NCBI GenBank assembly: GCA_001917535.1
Contig: MNEF01000116.1
Coordinates: forward strand, 54,077 to 118,076
Length of the DNA: 64,000 bases
Direction: 5' to 3'
Origin: Candidatus Rokubacteria bacterium 13_1_40CM_69_27
Lineage (GTDB): Bacteria; Methylomirabilota; Methylomirabilia; Rokubacteriales; CSP1-6
In this document: piece by piece, positions 1-64,000 of the stretch
How the letters are laid out: every line of letters begins with the position of its first letter
How positions within the stretch are numbered: position 1 is the first letter of the stretch
Made by a program: the position numbers and the translations under genes
The notes under the pieces: generated by a model
The model's input: only the letters and a program-made list of their open reading frames with translations
The model's database searches: none
Told to the model about the DNA's origin: nothing

Positions 1-1681
1 GCGCCCCGCTGGACTTGATGGTCGCCAGGACCTCGGCCTTGGCCACCCGGCTCTCCCGCCGAGTGCGACGCTCCCGGACTTCCACGATGCCGTCTTTGAC
101 GAAGGCGTTGCCGACCGTCACCCGGAGCGGCATGCCCAGCAGGTCGGCGTCCTTGAACTTGACGCCCGGCCGCTCGTCGCGGTCGTCCAGCAGGGCCTCG
201 ATCTCGTGGCGCCCGCATTCCGCGTAGATCTCCTCGGCCGCGGCCGCCTGAGCTGCATCGCGGACGTTCACGGCGACGATGTGAACCTGGAAGGGCGCGA
301 TGGACGGGGGCCAGATGATCCCGTCGGCGTCGGCGAGTTGTTCGATCGCCGCCGCCGCGATCCGGGCCGGTCCGATACCGTAGCTGCCCATCACGATCGG
401 CTGCTGGCGCCCCTGCTCGTCCAGGTAGGCGGCGCCGAGCGGCGCCGAGTACTTCGTGCCGAGCTTGAAGATGTTGCCAATCTCGATCACGCGCTCGACG
501 GCGAGAGGCTTGCCGCACTCGGGACACGCCTCGCCCGCGGCCACCGTGTGCAGGTCGACGAAGCGGCAGGGGAAGTCGCGGCCCGGGCTGACGCCGCGGA
601 TGTGGACGCCCTCGCGGTTGGCGCCGACGACGTAGGTTCCGGTCTTGAGCGCCTCGTCGGCCAGCACGGGCATGCGCACGTCCAGCGGTCCGATCGATCC
701 CGCCGGGGCGCCCAGCAGCGTGCGCACCTCGTCGGGATGCGCCGGCCGGAACTCCTCTCCGAGCGCGCGCGCGAGCTTCCGCTCGTGCAGCGCGTGGTCG
801 CCCCGCACCAGCGCCAGGACCGGGCCCGTCTTCGCCGCCACGTAGACGAGGGTTTTGATGATCAGCCGCGGGTCGATCCTGAGTACGGCCGCTAGCTCGG
901 CGGCCGTGCGCGCGTTCGGCGTGGCCACCTCCTCGCGCGTCCAGCCTGGAACGTCGGGCGGCGCCGGAACGCCCCGGGCGAGCTCGACGTTGGCCGCGTA
1001 GCCGCAGCCGCCGCAGAGCGCGATCTCGTCCTCGCCGGCGGCGCTGGGCGCCATGAACTCGTGGGAGCCGAGCCCGCCCATCATCCCCGTATCCGACTGG
1101 ACGACGTGGTAGGCGAGGCCACAGCGATCGAAGATCCGGCGATAGGCCCGCTCGTGGGCGGCGTAGGAGCGCTCCAGGGCGTTCAGGTCGGGATCGAGCG
1201 TGTACGAGTCCTTCATGAGGAACTCGCGGGTGCGGAGCACGCCCGAGCGCGGGCGCGCCTCGTCGCGCTCCTTGGTCTGGATCTGGTACCAGATCTGGGG
1301 CAGATCGCGGTAGGAACGGATCTCCCGGGCTGCCAGCCAGGCCACCACCTCTTCGTGCGTCATGCCCAGGCACATGTCGGCGCCCTTCCGATCCTTCAGC
1401 TTGAACATTTCTGGAATGCCGTCCCAGCGCCCGCTCTTCTGCCAGATCTCGGCGGGATGGAGCACCGGCATGGTGATCTCCTGCCCGCCGATGGCGTTCA
1501 TCTCCTCTCGGATGATCGCGTTGATCCTGTCGATCACGCGTTGCCCGAGGGGGAGATAGGCGTAGATCCCGGCCGCCAGTTGCCTCACCAGCCCGGCCCG
1601 CAGCATCAGCTTGTGGCTGAGGGCCTCGGCCTCGGCAGGATCCTCCCGCAGCGTGGGAACGAGGGCTTTGCTGAGGCGCAT
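1..1681 (-). CDS. proS: Prolyl-tRNA synthetase (partial, C-terminus off the left edge)
   Basis: Reverse frame from ATG at 1681: MRLSKALVPTLREDPAEAEALSHKLMLRAGLVRQLAAGIYAYLPLGQRVIDRINAIIREEMNAIGGQE..., open to the window edge; typical class II ProS. Confidence 0.93.
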   Translation of the reverse strand, partial: MRLSKALVPTLREDPAEAEALSHKLMLRAGLVRQLAAGIYAYLPLGQRVIDRINAIIREEMNAIGGQEITMPVLHPAEIWQKSGRWDGIPEMFKLKDRKGADMCLGMTHEEVVAWLAAREIRSYRDLPQIWYQIQTKERDEARPRSGVLRTREFLMKDSYTLDPDLNALERSYAAHERAYRRIFDRCGLAYHVVQSDTGMMGGLGSHEFMAPSAAGEDEIALCGGCGYAANVELARGVPAPPDVPGWTREEVATPNARTAAELAAVLRIDPRLIIKTLVYVAAKTGPVLALVRGDHALHERKLARALGEEFRPAHPDEVRTLLGAPAGSIGPLDVRMPVLADEALKTGTYVVGANREGVHIRGVSPGRDFPCRFVDLHTVAAGEACPECGKPLAVERVIEIGNIFKLGTKYSAPLGAAYLDEQGRQQPIVMGSYGIGPARIAAAAIEQLADADGIIWPPSIAPFQVHIVAVNVRDAAQAAAAEEIYAECGRHEIEALLDDRDERPGVKFKDADLLGMPLRVTVGNAFVKDGIVEVRERRTRRESRVAKAEVLATIKSSGA

Positions 1682-1685
1682 GGGC

Positions 1686-2018
1686 TCAGCGAGTGCCCGG
1701 CTTCTTGTTCGGTCCCTTCACGCCGGGGTTGTAGAGGAGACGCTCGACGGGCTTGCCGTGGAGAATGTGAGACTCGAAGATCTCCTGGAGATCGGACTCC
1801 CCGACGCCCGCGTACCAGACATCGTCAGGGTAGACGACCATCATCGGCCCGTGGCCGCACTGCGAGAAGCAGCCGGCCTTGTTGACGCGGACCTCTGTCT
1901 TGAGGCCGGCCTTGGCGCACTCGCCCCGCAGGTATTTCACGAATTGCTCGACGTCGCCCTGGGTCGGGCAGGTGTCGCCACTCGTGCACACGAAGACGTG
2001 GGTGCGGTACTGGCCCAT
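1686..2018 (-). CDS. Thioredoxin-fold [2Fe-2S] ferredoxin domain protein
   Basis: MGQYRTHVFVCTSGDTCPTQGD...NKAGCFSQCGHGPMMVVYPDDVWY; four-Cys thioredoxin-like ferredoxin pattern; ATG overlaps the ispG stop. Confidence 0.85.
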   Translation of the reverse strand: MGQYRTHVFVCTSGDTCPTQGDVEQFVKYLRGECAKAGLKTEVRVNKAGCFSQCGHGPMMVVYPDDVWYAGVGESDLQEIFESHILHGKPVERLLYNPGVKGPNKKPGTR

Positions 2019-3118
2019 CAGTCTGACTCGGCCGGCGCCGCCGCCCGGGCCGCCTTGCGCTCGGCGATGAACTTGTCGACCTCCTCGCGCATCGTCTTCA
2101 CGATGTCTTTCTCGGCGACCTTCCGGATCACCTCGCCGTTCTTGAAGATGAGGCCGATGCCCCGCCCCCCGGCGACGCCGATGTCGGCGGCGCGCGCCTC
2201 CCCGGGACCGTTCACCTCGCAGCCCATGACCGCGATGTGGATCTCCTCGTTGAGGCCGCGGAACTCGTCCTCGACCTCCTTGGCCAGCTTGACGAGGTCC
2301 ACGTCGGCGCGGCCACAAGAGGGACAGGACACGAAGGTGAGCCCGCCCGTGCGGAGCCCGAGGGCCTTGAGGATGTCGATCCCCACCCGAACCTCTTCGG
2401 TGGGATCGGCGCTGAGCGAGACGCGGATCGTGTCGCCGATCCCCTCGGAGAGCAGCGCGCCGAGGCCGACCGCGGACTTGATCGTCCCCACCCCCGGCGT
2501 GCCTGCCTCGGTGACGCCGAGATGGAATGGATAGTCGACCTGATCGGCGAGCACCCGGTAGGCCTCGATCATCATCCTGGGGTCGGACGCCTTGAGCGAG
2601 ACCTTCATCTCCGGGTAGTTCAGGTCCTCGAGGATCCGGATGTGCCGGAGCGCGGACTCGACCATGCCCTGGGCGGTGGGCCCGTTGTACTTGGCGAGCA
2701 GGTCCTTTTCCAGCGAGCCCGCGTTGACGCCGATGCGGATGGGGATGCGCTTGTCCTTGGCCAGGTTGACGACCTCCTGGACGAAGTGCTTGCCCCCGAT
2801 GTTGCCCGGATTGAGCCGCAGCCCGTCGACCCCCTGCTCCAGCGCCATGAGGGCCAGCTTGTAGTTGAAGTGGATGTCGGCGACCAGGGGGACGCGGATT
2901 TGCCGCTTGATCTCGCCGAGCTTCTCGGCCGCCTCCCGGACGGGGACCGCGCAGCGGACGATCTCGCACCCGGCCGCCTCCAGCGACCAGATCTCCAGCA
3001 GCGTGGCCTGGACGTCGCGCGTGTCGGTCTTGGTCATCGACTGCACGGTGATCGGCGCGTCGCCACCGACCTTGACGTTACCGAGCTGGATCTGCCGGGT
3101 CTTGCGCCGTTTGGTCAT
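2018..3118 (-). CDS. ispG: 4-hydroxy-3-methylbut-2-enyl diphosphate synthase (flavodoxin/ferredoxin)
   Basis: MTKRRKTRQIQLGNVKVGGDAPITVQSMTKTDT...SCPSCGR...MGCEVNGPGEA; Fe-S cysteines present. Confidence 0.96.
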   Translation of the reverse strand: MTKRRKTRQIQLGNVKVGGDAPITVQSMTKTDTRDVQATLLEIWSLEAAGCEIVRCAVPVREAAEKLGEIKRQIRVPLVADIHFNYKLALMALEQGVDGLRLNPGNIGGKHFVQEVVNLAKDKRIPIRIGVNAGSLEKDLLAKYNGPTAQGMVESALRHIRILEDLNYPEMKVSLKASDPRMMIEAYRVLADQVDYPFHLGVTEAGTPGVGTIKSAVGLGALLSEGIGDTIRVSLSADPTEEVRVGIDILKALGLRTGGLTFVSCPSCGRADVDLVKLAKEVEDEFRGLNEEIHIAVMGCEVNGPGEARAADIGVAGGRGIGLIFKNGEVIRKVAEKDIVKTMREEVDKFIAERKAARAAAPAESD

Positions 3119-3127
3119 GTCCAGATC

Positions 3128-4501
3128 CTATTTGAGAAATCGGAACGCGTCGATGCGCACCAGGTCATTGTAGAGTGCCAGCACCATGATCAGCATCAGC
3201 AGCACGAACCCCAGCTGCTGGGCCAGCTCCCGCTTTCGCACCGACAGCGGCCGGCCCCGGACGGCCTCGATGAGGAAGAAGAACAGGTGACCGCCGTCGA
3301 GCATCGGCACCGGCAGCAGATTGAGCACGGCGAGGTTCACGCTGATGACGGCCGTGAACACCGCGAGCGGCGCGGCACCCTCCTGGGCCTGCCGGCCCGT
3401 CTCGGAGGCGATCTGCACGGGCCCGCCCAGGTTCGACAGCGGGATCTGGCCGGTCACGATCTTCCAGAACCCCTTGGCTGTCAGCCCCGTCATGTCCCAG
3501 GTCTTCACTGCCCCCTGCCACACGGCGGCGGGTGGCGAATATGGCGCGTAGGTGACGGTGCGGGTGACGATGGAGACGCCGATCCGGCCGACCTCGATCT
3601 CCTGCCCCGTCGGGCCTTTCTCCTTGACGACGTTGGCCGTGACCGGGAACGTCTCAGACCTGCCACCGCGCTCGACCGTCACCTCGAAGGTCTGGCCGGC
3701 CCGCTTCTGGATCGCCTGCATCAACTCTTCGGGCGTGAAGACCGGTTGACCGGCCACCGCCACCACGTGGTCGCCCGCCTTGAGGCCGGCCCGTTCGGCC
3801 GGCGAGCCCGGGTTCACGGCCCCGATCTGGGGCGTCAGCCGGGGGCCCACCCCAAGGTCCCATACGTCTTTGGCGTCTTTGAAGATCGGATCGCGGACCG
3901 TCATGAGCCGCGGCGTGACAACCACTGTCTGCTCGGCGCCCTCGCGCCGAAGGCGTAGCTCGACGGACCGGCCGCCCGAGGCGGCGACGGCGTGCTCCAG
4001 GTCCTCCCAGTGCGCGACGGCCCGCCCGTCGATCGCGGTCACCACGTCCCCCGTCCTCACTCCGGCCGCCGCGGCAGGACCGTCCGCCGCCACGCGGCCG
4101 ATCGCCGCCGGCCACACGGGCCGGCCGATGGTCGCCAGCACGACGACGAAGATCGCGGCCGCCAGGACGAAGTTCATCCCCGGGCCGGCGAAGACGATGA
4201 GGAAGCGGATCCACAGCGGCTTGAGGGCGAAGGCCTTGCCCGGGGCATAGGGCAGGGCCGCCCCGCCCTCGAGGGGGTTCTCCTCGCCCATCATCTTCAC
4301 GTAGCCGCCCATGGGGATGACGCTCAGGCAGTACTCGGTCTCCTTCCCCCGCCAGCGGAACAACACGGGGCCGAAGCCGATCGAGAAGCGCTCGACCCCG
4401 ACGCCGGCCCAGCGTGCCACCAGGAAGTGGCCCAGCTCGTGGATGAGGATGAGGACGCCGATGACGACGACGAACGAAACGACGGTAGTCACGTGAGTCA
4501 C
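3128..4501 (-). CDS. rseP: RIP metalloprotease RseP (site-2 protease), two PDZ domains
   Basis: HELGH and LDGGH motifs; GTG start at 4501 overlaps the dxr stop. Confidence 0.94.
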   Translation of the reverse strand: MTHVTTVVSFVVVIGVLILIHELGHFLVARWAGVGVERFSIGFGPVLFRWRGKETEYCLSVIPMGGYVKMMGEENPLEGGAALPYAPGKAFALKPLWIRFLIVFAGPGMNFVLAAAIFVVVLATIGRPVWPAAIGRVAADGPAAAAGVRTGDVVTAIDGRAVAHWEDLEHAVAASGGRSVELRLRREGAEQTVVVTPRLMTVRDPIFKDAKDVWDLGVGPRLTPQIGAVNPGSPAERAGLKAGDHVVAVAGQPVFTPEELMQAIQKRAGQTFEVTVERGGRSETFPVTANVVKEKGPTGQEIEVGRIGVSIVTRTVTYAPYSPPAAVWQGAVKTWDMTGLTAKGFWKIVTGQIPLSNLGGPVQIASETGRQAQEGAAPLAVFTAVISVNLAVLNLLPVPMLDGGHLFFFLIEAVRGRPLSVRKRELAQQLGFVLLMLIMVLALYNDLVRIDAFRFLK

Positions 4502-5667
4502 TTTCCTCCGGCGAGGGTGTCGACGGACCGCTGCACTCGGCGCCGCGCGTCGGCGTCGATCGCCACGCACTCCTCGATCGACCGGAGCTCGCCGACGGGA
4601 ACCTCTGCCAGCACGCGCTCGATCAATTCCGGAATCCGGGTGAAGCCGATCTTACGGTCGAGAAACGCGGCCACCGCCATCTCGTTCGCCGCATTGAGCA
4701 CCACCGGCGCCGAGCCGCCGCACTCGAGGGCGGCGCGGGCCAGGCGGAGACAGGGGAATCGTTCCGTATCGGGCTCGAAGAAGGTCAGCTGGCCGATGCG
4801 GGTCAGATCCAGCCGCGCGGCCGGGGTCGGACGCCGCTCCGGATAGGTGAGCGCATAGAGAATCGGCACGCCCATATCGGCGACGCCGAGCTGGGCGATC
4901 ACGGAGCCATCGATGTACTCGACCATCGAGTGGACGATCGACTGCGGATGCACGAGCACCTGCACCTGGTCGGGCTTCAGGTCGAACAGCCAGCGGGCCT
5001 CGATGATCTCCAGGCCCTTGTTCATCAGCGTCGCCGAGTCGATCGTGATCTTCGCGCCCATCTTCCAGGTGGGGTGCCGCAGCGCGTCCTCCACCGTGAC
5101 GCGCGCGAACTGCTCCTTGGGCAGCTCCCGGAACGGGCCCCCGGACGCCGTCAGGAGAATGCGGTGGAGGTCACCCTTGTTGTGCCCGACCAGGCACTGA
5201 AAGACGGCGCTGTGCTCGGAGTCGACGGGCAGCAAGGGCACGCCGTGCCGCCGGGCGGCGGCCGTCATCAGGCTGCCCGCCATCACCAGCGTCTCCTTGT
5301 TGGCCAGGGCGACGATGCGGCCGGCCTCGATGGCGGCCATGGTCGGCAGCAGCCCGGCACCACCGACGAGCGCCGAGACCACGATGTCGGCCTCCAGGTC
5401 ACGCGCCAGCGCGACGAGCCCCTGCGGCCCGGAGAGCAGCTCGGGCCGGGGCGGGGGCAGGAGGCGGGCGAGCCGATCGACGGCGGCGCCGTTGAGCACC
5501 GCGACGGCGCGTGGCGCGTACTTGCGGCAGAGGTCGGCGATCAGCTCCACGTTCGATCCGCGCGCCGCCAGCCCGGCCACCGAGAATTCCTCGGAAAAGC
5601 TCGAGACCAGCTCGAGCGTGCGGAGGCCGATGGACCCGGTGGCACCGAGCAGCGTGATCCGCTTCAC
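4498..5667 (-). CDS. dxr: 1-deoxy-D-xylulose 5-phosphate reductoisomerase
   Basis: VKRITLLGATGSIGLRTLELV...LFDLKPDQVQVLVHPQSIVHSMVEY; GTG start. Confidence 0.96.
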   Translation of the reverse strand: MKRITLLGATGSIGLRTLELVSSFSEEFSVAGLAARGSNVELIADLCRKYAPRAVAVLNGAAVDRLARLLPPPRPELLSGPQGLVALARDLEADIVVSALVGGAGLLPTMAAIEAGRIVALANKETLVMAGSLMTAAARRHGVPLLPVDSEHSAVFQCLVGHNKGDLHRILLTASGGPFRELPKEQFARVTVEDALRHPTWKMGAKITIDSATLMNKGLEIIEARWLFDLKPDQVQVLVHPQSIVHSMVEYIDGSVIAQLGVADMGVPILYALTYPERRPTPAARLDLTRIGQLTFFEPDTERFPCLRLARAALECGGSAPVVLNAANEMAVAAFLDRKIGFTRIPELIERVLAEVPVGELRSIEECVAIDADARRRVQRSVDTLAGGK

Positions 5668-6509
5668 GCGCCGCCTCCCAGCGCCGCGTAGTAGTAGAGG
5701 GCGGGCGCGTTGAAGAGCAGGCCGTCCACCCGGTCGAGCACGCCGCCGTGGCCGGGGATGAGGCCGCCCGTGTCCTTGACGCCAACGCTCCGCTTCATCA
5801 CCGACTCCGCGAGGTCGCCGATCTGCCCGACCAGCCCCAGAAGCGCGCCGGCGGCCAGGAGGCGCGGCACCTGCCAGTCCAGGAGCCATGCGCCCAGCGC
5901 CAGCGCGGCCAGCACGGACGCGAGCAGCTGAGCGACGGCGCCCTCGACGGTCTTGTTGGGGCTGATCACCGGAGCCAGCTTGTGGCGTCCGAGCGCCGAG
6001 CCCACCAGATACGCCGCCGACTCGCCGATCCACGTCACGCCCACCAGGAACAGGACCAGATCGGCCCCGTCGACGAACTGGCGGAGAAGGATGGCATGGC
6101 CGAGGAACCAGCCGACATAGAGTACACCGAGCAGGGTGAGCGCCACCGGCTCGATGGTCGGGCGCATCCCGAGCCATACCGGCAGGCTGAGGACGGCGGC
6201 GATGGCGACGGTCAGGACCACGGTGGGGAAGGCCGGAATGAGGGCGTTGGCGGGCGTAGCGAAGCTTGCCGTCACCGCAACGGCCGCCAGCACGCCGACC
6301 CGCCCGTAGGTGGGCACGCCCGCCTGCTCGAACATCCGCGCCAGCTCCCAGGTGGCCGCGGCGCCCACCCCGATGACGAAGAGGACGAAGACCCATTCGG
6401 GGGCGCGCATCACCATCCAGACGAACACCGGGATGAGGACAACGGTGGTGGCCACGCGCTTGAGCAGGCCCGTGGCGCCACCGGTCAGGGTCATCGTCGC
6501 CGAGTCCAC
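5664..6509 (-). CDS. cdsA: Phosphatidate cytidylyltransferase
   Basis: Membrane protein with C-terminal SVGVKDTGGLIPGHGGVLDRVDGLLFNAP signature. Confidence 0.95.
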   Translation of the reverse strand: MDSATMTLTGGATGLLKRVATTVVLIPVFVWMVMRAPEWVFVLFVIGVGAAATWELARMFEQAGVPTYGRVGVLAAVAVTASFATPANALIPAFPTVVLTVAIAAVLSLPVWLGMRPTIEPVALTLLGVLYVGWFLGHAILLRQFVDGADLVLFLVGVTWIGESAAYLVGSALGRHKLAPVISPNKTVEGAVAQLLASVLAALALGAWLLDWQVPRLLAAGALLGLVGQIGDLAESVMKRSVGVKDTGGLIPGHGGVLDRVDGLLFNAPALYYYAALGGGA

Positions 6510-6510
6510 C

Positions 6511-7293
6511 TCAGACTCCGCCGAACCGTCGCGTCCGCCCCTGGAAATCGGCGACGGCCCGGTAGAGATCGACCGGGTGAAAATCCGGCCAGAGGGTCGA
6601 AGTGATCCACAGTTCGGTGTAGGCGATCTGCCACAGAAGGAAGTTCGACACGCGCATCTCGCCGCTGGTGCGGATCAGCAGGTCCGGATCGGGCGTCTCG
6701 GCCGTGTACAGCGCCCCACTCACGTCGGCCTCGGAGATGTCGTCGGGCTTGAGATCGCCCGCGGCCACCCGGCGTGCCAGCGTCCGGAAGGCGTCGATCA
6801 GCTCGTCGCGCCCGCCATAGTTGAAGGCCATCAAGAGGTGCAGCCCGGTGTTGTGGCGCGTCGCCTCCACGACCCGGTCGATGCCGCGGCGGATCGGCAC
6901 CGGCACGCCGTTGGCGCGACCGATGACCCGGAGCCGCACGTTGCGCTCCATGAGCTCGGGCAGCTCCCGGTAGATCGCCTCCTCCAACAGCTTCATCAGC
7001 ATCGAGACTTCATCCTCGGGCCGGCTCCAGTTCTCCGTCGAGAAGGCGTAGAGCGTCAGGTAGCGAAGCCCGAGGTCGCCGGCGGCCCGCACGATCGCCC
7101 GCGCGGTCTTGACCCCTTCCCGGTGGCCAGCCACGCGGGGCAGCCCGCGCCGCGTGGCCCAGCGCCCGTTGCCGTCCATGATGATGGCCACGTGCTGGGG
7201 CACGGGCTGCGTGCGCACCAGGGCCAGCAGCTCGGTCTCGGTGGGCGTCGACAGCCCGGCGCGCGGCGTCTCGCTAGGCGATCTCAGGGCCAT
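6511..7293 (-). CDS. uppS: Isoprenyl (undecaprenyl) diphosphate synthase
   Basis: HVAIIMDGNGRWATRRGLPRVAGHREG...YGGRDELIDA...DLLIRTSGEMRVSNFLLWQIAYTELW. Confidence 0.96.
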   Translation of the reverse strand: MALRSPSETPRAGLSTPTETELLALVRTQPVPQHVAIIMDGNGRWATRRGLPRVAGHREGVKTARAIVRAAGDLGLRYLTLYAFSTENWSRPEDEVSMLMKLLEEAIYRELPELMERNVRLRVIGRANGVPVPIRRGIDRVVEATRHNTGLHLLMAFNYGGRDELIDAFRTLARRVAAGDLKPDDISEADVSGALYTAETPDPDLLIRTSGEMRVSNFLLWQIAYTELWITSTLWPDFHPVDLYRAVADFQGRTRRFGGV

Positions 7294-7307
7294 CGGCTCT
7301 CATCGTA

Positions 7308-7862
7308 TTAGAAAGAGAGGATCTCCTGCTCCTTTTTCTTGAGGAGCTCATCCACCTTGACGATGAACTTGTCGGTGGTCTTTTGGATCTGGTCGTGCCC
7401 CCGGCGCTCCTCGTCCTCGGAGACCTTCTTGTCCCGGGACATGGCCTTGAGCTTGTCGTTGGCCTCGCGGCGGATGTTGCGGATCGCGACGCGGCCGTCC
7501 TCGGCGAGCTTGTGGACGGTCTTGGCCAGCTGCTTGCGTCGCTCCTCGGTGAGCGGCGGCATCACCAGCCGAATGGTCTTGCCGTCGTTGACGGGAGTCA
7601 GACCGAGGTCCGACTTCATGATTGCCTTCTCGATGGCCCCCAGCTGCGACGCCTCCCACGGCTGGATCGCCAGCGTGCGGGCGTCGGGCACCGACACCGA
7701 CGCCATCTGGGTTACCGGGGTGGGGGTGCCGTAGTAGTCGACGCGGATCGTGTCGAGCAGGCCGGTCGACGCCCGGCCCGTCCGAACCGACGCGAACTCG
7801 CGCCCGAGCGTGTCGAGCGCCGCGTTCATGCGGACCTCGATGTCCTTCAAGAGCGCTTGCAT
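7308..7862 (-). CDS. frr: Ribosome recycling factor
   Basis: 184 aa; RTGRASTGLLDTIRVDYYGTPTPVTQMASVSVPDARTLAIQPWE. Confidence 0.97.
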   Translation of the reverse strand: MQALLKDIEVRMNAALDTLGREFASVRTGRASTGLLDTIRVDYYGTPTPVTQMASVSVPDARTLAIQPWEASQLGAIEKAIMKSDLGLTPVNDGKTIRLVMPPLTEERRKQLAKTVHKLAEDGRVAIRNIRREANDKLKAMSRDKKVSEDEERRGHDQIQKTTDKFIVKVDELLKKKEQEILSF

Positions 7863-7883
7863 CGCCCCTCCTTCCCGCCGCGG

Positions 7884-8618
7884 CTAGGCCGAGACGATCG
7901 ATCCCACGGGCTCACCCAGCACGATGCGCTTGATGTTCCCGGATTTCGTGAGATCGAAGACGATGATCGGCAGCCCGTTCTCCATGCACAGCGAGATCGC
8001 CGTGGTGTCCATGACCTGAAGCCGGCGGGTGAGCACGTCGCGGTACGTGGTCCGCGCCAGCCGCTCAGCGCTGCTGTCCCGCTTGGGGTCGGCCGAGTAG
8101 ATGCCGTCCACCTTCGTCGCCTTCATGATCGCGTCGGCCCCGATCTCGATGGCCCGGAGAGCACCCGCGGTGTCCGTGGTGAAGAAGGGGTTTCCCGTCC
8201 CGGCGGCGAAGATGACCACGCGGCCCTTTTCCAGGTGGCGGATTGCGCGACGGCGGATGTACGGCTCGGCCACCGCCCGCATCTCGATGGCCGACAGCAC
8301 CCGCGTCTGAAGTCCCGCCTTTTCGAGCGCGCCCTGCAGCGCGAGCGCGTTGATGATCGTCGCCAGCATGCCCATGTAATCGGCGGTGGCGCGGTCCATC
8401 CCGTCGGCGCTGGCGGCAACGCCCCGAAAGATGTTACCGCCGCCGATGACGATGGCGACCTGGACGCTGAGCGCGACCACCTCACGGGTCTCCACTGCGA
8501 TCCGCTCGAGCACGGCCGGATCGATACCATAGCCCTGGCTCCCGGCGAGGGCCTCTCCCGAGAGCTTCAGGACGATACGGCGATAGGCCGGGCGGACGCT
8601 GCCGGCTTCCGCCGCCAC
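7884..8618 (-). CDS. pyrH: UMP kinase
   Basis: [23 protein letters not shown]...[10 protein letters not shown]...[23 protein letters not shown] start at 8618 inferred. Confidence 0.95.
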
Positions 8619-8620
8619 GG

Positions 8621-9226
8621 CTAACCGCCCTCGCCCACCTGGAAACGCGCAAACCGCTTGACGACGATGTGCTCGCCGGTCTTGGCGTTGACGCCGGCGA
8701 CGAGGTCCTTCACCCTGGTCTTGCCCGACGGGTCCTTGATGAACGCCTGCTCCAGCAGGCACTGCTCCGAGTAGAACTTCTCCAGCTTGCCCTCGATGAT
8801 CTTGTCGAGCGCGGGGGGCGGCTTCTTCTGGTCGGCCATCTGGCCCCGGTAGATCTCACGCTCCTTGTCGATGACCGCCGCTGGCACGTCCTCCCGCGCC
8901 ACCCAGCCGGGGTTGGCGGCCGCGACCTGCATGGCGAGGTCCTTCACCAGCTCCTGGAAAGTGTCGGTGCGGGCGACGAAGTCCGTTTCGCAGTCCACTT
9001 CGATCAGCACGCCGAGCTTGGCGCCCGGATGGATGTAGGCACTGACCTGCCCCTCCCGCGTCTCCCGGTGCGCGCGCTTGCCGGCGTCGGCCAGCCCCTT
9101 CTTTCTAAGATACTCCGCGGCGGCCTGCAGATCGCCCCTAGCCTCCTGCAGCGCGACCTTGCAGTCCATGACCCCGGCGCCGGTGCGGTCGCGCAACTCC
9201 TTCACCAGCTGCGCGTTCGACGCCAT
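8621..9226 (-). CDS. tsf: Translation elongation factor Ts
   Basis: [29 protein letters not shown]. Confidence 0.97.
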
Positions 9227-9228
9227 CG

Positions 9229-9990
9229 CTAGGCCTCCGTCTCGGCCGGCGTCATCTCCACGTCGCCGGTGGCCTCGGCCGCGGCCTCTTCACCCTCCTC
9301 CTTGGTCAGCGTGCCGCGCCCCTCCAGCATCGCGTCGGCGACGCGCGAGGTGATCAGGCGCACCGCCCGGATCGCGTCGTCGTTGCCGGGGATCGGATAG
9401 TCGATGCCGGTGGGATCGCAGTTCGTGTCCACGATGGCGACGATCGGAATCCCCAGCCGCTGCGCCTCGGCCACGGCGATCTTCTCCTTCCGGGGGTCGA
9501 TGATGAACACCGCCGAGGGCAGCTGCTCCATCGCCTTGATCCCGATGAGCGCCTTCTCCAGCTTCTGGCGCTCGCGGTCCAACTCCAGCGCCTCTTTCTT
9601 CGGCAGCCGCTCGTACTCGCCGGTCTCCTTCATCTCCTCCAGCTTCTTGAGGCGGGCGATGGACTTGCGGATGGTCTCGAAGTTGGTCAGCGTCCCGCCC
9701 AGCCAGCGCTGGTTGACGTAGAACATCCCGCAGCGGCTCGCCTCCTCGAACACGGTGTCCTGCGCCTGCTTCTTGGTCCCGATGAACAGCACGGTGCCGC
9801 CCTTGGCCGCCAGGTCGCGCACGAAGGCGTAGGCTTCGCGGAACTTCTTGAGCGTCTTTTGTAGATCTATGATGTAGATGCCGTTGCGCTCGCCGAAGAT
9901 GTACTTCTGCATCTTCGGGTTCCAGCGCTTGGTCTGGTGGCCGAAGTGCACGCCGGCCTCCAGCAGCTCCTTCATCGTCAAGGCCGCCAT
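9229..9990 (-). CDS. rpsB: 30S ribosomal protein S2
   Basis: [46 protein letters not shown]. Confidence 0.97.
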
Positions 9991-10042
9991 GGATCCTCCC
10001 TCGGTTGTTCCCTCCGCTGTGCTTTCGGAGCCCTTCTTCGTC

Positions 10043-10102
10043 GGCTCGCCTCGGACGCGGAAGCCCCCGCCCCCGGCCGTCCTGCGGCTCGCACGGCGGG
10101 GC
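10043..10102 (+). repeat. Dispersed intergenic repeat, copy A
   Basis: GGCTCGCCTCGGACGCGGAAGCCCCCGCCCCCGGCCGTCCTGCGGCTCGCACGGCGGGGC; 55/60 identical by eye to the reverse complement of 25717-25776. Confidence 0.85.
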
Positions 10103-10140
10103 TCCGCACCGATGCGGCGCACAGCGTGCGTGATGGTGAG

Positions 10141-11397
10141 CTACGTCGTGTACTTGGCATTGATCCGCACATACTCCTCGCTCAGGTCGCACGTCCAGAC
10201 CCGGTCTTCGCCCCGGCCCAGGCCCAGGTCGATGGTGATCGTGTACTCCGACCTTCCCATGATCTCGCGAATGCGGTCCAGGCGCGCGCCTTCCCGGACC
10301 TCGCCCCGCTCGACCAGCGGCTCGTCCTCGAAGAGGATCCCCACCCGGTCCGGCTCCACCTTGGCCGCCGACTTGCCCAGCGCCATCATGAGGCGGCCCC
10401 AGTTGGGGTCCTGCCCGTTGAGCGCGGTCTTCACCAGGAACGAGTTGGCGACGCTCCGGGCCGCCAGCCGGGCGTCCTTGCCCGTCGTCGCCCCCCGCAC
10501 CGCGATGGTGACGAGCTTCGTCGCGCCCTCGCCGTCGCTCACCAGCATCCGCGCCAGCCGCGCGGTCAGCGCGTCGAGGCCGCGGGCGAACTGCCGGAGG
10601 CCGCGCCCGCCCGTCTCCAGCGGAGCGTTCTCGGCCAGGCCGTTGGCCAGCACCGCCACCGTGTCGCTGGTGGACTGATCGCCGTCCACCGTGATCCGGT
10701 TGAAGGAGCGGTCGACGCTGCCCCGCAGCACGCTCCCCAGCACACCCGTGCCGATGACGGCGTCGGTCGTGATGAAGCAGAACATCGTCGCCAGGTGAGG
10801 CTCGACCATCCCCACCCCCTTGGCGATCGCGCCGATGGTCACCGGTCGGCCGTTGACCTCGACTCGCAGCGCGGCCTCCTTGGGTCGCGTGTCGGTCGTC
10901 ATGATGGCCTCGGCCGCCGCCCGGCCGCCCTGCGGAGACAGCGCCTTCACCAGCTTCGGCAGGGCCGCGCGGATCTTGTCCATCGGCAGGAGCGGCCCGA
11001 TCACCCCGGTGGCGCCGATCAGCACGTGCTTGGCCGGGATCCTCAGCAGCTCCCCTACCAGCCGAGTGATCTCCCGCGCGTCACGCAGGCCCTGCTCGCC
11101 GGTGCAGACATTGGCGCAACCGCTGGAGGCGACGATGGCCTGGCCCACCCCGCCGCGGACGTGCTCCATGGAGACCAGGACCGACGCTCCCTTCACCCGA
11201 TTGGAGGTGAAGAGCGCCGCCGCCCGCGCCGGCGCCGATGAGTAGACCAGCGCGAGGTCTTTCTTGCTGCTGGGCTTGATGCCGGCGGCCACGCCGCCGG
11301 CGAGGATGCCGGGAACGGCGGTGACGCCGCCCTCCAGCCACTCGATGTCGCCCGACTTGCTCTCGGGCCTGGCGCCGGAGACCGTGGTGCCGGGCAC
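10141..11397 (-). CDS. argJ: Bifunctional ornithine acetyltransferase / N-acetylglutamate synthase
   Basis: AGGVAAGIKPSSKKDLALVYSSAPARAAALFTSNRVKGA...VNGRPVTIGAIAKGVGMVEPHLATM; GTG start overlaps the argC stop. Confidence 0.95.
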   Translation of the reverse strand: MPGTTVSGARPESKSGDIEWLEGGVTAVPGILAGGVAAGIKPSSKKDLALVYSSAPARAAALFTSNRVKGASVLVSMEHVRGGVGQAIVASSGCANVCTGEQGLRDAREITRLVGELLRIPAKHVLIGATGVIGPLLPMDKIRAALPKLVKALSPQGGRAAAEAIMTTDTRPKEAALRVEVNGRPVTIGAIAKGVGMVEPHLATMFCFITTDAVIGTGVLGSVLRGSVDRSFNRITVDGDQSTSDTVAVLANGLAENAPLETGGRGLRQFARGLDALTARLARMLVSDGEGATKLVTIAVRGATTGKDARLAARSVANSFLVKTALNGQDPNWGRLMMALGKSAAKVEPDRVGILFEDEPLVERGEVREGARLDRIREIMGRSEYTITIDLGLGRGEDRVWTCDLSEEYVRINAKYTT

Positions 11398-12461
11398 TAG
11401 GGGTACACCGGCGGCGCTTCGAGACCCGTGCGCTCGTTCCACCCGCACAGGATGTTGAGGTCCTGGACTCCGTTCGCCGCGCCTCCCTTGCCGAGGTTGT
11501 CGAGCGCCGAGAGGCACACTGCCCGGCCCGTGCGGGCGTCCGCCACCACGGTCACGTCGCAGTAGTTGGAGCCGACCACGGCGCGCGTGGTGGGCCGCTC
11601 ACCCTCGGCCAGCACCCGCACGAACGGCTCGCCCGCGTAGAACTCCCGGTAGAGGGCCACGAGGTTGACCGTCGTCATCGTCGTTGCCAGCGGCACGACG
11701 GCCGTGGTGAAGAGACCACGGTTCAGCGGCGCCAGATGGGGCGTGAAGGTGACGCGGACCGGCCCGCCGGCCAGGGCCCCGAGCTCCTGCTCGATCTCGG
11801 GCGTGTGACGGTGCGACGTGATGGCGTAGGCCTGGATGTTCTCGTTGGCTTCCGTGTAGAGGTACATTGGATCGACCTTCCGGCCCTGGGCGCCCGCGCC
11901 GCTGACGCCCGACTTGCCGTCGATGACGATCCCGTCCAGGCGTGCCAGGCCGGCCCTGACCAGCGGCGCCATGGCCAGGATCGCGCCGGCCGGGTAGCAG
12001 CCGGGGGCGGCCACGAGCGCCGCCGAGGCGATGGACTTGCGGTGCAGCTCCGGGAGCCCGTACACCGCTTCGGCGAGCCCCTCGGGATCGATGTGAGGCG
12101 CCTTGTACCACACCGTGTAATCGTTGGCCTCATGCAGCCGGTAGTCGGCGGAGAGGTCGATGGCCCTGACGCGCCGGCGGCGCAGCACCGGCACCACCTT
12201 CTGAGATTCTAGATGGGGCAGCGCCAGGAAGACGACGTCCGCCACGTCGGCCAGCCACTGGGGCTCGAGGTCGTGGAGCGCGAGATCGGTGAGGGTCCGG
12301 AGATGAGGGTACACCGTGGCCAGCGGCTCGCCGGCCCGGCGCTCGGAGGTGACGCCGGTCACCTCGACGTTCGGATGCCGGAGGAGCAGGCGCAGGAGCT
12401 CGGCGCCGATATAGCCGCTGGCGCCGGCGACGGCAACGCGGATCGCTTTCGAGCCCACCAC
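11397..12461 (-). CDS. argC: N-acetyl-gamma-glutamyl-phosphate reductase
   Basis: IRVAVAGASGYIGAELLRLLLRHPNVEVTG...VAAPGCYPAGAILAMAPLVRAG. Confidence 0.96.
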   Translation of the reverse strand: MVGSKAIRVAVAGASGYIGAELLRLLLRHPNVEVTGVTSERRAGEPLATVYPHLRTLTDLALHDLEPQWLADVADVVFLALPHLESQKVVPVLRRRRVRAIDLSADYRLHEANDYTVWYKAPHIDPEGLAEAVYGLPELHRKSIASAALVAAPGCYPAGAILAMAPLVRAGLARLDGIVIDGKSGVSGAGAQGRKVDPMYLYTEANENIQAYAITSHRHTPEIEQELGALAGGPVRVTFTPHLAPLNRGLFTTAVVPLATTMTTVNLVALYREFYAGEPFVRVLAEGERPTTRAVVGSNYCDVTVVADARTGRAVCLSALDNLGKGGAANGVQDLNILCGWNERTGLEAPPVYP

Positions 12462-12465
12462 CGAC

Positions 12466-12861
12466 CTACCGCTTGGAGTACTGGAACTTCTGGCGCGCGC
12501 CGGGCTGACCGTACTTCTTGCGCTCGCGCATCCGCGGATCGCGCGTCAGGAGTCCGGCCTTCTTCAGAGGCAGGCGGAGCTTCTCGTCGAACTGCACGAG
12601 GGCCCGCGCAATGCCGTGGCGCACCGCGCCGGCCTGGCCCGAGGGGCCGCCGCCGGCGACGCTGACGAGCACGTCGAACTGTTCCGCGGTGTTCGTCAAC
12701 TGCAGCGGCTGCGCGATGATCATCCGCAGCGTCTCGCGGGGAAAGTAGTCCTCGAAGGGTCGGCGGTTGATGACGATGCGCCCCGCCCCCGGCCGGATCC
12801 ACACCCGCGCCACCGAGGTCTTCCTCCGACCGGTCCCGTAGAAGCGATCGAGGACGGCCAT
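12466..12861 (-). CDS. rpsI: 30S ribosomal protein S9
   Basis: [35 protein letters not shown]...[17 protein letters not shown]. Confidence 0.97.
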
Positions 12862-13316
12862 CAGCGGCCTCCCGTCTTCGGCCCCAAGCCCGCCGGCAGC
12901 GGGGCGGGCTGCTGCGCCTGATGGGGATGCGCCGCGCCGCGGTAGACCTTCAGCTTCTTACCCATCGCGCGTCCCAGCCGGTTCTTCGGCAGCATGCCCT
13001 GCACGGCCCACTCGATCACGCGCTCGGGATGGGTCCGGAGCATCTTTCCCGCATTCACCTCGTGCAGATGGCCAATATAGCCCGTATGCCAGCGGTACAT
13101 CTTGTCGCGCAGCTTGCGTCCGGTGAGGTGCACCTTCTCGGCGTTTACCACCACCACGTGGTCGCCGACGTCGAGATGGGGCGTGAAGGTCGGCTTGTGC
13201 TTGCCGCGCAGAATTGCCGCGACGCGGCTCGCCAGGCGCCCGAGCACCTGGCCGTCGGCGTCGACGACGAACCATTTCCGGTCGATCTCACTCTCCTTCG
13301 GTATCGGCGTCGGCAT
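12861..13316 (-). CDS. rplM: 50S ribosomal protein L13
   Basis: [50 protein letters not shown]. Confidence 0.97.
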
Positions 13317-13428
13317 CGTTTCCCCTTGGTGTCAGGGCCGGCTAAGTAGGCCTGAGAACGGCAAAATTGCAACGTCATAGCGTAACGGAAAACCCCGGTC
13401 CTGTCAACGAATCGGCCCCAGGGCCCAT

Positions 13429-14082
13429 TCATCCGCGCGTCTTGTCGGGCCAGGGACAGAGCGTCCGCACCGGGCAAACAGGGCAGAGGGGCTTGCGCGC
13501 CGTGCAGGTCCGGCGTCCGTGGGCCTGGAAGAGGTGGCAGGTCCGTGTCCACTTCGTCCGGGGCAGCACCTCCCGGAGCTGGTCGTGGATCTGGTCGGGG
13601 TCCTTCGACTGGGCCAGACCCAGGCGCTGTGACACCCGGAAGACGTGGGTGTCGACCGCGATGGCCTGCTCGCCGAAGGCGTTGCCCAACACGACGTTGG
13701 CGGTCTTCAGGCCGACCCCGGGCAGCGCCACCAGCGCTTCGCGCGAGCGCGGCACCTCGCCGCCGTGCTTGTCCAGGAGCGCCCTGGCCATGCCGATGAT
13801 CGCCCGGGTCTTGGCGCGGAAGAAGCCGGTGGACTGGACCTCGCGCTCCAGGGTCGCCTGATCCGCTCGCGCGTAGTCCTCCGCGCTCCGGTACTTGCGG
13901 AACAGCGAACGCGTGACGATGTTGACCCGCTCGTCCGTGCACTGCGCGGAGAGGATGGTGGCCACCAGCAGCTCGAGCGGAGTGCTGAACTCCAGCGCGA
14001 TCTTCGCGTCCGGATACGCTCGCTCGAGCGCGGCGACGATCTTCCGGGCGCGCGCCCTCTTCGCCTCCCTGGACTCCCGCAT
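13429..14082 (-). CDS. nth: Endonuclease III
   Basis: LLVATILSAQCTDERVN...LPGVGLKTANVVL...VDTHVFRVSQRL...C-x6-C-x2-C-x5-C cluster motif. Confidence 0.95.
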   Translation of the reverse strand: MRESREAKRARARKIVAALERAYPDAKIALEFSTPLELLVATILSAQCTDERVNIVTRSLFRKYRSAEDYARADQATLEREVQSTGFFRAKTRAIIGMARALLDKHGGEVPRSREALVALPGVGLKTANVVLGNAFGEQAIAVDTHVFRVSQRLGLAQSKDPDQIHDQLREVLPRTKWTRTCHLFQAHGRRTCTARKPLCPVCPVRTLCPWPDKTRG

Positions 14083-14100
14083 GATCCGCGACCTATGCCC

Positions 14101-14520
14101 TCAGCGCGCCAGTCGACCGCGGATGAGCGCGATGCGCTCGCCCAGCTCGGCGGCCGTCAGCCGCCGTGGTTCGTGGTCCACGCGCCAGGCCGGTCCCCCG
14201 GGGGCGGGATCGCCCGCGAGGCGGGGGATGAGGTGCCAGTGGATGTGCGGCACCTGATTGCCGAGCAGCTCGTAGTTCAGCTTCACGGCGCCGAACGCCA
14301 CCGCCAGCGCGCGCGCGACGTCCGTCACCTCTTCGATGAGCTGGCCGCGCTCATGGCGGCTGAGGTCGAACAGCTCCGTCGCGTGCCGCTTGAGCACCAG
14401 CACCGTCCAGCCGACAAAGAACTGATCGTCGTGCAGATAAGCCACCGACAGACCCAGGTCGGCGATCCGATGGTCTCCGCGGGGCCACCCACCGCTGCAC
14501 GCCGGACAGTCGGCCTTCAC
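14101..14520 (-). CDS. HIT family hydrolase
   Basis: VKADCPACSGG...LNYELLGNQVPHIHWHLIPRLAGDP (HxHxH motif); GTG start at 14520. Confidence 0.88.
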   Translation of the reverse strand: MKADCPACSGGWPRGDHRIADLGLSVAYLHDDQFFVGWTVLVLKRHATELFDLSRHERGQLIEEVTDVARALAVAFGAVKLNYELLGNQVPHIHWHLIPRLAGDPAPGGPAWRVDHEPRRLTAAELGERIALIRGRLAR

Positions 14521-15674
14521 CCGCGCGTGGCGAGAAAGCGCCCCAGCCGACGCAGCCCCTCCTGGATGCGCGGGAGCGAGGCGGCATAGGAGAAGCGCAG
14601 GTAGCCCTCGGCGTTGGCGCCGAACGCCGCCCCCGGTGTGACGGCAACGTGACACCCCTCGAGGATCTGGAAGGCGAAATGCGTGGAGTCGCTGGTGTAC
14701 CGGCGCGCGTTGGCCAGGACATAGAAGGCGCCGGTGGGCTCGAAGCCCACGCCGAGCCCGGCGGCCCGCAGCCCGGCGATCATGGCGCGCCGCCGCTCGT
14801 CGAAGATCTGCCGGAACCGGCGGGCGTCCTCGCCGGCCTCGCGCAGGGCCGCGACCCCCGCCCACTGGACGAACTCGTTCGTCGAGATGAAGAAATTGCC
14901 GAAGATCTTCTGGAGCGAGCGGATGTGGCTAGGGGGCGCGATGAGGTAGCCCAGGCGCCAGCCGGTCATGGCGAAGGCCTTCGAAAAGCCGTTGAGCACG
15001 AAGGCGCGGTCCGTGTATTCCAGAATGGAGCGGTCGCGACCCGCGTAGGAGAGGCCGTGGTAGATCTCGTCCGAGATGACGACGAGGTCGCGTCCCGGCG
15101 TCAGCTCGGCGATGGCCGCCATGCGCTCGGGCGAGAGGACCGTCCCGGTGGGGTTGGCCGGCGAGTTGATGAGGATCGCCCTGGTGCGCGGCCCGAGGCG
15201 CTCGCGGATGGCCTCCGGCCGGTACTGGAACGCGTCCTCCTCGGTCACGCCGACATAGGCGGGCACGCCCTCGGCGTAGCGGATGAAGTTCGGGTAACAC
15301 GCATAGTACGGATCCGAGAGCACCACCTCGTCGCCGGGGTCGAGGAGATGGCCGAACAGCAGGAGCATCGCCGGCGAGGTGCCCGGGGTGACGAGAATCT
15401 GGTCCGGCGAGACCTCGACGTCGTAGGTCTGGGCGTAGTGCTCGGCGATCGCCTCGCGCAGGGGCAGGATGCCGAGGCTGGCCGCGTAACGGGTGCGGCC
15501 GTCCTTGATCGCCCGCTCCACCGCCTCGACGATCACCGGCGGTGTGTCGAAGTCCGGCTCGCCGAACTCCAGGTGCACGACATCGGCGCCCGCGCGCTCC
15601 AGCGCCTGGGCCCGCTCGAAGACCTCGACGGCCAGGAACGGCTCGATGTGCTCGGTCCGCCGCGACGACCTCAT
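14517..15674 (-). CDS. Pyridoxal phosphate-dependent class I/II aminotransferase
   Basis: VVHLEFGEPDFDTPPVI...INSPANPTGTVLS...VISDEIYHGLSY...NGFSKAFAMTGWRLGY (PLP Lys in SKAFAMTG). Confidence 0.93.
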   Translation of the reverse strand: MRSSRRTEHIEPFLAVEVFERAQALERAGADVVHLEFGEPDFDTPPVIVEAVERAIKDGRTRYAASLGILPLREAIAEHYAQTYDVEVSPDQILVTPGTSPAMLLLFGHLLDPGDEVVLSDPYYACYPNFIRYAEGVPAYVGVTEEDAFQYRPEAIRERLGPRTRAILINSPANPTGTVLSPERMAAIAELTPGRDLVVISDEIYHGLSYAGRDRSILEYTDRAFVLNGFSKAFAMTGWRLGYLIAPPSHIRSLQKIFGNFFISTNEFVQWAGVAALREAGEDARRFRQIFDERRRAMIAGLRAAGLGVGFEPTGAFYVLANARRYTSDSTHFAFQILEGCHVAVTPGAAFGANAEGYLRFSYAASLPRIQEGLRRLGRFLATRG

Positions 15675-16320
15675 GCCGCTTTGCCCCTACGCAGCCGCGC
15701 CAGCACGACCTCACAGAGCATCCGGGGCCCGCTCTTGAAGATACCGGTCTTGCTGCCCGCCTGATCGGTCCAGTTCACCGGCACCTCGACGACGCGGTAC
15801 CCCAGCACGCGCGCCAGCAAGAGCAGCTCGACGTCGAAGCCGAAGCCGGCGGTCCGCAGACGCGGGAACAGATCGCCGGCGGCGGCCGTGAAGGCCTTGA
15901 ATCCGCACTGCGAGTCGGCGATCGCCCCCACCCCGAGCCGCGCGACGATCCAATTGAAGAGGCGCTCGGCCGCCACGCGGTGGCGCCGCGCATTGACCGA
16001 CACCCCTCGATCGGGCAGCCACCGCGAGCCGATGGCGATGTCGGCCCCCGACGCCAGGGCGCTCTCGAGCCGGTTCACCTCGGCGATGGGGGTCGCCCCA
16101 TCGGCGTCCGTGAAGAGCCGGAGGGTGCCGCGGGCCGCCAGCATACCTTGGCGCACCGCGGCACCCTTGCCACGGTTGCGCTCACTGCGGAGCAGCCGCA
16201 TCGTCCGATGCGCCTGAGCGGCCGCCTGGACCACGCCGGCGGTCCGGTCGGCGCTCCCGTCGTCCACGACCAGCACCTCGTAGGGCTTCCCTCGCCCTGC
16301 GAAGAAGCCCGCGAGCGGAA
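15671..16320 (-). CDS. Family 2 glycosyltransferase (dolichyl-phosphate sugar transferase-like), N-terminus apparently missing
   Basis: GKPYEVLVVDDGSADRT...RSERNRGKGAAVRQGM...LFTDADGATPIAEV; no VIPAYNE-type first beta strand in any upstream frame. Upper boundary approximate; the ORF runs to 16438. Confidence 0.75.
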
Positions 16321-17741
16321 ACCTCGACGCGCCGGCGTCGGCGGGCGGTCCCCGTCTCCTGGGAGGCTCGGGCCACGCCGTCCGCCACCGCCAGCGCCAC
16401 GTTCTTGTTGAAGACGCTGGGAATGACGTACTCCTCACCGAGCTCGCTCCGCGTCACGCACCCGGCGATGGCGCGCGCCGCCGCCAGTTTCATCTCGTCG
16501 TTCACCGTCCGCGCCCGCGAGTCCAGGAGGCCGCGGAAGAACCCCGGGAAGCAGAGCACGTTGTTGATCTGGTTCGGGTAGTCGGACCGGCCCGTCGCCA
16601 TCACGCGCACGTGCCGCTCGGCCTCCTCGGGCTGGATCTCGGGGACTGGGTTCGCCATGGCGAAGACGATCGGATCGCGGGCCATGCGCTTGATGTCGCG
16701 GACGGTCAGGATGCCGGGAACGCTGAGCCCGATGAAGACATCCGCCCGCTCGAGCGCGTCGCCGAGGCGCCCCTTCACCTGGCGGGGGTTCGTGGCGGAG
16801 GCGACCCATCGCTTCATGAAGTCCAGGCCCTCCGGGCGGCCGCGGTAGATCGTCCCGTGCTCGTCGACGCCGATGATGTCCCGCACCCCGCTCGACAGGA
16901 GGATCTTGATCGTCGCCGTGCCCGCCGCCCCCACCCCCGTCACCACCACGCGGATCTTTTCGAGATGCTTGCGCACGATCTTCAACGCGTTGAGCAGTGC
17001 GGCCAGGACGACGACCGCGGTGCCGTGCTGATCGTCGTGAAAGACCGGGATGTCGAGGTCCTTGCGCAGCCGGGTCTCGATCTCGAAGCATCGGGGAGCG
17101 GCGATGTCCTCGAGATTCACGCCTCCGAAGGCCGGCGCCACCAGCTTGACGGTCTCGACGATCTTGTCTACGTCCTTGGTCGCCAGACAGAGGGGAAAGG
17201 CGTCCACGTTGGCGAACTCCTTGAAGAGCATCGCCTTGCCTTCCATGACCGGCAGGGCCGCCTCGGGTCCGATGTCGCCCAGGCCGAGGACGGCCGTCCC
17301 ATCGGTGACGACGGCGACGGTGTTCTGCTTGATGGTCAGCGCGAAGGCGCGCTCCCGGTCGTCCCGGATGGCCAGGCAGACGCGGGCGACGCCGGGCGTG
17401 TAGACCATCGACAGGTCGTCGCGCGTGCGAACGGGGACCTTGTTGTGGATCTCGATCTTGCCGCCCAGGTGCATCAGGAAGGTACGGTCGGAGACGTTGA
17501 CGACGCGCACGCCGGCGATCTGCTTGAGCCGATTGACGATCTGCTGGCCGTGCACGCTGTCGCTGGCCTTGACGGTGATGTCGCGCAGCACCCGGTCGCG
17601 CTGGGACTCGACGAGGTCGACCGCGCCGATGTCGCCCCCGGCCTCGCCGATGGCGGACGCGACGCGGCCGAGCATGCCGGGACGGTTCCGGATCTCCACG
17701 CGGACCGCGATGCTGTAGCTCGCGCTCGGCGCCACGGCCAT
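16182..17741 (-). CDS. NAD-type malic enzyme with N-terminal ACT domain; C-terminus runs out of frame into the GT2 gene
   Basis: YSIAVRVEIRNRPGMLGRVASAIGEAGGDIGAVDLVESQRD (ACT) + MVYTPGVARVCLAI...VFHDDQHGTAVVVLAALLNALK...GVGAAGTATIKIL. Recognisable protein ends near 16340. Confidence 0.92.
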   Translation of the reverse strand: MAVAPSASYSIAVRVEIRNRPGMLGRVASAIGEAGGDIGAVDLVESQRDRVLRDITVKASDSVHGQQIVNRLKQIAGVRVVNVSDRTFLMHLGGKIEIHNKVPVRTRDDLSMVYTPGVARVCLAIRDDRERAFALTIKQNTVAVVTDGTAVLGLGDIGPEAALPVMEGKAMLFKEFANVDAFPLCLATKDVDKIVETVKLVAPAFGGVNLEDIAAPRCFEIETRLRKDLDIPVFHDDQHGTAVVVLAALLNALKIVRKHLEKIRVVVTGVGAAGTATIKILLSSGVRDIIGVDEHGTIYRGRPEGLDFMKRWVASATNPRQVKGRLGDALERADVFIGLSVPGILTVRDIKRMARDPIVFAMANPVPEIQPEEAERHVRVMATGRSDYPNQINNVLCFPGFFRGLLDSRARTVNDEMKLAAARAIAGCVTRSELGEEYVIPSVFNKNVALAVADGVARASQETGTARRRRRVEVSARGLLRRAREALRGAGRGRRERRPDRRRGPGGRSGASDDAAAPQ

Positions 17742-18967
17742 CAGCGCGGCTCCGCCGGCAGCGTCCGGCGAATGAGATCCAGCAGCAGGGTGGCCGTCCG
17801 GATCCGCATGGAGGGCAGATCGCCGCCGAAGCGGTACTCGCGGGCCTGGCCGTGAGCGCCGTTGGCGCTGACGGCGACGATCGCCCGCACGGTCGGCGGC
17901 GACGTGCCGGGCACAGGCTCGAGCCAGCTCGCCGCCCCCATGGCGGCGCCGGCCCACTTCGCCGCGGCCGCAGCCAGGGCACGCGTCCGCTCTGCGGATC
18001 CCTCCGCCGTCCTGGCGTCGAGCCCCAGACGCTCCGCCTCCGAGGAATCGGCCAGCACGATGCCTCCTGCGAACACCCCCGGCGCCGACGCGGCGAGGCG
18101 GCCGCTGGCCACGCCGGCGCCGCCGACCTCGACGATCGCCACCCGCCCCTGTACCGCCTTCAGGCGGGCCGCGATCTCGGTCTCCAGCGTCGCGTCGTCG
18201 GCGCCGAACACGGCGTCGCCCAGCCTGGCGCGGATTTCGGTCTCGACGGGCGCGATGAGACGCTCGGCCGACGCCGCGTCGTCGGCCTTGGCGGCGATGC
18301 GGACATCTACCTGGCCCAGGTGCGCCAGCGTGCCGACCGTGGGATTGGCGCCCTTCTCCATAAAGTCCGCCAGAAGCTCGCCGATCCGGCTCTCGCCCAG
18401 GCCGACCGTCTTCAGGACGCGCAGCCGTATCTCCCCTTGGACGCCGAGGCGCTTGCGGAGATAGGGGATGACGCGGTTCACCAGCAGGTACTCCATTTCC
18501 CGGGGAACCCCGGGCAGGGTAATGACGGTTTTAGCGTGGTGCTCCACGATGAAGGCGGGCGCCGTCCCGACGGGGTTCTCCACCGGGATCGCGCCGGCGG
18601 GGATGTGTGCCTGGCGGCGGTTCGAGGGCGACAGCCGGAGTCCCCGGGCGGCGAAGTAGGCCTCGATCTGGCCCATCAGCTCACCCGAGAACACCAGTTC
18701 CCGATCCGTGGCAGCCGCCACCGCCGCCCGGGTGATGTCGTCGGCCGTGGGGCCGATGCCTCCGGTCGTGATGATGACGTCCGAGCGTCCCAGGGCCTGG
18801 CGGAGGGTCGCGGTCAGCCGACTCAGATTGTCCCCGACGATCGTCTTGTAGAAAAGGTTGAGGCCTATCCGGGCGAGGTACCGTGCGATGACAGCGGAGT
18901 TTGTGTCGACGATCTGCCCGAGCAGCAGCTCGGATCCGACGGCAATGACCTCCGCCTCCAAAAGCAT
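17741..18967 (-). CDS. cinA: CinA family protein; N-terminal domain intact, C-terminal amidase domain degenerate
   Basis: AEVIAVGSELLLGQIVDTNSAVIARYLA...ITTGGIGPTADDIT...ENPVGTAPAF...TLPGVPREM. Confidence 0.9.
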   Translation of the reverse strand: MLLEAEVIAVGSELLLGQIVDTNSAVIARYLARIGLNLFYKTIVGDNLSRLTATLRQALGRSDVIITTGGIGPTADDITRAAVAAATDRELVFSGELMGQIEAYFAARGLRLSPSNRRQAHIPAGAIPVENPVGTAPAFIVEHHAKTVITLPGVPREMEYLLVNRVIPYLRKRLGVQGEIRLRVLKTVGLGESRIGELLADFMEKGANPTVGTLAHLGQVDVRIAAKADDAASAERLIAPVETEIRARLGDAVFGADDATLETEIAARLKAVQGRVAIVEVGGAGVASGRLAASAPGVFAGGIVLADSSEAERLGLDARTAEGSAERTRALAAAAAKWAGAAMGAASWLEPVPGTSPPTVRAIVAVSANGAHGQAREYRFGGDLPSMRIRTATLLLDLIRRTLPAEPR

Positions 18968-19183
18968 CCCCCCGGGCCGCCCATCTTAACAGAGCAAAGA
19001 CGGGCCGAATACGTGAACGCCGGTACCCAGTCTACCAATCCGATTGCCGGGCGATTGTCGTATTTACGACGGGTTAGAGAATCCTGTGACGTCTTGGCCT
19101 GCTTCTTGTACGTAACAGAAGCCTGAAACGGACTCCGTCACGGACACATCTAACAAGCAGGGAGCGGGAGTGTTGGTGACGCG

Positions 19184-20683
<1,500 letters not shown>

Positions 20684-20765
20684 CCACTCCGGGCGCGTGG
20701 CGGGCGGGGTACTGCTCGACCACGAGCCCGGACTTCGATTCCGCTTCGCGATTCACCACCTACGC

Positions 20766-20801
20766 GCGAGGCCCGTTGCCGTCGGAGGGAACGGGCCTCG
20801 C
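20766..20801 (+). terminator. Hairpin terminator-like element downstream of rpoD (no T tract)
   Basis: GCGAGGCCCGTT-N12-AACGGGCCTCGC, perfect 12-bp stem. Confidence 0.6.
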
Positions 20802-20899
20802 CGTACCCCACCCACCCCCCGCCCTCAGCGCGGACCGCTCTCTCCGACCCCCGCGGTTTCACCCGCGCGGCGGGTGGCGCCGCGACCGTAGGCGTCTGC

Positions 20900-21415
20900 T
20901 CATCGTGAGGCTATCTGGCCGGACTTGATGAGCTCGTAGGTCACGATCCCCGTGTCGGGCGGCGAGCCGCTGATCATCGTGATCATGGTGGCGATCTCGC
21001 TCCGGTGGTGAGTGGCGTGGTTGGCCACGTGCTGGAGCAGCGGCCAGAGCGCGAGACGGAACGGCTTGCCCTCGGTGTTCCGGTACTCCACCAGGCGACC
21101 GAGGTCGGTCTCGGTCAGCCTCGCGATGAAGGCCCGCTGCTCCTTCTCCAGCGCGTCCCAGTGCTCGCGCAGGGCCGTCAGGCTCGGAATGTCGTCTCCG
21201 GGGAGCTTCGTCGGCGACGTGCCTTTCCAGCGCTGCAGCCATCCCCAATCGGCAGCGTAGAGGTGAGCCAGCATGCGCCTGACCGTGGCAAAGCTGAACT
21301 GCGAACCGACCTCCCGCCCGGCGGCCGCGTCGCCCAGCGAAGCCGCGACGTCGAAGAGTCGCCGGTTCGCCCACCAGTGGTAGTCGTAGAGCCCGCGGAT
21401 CATTTCGATGCTCAT
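20900..21415 (-). CDS. DinB family (DUF664-like) four-helix protein
   Basis: MSIEMIRGLYDYHWWANRRLFDVAASL...LLQHVANHATHHRSEIATMI; metal-binding His pattern of the DinB/YfiT superfamily. Confidence 0.88.
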   Translation of the reverse strand: MSIEMIRGLYDYHWWANRRLFDVAASLGDAAAGREVGSQFSFATVRRMLAHLYAADWGWLQRWKGTSPTKLPGDDIPSLTALREHWDALEKEQRAFIARLTETDLGRLVEYRNTEGKPFRLALWPLLQHVANHATHHRSEIATMITMISGSPPDTGIVTYELIKSGQIASR

Positions 21416-21426
21416 GGCTGGCTCCT

Positions 21427-21642
21427 TCACGAGAGGATGGCGACGATCTCGCCCTCCTGCACGGTCTGTCCTTCCTGGACCCGGATCTCGCTGACATAGC
21501 CGGCGCGCGGCGCCTCCACGGGGATCTCCATCTTCATGGACTCGAGCACGATCACCGGGTCGCCGGCCTGCACCGCATCGCCGAGCTTGGCGGTGACCAG
21601 GAACACCACCCCCGTGATGTGGGCCTTGATCTCCTCAGGCAT
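21427..21642 (-). CDS. Minimal biotin/lipoyl carrier protein (71 aa BCCP-like)
   Basis: MPEEIKAHITGVVFLVTAKLGDAVQAGDPVIVLESMKMEIPVEAPRAGYVSEIRVQEGQTVQEGEIVAIL (ESMKME biotin motif). Confidence 0.92.
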   Translation of the reverse strand: MPEEIKAHITGVVFLVTAKLGDAVQAGDPVIVLESMKMEIPVEAPRAGYVSEIRVQEGQTVQEGEIVAILS

Positions 21643-22981
21643 CGAACACTCCTTGCTCGACCATCTGGGTATGGACGGCGCCGCGGCAGTACTCGGGGTG
21701 GCCCATGACACGACGGAGGAACGGCACCGTCGTCTGCACGCCTTCGATGACGCACTCGGCCAGGGCCTTGGCCATGCGCTCGACGGCCTGCTTCCGGCCC
21801 TCGCCGCGGGCGATGAGTTTCACGAGCAGCGGGTCGTAATGGACGGACACGGCGCTGCCCGCCGCGACGCCGGATTCGATCCGGATGCCTTCGCCGGCGG
21901 GGAGCGCCAGGCGCGTGATCGTACCCGGCGACGGGAGAAACCCCTTCGCGGGGTCCTCGGCATAGATCCGGCATTCGATGGCCGCGCCGCGCGAGAGGAT
22001 CTCCTCCTGGCGCCACGGCAGGGGCTCGCCGGCGGCGACCCTCAGCTGGGCCACGACCAGATCGAGGCCGGTGACCTCTTCCGTCACCGGGTGCTCGACC
22101 TGCAGCCGCGTGTTCATCTCCAGGAAGTAGAAACGCCCGGTCGCGTCCACCAGGAACTCCATCGTCCCCGCGTTGACGTAGCCGATCGCCCGGGCGCCGG
22201 TGACCGCGGCCGCGGTAAGTCCGGCCTTGGTCTCCGCGGGGAGACCGGGCGCCGGGGACTCCTCCACCAGCTTCTGGTGGCGCCGCTGGATCGAGCACTC
22301 GCGCTCGTGCAGGTGCACCACCGCGCCGCGCGCGTCAGCGAAGACCTGGACCTCGACGTGGCGCGGCCGCTCGAGGTAGCGCTCCACGTAGAGCGCGCCG
22401 TTGCCGAACGCCGCCTCGGCCCGCCGCCGCGCGGTGGCGAACGCCGCCGAAAGATCACCGGCCCTGGTCACGCGGGCCATGCCGATGCCTCCCCCGCCCG
22501 CGGCCGCCTTGATCAGGAGGGGAAACCCGATGTCGGCAGCCAGGCGTTCGGCCGCGACGACCTCCGCGACCGGGCCGGGGCTGCCGGGCACGACGGGCAC
22601 CCCTGCCGCAGCCATCACCAGCCGAGCCTCGGTCTTGTCCCCCATCGTGCGGATCGCCTCCGGCGACGGGCCGATGAACGTCAGCCCTGCCTTCGCGCAG
22701 GCCGCGGCGAACTGCCAGTTCTCGGCGAGGAAGCCGTAGCCGGGATGCACGGCGTCGGCTCCGGTGCGGCGGGCCGCGGTGACCATCGCCTCGATCGAGA
22801 GGTAGCTCTGACGCGCCGGCCCCGGTCCGATCGGCACCGCCTCATCGGCGTCGGTCACGTGGGGGGCGTCGCGGTCGACCTCCGAGTAGACGGCCACGGT
22901 CTTCACGTCGAGCCGCCGGCACGCGCGAAAGACGCGGCGGGCGATCTCACCGCGGTTGGCGACGAGCACCTTCCGGAACAC
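21635..22981 (-). CDS. accC: Acetyl/propionyl-CoA carboxylase biotin carboxylase subunit
   Basis: MFRKVLVANRGEIARRVFRACRRLDVKTVAVYSEVD...HPGYGFLAEN...KAAAGGGGIGMARV...EMNTRLQVEHPVTEEVTGLDLV. Confidence 0.93.
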   Translation of the reverse strand: MFRKVLVANRGEIARRVFRACRRLDVKTVAVYSEVDRDAPHVTDADEAVPIGPGPARQSYLSIEAMVTAARRTGADAVHPGYGFLAENWQFAAACAKAGLTFIGPSPEAIRTMGDKTEARLVMAAAGVPVVPGSPGPVAEVVAAERLAADIGFPLLIKAAAGGGGIGMARVTRAGDLSAAFATARRRAEAAFGNGALYVERYLERPRHVEVQVFADARGAVVHLHERECSIQRRHQKLVEESPAPGLPAETKAGLTAAAVTGARAIGYVNAGTMEFLVDATGRFYFLEMNTRLQVEHPVTEEVTGLDLVVAQLRVAAGEPLPWRQEEILSRGAAIECRIYAEDPAKGFLPSPGTITRLALPAGEGIRIESGVAAGSAVSVHYDPLLVKLIARGEGRKQAVERMAKALAECVIEGVQTTVPFLRRVMGHPEYCRGAVHTQMVEQGVFDA

Positions 22982-23861
22982 TACGGCGGGGGCTCGGAGC
23001 GGAGCGACGAGCGCCTACGAATCGATGAGCGCCGACCCTGGCCTGGGCCACGACGTCGCATCGGCCGGCCGGACCCAGGTCTTCGTAGGTGGCGAGCACC
23101 GTCACCCGCGCGCTCTCGGCGATCTGCCCCGCCAGGGCCGGCAGGTCGTCCTCGACGAGAGCCCGGGCATGGGCGTCGACCTCGGCGCGGAGGTCCGTCG
23201 CGATCACGCCGGCATCGAAGACCGAGTCGAGGGCCACGAGATCGTCGGCGGGGTCGACGCCCGCCACGTCCACGGCCAGCGGCGGCGTCGGGCTCTCGCC
23301 CGTCACGCCGCCCGCCTCGGCGAGGGCCTCGTAGAGCCGGCGCTCCCAGGTGGCGGCCCGCGCCCGCGAGTCGTCGTCACGGAGCAGACGCTCTAGCACC
23401 GCGGCTCCGGCGGCGACATGGCGACGCTCCTCGGCGATGCAGCGCTCGAGGATGCGCCGGGTCGGCGGCTCGTAAAGGGGGTTGGCCGCGGCCAGATGCC
23501 GCTCGTAGGTGGCGACCAGGTGGGGCTTGAGCACGCGGTAGACGCCGACGACGCGCTGGGGCGACTCCCCGCGGCCTTCACGCGCATCCAGCAGATCCAT
23601 GAACCGCACGAACCGCTCGTTGGCGGGCTCCGATTGCTGCGCCGGTGAGCGCAGCTCCGGGAGCCTCCGGCCCCAGAGATCGGCGTGCTGAGCGCAGTCC
23701 CACACGTGCCGGCCGAACAGGAGCTTGACGGGCAGCTCCGGCGTCAGCGCGATCCAGCCGCCGAGCGTGCGCATGAGGCGCTCCTCCGCGTAGCGGTAGT
23801 GTCGGACGCGCTGGGCAGAGGCCTCGACCGAGAAGTCGCCGGCCAGCGGATGGGCGCTCAC
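22947..23861 (-). CDS. Ferritin-like helical protein of unknown function
   Basis: 304 aa; YAEERLMRTLGGWIALTPELPVKLLFGRHVWDCAQHADLWGRRLPELR...RCIAEERRHV; overlaps the accC start by 35 bp, so the C-terminus is uncertain. Confidence 0.6.
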   Translation of the reverse strand: MSAHPLAGDFSVEASAQRVRHYRYAEERLMRTLGGWIALTPELPVKLLFGRHVWDCAQHADLWGRRLPELRSPAQQSEPANERFVRFMDLLDAREGRGESPQRVVGVYRVLKPHLVATYERHLAAANPLYEPPTRRILERCIAEERRHVAAGAAVLERLLRDDDSRARAATWERRLYEALAEAGGVTGESPTPPLAVDVAGVDPADDLVALDSVFDAGVIATDLRAEVDAHARALVEDDLPALAGQIAESARVTVLATYEDLGPAGRCDVVAQARVGAHRFVGARRSAPSPRRSVPEGARRQPR

Positions 23862-23904
23862 GGCTCCGCCATGGCGCGGGCGGCTAGTACCACGTGCCGG
23901 GACT

Positions 23905-24010
23905 CATGGCGAGCCAGACGAGGCACGAGGGCGGGAGTGCGAAGCCGCAGCGCGCCCGGCGCGCGAGGCGAGCCAGAGTGAATCCGAGAACGACGTATGG
24001 CGAAGCCAGG
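23905..24010. repeat. Dispersed intergenic repeat, divergent copy D
   Basis: Reverse complement contains CGTTCTCGGATTCACTCTGGCTCGCCTCGCGCGCCGGGCGCGCTGCGGCTTCGCAC, resembling 10043-10102/25717-25776 and the flank of copy B. Confidence 0.5.
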
Positions 24011-24020
24011 AGGCCCGGCA

Positions 24021-24776
24021 CTAGTACACGGGGGAGCGCTGCGTGCTGCGGATGAGGCGCTCGATCTCCTCGTCGGTGAAGCCGGCGAGACGGCGCGCCT
24101 CCTTGGCGATCGAGATGGCGACTTCCTCGTGGTCGCCGTCCAGGCGGACGCCCCCGAGGTTGAAGCGCTCGTCGATCGTCTCCTGGAACTCGATCGCGCG
24201 ACGCCGACGCTCGGGATCGCCCTTGGTCAGCTCGTTGAGCCACTTCGACCCCATGCGCACGTGCGTGATCTCGTCGGCGAGCACGAAGTCCACGGCCCGC
24301 TCGATGATCGGGTCGCCGATCTTGCGGGCGATGTGCACGAGCTGGTTGAAGACGTCACAGGCCAGCCCCTCGAGCCCGCGGTTCACGCCCGCGACCCGCG
24401 CCGCCGCGTCCTCGGCGCAGGCGCATCTCCAGAGGATCGTCGACTCGGGAAACTCGCCCACGTAACCACCGAGGTGATCTATCAGGCCCAGGTAGACCTC
24501 CACGTGGCGCGACTCGTCCCAGACCTGCCGGGCCATATCCAGGGTGAACTCCCACGGCGCGTCCGGGAAGTCGCAGACCGTTCGCCCCGCCCCCTCCATG
24601 GCCTGAAGCTCGCCGACGAGGATGCCGTGCACACGCTCGCGGATCGACTCCCGGCTCGCGAGGTCGGCCATCGGCGGCAGGCCCTGCTCGATCCGCATCT
24701 CGCCGATCTCCCGCGCCCGCTTGCGCACGAAGCGGTCCTCGCGCGCCAGCTTGTCGTAGGCGATCGGCCGCTCCAT
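24021..24776 (-). CDS. DUF455-like ferritin-superfamily protein
   Basis: MERPIAYDKLAREDRFVRKRAREIGEMRIEQGLPPMADLAS...VWDESRHVEVYLGLI...VLADEITHVRMGSKWLNEL (EsRH/EitH di-metal motifs). Confidence 0.75.
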   Translation of the reverse strand: MERPIAYDKLAREDRFVRKRAREIGEMRIEQGLPPMADLASRESIRERVHGILVGELQAMEGAGRTVCDFPDAPWEFTLDMARQVWDESRHVEVYLGLIDHLGGYVGEFPESTILWRCACAEDAAARVAGVNRGLEGLACDVFNQLVHIARKIGDPIIERAVDFVLADEITHVRMGSKWLNELTKGDPERRRRAIEFQETIDERFNLGGVRLDGDHEEVAISIAKEARRLAGFTDEEIERLIRSTQRSPVY

Positions 24777-24783
24777 GGCCGAA

Positions 24784-25668
24784 TTATACGCGCTCCCGGA
24801 ACTCCCTGCCCAGCAGCCCCTCCGGCCGGAGCAGCAGCACGACGATGATGATCAGGAACGCGAGCGTGTTCTTGAACTGGATGGTCAGGTAGGCCCCGGC
24901 CAGGCTCTCGGCCACGCCGAGGAGCAGGCCGCCCAGGACCGCCCCCGGCAGGCTGTTGAGTCCGCCCAGGACCGCGGCGGCGAACCCCTTGAGGAAGGGG
25001 TCGAGCATGAAGAAGGGATCGAGCAGGAGCACCGGGGCCAGGAAGACGCCGGCGACGACGCCGAGACCGGAGGCCACGCCCCACGACACGCCGAGCACCA
25101 CCCGGGTGGGGATGCCCAGCGTCTGGGCGGCCATCACGTTTTCGGAAGTCGCGCGCATCGCCAGCCCCAACCGCGTCCGCTGAACGAGCAGGTAGAGCAG
25201 CGCGCTGCCGACCACGCCGGCGGCGATGGTGGCGATCGCGAGCTGGCTGACGATGACCGCGCCCACCTTGTACGTCTTCGTGTCGGAGATGGGGAACGGC
25301 AAGGACACCGGCTCGGCGCCCCAGACGTAGACCACCACGCCCTGCAGGATCAGCGCCAGGCCCAGGGTGAGGATCACCATCCCCAGGAGATTGGCCCCCC
25401 GGCGCTGGGCCGGGACGAGGACGCCGAAGTAGAAGCCGATGCCGACCCCGGCGCCGACCAGGAGGCTGGCGCCCAGGGCCAGCACGAAGGGGTAGTGCTG
25501 CGTCAGCAGTGAGAACGACACGAAGGTGGCGAGCGTCGCGATGTCGCCGTGGGCGAAGTTGAGGACCCGAGTGGAGCGGTAGATGAGGACGATCCCCAAC
25601 GCCACCAGGGCGTAGAGGCTGCCCGCCGAGAGCCCCGTCAACGCGTACTGGAGCAGGCGCTCCATCAC
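24784..25668 (-). CDS. livH: Branched-chain amino acid-type ABC transporter permease
   Basis: LQYALTGLSAGSLYALVALGIVLIYRSTRVLNFAHGDIATLATF. Confidence 0.93.
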   Translation of the reverse strand: MMERLLQYALTGLSAGSLYALVALGIVLIYRSTRVLNFAHGDIATLATFVSFSLLTQHYPFVLALGASLLVGAGVGIGFYFGVLVPAQRRGANLLGMVILTLGLALILQGVVVYVWGAEPVSLPFPISDTKTYKVGAVIVSQLAIATIAAGVVGSALLYLLVQRTRLGLAMRATSENVMAAQTLGIPTRVVLGVSWGVASGLGVVAGVFLAPVLLLDPFFMLDPFLKGFAAAVLGGLNSLPGAVLGGLLLGVAESLAGAYLTIQFKNTLAFLIIIVVLLLRPEGLLGREFRERV

Positions 25669-25716
25669 ACCTCCCGCACGCCGGGAAGGGCAGCGGCGAG
25701 GAACGAGCCGGGCAAG

Positions 25717-25776
25717 GCCCCGCCGTGCGAGCCGCAGGACGGCCGGGGGCTGGGCCCCACGCGTCCGAGGCGAGCC
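25717..25776 (-). repeat. Dispersed intergenic repeat, copy B (inverted relative to copy A)
   Basis: Reverse complement GGCTCGCCTCGGACGCGTGGGGCCCAGCCCCCGGCCGTCCTGCGGCTCGCACGGCGGGGC; 55/60 identity to copy A. Confidence 0.85.
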
Positions 25777-25842
25777 CTGAACTCGAACCGGAGCCGACCG
25801 AACCGAGAACGCAGCGTGGCGAAGTTCATCGGCGCTGCCTGC

Positions 25843-26823
25843 TCACCGGAACGGCCACAGCTGGAAATACAGCCGCGCCTTCAACCACCGGCCGTAGAGC
25901 CCGAGCGGCTCGAAGATCAACACGATCAGGATGGTCACCCCGTAGACGATGGGAACCATCTCGCGGAAGTCGGCGAAGACCTTGGGGACGAGGAGGACGA
26001 AGGCGGCCCCCAGAATGGACCCCTCGACGGAGGCCACGCCGCCGATGATGACGGCCACGAAGAGCGTGATGGCCTCCGCGATGTTGAAGATCTGGGGCTC
26101 GATGTGGCCGAGCACCTGCGCGTAGAGCGCACCGTGGACGCCCGTGTAGAAGGACGAGATGGCGAAGGCCAGCAGCTTGTAGCGCGTCAGGTTCACGCCG
26201 TTGACCTCGGCGGCGATGTCGGAGTCGCGGATGGCGGCGAAGGCGCGCCCGACGTACGAGGAGATCAGGTTGTAGGTGGCGAGCGTGAAGCCCACCAGGA
26301 GGAGGACATAGAGGTAGTACTCGTACCGGCGGCCGGACAGCCCGAACATCGGCGAGAGCTTGGTGATCGCCAGCCCCGACCGCCCGCCGGAGAGCACCTC
26401 CCAGTTGACGAAGATCTGGTAGACGGCGACGCCGAAGCCCAGAGTGGCGATGGCCAGATACGGCCCCTTGAGGCGGAGCGACGGAAACCCGACGACGACG
26501 CCCGCCAGCGCCGCGACGCCGCCCGCCGCCACCAGGGCCACCAGAAACGGCGCGCCCCAGATCCGCAGGTGCCCGAAGGCGAAGGCGCCGATGGCCAGGA
26601 AGCCGGCCTGGCCGAAGGAGATCTGGCCCGTGTAGCCGATGAGGATGTTCTGGCCCATCACGCCGATCGAGTAGAGGGCGACCAGCGTGGCCAGGAAGAC
26701 GAAGTGCTCGGCGGCCACCCACGGAAACATCGCCAGGGCCACCAGCAGCGCCGCCAGCAGCGCCCGGGTGACCGGCGTGCGCGCCAGCGCCAGGTCCTGG
26801 CGGTAGGACTCGACGAGATCCAC
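25843..26823 (-). CDS. livM: Branched-chain amino acid-type ABC transporter permease
   Basis: GQNILIGYTGQISFGQAGFLAIGAFAFGHLR...ATLGFGVAVYQI. Confidence 0.92.
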   Translation of the reverse strand: MDLVESYRQDLALARTPVTRALLAALLVALAMFPWVAAEHFVFLATLVALYSIGVMGQNILIGYTGQISFGQAGFLAIGAFAFGHLRIWGAPFLVALVAAGGVAALAGVVVGFPSLRLKGPYLAIATLGFGVAVYQIFVNWEVLSGGRSGLAITKLSPMFGLSGRRYEYYLYVLLLVGFTLATYNLISSYVGRAFAAIRDSDIAAEVNGVNLTRYKLLAFAISSFYTGVHGALYAQVLGHIEPQIFNIAEAITLFVAVIIGGVASVEGSILGAAFVLLVPKVFADFREMVPIVYGVTILIVLIFEPLGLYGRWLKARLYFQLWPFR

Positions 26824-26826
26824 GCC

Positions 26827-28632
26827 TCAGGTCCGGTAGAGGCTCTGGATCAGCTCGGCGTACCGCGCCTCGATCGCGCGGCGCTTAACCTTCTTCGTCG
26901 GCGTCACGTCACCCTCCTCCTCGTAGAAGCGCCGCGGCAACAGGGCGAGCTTCTTGATCGTCTCCACCTGGGAGAGGGTCTTGTTCACCTTCCGGACCTC
27001 GCCCTCGATGAGCCGGACGATCTCGGGGTTCTGGGTCAGGCCCTGGAAGGTCGTGAAGGGGACGCGGCGGTCCTGGGCGAACTTGGTGACGTTGTCCTCG
27101 TCGATCAGGATCAGGGCCGTCAGGTACTTGCGGCCGTCGCCGATGACGATGGCGTCCTGGATGTAGGGGCTGAACTTCAGCTTGTTCTCGATGTAGGCGG
27201 GGGTGATGTTCTTGCCTGCCGCCGTGATGATGATGTCCTTCTTGCGGTCCAGGATCCTGAGATGGCCGTCGTCCCAGGCGCCGACGTCCCCGGTGTGGAG
27301 CCAGCCCTCGCCATCGATGGTCCGCGCCGTCAGCTCCGGGTCCTTGAAGTAGCCCTTGAAGACATGGGGGCCCCGGGTGAGGATCTCGCCGTCGTCGGCC
27401 AGAACCACTTCGATGCCCGGCAGGGGCTCCCCCACCGTTCCCACCCGGGGGCGGTCGAGCCGATTGACGGAAATCACGCCGCTCGATTCGGTCAGCCCGT
27501 ACCCCTCGATCAGCGGAATGCCGAGCCCGTGATAGTACTCGAACAGTTCCGGCGACGCAGGCGCCGCGCCACAGAGAGCGATGCGGATTCGGTCGAAGCC
27601 GAGCCTCCGCTTCAGCGGCCCCAGGGCGACCCCGTACGCCAGCCGGTAGAGGACGGCCAGCGCCGGCGGCACCGGTCCCGCCATCCGGGCCCGAGCGCGG
27701 CGGCGTCCGATGGTGACGGCGGCCCGGTAGAGGGCGCGCTTGAGGGGCGTGGAATCGGCCATGCGCAGCTCGACGGTGGACGCCAGCTTCTCCCAGATCC
27801 GGGGCACGCTGGCGAAGTAGGTGGGCGAAACCTCGCGCAGGTTCTGGAACAGCGTGTCGAGACTCTCGACGAAGTTGACGACGTAGCCGCTCCCGACGGC
27901 TCCGAAGACGGTGATGAGGTTCTCGTAGACGTGGGCGAACGGCAGGTAGGACACCACCTCGTCGTCGGGCGTGGCGGCGAAGATCGTGCGCGCGGCCTCG
28001 GCCTGCCAGAGGATGGACCGGTGCGAGAGCATCGCGCCTTTGGGCGGCCCTGTCGTGCCCGAGGTGTAGATGATCATCGCGGTGTCGTCGGGCCGGATCG
28101 ATCGCCACCGCTCGTCCACCGTCACCGCCTGGGCTTGGCTGAAGGCCAAGCCCTGCTTGAGGAACTCCTCGTAGAAGACGACGCGCTCGTCGGTGAAGCC
28201 CCAGAGACCCTTGGCGTCCCAGACGACGATCCGCTCCACTCGCGTGTCGCCCACGATCGCCAGCACCTTGTCGAGCTGTTCCTCGCTCTCGACGAAGATC
28301 AGCCGCGCCTCGGAGTGATCGAGGAGGTAGCGGATCTGCTCCGGTGCCGAGGTCGGATAGATCCCGCAGGTCGCGCCGCCGGCCATCTGGACGCCCAGGT
28401 GGCAGTAGAGCCACTGGGGGCGGTTGTCGGCGAGCACGGCGACGTTCTCCTGCGGCCGGAGCCCGAAGGCGAGCAGCGCCGCGGCCACCTTCAGGACCTC
28501 CTCGCCGTACTGACGCCAGGTGACCCGATGCCAGATGCCGTAGGCCTTGTAGCGGATCGCCAGCCGATCGCCCTGACGCTCGACCTGCCGGAGGAACTGC
28601 TGGGGGAGGGTCCGGGCCGCCGTCTCGGTCAT
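26827..28632 (-). CDS. Long-chain acyl-CoA synthetase (AMP-forming)
   Basis: MIIYTSGTTGPPKGAMLSHRSI...GYGLTESSGVISVNR...WLHTGDVGAWDDGHLRILDRKKDIIITAAGKNITPAYIE. Confidence 0.93.
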   Translation of the reverse strand: MTETAARTLPQQFLRQVERQGDRLAIRYKAYGIWHRVTWRQYGEEVLKVAAALLAFGLRPQENVAVLADNRPQWLYCHLGVQMAGGATCGIYPTSAPEQIRYLLDHSEARLIFVESEEQLDKVLAIVGDTRVERIVVWDAKGLWGFTDERVVFYEEFLKQGLAFSQAQAVTVDERWRSIRPDDTAMIIYTSGTTGPPKGAMLSHRSILWQAEAARTIFAATPDDEVVSYLPFAHVYENLITVFGAVGSGYVVNFVESLDTLFQNLREVSPTYFASVPRIWEKLASTVELRMADSTPLKRALYRAAVTIGRRRARARMAGPVPPALAVLYRLAYGVALGPLKRRLGFDRIRIALCGAAPASPELFEYYHGLGIPLIEGYGLTESSGVISVNRLDRPRVGTVGEPLPGIEVVLADDGEILTRGPHVFKGYFKDPELTARTIDGEGWLHTGDVGAWDDGHLRILDRKKDIIITAAGKNITPAYIENKLKFSPYIQDAIVIGDGRKYLTALILIDEDNVTKFAQDRRVPFTTFQGLTQNPEIVRLIEGEVRKVNKTLSQVETIKKLALLPRRFYEEEGDVTPTKKVKRRAIEARYAELIQSLYRT

Positions 28633-29411
28633 CACCACCGCCTCCTCTTGCGATAGAGCCGCCAGCCCCTGGTGGCCATCTCGGCCGCCCCGACGCCGAG
28701 GTAGACGTCGCGGACATCCTCGTTCCCCATCAGCTCCTCGCTCGTCCCTTCGAGCACCACACGCCCGGCTTCCAGGATGGCCCCCCGGTGCGCCGCCTGC
28801 AGGGCCAGCCGCGCGTTCTGCTCCACCAGCAGGATGGTCGTCCCCGTCCGGCCGATCGTCGCCAGCGCCTCGTAGACGCTCTTGGCGATGCGGGGGGCCA
28901 GGCCCAGCGAGGGCTCGTCGAGCATCAGCAGCCGCGGTCGCCGTAGCATGGCCCGGCCGAGGGCGAGCATCTGCTGCTCGCCCCCCGAGAGCGTCTCGGC
29001 TTGCTGCCCGGCTCGCTCCCTGAGGATCGGGAACATCCCGTGGACGAAGTCGAGGTCCTGGGCGACCCCATCGTCCCGCCGGCCCCACAGCCCCAGCTCG
29101 AGGTTCTCGGCGACGGTGAGCTCCCGGAACAGCCCGCGATCCTCGGGGACGTAGACGACACCCAGCCGCGCGATCGCCTCCGGCGGTCGGCCGTCGATCC
29201 GGCGCCCGTCGAAGAAGATCTGGCCCTTCTTGGGTTGGTCCTTGAGCAGCCCGGCGATCGTCCGGAGCAGCGTCGTCTTGCCGGCCCCGTTGGGGCCCAG
29301 CACCGTAAAGATCTCGCCTTCCCGCACCTCCAGCGAGACACCGAAGAGCGCATAGATCCGGTCGACGTAGAGCGTTTCGATGGTGGAGACGCGGAGCAGC
29401 GGTGTCGTCAT
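28632..29411 (-). CDS. livF: Branched-chain amino acid-type ABC transporter ATP-binding protein
   Basis: LGPNGAGKTTLLRTIAGLL...LSGGEQQMLALGRAMLRRPRLLMLDEPSLGLAP. Confidence 0.93.
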   Translation of the reverse strand: MTTPLLRVSTIETLYVDRIYALFGVSLEVREGEIFTVLGPNGAGKTTLLRTIAGLLKDQPKKGQIFFDGRRIDGRPPEAIARLGVVYVPEDRGLFRELTVAENLELGLWGRRDDGVAQDLDFVHGMFPILRERAGQQAETLSGGEQQMLALGRAMLRRPRLLMLDEPSLGLAPRIAKSVYEALATIGRTGTTILLVEQNARLALQAAHRGAILEAGRVVLEGTSEELMGNEDVRDVYLGVGAAEMATRGWRLYRKRRRW

Positions 29412-30235
29412 TCGCCCAGATACGCCTTGAGCACGTCGGGGTGCTGACGGACCTCGGGTGGCGCGCCCTCGGCGATCTTCACACCGTGATCGAGCGCCAC
29501 CATGCGGTGGGCCAACCGGGAAGCCAATCGAAGGTCGTGCTCCACCAGGAGCACGGTGATGGAGAAGCGTCCGCGGATCTCGTGGATCCAGTAGGCGAAC
29601 TCCTCCTTTTCTTCCTGGGTGAGTCCCGACACCGGCTCGTCCAGTAGCAGAAGCTTCGGCTCGGTGGCGAGTGCGCGGCCCAGCTCCACCCGCTTCTGGA
29701 CGCCGTACGGGCAGTCGGCCACTCGGGCCTTGCGTATGGCCTCGAGATCGAGGAACTCGATGATCTCCTCGCAGCGCCGCCGGTGGCGGATCTCCTCACT
29801 CCGGAGGCGCAGGAGCGCCCCCAGAAAGTTCTTCTTGAAGTGCAGGTGGCGCCCGACCATCAGGTTGTCGAGGACCGTCATGTTGTGAAACAGGCGCAAG
29901 TTCTGGAACGTGCGGGCGATGCCGAGCCGGGTCACGTGGTCGGGCGAGCGCCCGATGAGCGACCGGCCGCGGAAGCGGATGGCGCCAGCCGTCGGGCGGT
30001 AGAGGCCGGTGATGCAGTTGAAGAGCGAGGTCTTGCCGGAGCCGTTGGGGCCGATGACGGCGAGCGTCTCCCCCTCGGCGATGACCAGGGCGACGTCCTG
30101 GAGTGCCGTGATCCCGCCGAAACTGAGCGAGAGATCACGCACCTCCAGCAGGTGACCGGGGGGGGATGGGGGGGTGGCCTTCACCCCCCCATGTACAGTC
30201 ATCTCGCTCGTGCGGCCACGCGCGTCGACATCCAC
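29408..30235 (-). CDS. livG: Branched-chain amino acid-type ABC transporter ATP-binding protein
   Basis: LLEVRDLSLSFGGITALQDVALVIAEGETLAVIGPNGSGKTSLFNCITGLYRP...ARTFQNLRLFHNMTVLDN; true start may lie nearer 30176. Confidence 0.92.
   Translation of the reverse strand: MDVDARGRTSEMTVHGGVKATPPSPPGHLLEVRDLSLSFGGITALQDVALVIAEGETLAVIGPNGSGKTSLFNCITGLYRPTAGAIRFRGRSLIGRSPDHVTRLGIARTFQNLRLFHNMTVLDNLMVGRHLHFKKNFLGALLRLRSEEIRHRRRCEEIIEFLDLEAIRKARVADCPYGVQKRVELGRALATEPKLLLLDEPVSGLTQEEKEEFAYWIHEIRGRFSITVLLVEHDLRLASRLAHRMVALDHGVKIAEGAPPEVRQHPDVLKAYLGE
30166..30192 (-). other. Perfect 11-bp inverted repeat (5-nt loop) between livK and the livG core
   Basis: ATGGGGGGGTG-GCCTT-CACCCCCCCAT on the + strand. 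Confidence 0.7.
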
Positions 30236-30236
30236 A

Positions 30237-31430
30237 TCAGAAGTGCGGCTGGAAGATCTGGTAGCCGGCGACCTGGGCGACCTTGTTACTGTCCGCGCTC
30301 TCGGCCCGCATCAGCCGGACGGCGTTGAGCCCGTGCCGCCGGTTCGGTCCGAACGTGATCGGCGCCGTCAGCTTCTCGGCCGTGAAGTTCTTGATGGACT
30401 CCATCCCCTCGACGAGAGACTCGCGGGTGAGGCTGCGCCCCGCCCGCTTGAGCCCCTCGACGGCGATGATCATCGCGGCGGCGCCGGCCAGCGCGGTGTT
30501 CTCCTTGCCCTTGAGCCCCGGCCTGATCTTGGTGACGAGGTCGATGATCCGATCCGCGTCGGGCTCGCCGGCGATAGCGCCCAGCACGTTGTAGTGCGCT
30601 CCCTCCCACTCCTTGCCGAGCAGCCGAAACATGATGAGATGGTCGCCGAGCGGAAACGACGCGAAGATCTTCGGCCGGTAGCCGACCTTCGCCATCTCCT
30701 TCACCACATTCACGCCGTGAGTGATCGTCGGGTAGAGGATCACCGCGTCGGCGCCGGAGTCCTTCAGCTTGAGCGCGTGGGTGCCCAGTTCGCGGTCGGT
30801 GACCTCGACCGGCACCTCGGCCGCCAGCGCCACTTTGCCGCCCAGCACTTTGACGCCCCGGCGCACGCCCTCCAGACCGCCCTTGCCGTAGTCGTCGTTC
30901 TGGTAGAAGACGGCGACCTTCTTGGCTCCCACCAGACGGGCCGCCTGCGTCACCAGGAATTCGCCCTCGTCCACGTAGTCCGGATAGTTCACGAAGACGT
31001 AGCGGAGCCGCTCCCGCGGCTGCCTGGCCCAGATGGCCGGGTTGCCGTAGGGATTGATGACCGGGAACTTGTTCTCGGACGAAAAGTCCTTGGCCGCGTT
31101 CAACACCGCCGAACCCAGCAGCCCCACGTTCATCAGGACGCTGTCCTTCATTTCGGTGAGGTTCGCCACCGCGCGCCCGGGGACGTACCCGTCATCCTTG
31201 ACCGTCACCTTGAGCTGGCGGCCGTGGATCCCGCTTTGGGCGTTCACGTGCTCGGCCCACGCCTCCATGGCCACGGCGGTGTTGCCCCATGCGGCCGCGA
31301 CACCGGAGAGCGGCGTGGTCAGCCCGATCGCGATCTCGGTGTCGGTCACGCCCGGCGTCTTCTGGGCGAGCGCCGGCGCTGCCGTGGCGAGCAGCAGCGC
31401 GAGGATAAGCGCCGTGACCTTGAGCCTCAT
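30237..31430 (-). CDS. livK: ABC transporter substrate-binding protein (Leu/Ile/Val-binding family)
   Basis: Signal peptide MRLKVTALILALLLATAAPALAQ; TEIAIGLTTPLSGVAAAWGNTAVAMEAWAEHVNAQSGIHGRQLKVTVKDDGYVPGRAVANL. Confidence 0.9.
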   Translation of the reverse strand: MRLKVTALILALLLATAAPALAQKTPGVTDTEIAIGLTTPLSGVAAAWGNTAVAMEAWAEHVNAQSGIHGRQLKVTVKDDGYVPGRAVANLTEMKDSVLMNVGLLGSAVLNAAKDFSSENKFPVINPYGNPAIWARQPRERLRYVFVNYPDYVDEGEFLVTQAARLVGAKKVAVFYQNDDYGKGGLEGVRRGVKVLGGKVALAAEVPVEVTDRELGTHALKLKDSGADAVILYPTITHGVNVVKEMAKVGYRPKIFASFPLGDHLIMFRLLGKEWEGAHYNVLGAIAGEPDADRIIDLVTKIRPGLKGKENTALAGAAAMIIAVEGLKRAGRSLTRESLVEGMESIKNFTAEKLTAPITFGPNRRHGLNAVRLMRAESADSNKVAQVAGYQIFQPHF

Positions 31431-31475
31431 GCGAGGATCCTCCTCGAGACGCCTGGAAGCCCGTGGTGGGCGGGA

Positions 31476-32663
31476 TTATAACTCAGGACGCCGCCGGCGA
31501 CTTCGACGGCGGCCCAGGAGCGTCGCCGGTACGACCGCCTCGTCGCCGAAACGCGCGGCGAGCGCGTCCACGGCCCGCGCCACCCGCTCCCGGCGCACGA
31601 TGCCCGGATCGAGCAGCGGGAGTTGACCCGCCGCTTCCGGCCCGAGCCCGCCGGCCGACACGCCGATCAGGCGCACGGGCTGGACGAGTCGCTCGCGCTC
31701 CAGCAGCGCCACCGCTCGACGGAAGATCTCCAGCCCGTCCTGAGTCGGATCGCCGGTGTGACGGCGCGTCAGCGTTCTGAAGTCGGCGAACCTCAGCTTG
31801 AGCGTCACCCGGGCCGCCGCCAGCCGCTCGCTCCTCAACTCGCGGGCGACGCGCTCGGCCTGGGCCCGGAGCGTGTCCAGCAGCGTCGCCCGATCCTGGC
31901 AGTCGACGGCGAAGGTCGCCTCGGCGCCTATCGACTTCGCCGGCACCAGGGGCGCGAGCGCGCGATCGTCACGGCCGAAGGCCAGGTCGTGCAGGTACTC
32001 GCCGTGCCTGCCGAAGCGACGCGCCAGATGCTCCCGGGGAAGACGCTGGAGTTGCCCGATGGTCATCACGCCGAGCGCGGCCAGCGCGCCGGCCGTGACC
32101 CGTCCAACACCCCAGATCCGCTCGACGCCGAGCGGGGCGAGAAAGGCCGCCTCCCGCCCGGGCTCCACCACGATCAGACCGTCCGGCTTCCCGAGATCGG
32201 ACGCCACCTTGGCCACGAACGTGTTTGCGGCCAGCCCCGCCGAGGCCGTGAGACCGATTTCCTCCCGGATCCGGACCCTGATGTGACGCACGGCCTCGAC
32301 GCCGCTTCCGAACAGCCGCTCGGTCCCGGTGAGGTCGACGAAGGCCTCGTCGACCGACACGACCTCGACCACCGGCGAGAAGTCGCCCAGGATGGCCATG
32401 ATCTGCGCGGACACCCGGCAGTACTTCTCCATGTCCACGGGAAGGAAGGCGGCCTGGGGGCACAGGCGCGCGGCGCGGCCGATCGGCATCGCCGACTTCA
32501 CGCCGAACCGGCGCGCCTCATAGGAGGCCGCGGAGACGACGCCCCGCCCCCGGGGATCGGCGCCGACCACGACCGGGCGGCCGCGCAACTGGGGCCGGTC
32601 CCGCTGCTCGATGGACGCGTAGAAGGCGTCCATATCGACGTGGGCGATCGCGCGGGCGGTCAC
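31476..32663 (-). CDS. dinB: DNA polymerase IV (Y family)
   Basis: AIAHVDMDAFYASIEQRDRPQLRGRPVVVG...SYEARRFGVKSAMP...SVDEAFVDLTGTERLFG. Confidence 0.94.
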   Translation of the reverse strand: MTARAIAHVDMDAFYASIEQRDRPQLRGRPVVVGADPRGRGVVSAASYEARRFGVKSAMPIGRAARLCPQAAFLPVDMEKYCRVSAQIMAILGDFSPVVEVVSVDEAFVDLTGTERLFGSGVEAVRHIRVRIREEIGLTASAGLAANTFVAKVASDLGKPDGLIVVEPGREAAFLAPLGVERIWGVGRVTAGALAALGVMTIGQLQRLPREHLARRFGRHGEYLHDLAFGRDDRALAPLVPAKSIGAEATFAVDCQDRATLLDTLRAQAERVARELRSERLAAARVTLKLRFADFRTLTRRHTGDPTQDGLEIFRRAVALLERERLVQPVRLIGVSAGGLGPEAAGQLPLLDPGIVRRERVARAVDALAARFGDEAVVPATLLGRRRSRRRRPEL

Positions 32664-32770
32664 CGGGAGCTACCCGATCAGCCGTCCGATCTGGGAGGGC
32701 GATGCCGGCGGGCGGGCGAAGGCTTTCGCTCTCAGTGAACTCGGTGAGGATGGACCAGGTTGGGGCGGAC

Positions 32771-32953
32771 TCACGCGCGCCGTCGGTCCCGCTGGCTCCG
32801 CCACTTGTCGATCGACTTTTTCGAGAAGACCCAGGAGCCGTTGACTTCCAGGCAGGGAATCTGACGCTGCGTCGCCAGCCGCGTCAGCGTCGCTTCATCC
32901 ATCGCCAGGTACACCGACGCCTCCTCCATGGTCATGACGTCCTTGGGGGTCAC
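32771..32953 (-). CDS. Excisionase-type HTH (MerR-like) DNA-binding protein, 60 aa
   Basis: MTMEEASVYLAMDEATLTRLATQRQIPCLEVNGSWVFSKKSIDKWRSQ. Confidence 0.8.
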   Translation of the reverse strand: MTPKDVMTMEEASVYLAMDEATLTRLATQRQIPCLEVNGSWVFSKKSIDKWRSQRDRRRA

Positions 32954-32966
32954 GAGCGGCCTCCCG

Positions 32967-33632
32967 TCATTTGACCTTGTCCGGCTCCACCGCTTTGCGC
33001 AGGGCCTCGACCTCGGCTTCCAGCGCGCGGATGCGCTCCATGAGCTGCTCGATCGTCTTGGTCACCGGATCCGGCAGGTCCGTCTGGTTGAGGTCGATCT
33101 CCCCGGTCACCCGCCGACCGTCCTTGTATGCTACGCGGCCGGGCACGCCGACCACAACCGAGTTGGGAGGCACTTCACGGACGACGACGGAGCCCGCCCC
33201 GATCCGGCTGCCGTCGCCGATCACGAAGCCGCCGATGATCTTGGCGCCGGCACCGACCACGACGTTGTCGCCGAGCGTAGGGTGACGCTTCTCGCGCTTG
33301 AGACTCGTGCCCCCCAGCGTGACCCCATGGAGCAATGTGACGTTCTCCCCGACCTCCGCCGTCTCACCGATGACGACGCCCATGCCGTGGTCGATGAAGA
33401 GGCCGGGCCCGAGCCTGGCGGCGGGATGGATCTCGATTCCGGTCAGGAAGCGCGCGATGTGGGAGACGAAGCGGGCGGTGGTGCGCCAGCCGCGGTTCCA
33501 GATGCGGTGGGCCACGCGATGGAACGCGACCGCGTGCACCCCCGGATAGCACAGCACCACCTCGAACGCCGACCGCGCGGCGGGGTCGCGCTCAAGCGCC
33601 GCTCTGACGTCGCCTCGGATCGCGTCAAACAT
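32967..33632 (-). CDS. cysE: Serine O-acetyltransferase
   Basis: [69 protein letters not shown]. Confidence 0.93.
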
Positions 33633-34005
33633 CGCGCCCTCGCCGGCTCAGGCAGTGGCGGGCGGCGGCGCGGAGCGCGCCGGCCACCACGTCGGCGGCA
33701 TGCTTGCGGTCGTCGGGCAGGCCGTCCAGCGCGCGCTCGATCGCCTCGGCCTTGACGTGGGCCAGATCCTCGACGGCGCGCCCGGCCATGATCTCGCTGG
33801 CCACGCTGGCCGCCGCGATCGTCGGTCCGCACCCGTACGTCTGGAAGCGCACCTCGATCGCCCGCCCCTCGCGCACGCGGAGGAAGAAGCGGGCCAGGTC
33901 GCCGCACCCCGCGTATTCGTCCTCGCCCACCCCGTCGGGCTCCCGCATGAGCCCGGCGTTGCGCGGGTTCAGGAAGTGGTCGATCAGCGTCGGGCTGTAC
34001 CTCAC
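33625..34005 (-). CDS. NifU/IscU-like Fe-S cluster scaffold protein
   Basis: [42 protein letters not shown]...[16 protein letters not shown]...AARHCL; three scaffold Cys; GTG start. Confidence 0.87.
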
Positions 34006-35159
34006 GCCGCTCCCACCGGCAGCGCCTGGCGCAGCTTGCGGACGATCGGCTCCACGCACTCGATGACGTAGTCGATGTCGTCGGCCGTGGTGGACCGCCC
34101 CAGAGAGAACCGGACCGCACCCATCGCCCACTCGATCGGCACCCCCATCGCGACCAGAACGTAGGACGGCTCGACGTTGCCCGAGGTGCAAGCCGAGCCG
34201 GCCGACACGGCGACGCCCTTCAGATCGAGCCCCAGCACGATCGATTCGGACTCGACGTGGCGAAAGACGATGTTGTCGGTCCCGGGCAGGCGCTCGGTCG
34301 GGTGCCCGTTCAACCGGACCTCGGGCACTCGGAGCCGGATGCCCTCCCACAGGCGGTCGCGCAGCGCCCGTGCCCGCTCGGCTTCCGCGGGCATCTCGCG
34401 CGTCCGGACCTCCACCGCCTTGCCGAAGCCGACGATGCCGGGCACGTTCTCGGTCCCCGCGCGCCGGCGCCGCTCGTGTTCGCCGCCGTGCTGGACGGCC
34501 ACCATCTTCGTGCCCCGGCCGATGTAGAGGCCGGCCACACCCTTGGGGCCGTAGATCTTGTGGGACGAAAAGGACATGACGTCGATGCCCAAGGCGTGGA
34601 CGTCGATCGGGATCTTGCCGAACGTCTGGACGGCGTCGACGTGAAAGACCAGGCCGTGCTCGCGGGCGAGGGCGCCGATGGCGGCCACCGGCTGGACTGT
34701 GCCCACCTCACTATTGGCGTGCATGATGGTGATGGCGATCGTGTCCGGCCGGATGGCCCGCTTGACGTGGTCCGGATCGACCATGCCGTACTGGTCGACC
34801 GGCAGGTACGTCACGTCGAATCCCTGTGCCTGCAGGGCCTGGGCGGTGCGGAGGACGGCGTGGTGCTCGATCTGGGAGGTGATGATGTGCCCCCGCCCCC
34901 GGGCGAGCGCCAGCCCTTTCACCCCGAGGTTGTCGGACTCGGTGCCGCCGGAGGTGAAGACGATCTCCTCGGGAACAACGCCGAGGAAGCGCGCGATGCG
35001 CTCGCGGGCGGTGTCCACCCCCTCGCGGGCGGCGCGGCCGAAGCCGTGCACGCTCGACGGGTTGCCGAAGACCTCGTTGAAATACGGCAGCATCTCGGCG
35101 ACGACCTCCGGATGCACCGGCGTCGAGGCGTTGTGATCGAGGTAGACGCGCCGGGTCAT
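34002..35159 (-). CDS. nifS: Cysteine desulfurase (NifS/IscS class I) with intact catalytic residues
   Basis: VYLDHNASTPVHPEV...IEHHAVLRTAQ...SFSSHKIYGPKGVAGLY (PLP Lys)...GSACTSGNVEPSYVL (catalytic Cys). Confidence 0.94.
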   Translation of the reverse strand: MTRRVYLDHNASTPVHPEVVAEMLPYFNEVFGNPSSVHGFGRAAREGVDTARERIARFLGVVPEEIVFTSGGTESDNLGVKGLALARGRGHIITSQIEHHAVLRTAQALQAQGFDVTYLPVDQYGMVDPDHVKRAIRPDTIAITIMHANSEVGTVQPVAAIGALAREHGLVFHVDAVQTFGKIPIDVHALGIDVMSFSSHKIYGPKGVAGLYIGRGTKMVAVQHGGEHERRRRAGTENVPGIVGFGKAVEVRTREMPAEAERARALRDRLWEGIRLRVPEVRLNGHPTERLPGTDNIVFRHVESESIVLGLDLKGVAVSAGSACTSGNVEPSYVLVAMGVPIEWAMGAVRFSLGRSTTADDIDYVIECVEPIVRKLRQALPVGAA

Positions 35160-35200
35160 CGGTTGCTCTCCTCCACTCCGGGTGCTAGGCTCGACCCTCG

Positions 35201-35524
35201 ATGGATCTCGCCAGAAAAAAATTCGGCGTCCTGCTGTCCACCGGACCCGATCATCCGAACCTCGGGACCGCGGTGGGGCTGGCCCAGGCGGCCCTGGACC
35301 GAGGCGCCGGCCTGTACCTTTACCTCATCGACGACGGCGTCCGGGCGCTCGACGACCCCCGCATCCGCGGGCTGGCCGGGCGCGGCGCCAAGCTCTTCGT
35401 ATGCGCCTACGGATGCCAGAAGCGTCGGATCCCGCTGGAGGACTCGGCCGACCTCACCTACTGCGGCCTGGTCGTGCTGACGGACATCATCAACGGGACC
35501 GATCGCTTCGTCGCCCTGAATTAG
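35201..35524 (+). CDS. DsrE/TusD-like sulfur-relay family protein
   Basis: KFGVLLSTGPDHPNLGTAVGLAQAALDRGAGLYLYLIDDGV...AKLFVCAYGCQKR. Confidence 0.75.
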   Translation: MDLARKKFGVLLSTGPDHPNLGTAVGLAQAALDRGAGLYLYLIDDGVRALDDPRIRGLAGRGAKLFVCAYGCQKRRIPLEDSADLTYCGLVVLTDIINGTDRFVALN

Positions 35525-35525
35525 T

Positions 35526-35903
35526 TTGTCTGGCCGAGCCGGCCGTGTGTCCGACGAGCAGCCCGTCCTCGTGCTCATCTCGTGCGACCCGCGCGTCACC
35601 CATCGGGCGTTCGAGGCGATGCGCATCGGGATCGGCGTGGTGTCCGGCGAAAACGCGGTCACCTTCGTCCTCACCGATGGCGCCGTCCATCTGCTCGACG
35701 GCGACACCGAGGAGCTGATCGACGGCGACGAGATCGCCAAGTTCCGCAGCACGCTCAAGCAGCTGGGGATTCCGTTCCACGTCGAGGAGACCGCAGTACC
35801 CAAGGATCCTGACTGGAACACCGACGGGCATCCCGTCGTCGTGGTCACGCGCGACCAGATCACGGAGCTCGTCGGGCAGGCCCGCCGCTCCATCGTCTTC
35901 TGA
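35526..35903 (+). CDS. DsrF/TusC-like sulfur-relay family protein
   Basis: QPVLVLISCDPRVTHRAFEAMRIGIGVVSGENAVTFVLTDGAVHLL; alternative GTG start near 35550. Confidence 0.65.
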   Translation: MSGRAGRVSDEQPVLVLISCDPRVTHRAFEAMRIGIGVVSGENAVTFVLTDGAVHLLDGDTEELIDGDEIAKFRSTLKQLGIPFHVEETAVPKDPDWNTDGHPVVVVTRDQITELVGQARRSIVF

Positions 35904-36130
35904 TGGCCGCCGCCGTCCTGCACCTGCTCAAGGGAGACCACCCGGCGGTGGCGCTGGCGACCATCGCCCGCCAGGTCCAGGCCGGCGACGAGGTCGCCGT
36001 GGCGCTCCTCCACGGCGCCCCCGCTCCGTCGCTGCCCGCGCGCGTCCGTGTTCACCGCGTCCCCGACGACGTCTCCTACGAGCAACTCCTCGAGAAGATC
36101 TTCGCCGCCGACCAGGTCATCACCTGGTAG
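35903..36130 (+). CDS. DsrH/TusB-like sulfur-relay family protein
   Basis: MAAAVLHLLKGDHPAVALATIARQVQAGDEVAVALLHGA...SYEQLLEKIFAADQVITW; C-terminal Trp typical of the family. Confidence 0.65.
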   Translation: MAAAVLHLLKGDHPAVALATIARQVQAGDEVAVALLHGAPAPSLPARVRVHRVPDDVSYEQLLEKIFAADQVITW

Positions 36131-36315
36131 AAGCCCCGGCGAGCGTGGAGTACCCGCCGAGGCGGACCGGTGAGGCTGGTGGTCGGGGGTGGGGGGGGGT
36201 GTGAGACCCGTTCCCTCCGAGCCCACAGCCCTCGCGCGTCGGTGGGACGGCGCGGCGCGACCACCGACGCCGACCTCGTGGTCGAACACACCCTGCCATC
36301 CCCGACCAGAAGAGA

Positions 36316-36519
36316 TCATCGGTTCCGGTACTCCTCGAGCCACGCCATCTGGATTCTCTCGAGAACACCCTCGGTGGAGACTTTGGGATCGTCGCTGAAG
36401 CCGGGAAGCTCCGTGACCCACCGGTGGAGGTCGGTGAACCGCACCGTGAGCGGATCGGTGTCGGGAAACTTCTCGCTCAGCGCGATCGCGATGTCCTCGG
36501 CGTCCCGCCACTTCATCAT
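36316..36519 (-). CDS. iscX: Fe-S assembly protein IscX
   Basis: MMKWRDAEDIAIALSEKFPDTDPLTVRFTDLHRWVTELPGFSDDPKVSTEGVLERIQMAWLEEYRNR. Confidence 0.93.
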   Translation of the reverse strand: MMKWRDAEDIAIALSEKFPDTDPLTVRFTDLHRWVTELPGFSDDPKVSTEGVLERIQMAWLEEYRNR

Positions 36520-36842
36520 TTGGGGATCTCCACCACCACGTCGCCGCGTACCACGGCCTGGCAGCCGAGGCGCGAATGGATGGTGAGCCCCTCCGCCGTG
36601 TCCAGGCGGTCCTCCTCGTCCGGCTGCATCTCGGAGAGGTTGTCCTCGCCTTCCTTGACGACCACGTGGCAGGTCGTGCACGCGCAGTTGCCGCCGCAGT
36701 TGTGCTCGAGATGGATGTCGTTCGCCAGCGCAATGTCGAGCAGCGACCCGGCCAGACCGTGATCGGCCAGCGGGTACTTCTCGTCATCGACCTCCACCGT
36801 GATGTTCATCGGCAGGAAGGTCACTTTGTGAACCGCCATCAC
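36516..36842 (-). CDS. fdx: ISC-type [2Fe-2S] ferredoxin
   Basis: LLDIALANDIHLEHNCGGNCACTTCHVVVKEGEDNLSEMQPDEEDRLDTAEGLTIHSRLGCQ. Confidence 0.94.
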   Translation of the reverse strand: MMAVHKVTFLPMNITVEVDDEKYPLADHGLAGSLLDIALANDIHLEHNCGGNCACTTCHVVVKEGEDNLSEMQPDEEDRLDTAEGLTIHSRLGCQAVVRGDVVVEIPK

Positions 36843-38731
36843 TGATTCCCCTGAGCGGGGGGATGCTCCCCCCTCTCGACTCCCCCGGCCATGATCTCGG
36901 CTGCCCGCTGGCTGCCGAGCGCCTGCCGGAGCGCCGTGTCCATCATGACCTCGGCCAGGTGCTCGGTCGCGCGGTTCAGCTCGGTGGTCGTTTCGCGAAT
37001 CAGATCCGGCTCGCTCGTCTCCCGAGCCCTCGCCAGCGCCTCCAGGGCCGCGGTGACCCGCTGCCGCTCCTCGGCGGAGACGAGGTCGCCCGCCTGCTTC
37101 AGCGCCCGGCGGACGTGGGTCATCACCGTGTCCGCCTCGTTGCGCACCTCGATGAGCATGCGCGCCTCGACGTCGGCCTCCGCGTACTGGAACGACTCCT
37201 CGACCATGCGTCCGACGTCGGTTTCGCTGAGGCCGTAGGTCGGCTTCACCTCGATCGAGGCCGCCTTGCCGGTCCTCAGCTCCTTGGCCGTGACATTCAA
37301 GATGCCGTTGGCGTCGATGAGGAACGTCACCTCGATCTTGGGCATGCCGGCCGGCATGGGGTCGACGCCCCGCAGCTCGAACCGCGCCAGCGACCGGCAG
37401 TCCTTGGCCAGCTCCCGCTCACCCTGCACGACGTGCATGTCCACGACCGTCTGGCCATCCACCGACGTGGTGAACATCTCCCGCGCGCTGGTGGGGATCG
37501 TCGTGTTGCGCGCGATGAGGACGCTGACGACGCCCCCCAGCGTCTCGATGCCCAGCGACAGCGGCGTCACGTCGAGCAGCAGCATGTTGGTGATGCCGCC
37601 GGCCAGGATATGGGCCTGCACCGCGGCGCCCAGCGCCACCACCTCGTCCGGGTTGAGCTGGCTGTGGGGTGTCTGGCCGAACAGCTCCTGCACACGTCGC
37701 CGCACCAGGGGTATCCGCGTGGATCCCCCCACGAGCACGACCTCGTCGATCTGGTCCGGCCGCAGGCCGGCGTCGGCCAGCGCCATCCGACAGGGGCCGA
37801 GAGTCTTCTCCACCAGAGAATTCACGAGCCGCTCGAGCTCGGCCCGGGTGATCTCCCGATGGTAGGTGAAGTCTTCGAAGGGGATCACCAGCCGCGTGCG
37901 CTCCTCGGCGCTGAGACGGATCTTGGCGGCTTCGGCCGCCAGCCTCAGCTCCTGCATCACCTCGCTGTCGTGGCCGAGATCGACCGGTCGGCACGCCAGC
38001 TCCCGGTGGTGGCGGGCCTGGATGTCTTCCAGGAGCCACAGCATGAGCACGCGATCGAAGTCGTCGCCACCCAGGTGCGTATCACCGTTGGTCGCCAGCA
38101 CCTCGAAGATCCCATCCTTGACGCGCAGGATCGAGATGTCGAACGTGCCTCCGCCGAGGTCGTAGACGGCGACCACGCCCTCGCGCAGCCGATGGAGCCC
38201 GTAGGCCAGCGAGGCCGCCGTGGGCTCGTTCACGATCCGCACGACGTCGAGTCCGGCGATGCGGCCGGCGTCGCGGGTGGCCTGGCGCTGGCTGTCGTTG
38301 AAGTACGCCGGAACGGTGATGACCGCTTTCTCCAGCGGCTCGCCGAAATGACCTTCCGCCCGCTCCTTCAGCGATCGAAGGATCACCGCCGACACCTCGG
38401 GCGGCGTGACCTCGTGGCCGCCCACGGCGAGGCGGACGATGCCGTCGGCCGGACGGATCGCGAACGGAAAGTACCGGAGCTCGTCCTTCACATCCTCGTA
38501 GCCCCGCCCCATGAACCGCTTGACGGAGTAGACGGTGGATTGCGGCCGCCGGGCCAGCTGACGCTTGGCCGCCTCGCCCACCAGGATGCCGGCGGGCGTG
38601 AAGGCCACCACCGAGGGCAGCAGCATTCGGCCCTCGGCGTCGGGAATCACCCGGGGCAGACCGGTCTCCTCGTCGACGTACGCGACCAGGCTGTTGGTGG
38701 TACCCAGGTCAATGCCGATGATGCGCGACAT
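36839..38731 (-). CDS. hscA: Hsp70-type Fe-S chaperone HscA
   Basis: MSRIIGIDLGTTNSLVAYVDEETGLPRVIPDAEGRMLLPSVVAF...VYDLGGGTFDISILRVKDGIFEVLATNGDTHLGGDDFD. Confidence 0.95.
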   Translation of the reverse strand: MSRIIGIDLGTTNSLVAYVDEETGLPRVIPDAEGRMLLPSVVAFTPAGILVGEAAKRQLARRPQSTVYSVKRFMGRGYEDVKDELRYFPFAIRPADGIVRLAVGGHEVTPPEVSAVILRSLKERAEGHFGEPLEKAVITVPAYFNDSQRQATRDAGRIAGLDVVRIVNEPTAASLAYGLHRLREGVVAVYDLGGGTFDISILRVKDGIFEVLATNGDTHLGGDDFDRVLMLWLLEDIQARHHRELACRPVDLGHDSEVMQELRLAAEAAKIRLSAEERTRLVIPFEDFTYHREITRAELERLVNSLVEKTLGPCRMALADAGLRPDQIDEVVLVGGSTRIPLVRRRVQELFGQTPHSQLNPDEVVALGAAVQAHILAGGITNMLLLDVTPLSLGIETLGGVVSVLIARNTTIPTSAREMFTTSVDGQTVVDMHVVQGERELAKDCRSLARFELRGVDPMPAGMPKIEVTFLIDANGILNVTAKELRTGKAASIEVKPTYGLSETDVGRMVEESFQYAEADVEARMLIEVRNEADTVMTHVRRALKQAGDLVSAEERQRVTAALEALARARETSEPDLIRETTTELNRATEHLAEVMMDTALRQALGSQRAAEIMAGGVERGEHPPAQGNQ

Positions 38732-39305
38732 GCTCTCCCGTGCCTTCTTCCTCGCCCAGCGCCTGCCCCAGATCCTCGATGACGGTCTTGAGATAAGCCC
38801 GGGTGGCGAGTCCCTGTTTGAGGAGCTCCCGGAGCTTCGGACGCCCCGAGTCGTCGGCGGCGTCCCAGGCCGCGCTGAGCGGTCCGGCCAGCTTCGCGTC
38901 TGCCTCCCGCAGCCGCTCCCGCAGCCGCTCCCGCTGGGCCCGCAGCGTCGCCCGCGTCCCCTCATCGAGCCCGCCGGCCTTGGCCTCGGCCAGGGCCTCC
39001 TGGATCTCGAACATCTCCTCGAGCAGTTCGGGCGGCGCCTGGGCCTTGACCGCCGCCCCTTCCTTCGTCTCCCGTCCCTCTTCCAGGCGGACGAGGTACT
39101 CGATCCGCGCGACGGGGTCCCGCAGCGTCCGGTAGGCGGCGTTCAGCCGCGCGGAGGCGTCCAGCGCGCTGGCCTGCTCGTCGGGTGGGGCGCCCGCGTG
39201 GAAGTCTGGGTGGTAGCGCCGCGACAGCTCGTAGAACTGCCGCTGCAGCTCCGCCACGTCGATGCCCAGCCGACGCGGCAACCCGAATACTTCGAAGTAG
39301 TTCAT
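38709..39305 (-). CDS. hscB: Fe-S J-domain co-chaperone HscB
   Basis: MNYFEVFGLPRRLGIDVAELQRQFYELSRRYHPDFHAG (HPD motif). Confidence 0.94.
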   Translation of the reverse strand: MNYFEVFGLPRRLGIDVAELQRQFYELSRRYHPDFHAGAPPDEQASALDASARLNAAYRTLRDPVARIEYLVRLEEGRETKEGAAVKAQAPPELLEEMFEIQEALAEAKAGGLDEGTRATLRAQRERLRERLREADAKLAGPLSAAWDAADDSGRPKLRELLKQGLATRAYLKTVIEDLGQALGEEEGTGEHVAHHRH

Positions 39306-39360
39306 CCCACCTCCGGCGCGGGCGTGGCGAGAGCCCGGGTGCCCGCACCCTTCTTATTTA

Positions 39361-39476
39361 GGCTTGCCTCGGACGTGCGGGGCTCTCTGGATCCGCTCGC
39401 CTCGGGCGCAGGGGCCCCAGCCCCTGGCCGTCCTGCGGCTCGCCCAACGCCACGGCCGTCCTGCGGCTCGCACCGC
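39361..39476 (+). repeat. Dispersed intergenic repeat, composite copy C inside the isc operon
   Basis: CGCTCGCCTCGGGCGCAGGGGCCCCAGCCCCTGGCCGTCCTGCGGCTCGC followed by a second GGCCGTCCTGCGGCTCGCAC; half copy (GGCTTGCCTCGGACG) at 39361. Confidence 0.8.
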
Positions 39477-39477
39477 C

Positions 39478-39511
39478 AAAAAATGAAAACGGGCCCACCG
39501 CCGGGCCCGTT
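39478..39511 (-). terminator. Rho-independent terminator-like hairpin downstream of iscA
   Basis: Minus strand AACGGGCCC-GGCGGT-GGGCCCGTTTTCATTTTTT: perfect 9-bp stem then T-rich tail. Confidence 0.85.
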
Positions 39512-39533
39512 CTGCGTTGCTCGCGCGGCCCGG

Positions 39534-39863
39534 CTACGCCGAGAACGACGTCCCGCAGCCACAGGTCGACTTCGCGTTCGGATTGACGAACGTGAAGCCG
39601 CCCGTCAGCCCCTGCTGCACGTAGTCAAGCATCGTGCCGGTCAGGTAGAGGTAGCTCTTCTTGTCGCACACGACCTTGATGCCGTCGATCTCGAGCTCCC
39701 GGTCGTGGGGCCCGATCTCGGTGTCGAACTCGAGGGAGTACGACATTCCGGAGCACCCCCCGCCCTTCACCCCCATGCGCAGGAAGACGTTGTCGGGCAG
39801 GTTCTGTGCCCGCTTGAGCTCTTTCACCTGCTGGACGGCCGCCTCCGACAGTGACAGCGCCAT
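39534..39863 (-). CDS. iscA: HesB/IscA/ErpA-type Fe-S carrier
   Basis: FLRMGVKGGGCSGMSYSLEFD...NPNAKSTCGCGTSFSA. Confidence 0.95.
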   Translation of the reverse strand: MALSLSEAAVQQVKELKRAQNLPDNVFLRMGVKGGGCSGMSYSLEFDTEIGPHDRELEIDGIKVVCDKKSYLYLTGTMLDYVQQGLTGGFTFVNPNAKSTCGCGTSFSA

Positions 39864-39887
39864 GGAACTCTTGCCTCCCCCGATCCC

Positions 39888-40295
39888 TTATTTCACAGCC
39901 GCTTCGGCGCGCGCGCCATGCTTGGTCCTGTAATCCGCCAGCGCCGCCTTGATGGCATCCTCGGCCAGCACCGAGCAGTGGATCTTGACGGGCGGCAGCT
40001 TGAGCTCGTTCACGATGTCGGTGTTCTTGATCTTGGCCGCGTCCTCGATCGTTTTGCCCTTGAGCCACTCGGTAGCCAGGCTCGACGACGCGATGGCGCT
40101 CCCGCAGCCGAACGTCTTGAACTTGGCGTCCTCGATCAGCCCGGTCCCGGGATTCACCTTGATCTGGAGCTTCATGACGTCGCCGCACTCCGGCGCGCCC
40201 ACCAGCCCCGTGCCCACGTGCGCCGTCTCCTTCGAGAACGACCCGACGTTGCGCGGGTTGTTGTAATGATCGACAACCTTTTCGCTATAGGCCAT
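39888..40295 (-). CDS. iscU: Fe-S scaffold IscU
   Basis: MAYSEKVVDHYNNPRNVGSF...GAPECGDVMKLQIKV...TFGCGSAIASSSLATEWLKGKT...LPPVKIHCSVLAEDA. Confidence 0.97.
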   Translation of the reverse strand: MAYSEKVVDHYNNPRNVGSFSKETAHVGTGLVGAPECGDVMKLQIKVNPGTGLIEDAKFKTFGCGSAIASSSLATEWLKGKTIEDAAKIKNTDIVNELKLPPVKIHCSVLAEDAIKAALADYRTKHGARAEAAVK

Positions 40296-40306
40296 CGCGT
40301 TCCCCC

Positions 40307-41533
40307 TTACTCAGCCTTCCACTGGATGGACTTGATGTCCACACCCTCTTTCGCCAGCTCGTAGAGCGGCGACATCTCTCGGAGTCGCTTGACGACCTCG
40401 ATCGTCCGCCGGCCCACGAAGTCGACTTCCTCCTCGATGTTGAATCGGTGCAGGCTGAACCGGATGGACGAGTGCGCCAGCTCCGCGCTCGCCCCCAGCG
40501 CGGCGATCACGTAGGACGGCTCCAGCGTCGCCGACGTGCACGCCGAGCCCGACGACAGCGCCGTCTCCTTGTTCAGCCCCATCAGCACCGACTCGCCCTC
40601 CACGTAGGCGAACGAGATGTTCAGGTTCTGGGGCAGCCGCCGCTCCGGGTCCCCGTTGAGGTACGCCTCCTCGACGTTGGAGAGGATCATGTCCTGCAGC
40701 TTGTCCCGGAGCTTCGCCAGCCGCGCACTCTCCTCCGGCATGACCTCCGCGCTGATCTCGGCCGCCTTGCCGAAGCCCACGCAGAGCGGCACCGGCAGCG
40801 TCCCCGACCGCATGCCCCGCTCGTGGCCGCCCCCGTCGATCAGCGCGGTCAGACGCACCCGCGGCCCCTTGCGCCGCACGTAGAGCGCGCCCACGCCCTT
40901 GGGCCCGTACATGAGATGCGCCGTGCACGAGAGCAGGTCGATGCCCAGGGCCTCGACGTCGACGGGGATCTTGCCCACCGCCTGGGTGGCGTCGGTGTGG
41001 AAGATGATCCCCTTCTCCTTCGCGAGCTTGCCGATCGCGGCGATCTCCTGGATGGTCCCGATCTCGTTGTTCGCGAACATGACCGAGATGAGGATCGTCT
41101 TGTCCGTCAGCGCCTTCTTGATGTCGTCCACGTCCACGAGCCCGTTGGGTTGCACCGGCACGGTGGTCACCTGGAAGCCCTGCCGCTCCAGGCGCTTGCA
41201 CGTGTCGAGGCCGGCCCGCTGCTCGATCACCGTGGTGACGATGTGGTTGCCCTTCTCCCGGTACATCTCGGCGACGCCCTTGAGCGCCAGATTGATCGAC
41301 TCGGTGCCGCCGGAGGTGAAGACGAGCTCCTTGGGGTCCCGGGCGCGGACCAGCTTCGCGATCTGGGCCCGCGCGGCGTCGCAGGCGGCCTCCGCTTCCC
41401 AGCCGAAGGGATGGTTGCGGCTCGCCGGATGCCCGAACCTCTCCGTGAAGTACGGCAGCATGGCCTCGACGACCCGCGGGTCGCACGGCGTGGTCGACTG
41501 CGCGTCCAAGAAGATCGGAAACTTCAAAGCCAT
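40307..41533 (-). CDS. iscS: IscS homolog lacking the PLP lysine and active-site His (putative pseudo-cysteine desulfurase)
   Basis: FLDAQSTTPCDPRVVEAML...VIEQRAGLDTCKRLE...HTDATQAVGKIPVDVEALGIDLLSCTAHLMYGPKGVGALYVRR...GSACTSATLEPSYVI...SPLYELAKEGVDIKSIQW; codons checked on the nucleotides. Confidence 0.92.
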   Translation of the reverse strand: MALKFPIFLDAQSTTPCDPRVVEAMLPYFTERFGHPASRNHPFGWEAEAACDAARAQIAKLVRARDPKELVFTSGGTESINLALKGVAEMYREKGNHIVTTVIEQRAGLDTCKRLERQGFQVTTVPVQPNGLVDVDDIKKALTDKTILISVMFANNEIGTIQEIAAIGKLAKEKGIIFHTDATQAVGKIPVDVEALGIDLLSCTAHLMYGPKGVGALYVRRKGPRVRLTALIDGGGHERGMRSGTLPVPLCVGFGKAAEISAEVMPEESARLAKLRDKLQDMILSNVEEAYLNGDPERRLPQNLNISFAYVEGESVLMGLNKETALSSGSACTSATLEPSYVIAALGASAELAHSSIRFSLHRFNIEEEVDFVGRRTIEVVKRLREMSPLYELAKEGVDIKSIQWKAE

Positions 41534-41554
41534 CGACTCGATCTCCTTACACTC

Positions 41555-41986
41555 TCAACTCTTGATGGCCAGCAACTCGGGTACGTCCTCGCCGACCAGT
41601 TCGGCGAGGCTCATCGTGTCCAGCATCTGACTGATCGCCGCCTGGATCTTCTGCACCGGGCGCCGCAGATTGCACCGCTCGATCTGGGGGCAGTCGCTGT
41701 CCTCCAGGCAGCTCACGATGCTGATGGGCCCCTCCAGGGCCCGGATCACCTGGCCGACCGTGATCTCGCGGGGCCGGCGCGCCAGCACGTAACCACCCTT
41801 GGGTCCGTTCTGGCTCGCGATCAGCCGCTGCTTGGCGAGCCGCTGGAGGATCTTGGCCAGGAGTTCCGGCGGAATCCCGAACTCCTCGGCGATCCGCTTC
41901 GCGCTCGCGACCCCCAACTGCTCGTGAGCGGCGATGTAATGGATCGCCATCAGGCCGTAGTCGGCACGCTTGGTGAACCGCAGCAT
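41555..41986 (-). CDS. iscR: Rrf2-family regulator, IscR-like
   Basis: MLRFTKRADYGLMAIHYIAAHEQLGVASAKRIAEEFGIPPELLAKILQRLAKQRLIASQNGPKGGYVLAR...CLEDSDCPQIERC (C-x5-C-x5-C). Confidence 0.92.
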   Translation of the reverse strand: MLRFTKRADYGLMAIHYIAAHEQLGVASAKRIAEEFGIPPELLAKILQRLAKQRLIASQNGPKGGYVLARRPREITVGQVIRALEGPISIVSCLEDSDCPQIERCNLRRPVQKIQAAISQMLDTMSLAELVGEDVPELLAIKS

Positions 41987-42093
41987 CTTGGTCTGGCCGC
42001 TCCCCCAGTATACCCGACCGTTTCTATCGGCGACCTTTTCAGTCGGATTCTGACACGCGGCACGCCCCATGTCAAGGTGCCGATTTCCTTCCC

Positions 42094-43080
42094 CTATGGG
42101 CCCTCCCAGGCCTGGCGCAACTCGGCGGCGCTCGCTTCGGGTGGCCTCTCGTTCACAAAGATCCCCCCCACCCGGTTAGCCCGCTCCGGGTGGACGATGA
42201 CCTCGAGGTGCCAGTGGTAGTCGTCCCGGATCGTCGCCCACTCCCCCTGAAGGATGCGCGAGCGGAGGTTCGGCGCGTTGTGGAGGATCAGTTCGTAGCC
42301 CGGATCGCCGAAGCTCTTGGCGAGCGTCCGGAAATACTGGGACAGCAGCCGGGCCAGGTCCGGGGCCGTCTCGGGCGTAAGCGTCTCCTCGTAGGAGCAG
42401 CCATGCTGGCGCGGCAGGATCCACGTCTCGAGCGGGGCCCGGGCCGCGTAGGGCACCAGCACCACGAAGGCGGAGCTGAGCTTCACGACGCGCTCTTCGG
42501 CGGCGAGCTCCTGGCGCAGCATGTCGCAGTAGAGGCAGCGCCGCTTGTACTGGTAGTACTCGCGGGCCTCCCTGAGCTCCCGCCGCGTTTCGTCGAAGAC
42601 GATGGGGATGGCGGTGATGCGGGAGTACGGGTGATGCGGGCTCACGCCGGGCTTCTTGTGGTGGCGGGAAATGAGGATGTCGCGGATCTGGCCGTCCTTC
42701 TTGAGGTCGAGCAGCCGGTCCCGATACATCCAGAGCACGGCCTCGATCTGGCCGGGCTCCATCGACGCCAGCGTGTCGTCGTGCCGCGGCGACTCCACGA
42801 TCAGCTCACCGGCGCCCCGGGGGGTGATCATGTCGAACATGCCCACGCCCTCGCGGATCAGCTCGTGCTCGATCCGGAAGTAGGGGTCGCTGGCGGGCAC
42901 CACGCGCACCGTCCACCCCGCGCCGTTCGGCGTGGAGCCGTCGTTGCGGTACGCGGCGATCTCCGTCGTCGCGCTCTCGGCGCCCGGACAGTAGGGACAC
43001 GCGCCGTCCGGCCCCAGCTTGGCCCGGGGCCGGACCAGCACCCACCGCCCGCGGGTCGGGTCCTTCCTCAACTCCTCCAC
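42094..43080 (-). CDS. Galactose-1-phosphate uridylyltransferase-like protein with altered HxH motif
   Basis: RKDPTRGRWVLVRPRA...ACPYCPGAES...HHPYSRITAIPIVF...RRCLYCDMLRQE...DDYHWHLEVIVHP. Confidence 0.85.
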   Translation of the reverse strand: MEELRKDPTRGRWVLVRPRAKLGPDGACPYCPGAESATTEIAAYRNDGSTPNGAGWTVRVVPASDPYFRIEHELIREGVGMFDMITPRGAGELIVESPRHDDTLASMEPGQIEAVLWMYRDRLLDLKKDGQIRDILISRHHKKPGVSPHHPYSRITAIPIVFDETRRELREAREYYQYKRRCLYCDMLRQELAAEERVVKLSSAFVVLVPYAARAPLETWILPRQHGCSYEETLTPETAPDLARLLSQYFRTLAKSFGDPGYELILHNAPNLRSRILQGEWATIRDDYHWHLEVIVHPERANRVGGIFVNERPPEASAAELRQAWEGP

Positions 43081-43190
43081 TCAGTCCTCCTGGCCGCCAC
43101 CGCGGCAACGCCGCGCCCGGCCCTGGCATCGTAATATGTAATCATCATACGGGGAGGGCCGCACCGCCCCGACGAAATTTGGAGGTCGAG

Positions 43191-43433
43191 ATGGCCCCAC
43201 GCTCTGTCGTCGTCTACTCCAGCCCGACCTGAGGGCCATGCCGCGCGGCGAAAGAGTTTCTTTCGTCCCAGGGCATCGCCTATCAAGACATCAACGTCCT
43301 GGAGGACGCCGAGGCCAGACAAGAGCTGGTGAAGCTGACCGGGCAGATGTCGGTGCCGGTGATCGTCGTGGACGGTCAGGCCGTGGTCGGCTTTGACCGA
43401 GCGAAGCTCCAGCGTCTCCTGACTAGTCTTTGA
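43191..43433 (+). CDS. Glutaredoxin-like selenoprotein (UxxC; in-frame UGA at 43230-43232)
   Basis: MAPRSVVVYSSPT-U(TGA)-GPCRAAKEFLSSQGIAYQDINVLEDAEARQELVKLTGQMSVPVIVVDGQAVVGFDRAKLQRLLTSL*; GGAGG upstream; absent from the ORF track. Confidence 0.9.
43247..43267 (+). promoter_or_regulatory. Bacterial SECIS-like hairpin of the glutaredoxin-like selenoprotein
   Basis: CGAAAGA-GUU-UCUUUCG perfect stem at 43249-43265, starting 20 nt from the UGA, G/U at start of apical loop. Confidence 0.75.
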
Positions 43434-44772
43434 TCTGGCTCTTCAGCTTCCGCAGGTGCTGGCGGGCGACGTCCACCCAGTCCTTCGCCGCCGGCAGCTG
43501 CGACGCCAACGCGATGTAGCGCTCCCACTGCACGATCGCCTCGCGCGGGTCGACCTTCTCGTACACCAGCGCCAGGTTGTAGAGCGCTTCGGCGTGTGTC
43601 GGCTCGGCCTCGATGACCCGTCGGTATTCCTCGATCGCCTCCTTGTACAGCCCCTTGTCTTCGTAGACCTCACCCAGGCCCATGCGCGCCTCCACCGAGC
43701 GCGGGTCGAGGTCGATTGCACGCTTGTAGGCGTTCACCGCCTCATAGTAGAGCCCTTTCTCGCCGTAATAGATCTTGCCGAGGCTCACATGGACCCGCGG
43801 GTTCACGGCGTTGAACGCGAGCGCCTTCTGATAGGCGGCGATGGCGCCGTCGATGTCGCCCTTGGCGGCCAGTGCATCGCCCAGCCCGACATGGGCGTCG
43901 GCGTAGAACGGGCGGCGCTCGATGGCCTTGGTGTAGGCCTCCACCGCCTGGTCGAACAGCCGCCGCGGCGCCGCCAGTAGCAGGTCGCCGAGCGCCTTGT
44001 AAGGCTCGGGGTACGAGGGATCGAGCTGGGTGGCGACCCGGAACTGCGCGGCAGCCTTCCACCGGTTGCCGAGCGCCTGGTGGACCGTCCCCAGCGCGTA
44101 CTGGGCCACGACGAAGTTCGGATCCGCTTCGATCGCCCTGGACAGCAGATCGGCGGCACTCTCGTTGCCTTCCTGCCCGCCCCGCCGCGCCGCCTCCTGG
44201 CTGCGGGCGTAGAGTTCGAACGCCCGCAGCGAGCGCGTGAGTCGTACCGCCTTCTCGATGCGGGCGACATCGGCGTCGGTGAGCGGTACCTTCATGGTGC
44301 GGGCGTAGGCGACGACGAGCGCCGGCAGGCGCGCGAGCAGCTCGCCCTGGGGGAGGGTCAGCGGCTCCAGCATGATCACTTCTCCGCCGCCCGCTCTGAC
44401 CTCGAGCAGCCTGGGCTGGATCGTCAGGTCCGTGCCGCTGAGGGTGATCGTCCCGAAGAGAGCGGCGTCCGCCCGCAATGAGCGCCCCGCCTGGAGCACC
44501 ACCGGCTCGCCCCACGCCTCCGGCTCGCCGAGCTGACGCAGCCGCGCCCGGTCGATCTGGATGAACGCCGGATGCTGCGCCAGCCCCAGGGAGAGCGCCT
44601 CGGCGACGGCGGAGCCGATCCACTCCCCGTCCGCACCCAGCGCCGTCGCGTCGAAGGGCGCGATGAGGACGACGCGCGGCTTGACGGCGCCGTTCGCCGG
44701 GGCCGCCAGCGCCAGCACGAGGACCGCCAGGGCGGCTAACCCCACCGGGCATCCTCGCCGAAGGTCAGGCAT
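43423..44772 (-). CDS. TPR repeat protein with signal peptide
   Basis: Repeated ALGDLLL.../HVGLGDALAAKGDIDGAIAAYQKAL/GLGEVYEDKGLYKEAIEEYRRVIEAEPTHAEALYNLALVY TPR units. Confidence 0.88.
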   Translation of the reverse strand: MPDLRRGCPVGLAALAVLVLALAAPANGAVKPRVVLIAPFDATALGADGEWIGSAVAEALSLGLAQHPAFIQIDRARLRQLGEPEAWGEPVVLQAGRSLRADAALFGTITLSGTDLTIQPRLLEVRAGGGEVIMLEPLTLPQGELLARLPALVVAYARTMKVPLTDADVARIEKAVRLTRSLRAFELYARSQEAARRGGQEGNESAADLLSRAIEADPNFVVAQYALGTVHQALGNRWKAAAQFRVATQLDPSYPEPYKALGDLLLAAPRRLFDQAVEAYTKAIERRPFYADAHVGLGDALAAKGDIDGAIAAYQKALAFNAVNPRVHVSLGKIYYGEKGLYYEAVNAYKRAIDLDPRSVEARMGLGEVYEDKGLYKEAIEEYRRVIEAEPTHAEALYNLALVYEKVDPREAIVQWERYIALASQLPAAKDWVDVARQHLRKLKSQIKD

Positions 44773-44775
44773 GGC

Positions 44776-47700
44776 TCAGGTCCCCCCCGCCGTCTCCCGG
44801 GCGCTGCCGGCATTGCGCCGACGCCAGCGTCCGACGGCGCCGATCCGGCGCAGCACTCCGGGGCCGAGCCGCCGCAACGCAATCTCCGGAACCAGCATGA
44901 CGGCGACCAAGCCGACCAGCCACGGCCAACTCTCTACCGCGATGCGCGACTGCCGCCGCGACTTCAGAAACGCCTCGCGGGGCAGACCCAGGGGGCCGCC
45001 ACCCGTGAGCTCGGTCAGCTCCCGCAGCCCTGCTTCGTCCACCCCGAGATCCCGCAACTCCTGAGCATACGGTACCACCAAGCCGGCGATCTGCGAGCCA
45101 ACTACGCGGTCGTTGCGGCGCTGGGCCATGCCGATCAGGTAGACGCCCTCCTGGGGGGCCGGGAAGCGCCCGCGGTACCGCCCGGGCGCTACCTGCTCCA
45201 GATCGATTACCGTCCGATCCCGGGCGGGCGCGACCACCCCGACCTGGGTGTCCAGGAAGTTGATGAACTCGCCTTTGGCGTCGACGGCGTCGACCAGGAC
45301 CTCACCCACTCCATCGCGGCGCTCGACGAGCGCGACCGTGTCACTGCGCGAGCCGCTGCGCAGCGTCCAGCGCGTGAGCTGGGCCCAGAACTTGTTGAAC
45401 TCCCGCCACCGGAGCCAGAGCACGCCCCACTTGGCCTTGGCGTCGGAAGTGAAGGCGGCGGCGCGGCCGAGCCCGTAGCGCCAGGTGGCCAGAATCGGAT
45501 CCTCCTGGTGGCTCATCAGCACCAGATCGCCCGTGCTCTTGAGCGTCGTGGCCACGTAGCCGCCGAGCGGCGGGACCGACTTCCAGTCGATGTCCTGCAT
45601 GGCCTCGTGCCCGGGCGCCGTCAGCTGCGGCTTGAACGGCTGCTCGACCAGCGAGGCTTTGGAGGCGAGCTGGGTCTCCAGGGTGAAGATACGCGGGATT
45701 GTCTGCGAGTCCTCCGTGTAGTAGAAGCGCCCGCGGCCCCACTTGGCCAGGTCCACCATGAGCTGCAGATCGGCGTCCTTGCCGATCGCCACCGTCGAGA
45801 CGGTGATCTTGTCCTTGGCCATGCGGCGCAGCAGCCCCGCGAAGTCGCCCCGGGTCATCTGCCCGTCGCTCAGGAAGATGACGTGCTTGAGCAGGGCCGG
45901 GCGCTCGAACAGCACCGCGTAGGCCTCCTTCAGCGCCGGGTAGCCGTCCGTGCCGCCGCCGGCCTTGATCGTGGCGATGGCGTGGTGGATGGCGCCCTTG
46001 TCCCTGGCCTGGCGCACGGGCACGTCCCAGATGAACTCCGTGTCCCAGCTCATGACGCCGACCTCGTTGCGCTCGTCGAGCAGGTCGACGACGAGGTGGG
46101 CCGCTTCCTTCGCGAGGTCGAGCTTCGTCACCTTCTCGTCCCCGGTGGACATCGCCATCGAGCCCGACCGGTCGATGGAGAGCACGACGGCGAGGCTCGG
46201 AATCTCGATCTTCTGCTTGACCTCCATCGTGACCGGCAGGGCTTCCTCGATCGGCGTGCGGTAGTAGCCGCCGAGTCCGAAGCTCTCCTCGCCGCCGACC
46301 ATGATGAGGCCACCGCCGTACTCGCGGACGTAGTCGCGGATGTTCACCATCTGGCCCCGGGCGAGCTTCAGCGAGGAGACGTTGGAGAGGACGATCCCGT
46401 CGTACTTCTGCAGACCCCCCATGTCCTTGGGGATCTGCGAGGCGTCGACGACCGTCACCTCGATGTTCTGCGAGCGGAGCGCGGCGGCCAGCGACTGGGC
46501 GTGACTCCGGTCCTTGTCGGCCAGCAATACCTGGGGGCGGCCCCGCACGACGACGGTGCCGACGGCGCGGTTGTTGTCCTCGATGGTGTCGCCGTCGACC
46601 TCCAGGGCGGCCTGGTAAACGTGGATGCCGCTGGCGTCCAGCGACTGCCGGTAGCTGAAGACGTTCTTGCCGGCGTTGAGTTGGACCACCTGGGAGCCGA
46701 GGAACTCGCCGTTCCGGAACAGGCTGAGCCGGGCCTGCGTGTCCTTGAGGCTCCAGGCCACGACCTTGGCCTGGAACGGCTCCCCGAACTTCACCTCCTG
46801 CGGGAGCACCAGCGACTCGGCCACGACTTCCTGCTCGAAGGTCAGGGGCGCCGGCACGTAAAAGAGGTCGGCGCCGGCGTCCTTGGCCGCCTGGGCCGCC
46901 GCCAGAGCATTGCCCGTGGTCTGGCGACCGTCGGTGAGCATCACGATGCGGTTGGCCTGGCCGGGCGGCAGCGTGGCCAGCGCGAGCTGGATCGCCTGGA
47001 AGAGATTCGTCCCTCGGGAGCTGACCTGCGCCTTCGGGCGCTCCAGCGTCGGCTTGTTGGCCAGTGCCTGATCGACGACGGCGTCCTCGCCGAAGACGAT
47101 CAGGCTCGCACGGTCGCCGCTCCGCATCGATTTCACCGCCTCGCCCGCGAATCGCCAGGAACGCTCCCGCGCGGCCAGGCTGATGCTGTCCGAGTGGTCG
47201 AGGAGGAAGACGATGTTCTGGCGGTCCACCCAGCGCGGCAGGGTCGGCTTGAAGAAGGTGGCGCAGAGAACGATGACGAGCGCGCAGCGGAGCGCCAGCG
47301 CCCAGCGGTCGCCGGCGGCGCCCGGGAGCGCGAGGCGCCCACCCGTCTGCCGGCGCACGTAGAGGACTCCCTCGATCGCCAGCAGGATGACGGCGATCAG
47401 GACGAACAGCTGCCACAGCTCGCGCTGGATGGGGATCGGCGTGGCCGCCTCGGGGTCTCGGCCAGGGGCCGCGGGCAGCGGCCGGGGCGCGATGTTGGAC
47501 TCCTCGGCATCGGCCAAATTCACGGCGACGCGCATCTCCCCCCTGGCCGTGCCGAGCGTGTAGACGCCCACCTCGTCCGTCTCGGTGAAGCTCACCACGC
47601 CGCGCGTGACGTTCGCCTTCACGCGGCGCCCGCCCGGCGTCGTCACCGTGACCTCGGTCACCCCGTGTGCCACCGGCAGCAGGATCGGCTGGCCGGCCGC

Positions 47701-49176
47701 CAGCTGGAGACTCGACTGGTCGAGCCCGGCCGGATGCAGCCAGCGGAGGCCGTTCGAGAGGATCAGGGGGAAAGCGACCCGCAGCGGAAAGTCCGTCTTG
47801 AAGAGGTCGAAGCCGAAGAAGATCGCCTTCCGGTCGGGCTCCTCCAGGGCGTAGATGAGCGGGCCGCCCACGGCCTCGACCAGCGGCCGTCCGGCGGCGA
47901 GCGGCCGGACGCGGAGGGCGTCCTCGATCACGACCTTCGCGAACTCGACGTGCCGCATCACGGGATGGGTGCGGTCCCAGTCCATGATCACAGGGCGCTC
48001 GATCCGCCCCAGCGCTTCCAGGGGCACGTCCGGCGGCACCGTGTTGACGAAGATGAACCGCCCGGCGCCGACGCGAGGCGGCGTCACCGAGTCGAGCACG
48101 ACGACGTCGGCCTCGCCCATGCCGCCCTGGTACTGCTCCGGCATCTGCACCTCGAGCGCCACATGCGGATCCGTCCTGAGGACCTTCTCCAGGAACAGGT
48201 TCCCCGGACTCACGAGCAGGACCTGGATCTTCCGCGGGGGCGGCAGGACGGCGTAGGCGACGTTGTCGGTCGCCAGGTCGTCCCGGAGGTCGATGCTCGC
48301 CTTGACCGTGCCCCCACCGGTGTGGCTGAAGGGCAGGACCACGGCGCGCCGGACGTTGGGCTCGAGCGTCAGGGGCTTCTCGGCGATCGGGGTGCCGTCG
48401 AGTTCGAGCGTGAACGTGAATGTCTGCGTCTCCGCCGAGTAATTCACGAAGGAGGCGAAGGCCTGGTAGTCGTAGGAGCCGTAGTAATTCTTGCGGACCG
48501 CCAGGTTGGTGATCCCCACGTTCCGTCCACCCTGGCCGACGCTGACCCAGCGCAGCCGGGGATCGGCCATCTCCGGGGTCGCCGGAAGGTTGAAGGCGCC
48601 GTCGGTGAAGACGTAGATCGCCGCGCGCGGGTCCGCCCCCACCAGCGCCCGAGCGGTCCGCACCGCCTCGGGCATCCGGTGGGGCAGATCGCGCGGCTGG
48701 GCGGCGCGGATGGCCGCCACCGCGTGCTCGCGCTCGCGGGAGAGCGGGGCGAGCACCCGGGGATGCACGCCCGTCTCGACGACCATCACCTCCGCGCCCT
48801 CGCCGAGCCGGCCGACCAGCGCTGCGGCCTGCGACCGGGCGACCGCGAAGCGCGACGAGCCGGCGTCGCGCGCCTTCATCGAGGCCGAAGTGTCCAAGAC
48901 GATGACGACCTTGCGCGCGCCCTGGCCCATCACGGTCACCGCCGGTCGCGCCAGCGCCAGCGTGAGCGCGAGCAGGGCCAGGATCTGCAAGATCAGGAGG
49001 GGGTCACGCTGCAACCGCTGGAAGAAGGCCGAGGCCTCCCGATCGCGGAGCGAGGGATCCCACAGGAGCAGGCTCGGAACCGTGTGCTCGCGCCGCCGGA
49101 CCTTCAGGAAATAGAGCAGGACCAGGGGGAGTGAGAGCGCGAAGACCGCGAACGCCAGGGGCGAGAGAAAGCTCAT
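44776..49176 (-). CDS. Giant BatA/VWA fusion membrane protein (three VWA domains plus a GATase1-like segment)
   Basis: 1466 aa; BatA N-terminus MSFLSPLAFAVFALSLPLVLLYFLKVRRREHTVPSLLLW; MIDAS motifs VLDTSASM, LLDHSDSIS, SIDRSGSM; SNVSSLKLARGQMVNIRDYVREYGGGLIMVGGEESFGLGGYYRTPIEEALPV. Confidence 0.9.
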   Translation of the reverse strand: MSFLSPLAFAVFALSLPLVLLYFLKVRRREHTVPSLLLWDPSLRDREASAFFQRLQRDPLLILQILALLALTLALARPAVTVMGQGARKVVIVLDTSASMKARDAGSSRFAVARSQAAALVGRLGEGAEVMVVETGVHPRVLAPLSREREHAVAAIRAAQPRDLPHRMPEAVRTARALVGADPRAAIYVFTDGAFNLPATPEMADPRLRWVSVGQGGRNVGITNLAVRKNYYGSYDYQAFASFVNYSAETQTFTFTLELDGTPIAEKPLTLEPNVRRAVVLPFSHTGGGTVKASIDLRDDLATDNVAYAVLPPPRKIQVLLVSPGNLFLEKVLRTDPHVALEVQMPEQYQGGMGEADVVVLDSVTPPRVGAGRFIFVNTVPPDVPLEALGRIERPVIMDWDRTHPVMRHVEFAKVVIEDALRVRPLAAGRPLVEAVGGPLIYALEEPDRKAIFFGFDLFKTDFPLRVAFPLILSNGLRWLHPAGLDQSSLQLAAGQPILLPVAHGVTEVTVTTPGGRRVKANVTRGVVSFTETDEVGVYTLGTARGEMRVAVNLADAEESNIAPRPLPAAPGRDPEAATPIPIQRELWQLFVLIAVILLAIEGVLYVRRQTGGRLALPGAAGDRWALALRCALVIVLCATFFKPTLPRWVDRQNIVFLLDHSDSISLAARERSWRFAGEAVKSMRSGDRASLIVFGEDAVVDQALANKPTLERPKAQVSSRGTNLFQAIQLALATLPPGQANRIVMLTDGRQTTGNALAAAQAAKDAGADLFYVPAPLTFEQEVVAESLVLPQEVKFGEPFQAKVVAWSLKDTQARLSLFRNGEFLGSQVVQLNAGKNVFSYRQSLDASGIHVYQAALEVDGDTIEDNNRAVGTVVVRGRPQVLLADKDRSHAQSLAAALRSQNIEVTVVDASQIPKDMGGLQKYDGIVLSNVSSLKLARGQMVNIRDYVREYGGGLIMVGGEESFGLGGYYRTPIEEALPVTMEVKQKIEIPSLAVVLSIDRSGSMAMSTGDEKVTKLDLAKEAAHLVVDLLDERNEVGVMSWDTEFIWDVPVRQARDKGAIHHAIATIKAGGGTDGYPALKEAYAVLFERPALLKHVIFLSDGQMTRGDFAGLLRRMAKDKITVSTVAIGKDADLQLMVDLAKWGRGRFYYTEDSQTIPRIFTLETQLASKASLVEQPFKPQLTAPGHEAMQDIDWKSVPPLGGYVATTLKSTGDLVLMSHQEDPILATWRYGLGRAAAFTSDAKAKWGVLWLRWREFNKFWAQLTRWTLRSGSRSDTVALVERRDGVGEVLVDAVDAKGEFINFLDTQVGVVAPARDRTVIDLEQVAPGRYRGRFPAPQEGVYLIGMAQRRNDRVVGSQIAGLVVPYAQELRDLGVDEAGLRELTELTGGGPLGLPREAFLKSRRQSRIAVESWPWLVGLVAVMLVPEIALRRLGPGVLRRIGAVGRWRRRNAGSARETAGGT

Positions 49177-49186
49177 GCCCGGCCCC

Positions 49187-50077
49187 TCATGCCAGTACCA
49201 GCCCGCGCAGGTGGGACAGCACGAACTCCTCGAAGGGCGTGTCGGTGCTCGCGCGGCGGTAGCCGATCTCCTGCGTGCGGCAGAAGGCCTCCACGCGCTC
49301 CAGGAACACGTGGAGCCGCTCGCGATAGGCGCGCAGCGCGTCGCCGTCCACCGTCAGCTCGCGGACCTCGCCGGTCTCGCTGTCGTGCAGGCGGAGGTCG
49401 CCCCCCAGGGTGGGGTTCAGCTCCTCGGCGTCCAGCAGGTGGACGACATGGACCTCGAAGCGCCGCTCGCGCAGCGCGCGGACGCCGGCTTCGAAGCCCT
49501 GCGGGTCGAGCAGATCCGAAACGAGCACCACCAGCCCCGGCTCGCGCGCGCGCATCGCATAGTTGGCCAGCCCCTCGTTCAGGCTCGTCGCGCCGCCCGA
49601 CTTCAGGGAAACCAAGAAGTCCACCAGCGCCACGAACTGGTTGCGACCGCGCACCGGGGGCCACCCCTCGCTCACCTTCTCCCGCAGCACGCCGACGCCT
49701 ACGCGTTCGAGATTGACCAGGCCGACGAAGCCGATGGCGGCGGCCAGGCGGGCGGCATAGGCGAGCTTGGTCGGCTGGCCGAAGCCCATGGAGTTCGACG
49801 CGTCGACGAGCAGGTGCAGACACAGATCCTCCTCGTCGACGAAGAGCTTGACGTGCAGGCGGTCAAGCCGAGCATAGATGTTCCAGTCGACGTAGCGGAG
49901 ATCGTCGCCGACCCCATAGGGCCGATAGTCCGAAAACTCCACGCTCTGGCCCTTGCGCGGACTGCGGCGCTCGCCCTTCGCCCGCCCCCGGAACGTCCGG
50001 CGCGACGCCACCGAGAGACGCTCGAGCTGGGCGAGGAAATCGGGGGTGAAGAAGCCGTGGTGGGTCGCCGTCGTCAC
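49187..50077 (-). CDS. DUF58 domain protein
   Basis: FRGRAKGERRSPRKGQSVEFSDYRPYGVGDDLRYVDWNIYARLDRLHVKLFVDEEDL. Confidence 0.92.
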   Translation of the reverse strand: MTTATHHGFFTPDFLAQLERLSVASRRTFRGRAKGERRSPRKGQSVEFSDYRPYGVGDDLRYVDWNIYARLDRLHVKLFVDEEDLCLHLLVDASNSMGFGQPTKLAYAARLAAAIGFVGLVNLERVGVGVLREKVSEGWPPVRGRNQFVALVDFLVSLKSGGATSLNEGLANYAMRAREPGLVVLVSDLLDPQGFEAGVRALRERRFEVHVVHLLDAEELNPTLGGDLRLHDSETGEVRELTVDGDALRAYRERLHVFLERVEAFCRTQEIGYRRASTDTPFEEFVLSHLRGLVLA

Positions 50078-50082
50078 GGCTC

Positions 50083-51552
50083 TCAGCGCTCGTCGAGGGC
50101 CTGGAAGTAGTCCTTGATCTGCTCGTGATAGTCGCGCGGCACCTGCTCGCGCGCCAGCGCGTCCTCCATGGCCTTGCGATACTGGCCGATGACGCCCATA
50201 TAAAGCAGCCGTGAGGGCATCTTCCCGCCCTGGCCCGTCATGTTGGTGTCATAGCCCTCCTTGCGACCCCGACGGGCCTCGCCCTCGACCCCGACGTCGT
50301 AGGCGTTGGCCCGCAGCCGCTGGCTCGCATCTCCTTTGGCGGAGGGGCTCTTGCCCTTGCCGGGCAGGAGACCCTCGCCCTCGCCGAAATCCTGCTCGTC
50401 GGCGCCGCTGGCGCCCCGACCGCGGTTGCGCTCGCCGCGCGCGCCACGCTCGCTCTCGCGCCCGCCCCGCAGCCCCTTGCCCGACCGCTGCGCCTCTTCC
50501 ATCGCGCGCAGCTTGTTCAGCGCCTTTTCCATCGCCTCCAGCGCCCTATCTTGTTGTCCGTACTCGAGCGCTTCCATGCCCTCGGCGACGTCGGAGCCCC
50601 AGCTGCCCCCACCCTTGCGCCCGAGCCGTTCCATCTCCTCGAGCAGCTCGCGGAGCTTCTTGGGCGAGATCTGGTCGGGCCGGAGGCCCCCGGTCAGCGC
50701 CTTCGACTTCCGGAAGACCATCTTGTACTGGCTCGCGGTGAAGTCCGACTGGAGATCGGGCAGACGGTCGACCTGCTCGAGCAGCCGCAGGCGCTCGTCG
50801 CCTTTCTTCAGGAAGCTGTTGAAGTCCGGACGCTGCGTGGCCAGCGACGTGTCCTTGAAGATGGCGCTGAGGTCACCCGCCGTCGCCGCGCCGCCCGTCC
50901 CCGCGCGCTGGACAAAGTCCCGCTCATCGAACGCGGGCTTCCGGAGCGCGTCCTTGGGCAGGGACCGCCGATCCTGCTGCACCAGCTCGCCACCGGAGCG
51001 GTCGGTCGGCTCCTCCGATTCGGACAAGGGCGAGAGATCGGGGAAGCGGCCGGTGAGCAGCGGAACCGGCGGGCCCAGCGCCAGCACGAGCGCGGCCAGC
51101 GCCGGCACCGGCAGCCACCACACCTCGCGAGGGAGCACGCGCGGCACGATCTGCCGCGGCTCGACCGCGCCGACCCGCGCGGTTGCGTCGGCGACGAGCG
51201 CGGCGACCAGCGGCGTACGGTCGGGACGATTCGACCATTCGAGCGCCGTCGCCACGCGATCCTGAAGCCCGAAGGCGCGGTCGGCCAGCCGGGCCGCCTC
51301 CGTCGGCGACACGCGCTTCGCCAGGCCCCACACGGCGCCGGCGGCCAGGCCCAGGGGCACGAGCGCGCCCGCCGCGACGAGCGCCCAGGCGCCGAACGCG
51401 ACCTTCAGGACGAGCGCGACGACGCCGGCGACGGCGCCGTAGAAGGCGCCTCGCAGGGCGTAGTGCTCGGCCCGACGCCAGCGCACCTGCGCCGTGATGC
51501 GCCGCACGAGACCTTCGAGCGCCTCGGGATGGGGTCCAGACCCGTCCGGCAT
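50083..51552 (-). CDS. DUF4175-like membrane protein of the MoxR/VWA operon
   Basis: Two N-terminal TM segments, then a long charged Gly/Arg/Glu-rich region (GKGLRGGRESERGARGERNRGRGASGADEQDFGEGEG). Confidence 0.6.
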   Translation of the reverse strand: MPDGSGPHPEALEGLVRRITAQVRWRRAEHYALRGAFYGAVAGVVALVLKVAFGAWALVAAGALVPLGLAAGAVWGLAKRVSPTEAARLADRAFGLQDRVATALEWSNRPDRTPLVAALVADATARVGAVEPRQIVPRVLPREVWWLPVPALAALVLALGPPVPLLTGRFPDLSPLSESEEPTDRSGGELVQQDRRSLPKDALRKPAFDERDFVQRAGTGGAATAGDLSAIFKDTSLATQRPDFNSFLKKGDERLRLLEQVDRLPDLQSDFTASQYKMVFRKSKALTGGLRPDQISPKKLRELLEEMERLGRKGGGSWGSDVAEGMEALEYGQQDRALEAMEKALNKLRAMEEAQRSGKGLRGGRESERGARGERNRGRGASGADEQDFGEGEGLLPGKGKSPSAKGDASQRLRANAYDVGVEGEARRGRKEGYDTNMTGQGGKMPSRLLYMGVIGQYRKAMEDALAREQVPRDYHEQIKDYFQALDER

Positions 51553-51573
51553 CGTGCCCTCCGGCTCCTGCGC

Positions 51574-52587
51574 TCAGCGCAGGAAGGGTTCCTTGTCCTG
51601 AGCGATCTGGCGCTCGACGCCCTCCACGATGTCGCCGACGAGCGCGTCGACGTCCACGGCCTCGGCCTCGCCCTCGAAGTTCAGGATGATGCGGTGGCGG
51701 AGCGCCGGAGCCGCCAGGGCCTTCAGATCCTCGACGCTCACGTTGTAGCGCCCGTCGGCGAGCGCCCGAACCTTTGCGCCCAGCACCAGTGCCTGGGCGC
51801 CGCGCGGGCTGGCGCCGTAGCGCACGAAGCGGCGCGTCGCGTCCGGCGCGTGCTCCCACTCCGGGTGGGTCGCCATGACGACGGCCGAGGCGAGATCGCG
51901 CACGTGAGAGGCGATGGGGACCTCGCGGACCAGCTCCCGGTGGGCGAGCACGGTGGGGCCGGTCATGACGCGATTGACGCTGACCGGGCGCGCGTGGGTC
52001 GTGCGGTCGATGATGGCGTTCAGTTCCTCGAGCGCCGGGTAGCGGACGCGCAGCTTGAAGATGAAGCGGTCGAGCTGCGCCTCCGGCAACGGGTACGTGC
52101 CCTCCATCTCGATGGGGTTCTGAGTGGCCAGGACGAAGAACGGCGACGGCAGCGGGCGGGACGCCCCGCCCACCGTCACGCAGCCCTCCTGCATCCCCTC
52201 CAGCAGGGCCGACTGGGTCTTCGGCGTCGCCCGGTTGATCTCGTCGGCCAGCAGGATGTGGGCGAAGATGGGGCCCTGCTGGAACTGGAAGTGCTTCCGG
52301 CCGGCGGCGTCCTCGACGATGATGTTCGTGCCGATGATGTCGGCCGGCATCAGATCGGGGGTGAATTGGATCCGCGAGAAGGAGAACTCCAGGCCCTCGG
52401 CCAGCGTCTTGATCAGCAGCGTCTTGCCCAGCCCGGGGACGCCCTCCAGGAGCACGTGACCGCCGGCGAACATGCCGATGAGGACGTGGGTGACGATCTC
52501 GCGCTGGCCGACGATCACCTTTTCGACTTCCGCGCGCAGTGCGTTGAAGGCGGAGACAAACTCCTGGACCCGAGCCTCCTGCGTCAT
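51574..52587 (-). CDS. MoxR-family AAA+ ATPase
   Basis: VIVGQREIVTHVLIGMFAGGHVLLEGVPGLGKTLLIKTLAEGL...LADEINRATPKTQSALLEGMQEG. Confidence 0.94.
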   Translation of the reverse strand: MTQEARVQEFVSAFNALRAEVEKVIVGQREIVTHVLIGMFAGGHVLLEGVPGLGKTLLIKTLAEGLEFSFSRIQFTPDLMPADIIGTNIIVEDAAGRKHFQFQQGPIFAHILLADEINRATPKTQSALLEGMQEGCVTVGGASRPLPSPFFVLATQNPIEMEGTYPLPEAQLDRFIFKLRVRYPALEELNAIIDRTTHARPVSVNRVMTGPTVLAHRELVREVPIASHVRDLASAVVMATHPEWEHAPDATRRFVRYGASPRGAQALVLGAKVRALADGRYNVSVEDLKALAAPALRHRIILNFEGEAEAVDVDALVGDIVEGVERQIAQDKEPFLR

Positions 52588-52624
52588 CGAGGCCTCCTCT
52601 TCTCCCGCGCCCGACCTCACTCGA

Positions 52625-52670
52625 TTCTAGGCACAAGCGGGGCGACACTTCTAGGAATAAGCAAGGCGAC
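52625..52670. repeat. Tandem 22-bp direct repeat upstream of moxR (24-bp period)
   Basis: TTCTAGGCACAAGCGGGGCGAC / TTCTAGGAATAAGCAAGGCGAC, 18/22 identical. Confidence 0.7.
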
Positions 52671-52704
52671 CGCCAATGCGAGCGCCGGTCCCGGCCGCGT
52701 CACG

Positions 52705-54804
52705 TCACCGGACCGCCACTGGCCGCGTTTCGAGCAGCAGATCGACCGCCCACGCGCCCCGGCCCCGTGCGCCGACGACGATCGGATTCACGTCGAGCGC
52801 CTGCAGACGCTCGCCCAGCGCACCGGCCAGCCGGGCGACGCCGGCGATGGCGGCGACCAGTGCCGGCACGTCGGCGGCCGGCGCGCCCCGAAAGCCCCGC
52901 AGCACACCGAGCGAACGGACCTCCCTCAGCATCGCCAGGATCTCGCCGCGCGTGACCGGCAGCGGCCGCGCAGTCGTATCTCCGAGGAGCTCTGCCTGCA
53001 CGCCGCCGGCGCCGACGACGAGCAGCGGCCCAAAGGTCGGGTCGCGGGTGACGCCGACCAGCACCTCGACGCCATCGACCATCGGCTGGACGAGTAGCCC
53101 CTCGGCCCGGTAGCGCCGCGCCGTGGTCAGCAAGCGCCCCGCCGCCCGGCTCACCTCGTCCGCCGTGCGGAGGTTGAGCGCCAGCGCGCCTGCCTCGGTC
53201 TTGTGCGGCAGGTCGCGGGCCACGACCTTCAGGACGACCGGGAAGCCCAGACGGCGTGCGGCTCGCGCCGCCGCCGCCGGCGTGGCCACGAGCGCCTCGG
53301 GGGCCAGGGGGATCCCCGCCCGGCGGGCCAGCGCGGCGGCCTCTGCGTAGGACAGCGGCCCAGGCCGGGCGGCCGGCGGTCGCAGGCGGGCGCGCTCCAG
53401 CGCCGCCCACCGCGCGTTCCGACGCGCCCAGGCGCTCTGCGCCGCGGCGAAGTCGCGGGCGGCGGCCAGGGCGAGCGCAGCGGTCCTGGGATTCCTGAAG
53501 CAGGCCACGCCCTCCGTGTCGAGCACGGAGATGCCGGCGTCGGTGAGGCTGCCGCCGAGCCAGCAGACCACGACCGGCTTGTCGGCGGCGTGCGCAACGC
53601 GCGCGACGTTCCGCGCCCGCTCGACACCGCGGGCGCCGGTGACCGCGGTCAGGACGGTGTCGATGCGCTCGTCACCCACCACCGTGGCCAGCACCTGCTC
53701 GAAGAGGGCCTCGCTGAGCCCGGCCGTGACGTCGACCGGATTGTCGCGGGTCACGGCGTACTCCGGCAGGAGTGCGGCGAGCGCCCGCCCGGTCGACGCA
53801 CTCAGGCGCGGCAGCGCCAGACCGCGCGCTTCCAGCTGGTCGGCCGTCATGATGGACGCGCCCCCGGAGGTGGTCAGCACGCCGACGCCGCGGCGCGGGC
53901 TCCGTCGCTCCCGGCTGAGGAAGCCCGCGACCTCCACCAGCTCCTCGAAGGTCTCGACGTCGACGATGCTCAGCTGACGCGCCACAGCGCGCCAGGCCTC
54001 GTGCGACCCGGCCAACGCTCCCGTATGGGTCAGCGCGTTGCGACGGCCCGCGCTCGAGCGGCCGAGCTTCAGCGCCACCAGCGGTTTGCCCGTCTCCAGA
54101 AGCCGTCCCGCCGCTGCTTTGAACCGCTCGCCGTCGCGGATGCCCTCGGCCGCCAGCGCGACCGCCCGCGTCCGCGGGTCCTCGGCGAAGTACTCCAGAC
54201 ACTCGGACACCGTGATGCCGATCTCGTTGCCGGTGGAGACCATGGCGCTCACGCCGATCATCCGGTCGAACGCGCGGTTGACGACGACGCCCCCGAGCGC
54301 GCCGCTCTGGGAGGCGATCCCCAGCGCACCCGGGATGAGGCGATCGATGCCGCCGGCCGGCGAGAACGTCAGCGGCACGCGGTCCCAGCAGTTGATGAAT
54401 CCGAGCATGTTGGGTCCGAGCACGGTCATCCCCGCCGCGTCCGCGATCGCCCGCAGCGCTTCCTGCCGGGCCCGCCCCGCCGCGTCGGTCTCGCCGAAGC
54501 CGGCGGTGAGGATGATGGCGTTCGGGATCTTGAGCCGGGCGGCCTCCTCGAGAACAGCCGGCACATCGCCGCCCGGCACGCCGACCCACACCGCGTCGGG
54601 ACGCTCGGGCAGATCGGCCAGGGACGGATAGGCGCGGAGCCCTCCGATCTCGGCGTGCCGCGGATTCACCGGGTAGATCTGACCCGGGTAACCGTGCTTC
54701 TGCAGATAGAGCAGCGGCCGAGCGCCCGGGCGCGTGAGGTCGCTCGGACAACCGACCAGCGCCACGCTGCGTGGGTTGAGGAACGCCGCCAGCCGGGAGC
54801 TCAC
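52705..54804 (-). CDS. NDP-forming acyl-CoA synthetase (acetate-CoA ligase family, fused alpha/beta)
   Basis: LNPRSVALVGCPSD...TAGFGETDAAGR...IASQSGALGG...NALTHTGALAGSH...PVVLKVVARDLPHKTEAGALALNL; GTG start. Confidence 0.92.
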   Translation of the reverse strand: MSSRLAAFLNPRSVALVGCPSDLTRPGARPLLYLQKHGYPGQIYPVNPRHAEIGGLRAYPSLADLPERPDAVWVGVPGGDVPAVLEEAARLKIPNAIILTAGFGETDAAGRARQEALRAIADAAGMTVLGPNMLGFINCWDRVPLTFSPAGGIDRLIPGALGIASQSGALGGVVVNRAFDRMIGVSAMVSTGNEIGITVSECLEYFAEDPRTRAVALAAEGIRDGERFKAAAGRLLETGKPLVALKLGRSSAGRRNALTHTGALAGSHEAWRAVARQLSIVDVETFEELVEVAGFLSRERRSPRRGVGVLTTSGGASIMTADQLEARGLALPRLSASTGRALAALLPEYAVTRDNPVDVTAGLSEALFEQVLATVVGDERIDTVLTAVTGARGVERARNVARVAHAADKPVVVCWLGGSLTDAGISVLDTEGVACFRNPRTAALALAAARDFAAAQSAWARRNARWAALERARLRPPAARPGPLSYAEAAALARRAGIPLAPEALVATPAAAARAARRLGFPVVLKVVARDLPHKTEAGALALNLRTADEVSRAAGRLLTTARRYRAEGLLVQPMVDGVEVLVGVTRDPTFGPLLVVGAGGVQAELLGDTTARPLPVTRGEILAMLREVRSLGVLRGFRGAPAADVPALVAAIAGVARLAGALGERLQALDVNPIVVGARGRGAWAVDLLLETRPVAVR

Positions 54805-55847
54805 GCCGAGGGAACCGGAACCAGGCGCCGGTAGACGCCGAGATACCCGTCGATCTCGCGCTCGGGCGGGTACAGCGCGCGCACATGCGCCCGTCCCGCC
54901 GCGCCGAGGCGATCCCGCAACGCGGGATCGCCGGCGAGCCTCTCGGCCTGCCGCTCGAAGTCGCGCTCGTCGCGGAAGAGGAGGCCGGTGACACCCTCCT
55001 CGACCAGCGATCGGTTGCCTTCGATGTCGGAGGCGAGGACGGCGCGGCCCATCGCCAGGGCCTCCAGAACGGAGTTGGCCATTCCGCCTTCCGAAACCGA
55101 GCAATTGAGGACGACATCGGCCTGGGCGAGCAGCGACGCCATCTGGGCGTGGGGCATCGTGCCGACATAACGCGCCCAGGGCAGACCGTCAAGCGCCTGG
55201 AGCAGCGCCTCGCCCTCGTCGGGATCGAGCACGGGCCCGGCGTATAGCAGGCGCACCTCCGGCCGGCGCGCCACCACCCGCCCGAGCGGCGCTAGCGGCA
55301 AGCGGGGGTTCTTGACCATCCGGACGCCAGCCGGGAACACGAAAAGCGTGCGTCGCGCCGGCAATGTCCAGCGCGCCGGGAGATCGAAGGGCTCGCCGGC
55401 CGTCAGCAGCGCGGACTGGGCGATCGTCACGATGCGGCCGCGCAGGTCGGGCAGCGCTCCGCTGATGCGCTCGCCGATGGACTCGTGAAAGACGACCAGG
55501 GCCGCGGCGCCCTCCAGCACCCGCCGCACGACCGGGGCGCGCTCGGGATCGAAGAGGTCGTGATTGGCGTCGGTCCCCGTGAGCGTGACGACGAGCGGCA
55601 GCTCCCGGTGGCGGGCCAGCCGCAGGGCGAGCGGGCCCGATCGATACGCGTGGAAGGCGTGGATCAGGGAGGGCGCGAAGGCCTCCACCGCGGCTTCGAC
55701 GACGGCTTCGGGGGTCGCCGACAGGTCCCAGATGGCCAGGTCTATTCCTCGCTGCCGCAGACCGCGCCCGATGCGGTCGACGGTCACCGCATTACCGCGG
55801 ACCGACGGGAAGGCGAAGGGCGTGAGGAGCGCGATCCGCGACGGCAT
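54801..55847 (-). CDS. GT4-type glycosyltransferase
   Basis: MPSRIALLTPFAFPSVRGNAVTVDRIGRGLRQRG...VLNCSVSEGGMANSVLEALAMGRAVLASDIEGNRSLV. Confidence 0.88.
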   Translation of the reverse strand: MPSRIALLTPFAFPSVRGNAVTVDRIGRGLRQRGIDLAIWDLSATPEAVVEAAVEAFAPSLIHAFHAYRSGPLALRLARHRELPLVVTLTGTDANHDLFDPERAPVVRRVLEGAAALVVFHESIGERISGALPDLRGRIVTIAQSALLTAGEPFDLPARWTLPARRTLFVFPAGVRMVKNPRLPLAPLGRVVARRPEVRLLYAGPVLDPDEGEALLQALDGLPWARYVGTMPHAQMASLLAQADVVLNCSVSEGGMANSVLEALAMGRAVLASDIEGNRSLVEEGVTGLLFRDERDFERQAERLAGDPALRDRLGAAGRAHVRALYPPEREIDGYLGVYRRLVPVPSA

Positions 55848-55934
55848 CGCCCCGAGGATACCGATGTGCGGGAGCCCAGTCCAGCCGGACCCCAAAGAAT
55901 CCCCGGAGGGCGCCCCTTCATCAACATATATATA

Positions 55935-56228
55935 ATGGTGGTGATGCCCGGATCCGAGGACCCTGCAGAAGCCCCCGCGGGGCAGCCGTCCGAGATCGAG
56001 TGTCGGCAGATCGCCGAGCTGCTGGCCGATTATCTCGAAGGCACCCTACCCCGGCGAACCGCCGAGCTGCTCGAGTGGCACATCGACGGTTGTGCTCCCT
56101 GCATCGCCTTCGTCAACACCTACCGCGGCACCATCCGGGCCACCCACACGCTCCACGCGACCGAGATCCCACCCGAGCTGAAGAAGCGCCTCCTGACTTT
56201 CCTCCGCGCCCAGCGCAAATCACCGTAG
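55935..56228 (+). CDS. Zinc-finger (zf-HC2/ZAS) anti-sigma-like small protein
   Basis: IECRQIAELLADYLEGTLPRRTAELLEWHIDGCAPCIAFVNTYRGTI (H-x3-C-x2-C). Confidence 0.82.
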   Translation: MVVMPGSEDPAEAPAGQPSEIECRQIAELLADYLEGTLPRRTAELLEWHIDGCAPCIAFVNTYRGTIRATHTLHATEIPPELKKRLLTFLRAQRKSP

Positions 56229-56245
56229 CCCGAGGCCCGTTCGAG

Positions 56246-57085
56246 TCAGAGAACTCGGGCCCGCAGCCAGGCGCTGAGCGCGTCCACCAGCGTCACCATC
56301 ACGTAGATCGCGAGGATCAGCGTGAGGAGCTGGTGCTCGAGGAAGAGGCTGATGGCCACGTACACCCGCTGGCCCAGCCCGCCGGCACCCACGAGGCCCA
56401 GGATGGCGGCGGCGCGGATATTGACCTCCCAGCGGTAGAGCGCGTAGGAGACGAACTGAGGGATCGCCTGGGGCAGGATCCCGTACAGGACGATCCGCAG
56501 CCGGCTCGCCCCCGTCGACTGCAGGGCTTCGAGCGGGCGCGGGTCGACGTCCTCCAACACCTCGCCGAAAAGCTTGCCGAGCACCCCGCCGGTGTGGACG
56601 CCCAGCGCGAGCACGCCCGGGAACGGGCCGAGCCCGACGACGAACACGAAGATGAGTGCCCACACGATCTCGGGCACCGTCCGCAGGACCGCGAGAACGG
56701 TCTTGCTCGCCGCGTAGACGCCGAGGCGCAGGGCCTTCGGCGCCCGCCCCAGCCGCTGGCCTTCGTAGAGAACGCCGTGGTAGAGGATCGTCCGCGTGGC
56801 GCCCAGCGCGAGGGGAAAGGCGATGCATGCGGCCAGGACCGAACCGACCAGCGAGATGGCGAAGGTCTCCACCGCCGCGATGGCGGCGTCGCGCAGCGCG
56901 CCTGCGGAGAGGTCCGGGGGGAAGAGCCTGGCCACGTAGACGCCGATCTGCCGGAGGCCCTCGACGCTCAGCAGTGCGCCCATGTCGACGCGCGTGCCGT
57001 GATACGACCACCCGACGAGGGCGCCGAGGCCGGCGACGATCAGCCACGGCGACCACCGCCGCCGCGACAGCGCGACCGCGCTCAT
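56246..57085 (-). CDS. PhnE-family ABC transporter permease (second)
   Basis: ALRTVPEIVWALIFVFVVGLGPFPGVLALGVHTGGVLGKLFGEVLEDVDPRPLEALQSTGASRLRIVLYGILPQAIPQFVSYALYRWEVNIRAAAILGLVGAGGLG. Confidence 0.9.
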   Translation of the reverse strand: MSAVALSRRRWSPWLIVAGLGALVGWSYHGTRVDMGALLSVEGLRQIGVYVARLFPPDLSAGALRDAAIAAVETFAISLVGSVLAACIAFPLALGATRTILYHGVLYEGQRLGRAPKALRLGVYAASKTVLAVLRTVPEIVWALIFVFVVGLGPFPGVLALGVHTGGVLGKLFGEVLEDVDPRPLEALQSTGASRLRIVLYGILPQAIPQFVSYALYRWEVNIRAAAILGLVGAGGLGQRVYVAISLFLEHQLLTLILAIYVMVTLVDALSAWLRARVL

Positions 57086-57996
57086 CGGACCACCCGGGCG
57101 CGGATACGCCCGCTGATGAAGTCCACCGTCCCCACCAGCAGCAGCAGCACCGCCAGCAGCGTTAGCACCTCGTCGAACTGGAACATGCGCATCGACAGCT
57201 CGATCTGCTGGCCCAGGCCGCCGGCGCCCACGAAGCCCAGGATCGCCGAGGCCCGGATCGCGCACTCCCAGCGGTAGAGCGTGTACGAGACGACGTGAGG
57301 CAGAGCTTCGGGCAGGAGCCCGTAGAGCACGACGCCCGCCTTGCCGGCGCCGGCCGCGTGCAGCGTTTCCAGCGGCCGGGGATTCACCGCCTCCAGAATC
57401 TCCGAGTACACCTTGCCCAGCATGCCGCCGTAGGCGACGCCGATGGCGAGCACGCCGGGGAACGGCCCCAGGCCGACCGCGCGGACGAACATCAGCGCCC
57501 AGACGTACTCGGGGATCGAGCGGAAGACGGACAGTAGCGCCCGCGCCGCGCCGTACGGCGCGGCCCCCAGCATGAGGCGCGCGCGGCGCGTCACCCGCTC
57601 GTGGAGGATCCCCCGCCAGGTGAGGGACGAGGTGGCGAGCAGGCCCAGGGGGGCGCCGAGAAGCACCGCGATCACCATGCCCATGACGGAGATCTGGATG
57701 GTCTCCGCCGCCGGGCGGGCCAGCATGCCGAGGAACTCGGGATCGAGCTTGGGCGGCAGGGCGCCGCGCACGAATCGCGCGACGTTCCCCAGGGCCTGGG
57801 CGTCGAAGAGCAGGCGCGGATCCACCTGGGCCGCCCGCAGCGAGAGCGCGAAGGTCAGCGCGAACGCGACGGCGAGGAGATAGGGGAAGGCCGACTTAGC
57901 GGTCGAAGCCGGGAAGCGGTCGGCAGGCCTTGCCAAACGAATTTGTGCCCTCTCCGAGCGCGGCCAGTTCGCCCCGCTCGTCCCCGTGACCGGCAT
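57082..57996 (-). CDS. PhnE-family ABC transporter permease (first); start uncertain
   Basis: FRSIPEYVWALMFVRAVGLGPFPGVLAIGVAYGGMLGKVYSEILEAVNPRPLE...FVGAGGLGQQIELSM; called start overlaps the upstream ATPase gene by about 100 bp. Confidence 0.88.
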   Translation of the reverse strand: MPVTGTSGANWPRSERAQIRLARPADRFPASTAKSAFPYLLAVAFALTFALSLRAAQVDPRLLFDAQALGNVARFVRGALPPKLDPEFLGMLARPAAETIQISVMGMVIAVLLGAPLGLLATSSLTWRGILHERVTRRARLMLGAAPYGAARALLSVFRSIPEYVWALMFVRAVGLGPFPGVLAIGVAYGGMLGKVYSEILEAVNPRPLETLHAAGAGKAGVVLYGLLPEALPHVVSYTLYRWECAIRASAILGFVGAGGLGQQIELSMRMFQFDEVLTLLAVLLLLVGTVDFISGRIRARVVR

Positions 57997-58720
57997 AGAG
58001 CTCTTCGAGCATCTCCGGGCTCACCTTGTCGGGCGAGAGATCGAAGTGGACCCGTCCCTCGCGGATCCCCAGGATGCGGGGGAAGTAGGTCAGCGCCAGC
58101 TCCACGCTGTGCAGGTTCATGAGCAGCGTCTTCCGGGACTCGTTGGAGATGTCGCGCAGGAGCGTCACGATGCTCACCGCCAGCGTCGGATCCACCGACG
58201 ACACCGGCTCGTCGGCGAGCACGACGTCGGGATCCTGGATCAGCACCCGCGCGATCGCCACCCGCTGCTGCTGGCCGCCGGAGAGCTCGTCGGTCCGGGC
58301 GTAGAGCTTCTCCGGGATGCCGACCTGGGCGAGCGCGCGGGCGGCCTCGTCGGTGGCTCGCGGGCGCAGGAGCGAGCCGAGCGCGGTGAGCGTCGACCAG
58401 CGCCCCAGGTTGCCGGCCAGGACGTTGTGGACGACACGCAGGCGGCCGACGAGATTGTGCTGCTGGTAAATCGTCCCGATGCTCGTGCGCGCCCGTCGGA
58501 GATCGGCGCCGGAGAGCGTGGCCACGTCCGTGCCGTTGAGACGGAGCATCCCGCTCGTCGGCCGCAGGGTCAGGTTCAGGATGCGGAACAGCGTCGTCTT
58601 GCCGGCCCCGCTGGGGCCGATGAAGGCCACGTGCTCGCCGGCCCCCACGGTGAGGGACATGCCGTCCAGCGCCACCGAGCCGTCGTCGAAGACCTTGCGG
58701 ACGTCGCGGAGCTCGTACAT
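57896..58720 (-). CDS. PhnC-family ABC transporter ATP-binding protein
   Basis: MYELRDVRKVFDDGSVALDGMSLTVGAGEHVAFIGPSGAGKTTLFRILNLT...GTIYQQHNLVGRLRVVHNVLAGNLGRW...LSGGQQQRVAIARVLIQDPDVVLADEPVSSVDP. Confidence 0.93.
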   Translation of the reverse strand: MYELRDVRKVFDDGSVALDGMSLTVGAGEHVAFIGPSGAGKTTLFRILNLTLRPTSGMLRLNGTDVATLSGADLRRARTSIGTIYQQHNLVGRLRVVHNVLAGNLGRWSTLTALGSLLRPRATDEAARALAQVGIPEKLYARTDELSGGQQQRVAIARVLIQDPDVVLADEPVSSVDPTLAVSIVTLLRDISNESRKTLLMNLHSVELALTYFPRILGIREGRVHFDLSPDKVSPEMLEELYAGHGDERGELAALGEGTNSFGKACRPLPGFDR

Positions 58721-58722
58721 CG

Positions 58723-59583
58723 CTACTTGAGCAGCCCCGCCGCGATCGCCGCCTCCTCGGTTCCTTTCCAGTCGGCGTCGTTCGCCCGGATGTACTTCTT
58801 CGTGCGGTGCAGGTCCAGGAGCCGGCGGTGCTCGGGATTGTTGTAGTCGAGCTTGAGGAAGGCGCTCACTATCCTCTCTTGAAGTCCCTTGTCGAGGTCG
58901 CCGCGCGCCGTCCACACGTAGTCGACGTAGGGCGGCGTCGTGTAGAAGACGTTGACCTTCGTGAGATCGACCTTCTTCTGCTGCACGAGCTTGTCCCAGA
59001 CGAGGAAGTTGAGCGCGCCTGCCTCGACCTTGCCCGTCTCCACCCAGAGCGCGGTCGCGTCGTGAGCGCCGGAGTAGGCCACCTGCTTCAAGTCGCGTTC
59101 GGGATTGATCCCCGCCTGCAAGAGAAAATACCGGGGCATGAGGTGGCCCGAGGTGGACCCCACCGAGCCGAAGGTGAAGGTCTTGCCCTTGAGATCCTGG
59201 AGGCTCTTGATGTCCGAGCCCGGCCTGGCCACGAACACCGACTTGAACTCGGCGTCCTCCTGGCGCAGCACCAGCCGCTTGGCGGTGCCGTTCGTCCGCC
59301 GCACCGCCTGCACGGAGGTGAAGCCGCCGTACCAGACCAGGTCGAGCTTCTTGGCCGCCAGGCCTTCGACCGTTGCTGCGTAGTCGACAACCGGGGTGAA
59401 CTGCACCTTGATGCGCAGCTCTTTCGACAGGTACTCGGCGAAGGGCGTGTAGATACGGAGCAACTCGCTGGGGTTCTCGTCCGGGATCGCCGAGATCTTG
59501 AGCACCTCGGAGACGTCCGCGGTGGACAAGCCCGGCAGGGCCGCGGCCAGACCGACGATCAGCAGCAGAAGCGCGCGTCGCAT
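58723..59583 (-). CDS. PhnD-family ABC transporter substrate-binding protein (putative selenium-compound binding by context)
   Basis: VLKISAIPDENPSELLRIYTPFAEYLSKELRIKVQFTPVVDYAATVEGLAAKKLDLVWYGGFTSVQA...FTFGSVGSTSGHLMPRYFLLQAGI. Confidence 0.9.
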   Translation of the reverse strand: MRRALLLLIVGLAAALPGLSTADVSEVLKISAIPDENPSELLRIYTPFAEYLSKELRIKVQFTPVVDYAATVEGLAAKKLDLVWYGGFTSVQAVRRTNGTAKRLVLRQEDAEFKSVFVARPGSDIKSLQDLKGKTFTFGSVGSTSGHLMPRYFLLQAGINPERDLKQVAYSGAHDATALWVETGKVEAGALNFLVWDKLVQQKKVDLTKVNVFYTTPPYVDYVWTARGDLDKGLQERIVSAFLKLDYNNPEHRRLLDLHRTKKYIRANDADWKGTEEAAIAAGLLK

Positions 59584-59692
59584 GGAGTCGACCTCAGGTG
59601 GAGTGGATTGGCGTCGTTAGTTGAGATGTCGCCCAGCCTATAGGGATTCGCCGCCAACGCAAATCGGTAGGCCCGATTCGGCGCGCGCGGGC

Positions 59693-59712
59693 CCATCGGC
59701 GATTGCCGATGG
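59693..59712. other. Stem-loop downstream of the selD stop
   Basis: CCATCGGC-GATT-GCCGATGG perfect 8-bp stem, 4-nt loop, no T tract. Confidence 0.65.
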
Positions 59713-59730
59713 CGGCAGGGGGGCCGGTCG

Positions 59731-60807
59731 TTACGGGGTGATGCGAATCAGGGGCTCGGCGAGGACGACGCCGATCTCGGCGCAGCTCTCGCCGCGCTTG
59801 CCGAACTCCGCGGCGACGCGATCGGCGCGCTCGGGGGCGACCGAGAAGAGCAGGCCTCCCGAGGTCTCCGACTCGAAGAGCAGCGAGGCCAGCGGCGCCG
59901 GCACGCCTGGATCGATCGTCAGCCGCGAGCCGAAGAGCGTCTCGACGTAACGGCGGTTGCGCTTCATCCCCCCGCTGAAATGCCCTCGCTCGGCCAGGGC
60001 CAGCGCGCCCGGGAGCAGCGGCAGGCGGGAGGCCGCGACGGCGATCCCCGCGCCGGAGGCCTCCACCATCTCGGCCGCGTGACCGAGCAGGCCAAAGCCG
60101 GTGATATCGGTCGCCCCCTTGGCCCCGCTCAGCGCCGCGACCTGAGCGGCGACGCGGTTGAGACGAAGCATGCTCTTCACCGCCCCCTCCAGCAGACCGG
60201 GATCGGCCGCGTCATCCTTGGCGGCGGTCGTGATCACGCCCGTGCCGAGCGGCTTCGAGAGGAAGAGGCGATCGCCGGCCCGCAACCCTCCCTTGATCAG
60301 GAGGCGGTCGGGATGCGCGCGTCCGGTGACACAGAGGCCGTACTTGGGCTCGTTGTCGATGACCGTGTGGCCCCCGGCGACGACGCCCCCCGCCTCGGCC
60401 ACCTTGTCGGCGCCGCCGCGGAACACCTCGGCGATGATGGCCTTGGGCAGGTCGCGCGGGAACCCGGCCACGGCGAGTGCGAACATCACCTCGCCGCCCA
60501 TCGCATAGACGTCGGACATCGCGTTCGCCGCCGCCACCGCGCCCCACGTGTAAGGGTCATCGACGATGGGCGGGAAGAAATCCACGGTCTCGACGATGGC
60601 CAGATCGGGGGCGACGCGGTAGACGGCGGCGTCGTCGGCGCGCCCGAGCCCCACGAGCAGGTGCTCGTGCACCAGGCCCTCGGCTGGCTTCAGGACGGCG
60701 AGCACCTCCTGGAGATCGCCAGGAGCCATCTTGGAGGCTCAGCCGGCGCAGGAAGCGTACGCGGTGAGTCGGATCTCCTTGCCGGTGGCGGTCGGCCCTT
60801 GCGTCAT
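59731..60807 (-). CDS. selD: Selenide, water dikinase, itself a selenoprotein (in-frame UGA at 60741-60739)
   Basis: From ATG 60807: MTQGPTATGKEIRLTAYASCAG-U-ASKMAPGDLQEVLAVLKP...HLLVGLGRADDAAVYRVAPDLAIVETVDFFPPIVDDPYTWGAVAAANAMSDVYAMGG; the ORF track begins only after the UGA. Confidence 0.94.
60706..60725 (-). promoter_or_regulatory. Bacterial SECIS-like hairpin of selD
   Basis: CUCCUGG-CGAUCU-CCAGGAG, 7-bp perfect stem 17-36 nt from the UGA, G in second loop position. Confidence 0.7.
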
Positions 60808-60816
60808 GGCTGGCTC

Positions 60817-61722
60817 TTACGATGTGCGGTCGGCCGCCTGGGATTCGACGAACTCCAGGAAGGCCTGAGCCAGTGGCGAGCGCGTCCGGTCGCGGTGAGT
60901 GACGAGGTGGAACGAGCGCGTCACGTTCAGGTCTCTCACCTTCACGCAGGAGAGCAGGCGCGCCCGGCACTCGTCCTCCACGGCGCGCTTGGAGATCATC
61001 GCGATCCCGACGCCGGCCCGTACCGCCTGTTTGACCGCCTGCGTCGAGCCCATCTCGCCCGCCACGCGGAAGGCGGCGAAGTCGAAACCCACCTCGGCGA
61101 GCGCCCGCTCGAGGGCCTCCCGGGAACCCGAGCCGCGCTCGCGCAGGATCAGCGCCTCCTGCATGACGTCCTTGAGCGTCACGCTCTTGCGCGCGGCCCA
61201 GGGGTGGTCGGCGGAGACCACGATCACCATCTCGTCGGCCATGAGCTCGCGCGACTGGAGCGCGCGGCTGGGCGGGCGCGCGCCCACGACGCCGATCTCC
61301 ACGCGGCCCTCCTCCACCCACTCGCTGACCTGCTGGCTCGAGCCGACGCGCAGGCTGATCGAGATGTCGGGGTACTTACCCTTGAACTGTCCGATCAGCG
61401 CGGGAAGGATGTATTCGCCGGGGATGGTGCTGCCCCCCACGATCAGCTGGCCGCTCATGCGCCCCTGGAACCGATCGATCGCCTGGCGGGCCTCGTGCGT
61501 GAGCCGGAGAATCCGCTGCGCATAGCCCAGCAGCAGCTCGCCCGCCGGGGTCGGGGTGGCGCCGCGCCCCAGGCGGTCGAGCAGCTGGACGCCGAGCTCC
61601 TCCTCGAGGGCCTGCACGTGCTCGGAAACGGTCGGTTGCGTGAGAAACAAGGCTTCGGCAGCGCGGGAGAAGCTCCCCAGCTCGGCGACTTTGGCGAACA
61701 CTTCGAGCCGGCGGAGATCCAT
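60817..61722 (-). CDS. LysR-family transcriptional regulator
   Basis: MDLRRLEVFAKVAELGSFSRAAEALFLTQPTVSEHVQALEEELGVQLLDRLGRGATPTPAGELLL. Confidence 0.94.
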   Translation of the reverse strand: MDLRRLEVFAKVAELGSFSRAAEALFLTQPTVSEHVQALEEELGVQLLDRLGRGATPTPAGELLLGYAQRILRLTHEARQAIDRFQGRMSGQLIVGGSTIPGEYILPALIGQFKGKYPDISISLRVGSSQQVSEWVEEGRVEIGVVGARPPSRALQSRELMADEMVIVVSADHPWAARKSVTLKDVMQEALILRERGSGSREALERALAEVGFDFAAFRVAGEMGSTQAVKQAVRAGVGIAMISKRAVEDECRARLLSCVKVRDLNVTRSFHLVTHRDRTRSPLAQAFLEFVESQAADRTS

Positions 61723-61754
61723 CGATGAGGCCAGGGCCCGTCAGGGCCCCGCGG

Positions 61755-61967
61755 TCAGTGGCAGGAGCACCCGCCCCCGCAGCAGCTACCGCCCGAGGGC
61801 ATCGCGGACGACGCAAACCCGCCGTCGCTCTTGAGCGCGAACAGGGAGAGCTTACGCTTCACATCGCCGCTGGCGCAGGTCGGGCAGGCCACAGCAATCC
61901 CGCCCGTGGAGACGTACCGCTCGAACTCCTGGCCGCAGCCGGCGCAGCGGTACTCGTACATCGGCAT
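61755..61967 (-). CDS. FmdB-family zinc-ribbon protein with Cys/Gly-rich tail
   Basis: MPMYEYRCAGCGQEFERYVSTGGIAVACPTCASGDVKRKLS...GGSCCGGGCSCH. Confidence 0.9.
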   Translation of the reverse strand: MPMYEYRCAGCGQEFERYVSTGGIAVACPTCASGDVKRKLSLFALKSDGGFASSAMPSGGSCCGGGCSCH

Positions 61968-61970
61968 CGG

Positions 61971-62174
61971 CTACTGGCCTCCGCGCTGGACGTAGCTCTT
62001 GACGAACTCCTCGGCATTCTCCTCGAGGATGTCGTCGATCTCGTCGAGGAGCTTATCGATGTCTTCCTTGATCTTCTTGCCCTTCTTGGCCAGTTCCGGG
62101 TTGCCGGCTGCGCCGTCGCCGCCCTCGGAAGGCTTGGTGGGCTTCGTCTCTTTCTTCTTCTGCTGCTCTGCCAT
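61971..62174 (-). CDS. pup: Prokaryotic ubiquitin-like protein Pup
   Basis: MAEQQKKKETKPTKPSEGGDGAAGNPELAKKGKKIKEDIDKLLDEIDDILEENAEEFVKSYVQRGGQ; actinobacterial Pup pattern LLDEIDDVLEENAEDFVRAYVQKGGQ. Confidence 0.95.
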   Translation of the reverse strand: MAEQQKKKETKPTKPSEGGDGAAGNPELAKKGKKIKEDIDKLLDEIDDILEENAEEFVKSYVQRGGQ

Positions 62175-62262
62175 AAGACTCTCCGTCAGTCAGGGGACCC
62201 GTCGCTCGCTCAGCCGCACCCTAAACTCATTCTAACAGATGGCCACCTCGCCAAGCGTGTTT

Positions 62263-62310
62263 TCAGGCCTGGCGGAACTGCTTGCTCAGCGTCAGGGTCT
62301 GGTGCTTCGG
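62263..62310 (-). pseudogene. C-terminal remnant of a second dcd gene
   Basis: Minus-strand translation ...SCPKHQTLTLSKQFRQA*, paralogous to the intact dcd end ...SSYEHQALTLSKQFRRK*. Confidence 0.75.
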
Positions 62311-62390
62311 GCAACTGGCGAACCAGCGAAGCCGCTTGACGCGTCTCCCAGCAAAAGCCAACCTCGGAGCAGCTCCCTCCATAGAATCCG

Positions 62391-63560
62391 TCACTTTCGG
62401 CGGAATTGTTTACTCAAAGTAAGCGCCTGATGCTCGTATGAAGAGCCCACTCCCTCCCCATAGACACGTTCTGGCTTCGCTCGCATCCATTCAAAACGAA
62501 CCGTGAAAAGGGGCTGTCCGTCATACAGCATCACGGGCACGTCGCGTGCTCTGGCCTCCATGACGACCTTTGTACCGAGAATGCTCCCGTCCCCGTACCC
62601 GAAGCCAGGATCAAAAAAACCCGCGTAGTGGGTACGAATCTCGCCTGCACTGGCATCATATACGGCCATCTCCGCCGCAAATGTAACTGGAACCCGGATC
62701 CGCTCTTTTGAGACGAGGATGTAGAACCGATTGGCCTCAAGAATGTACGAATCCCGATTGGGCTCTTCGATTGGCTCCCAGAACTCCTGAGAAGCGTAAT
62801 GATCAACACGGCTTAGATCTATCACAGGCGGATTCGCGCGAGCCCTGTAGCCGATAATGCCTGCTGTTTTGCGTCCGGAGAGATCCACGCCCATGCATAT
62901 CCCGTCATTGAGATTCTCGGCCGTCAGAGGTATTTGCCGGTCATCGTCGTCATAGAGCAGCGGCGTCGCCGCATCCACCGAAGCGATCTCGTCATCGGAT
63001 GCCTGAGTATCACCCACGAGCAACCGTAGCTGACTTAGCGACACACCGGCCTCAATACGGATAGGGAAAGACTGTGGCGAAATCTCGACATACAGTGGGC
63101 CTCGATATCCAGCCTGAACATCGTCGAAACGCGGAGCAGCATCGGTGATTACCCGCGTAAAAATGTCCAGCCGGCCCGTGGTGCTTTTCGGGTTGCACCT
63201 CCCCCGTACGTGACGTGGAAGTTTCAACGATTCTGACAATGGGACAAGGTACACAGACCCCTTTTGCAGGGTCGCTGGGCGGTCAAGGCTTAGCTGATCT
63301 ATCACCAAATCCGTCTCCGTGAAGTCAATTTGATTCTCCTTCAAGCGAGCCTGAACCGTCTTACGGAAGGGGAGGAAACTGCTACGGAGTTGATACGCCA
63401 CCGCTCCTAAGCGCAGGTCAAGGCTGGCCGGCTGGAATTGAATTTCGCCTATCGGCACTGGGGCTGTGATCCACCCCGCGTTCACAGCAGCCTTAAGATC
63501 CTGGATGGGCAAAATGCCAGCGCCTGGAGAACGCTCCTTCCCGCCGAGAGGGCGATCCAT
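62391..63560 (-). CDS. dcd: 2'-deoxycytidine 5'-triphosphate deaminase (DCD family)
   Basis: ILPIQDLKAAVNAGWITAPVPIGEIQFQPASLDLRLGAVAYQLRSSFLP...RGRCNPKSTTGRLDIFTRVITD...YRGPLYVEISPQSFPIRIEAGVSLSQLRL. Confidence 0.88.
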   Translation of the reverse strand: MDRPLGGKERSPGAGILPIQDLKAAVNAGWITAPVPIGEIQFQPASLDLRLGAVAYQLRSSFLPFRKTVQARLKENQIDFTETDLVIDQLSLDRPATLQKGSVYLVPLSESLKLPRHVRGRCNPKSTTGRLDIFTRVITDAAPRFDDVQAGYRGPLYVEISPQSFPIRIEAGVSLSQLRLLVGDTQASDDEIASVDAATPLLYDDDDRQIPLTAENLNDGICMGVDLSGRKTAGIIGYRARANPPVIDLSRVDHYASQEFWEPIEEPNRDSYILEANRFYILVSKERIRVPVTFAAEMAVYDASAGEIRTHYAGFFDPGFGYGDGSILGTKVVMEARARDVPVMLYDGQPLFTVRFEWMRAKPERVYGEGVGSSYEHQALTLSKQFRRK

Positions 63561-63654
63561 TCCCGAACCCAATATCACGTCGTTTTCGGGATCGTCAACA
63601 AAACCATCCGGGCCCACCTCCGCGAGCTCGCAATCCGCAACATTTCCTCGCCCG

Positions 63655-64000
63655 TCAAGCCGCGCGCCGGCGGGCCACCCAGAAGCAGGCGGAGGCGAGC
63701 GCGCTGAAGAGGACGGAGGAGAGGAACGCGATCCGGTAGGAGCCGGCGACGTCGTGCACGGCGCCGCCGAACCAGGGGCCGAGGGCGGCGCCGACGCCGT
63801 TGCCAAAGTTCAGCAGGCCGTAGATCACGCCGAAGCGGCGGCCGCCGAAGAGATCGGCGGCGATGGCCGTGATGATCGGTCCCCGGGCGCCGAAGCCGAG
63901 CCCGAACAGGAGCGCATAGACGACGAGCCACGCCGTGTGCGGCCACGCCTCCGTCGCCACCAGGGCCAGCGCCCCGCCCGCCGTGCACCCGAACGAGATC
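63655..64000 (-). CDS. MFS transporter (partial, C-terminal end; continues past the right edge)
   Basis: LVVYALLFGLGFGARGPIITAIAADLFGGRRFGVIYGLLNFGNGVGAALGPWFGGAVHDVAGSYRIAFLSSVLFSALASACFWVARRRAA*; frame open to 64000. Confidence 0.88.
   Translation of the reverse strand, partial: ISFGCTAGGALALVATEAWPHTAWLVVYALLFGLGFGARGPIITAIAADLFGGRRFGVIYGLLNFGNGVGAALGPWFGGAVHDVAGSYRIAFLSSVLFSALASACFWVARRRAA

Follow-up and report, generated by a model that had tools for sequence, protein, structure and literature searches.

The complete isc operon in the window (the whole stretch of 64,000 nucleotides analysed here, from Candidatus Rokubacteria bacterium 13_1_40CM_69_27, contig MNEF01000116.1) encodes an IscS that has neither the lysine forming the Schiff base with PLP nor the catalytic histidine. 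With moderate confidence, we regard this lysine-less IscS as a catalytically dead, IscU-docking subunit that would receive its sulfur from a linked NifS or from sulfide; it is probably a docking partner and not the enzyme of its annotation. In E. coli and in mitochondria, persulfide making and the holding of IscU are combined in IscS, and the two roles are hard to separate. The family to which the window belongs appears to have removed catalysis and kept the holding of IscU within a full operon, and the Lys, Met and Leu states are all alive in related genomes. Together they would form a natural separation-of-function series for the roles of IscS beyond catalysis, for the entry of sulfur and for the loop Cys as a cluster ligand. 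Our search of the open-access literature found no report of a bacterial lysine-less IscS, the only two cases being archaeal (Archaeoglobus fulgidus and Methanosarcina acetivorans), and no report of such a protein in an hscBA operon or with a captured transition.

The initial annotation of this DNA had noted the missing lysine and histidine and gave no strand for the gene, which lies on the minus strand (Table 1). Translation of this strand reads SCTAHLMYGPKG at the Schiff-base motif and IEQRAG at the histidine motif, and alignment with E. coli IscS placed Leu207 at the position of K206 and Gln105 at that of H104, in agreement with the annotation. The first motif, as also annotated, is DAQSTTP, with Ala where Tyr or His is usual. 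The cofactor-pocket Asp and Gln, the Asn, the Cys loop and the C-terminal tail had been described as kept, and this description was correct: T76, N155, D180, Q183, H205, T243 and R354 (E. coli numbering) are retained in the alignment, the tail is in place, and the loop (GSACTSATLEPSYV) carries C332, which corresponds to E. coli C328. The operon has the order iscR-iscS-iscU-iscA-hscB-hscA-fdx-iscX, with the lysine-less gene in the place of iscS, and the partner genes proved intact, as annotated, on the basis of profile matches (that of fdx being below the TIGR02007 cut-off).

The lysine-less IscS aligned with E. coli IscS from end to end at 58% identity. Its fold, Cys loop, C-terminal tail and operon partners are common to E. 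coli IscS (PDB 3LVM, 1P3W) and human NFS1; compared with the E. coli protein it lacks K206 and H104 and has the further changes Y9>A, D79>I and V107>G. An AlphaFold model (pLDDT 86.8) had NFS1/IscS as the nearest PDB entries (TM 0.93), human NFS1 and E. coli IscS ranking best and A. fulgidus IscS lower. Among the profiles, PF00266 (aminotransferase class V fold) matched at 264 bits; NF010611, the NCBI equivalog for IscS cysteine desulfurase, accepted the protein (601.8 bits against a cut-off of 548), and TIGR02006 did not (583.1 bits against 643.2). Proteins that appear to be dead are annotated as desulfurases by current models.

A fold-type I PLP enzyme without its lysine has no internal aldimine and no base for chemistry at C-alpha. 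Since both the lysine and His104 are lost, cysteine desulfuration by this protein is very unlikely, and it is probably a pseudo-desulfurase descended from a catalytic IscS in its own isc operon. The initial annotation had proposed that the protein may be PLP-free. PLP may still be bound without a covalent link, because the substrate Arg and most of the pocket remain in place and because the A. fulgidus protein, which has K>D, is depicted with PLP in a crystal structure (PMC9769115). The PLP pocket is better kept than docking alone requires, so that the protein may still bind a ligand or carry out some residual chemistry.

Table 1. Coordinates of the isc operon, the nifS block and the genes between them in the window.
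Feature	Position	Strand	Evidence or remark
iscS without PLP lysine and catalytic His	40307..41533	-	ORF, alignment; 408 aa
Leu codon CTC at Schiff-base lysine position	40913..40915	-	residue 207 = E. coli K206
Gln codon CAG at His104 position	41219..41221	-	residue 105 = E. coli H104
iscR, Rrf2 family regulator	41555..42070	-	PF02082
iscU scaffold, three Cys conserved	39888..40295	-	PF01592; CCC in 16/16 loci
iscA	39534..39863	-	PF01521
hscB co-chaperone	38709..39305	-	TIGR00714 above cut-off
hscA chaperone	36839..38731	-	TIGR01991 above cut-off
fdx, 2Fe-2S ferredoxin	36516..36842	-	TIGR02007 match below cut-off; operon position
iscX	36316..36519	-	PF04384
Small ORF between isc and nifS blocks, DsrH/TusB-like by position only	35903..36130	+	no Pfam match; position conserved in relatives
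Small ORF, DsrF/TusC-like by position only	35550..35903	+	its Cys not conserved
DsrE-family protein, three invariant Cys, candidate sulfur carrier	35201..35524	+	PF02635; CCC in all relatives read
nifS, intact NifS-type class I cysteine desulfurase, candidate sulfur donor	34002..35159	-	K, H and loop Cys present
NifU_N protein, two of three scaffold Cys (HCS -> HAA)	33625..34005	-	PF01592
cysE serine O-acetyltransferase, cysteine synthesis	32967..33632	-	TIGR01172 above cut-off

A pattern search of 95 genomes of the phylum found a non-lysine codon before YGPKG in 42, all within the window's own family of soil and groundwater bacteria. Every match listed encoded Leu (CTG or CTC), and the contigs with a match were named Candidatus Rokubacteria in their records. 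Protein searches of the unmatched genomes added nine lysine-less members of the family, seven with Met (HM[IL]YGPKG, codon ATG; G070-G073, G079, G081 and G085) and two with Leu (G065 and G067). A lysine-less IscS was thus present in about 51 of the 57 family genomes; the remaining ones had NifS or other homologues only, with no IscS proper in the assembly. Reading the motifs from both searches, we found a lysine-bearing IscS proper in none of the 57. A sequencing or consensus error, which the initial annotation had already considered unlikely, is ruled out as the cause by the lack of the lysine in more than 40 genomes.

Three sister families within the order (G092, G093 and G094) have the same operon around an orthologue that is 78-79% identical, with Lys (codon AAG) at position 206 and a His at 104. 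In a tree built with columns 104 and 206 removed, G092, G093 and G094 branched at the base of the tree and the lysine-less family formed one group (support 92), which places a single loss of the lysine at the root of the family. Met forms mostly branched first and Leu forms were mostly derived, with one Met form among the Leu forms, and the simplest codon path is likely to be AAG>ATG>CTG, in two single steps. The earlier statement that Lys to Leu needs several base changes is correct for the endpoints, but the likely path consists of single steps, and Met forms survive. Only four columns (E. coli 79, 104, 107 and 206) cleanly separated lysine-bearing from lysine-less IscS; two of these are catalytic residues and one adjoins H104, so the clean changes are few and centred on the active site.

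The lysine-less gene has been kept under purifying selection as a member of the IscS lineage. Leu206, Gln104, H205, D180, Q183 and the loop Cys were invariant in all 44 aligned family genes, with synonymous codon changes at several invariant positions; the codons for Leu206 were CTG in 29 sequences and CTC in 15. R354 was retained in all 43 family sequences with a residue there. The median pairwise dN/dS (Nei-Gojobori, pairs with dS between 0.1 and 1.5) was 0.161 for this gene and 0.156 for iscU, and a value of 0.16, the same as that of iscU, rules out a pseudogene or relaxed selection. A replacement Schiff-base lysine, which the initial annotation had raised as a possibility, was rejected at the sequence level: no newly conserved Lys was found in the 44 aligned family genes, and every Lys conserved in the family is also K or R in active relatives.

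An intact nifS, not mentioned in the initial annotation, is located about 6 kb downstream of the lysine-less iscS, and three small genes on the opposite strand separate the isc block from the nifS block. Among the 33 genomes for which both motifs were listed, 26 had the NifS lysine motif downstream of the lysine-less motif on the same contig and strand, at a spacing of 5.9-6.2 kb in 25 of the 26; in the remaining seven genomes, the contig stops before that distance is reached. In every relative read, the linked NifS had both K and H intact. The layout of isc operon, DsrE-like genes, nifS, NifU-like gene and cysE is conserved and also occurs around the lysine-bearing IscS of the sister families (the contigs of G093 and G094 stop short of nifS, and another G094 contig starts with the nifS block), so that a second desulfurase was present before the lysine was lost. 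This observation fits a loss of the lysine permitted by redundancy with NifS. Since the DsrE and NifU-like neighbours adjoin lysine-bearing IscS too, they were not recruited for the dead form, and a recruitment of the DsrE genes to supply a dead IscS is ruled out. The initial annotation had proposed that persulfide is supplied in trans. This is plausible, because every contig of sufficient length has an intact NifS linked at a distance of about 6 kb; conserved linkage does not by itself prove that NifS feeds IscU. The NifU_N protein beside nifS has HAA or HSA instead of HCS in relatives; with the third scaffold Cys missing, it probably does not work as a normal scaffold and is perhaps a sulfur acceptor.

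Two genomes showed a natural deletion within the operon. In G068 (L038, contig C307) and G144 (L123), iscU, hscB, hscA and iscX are missing and the lysine-less iscS remains, together with iscA and fdx at one locus and fdx at the other; IscU proper was not found elsewhere in these two genomes. In both, the lysine-less IscS stops early (MSPLYD; MSPLCEPARKPPG) and is without the tail MSPLYELAKEGVDIKSIQWKAE that the other members keep. Because tail and iscU were lost together, these loci suggest that other members keep the tail because of IscU. Also, E. coli IscS without residues 376-404 does not bind IscU (PMC2854127). The survival of the gene without iscU implies that docking of IscU would not be its sole role, suggesting a further role beyond IscU.

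In the mechanism we propose, the dimeric lysine-less IscS would be the platform where IscU docks, with Fdx, IscX and HscB. Its loop Cys could accept persulfide or transiently ligate the nascent [2Fe-2S] cluster, the latter on the model of the A. fulgidus IscS-IscU complex. The linked NifS would make the sulfur, with either the three-Cys DsrE protein or the NifU-like one as a possible relay, and sulfide would be an alternative input.

The A. fulgidus IscS without this lysine, which the initial annotation had mentioned, is real: it has K>D, is reported to lack desulfurase activity and uses a Cys to ligate the [2Fe-2S] cluster that IscU carries (PMC7585200). Like the window's protein, A. fulgidus IscS (PDB 4EB5, 4HVK; D199K mutant 4R5F) has no PLP lysine, keeps the loop Cys and pairs with IscU. 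However, the lysine is replaced by Asp there and by Leu or Met in the window's family, the Arg354 position is Leu in A. fulgidus and Arg in the window, the two proteins are about 47% identical, and no full isc operon has been described for A. fulgidus. In our tree, in which A. fulgidus IscS itself was not included, the window's protein nested with E. coli-type IscS. Judged by these comparisons, A. fulgidus IscS is a functional parallel and not the closest relative. A loss of lysine independent of A. fulgidus is strongly indicated, because the window's protein falls among E. coli-type IscS and the lysine was lost within its own order. IscS1 of M. acetivorans likewise lacks the essential lysine, other intact desulfurases being present in the same genome (PMC7585200); unlike the window's protein, it is archaeal, has not been characterised and has no hscBA operon.

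Four Leptospirillum-type genomes (Leptospirillum sp. CF-1 not among them; loci L057, L095, L098 and L116) had, as in the window, an iscRSUA-hscBA-fdx-iscX operon with a K>L IscS. This IscS is more decayed than that of the window, with D180>N, Q183>Y and H104>I in addition, and no linked NifS was seen. A PF00266 search found a lysine-bearing class I desulfurase in one of the four genomes (L267) and no lysine-bearing class V desulfurase in G105, G124 and G132, the evidence from G132 being weak as it is small (1.4 Mb). The only other close homologue in these three has Arg (SS[AGS]R.GGPPG; L268-L270), and the next PF00266 match read in the Leptospirillum-type genomes was a different aminotransferase (L272). 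Loci L263-L266 and L268-L271 belong to the Leptospirillum-type genomes G105, G124, G132 and G123. For Leptospirillum sp. CF-1, the same operon and no other desulfurase gene were reported, and the activity of extracts was attributed to IscS (PMC9628965); the word lysine is absent from the text of that paper. The K>L genomes bear on this published claim. Taken alone, the tree did not reject a common origin of the K>L forms of Rokubacteria and Leptospirillum (AU p 0.48), but the presence of Lys in the sister families favours independent losses. We tentatively suggest that a complete bacterial ISC system may run on a dead desulfurase, with NifS-delivered sulfur in Rokubacteria and with sulfide only, and no cysteine desulfurase, in Leptospirillum. 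A second lysine-less desulfurase-like gene was also present in Leptospirillum-type sequence (10553-11689 of L252/L295), and nearby genes that look like ATP sulfurylase and an APS-reductase-like flavoprotein hint at a role in sulfur metabolism.

Other explanations for the window's protein were considered. The lysine-less IscS and IscU could build clusters from free sulfide, with the linked NifS serving other purposes, e.g., tRNA thiolation. In E. coli without iscS, H2S restores Fe-S assembly in a manner that needs IscU and HscBA (PMC13015791). The Leptospirillum-type genomes are also consistent with this route: in three of the four, IscS is dead and the search for lysine-bearing class V desulfurases found none, the operon is full where readable, and three of the four have a full-length match to MnmA, below the curated cut-off. 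However, the intact NifS and cysE conserved beside the operon in the window's lineage favour cysteine as the source, and we consider it unlikely that sulfide is used in this way. Alternatively, the linked NifS might form a heterodimer with the lysine-less IscS, in which NifS would provide catalysis and its partner the IscU-docking surface and the loop. Class I desulfurases are dimers; the two proteins are 48% identical, linked and co-conserved, and translations of the linked NifS lack the long C-terminal tail of IscS. Such a pairing is nevertheless doubtful, as both genes were already together when both had the lysine, and they lie in separate blocks with oppositely oriented genes between them.

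Arg354 and nearly the whole PLP pocket are invariant in the window's family, unlike in Leptospirillum and the Nitrospirota group described below. This feature would suit a protein that binds PLP, or PLP and cysteine, without turnover and regulates IscU or IscR by cysteine supply, but structural PLP explains the conservation of the pocket equally well, the protein has no regulatory domain, and we know of no precedent for such a role; we regard it as highly improbable. It is scarcely credible that the protein has remained an active desulfurase with a different base, or that the gene is a pseudogene in decay. The first of these is favoured by the NF010611 score and by a report of desulfurase activity for Leptospirillum sp. 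CF-1 extracts, iscS being described there as the only desulfurase gene (PMC9628965), but that assay used whole extracts, no replacement Lys is conserved in the family, and the His is lost as well; the second is excluded by the dN/dS given above.

Lysine-less IscS was also found beside iscU in a large group, mainly of Nitrospirota (L043-L158). There the locus consists of Rrf2-iscS-iscU only, and the protein has K>Q, T76>A and R354>V with an invariant loop Cys. Unlike the window's protein, it has thus lost Arg354 and Thr76, and it belongs to a separate, fully supported clade in which K>R and K>H forms are included. An intact desulfurase was present elsewhere in most genomes of this group. A single origin of all lysine-less forms is ruled out by the position of the K>Q clade away from that of the window, which requires at least two losses. 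Several minor observations concern other homologues. A further homologue in the window's own genome (L003, C2:16918-17970) has Asp in place of the lysine (SSNDVYGPPG) and A. fulgidus IscS as its best PDB match, and S[SA]ND.YGPPG homologues comprise L003, L317 and L318; with L003 counted, the class I homologues of the window's genome are two without the lysine and one intact. In a Nevskia MAG (L070), an in-frame stop falls exactly at the lysine codon of iscS (AH*IYGPKG), indicating either a pseudogene or an assembly error. Finally, Arg at the lysine position (HRFYGPKG) was observed at L074, L100, L119, L146, L148 and L152, from Verrucomicrobiales, Zixiibacteriota and other lineages.
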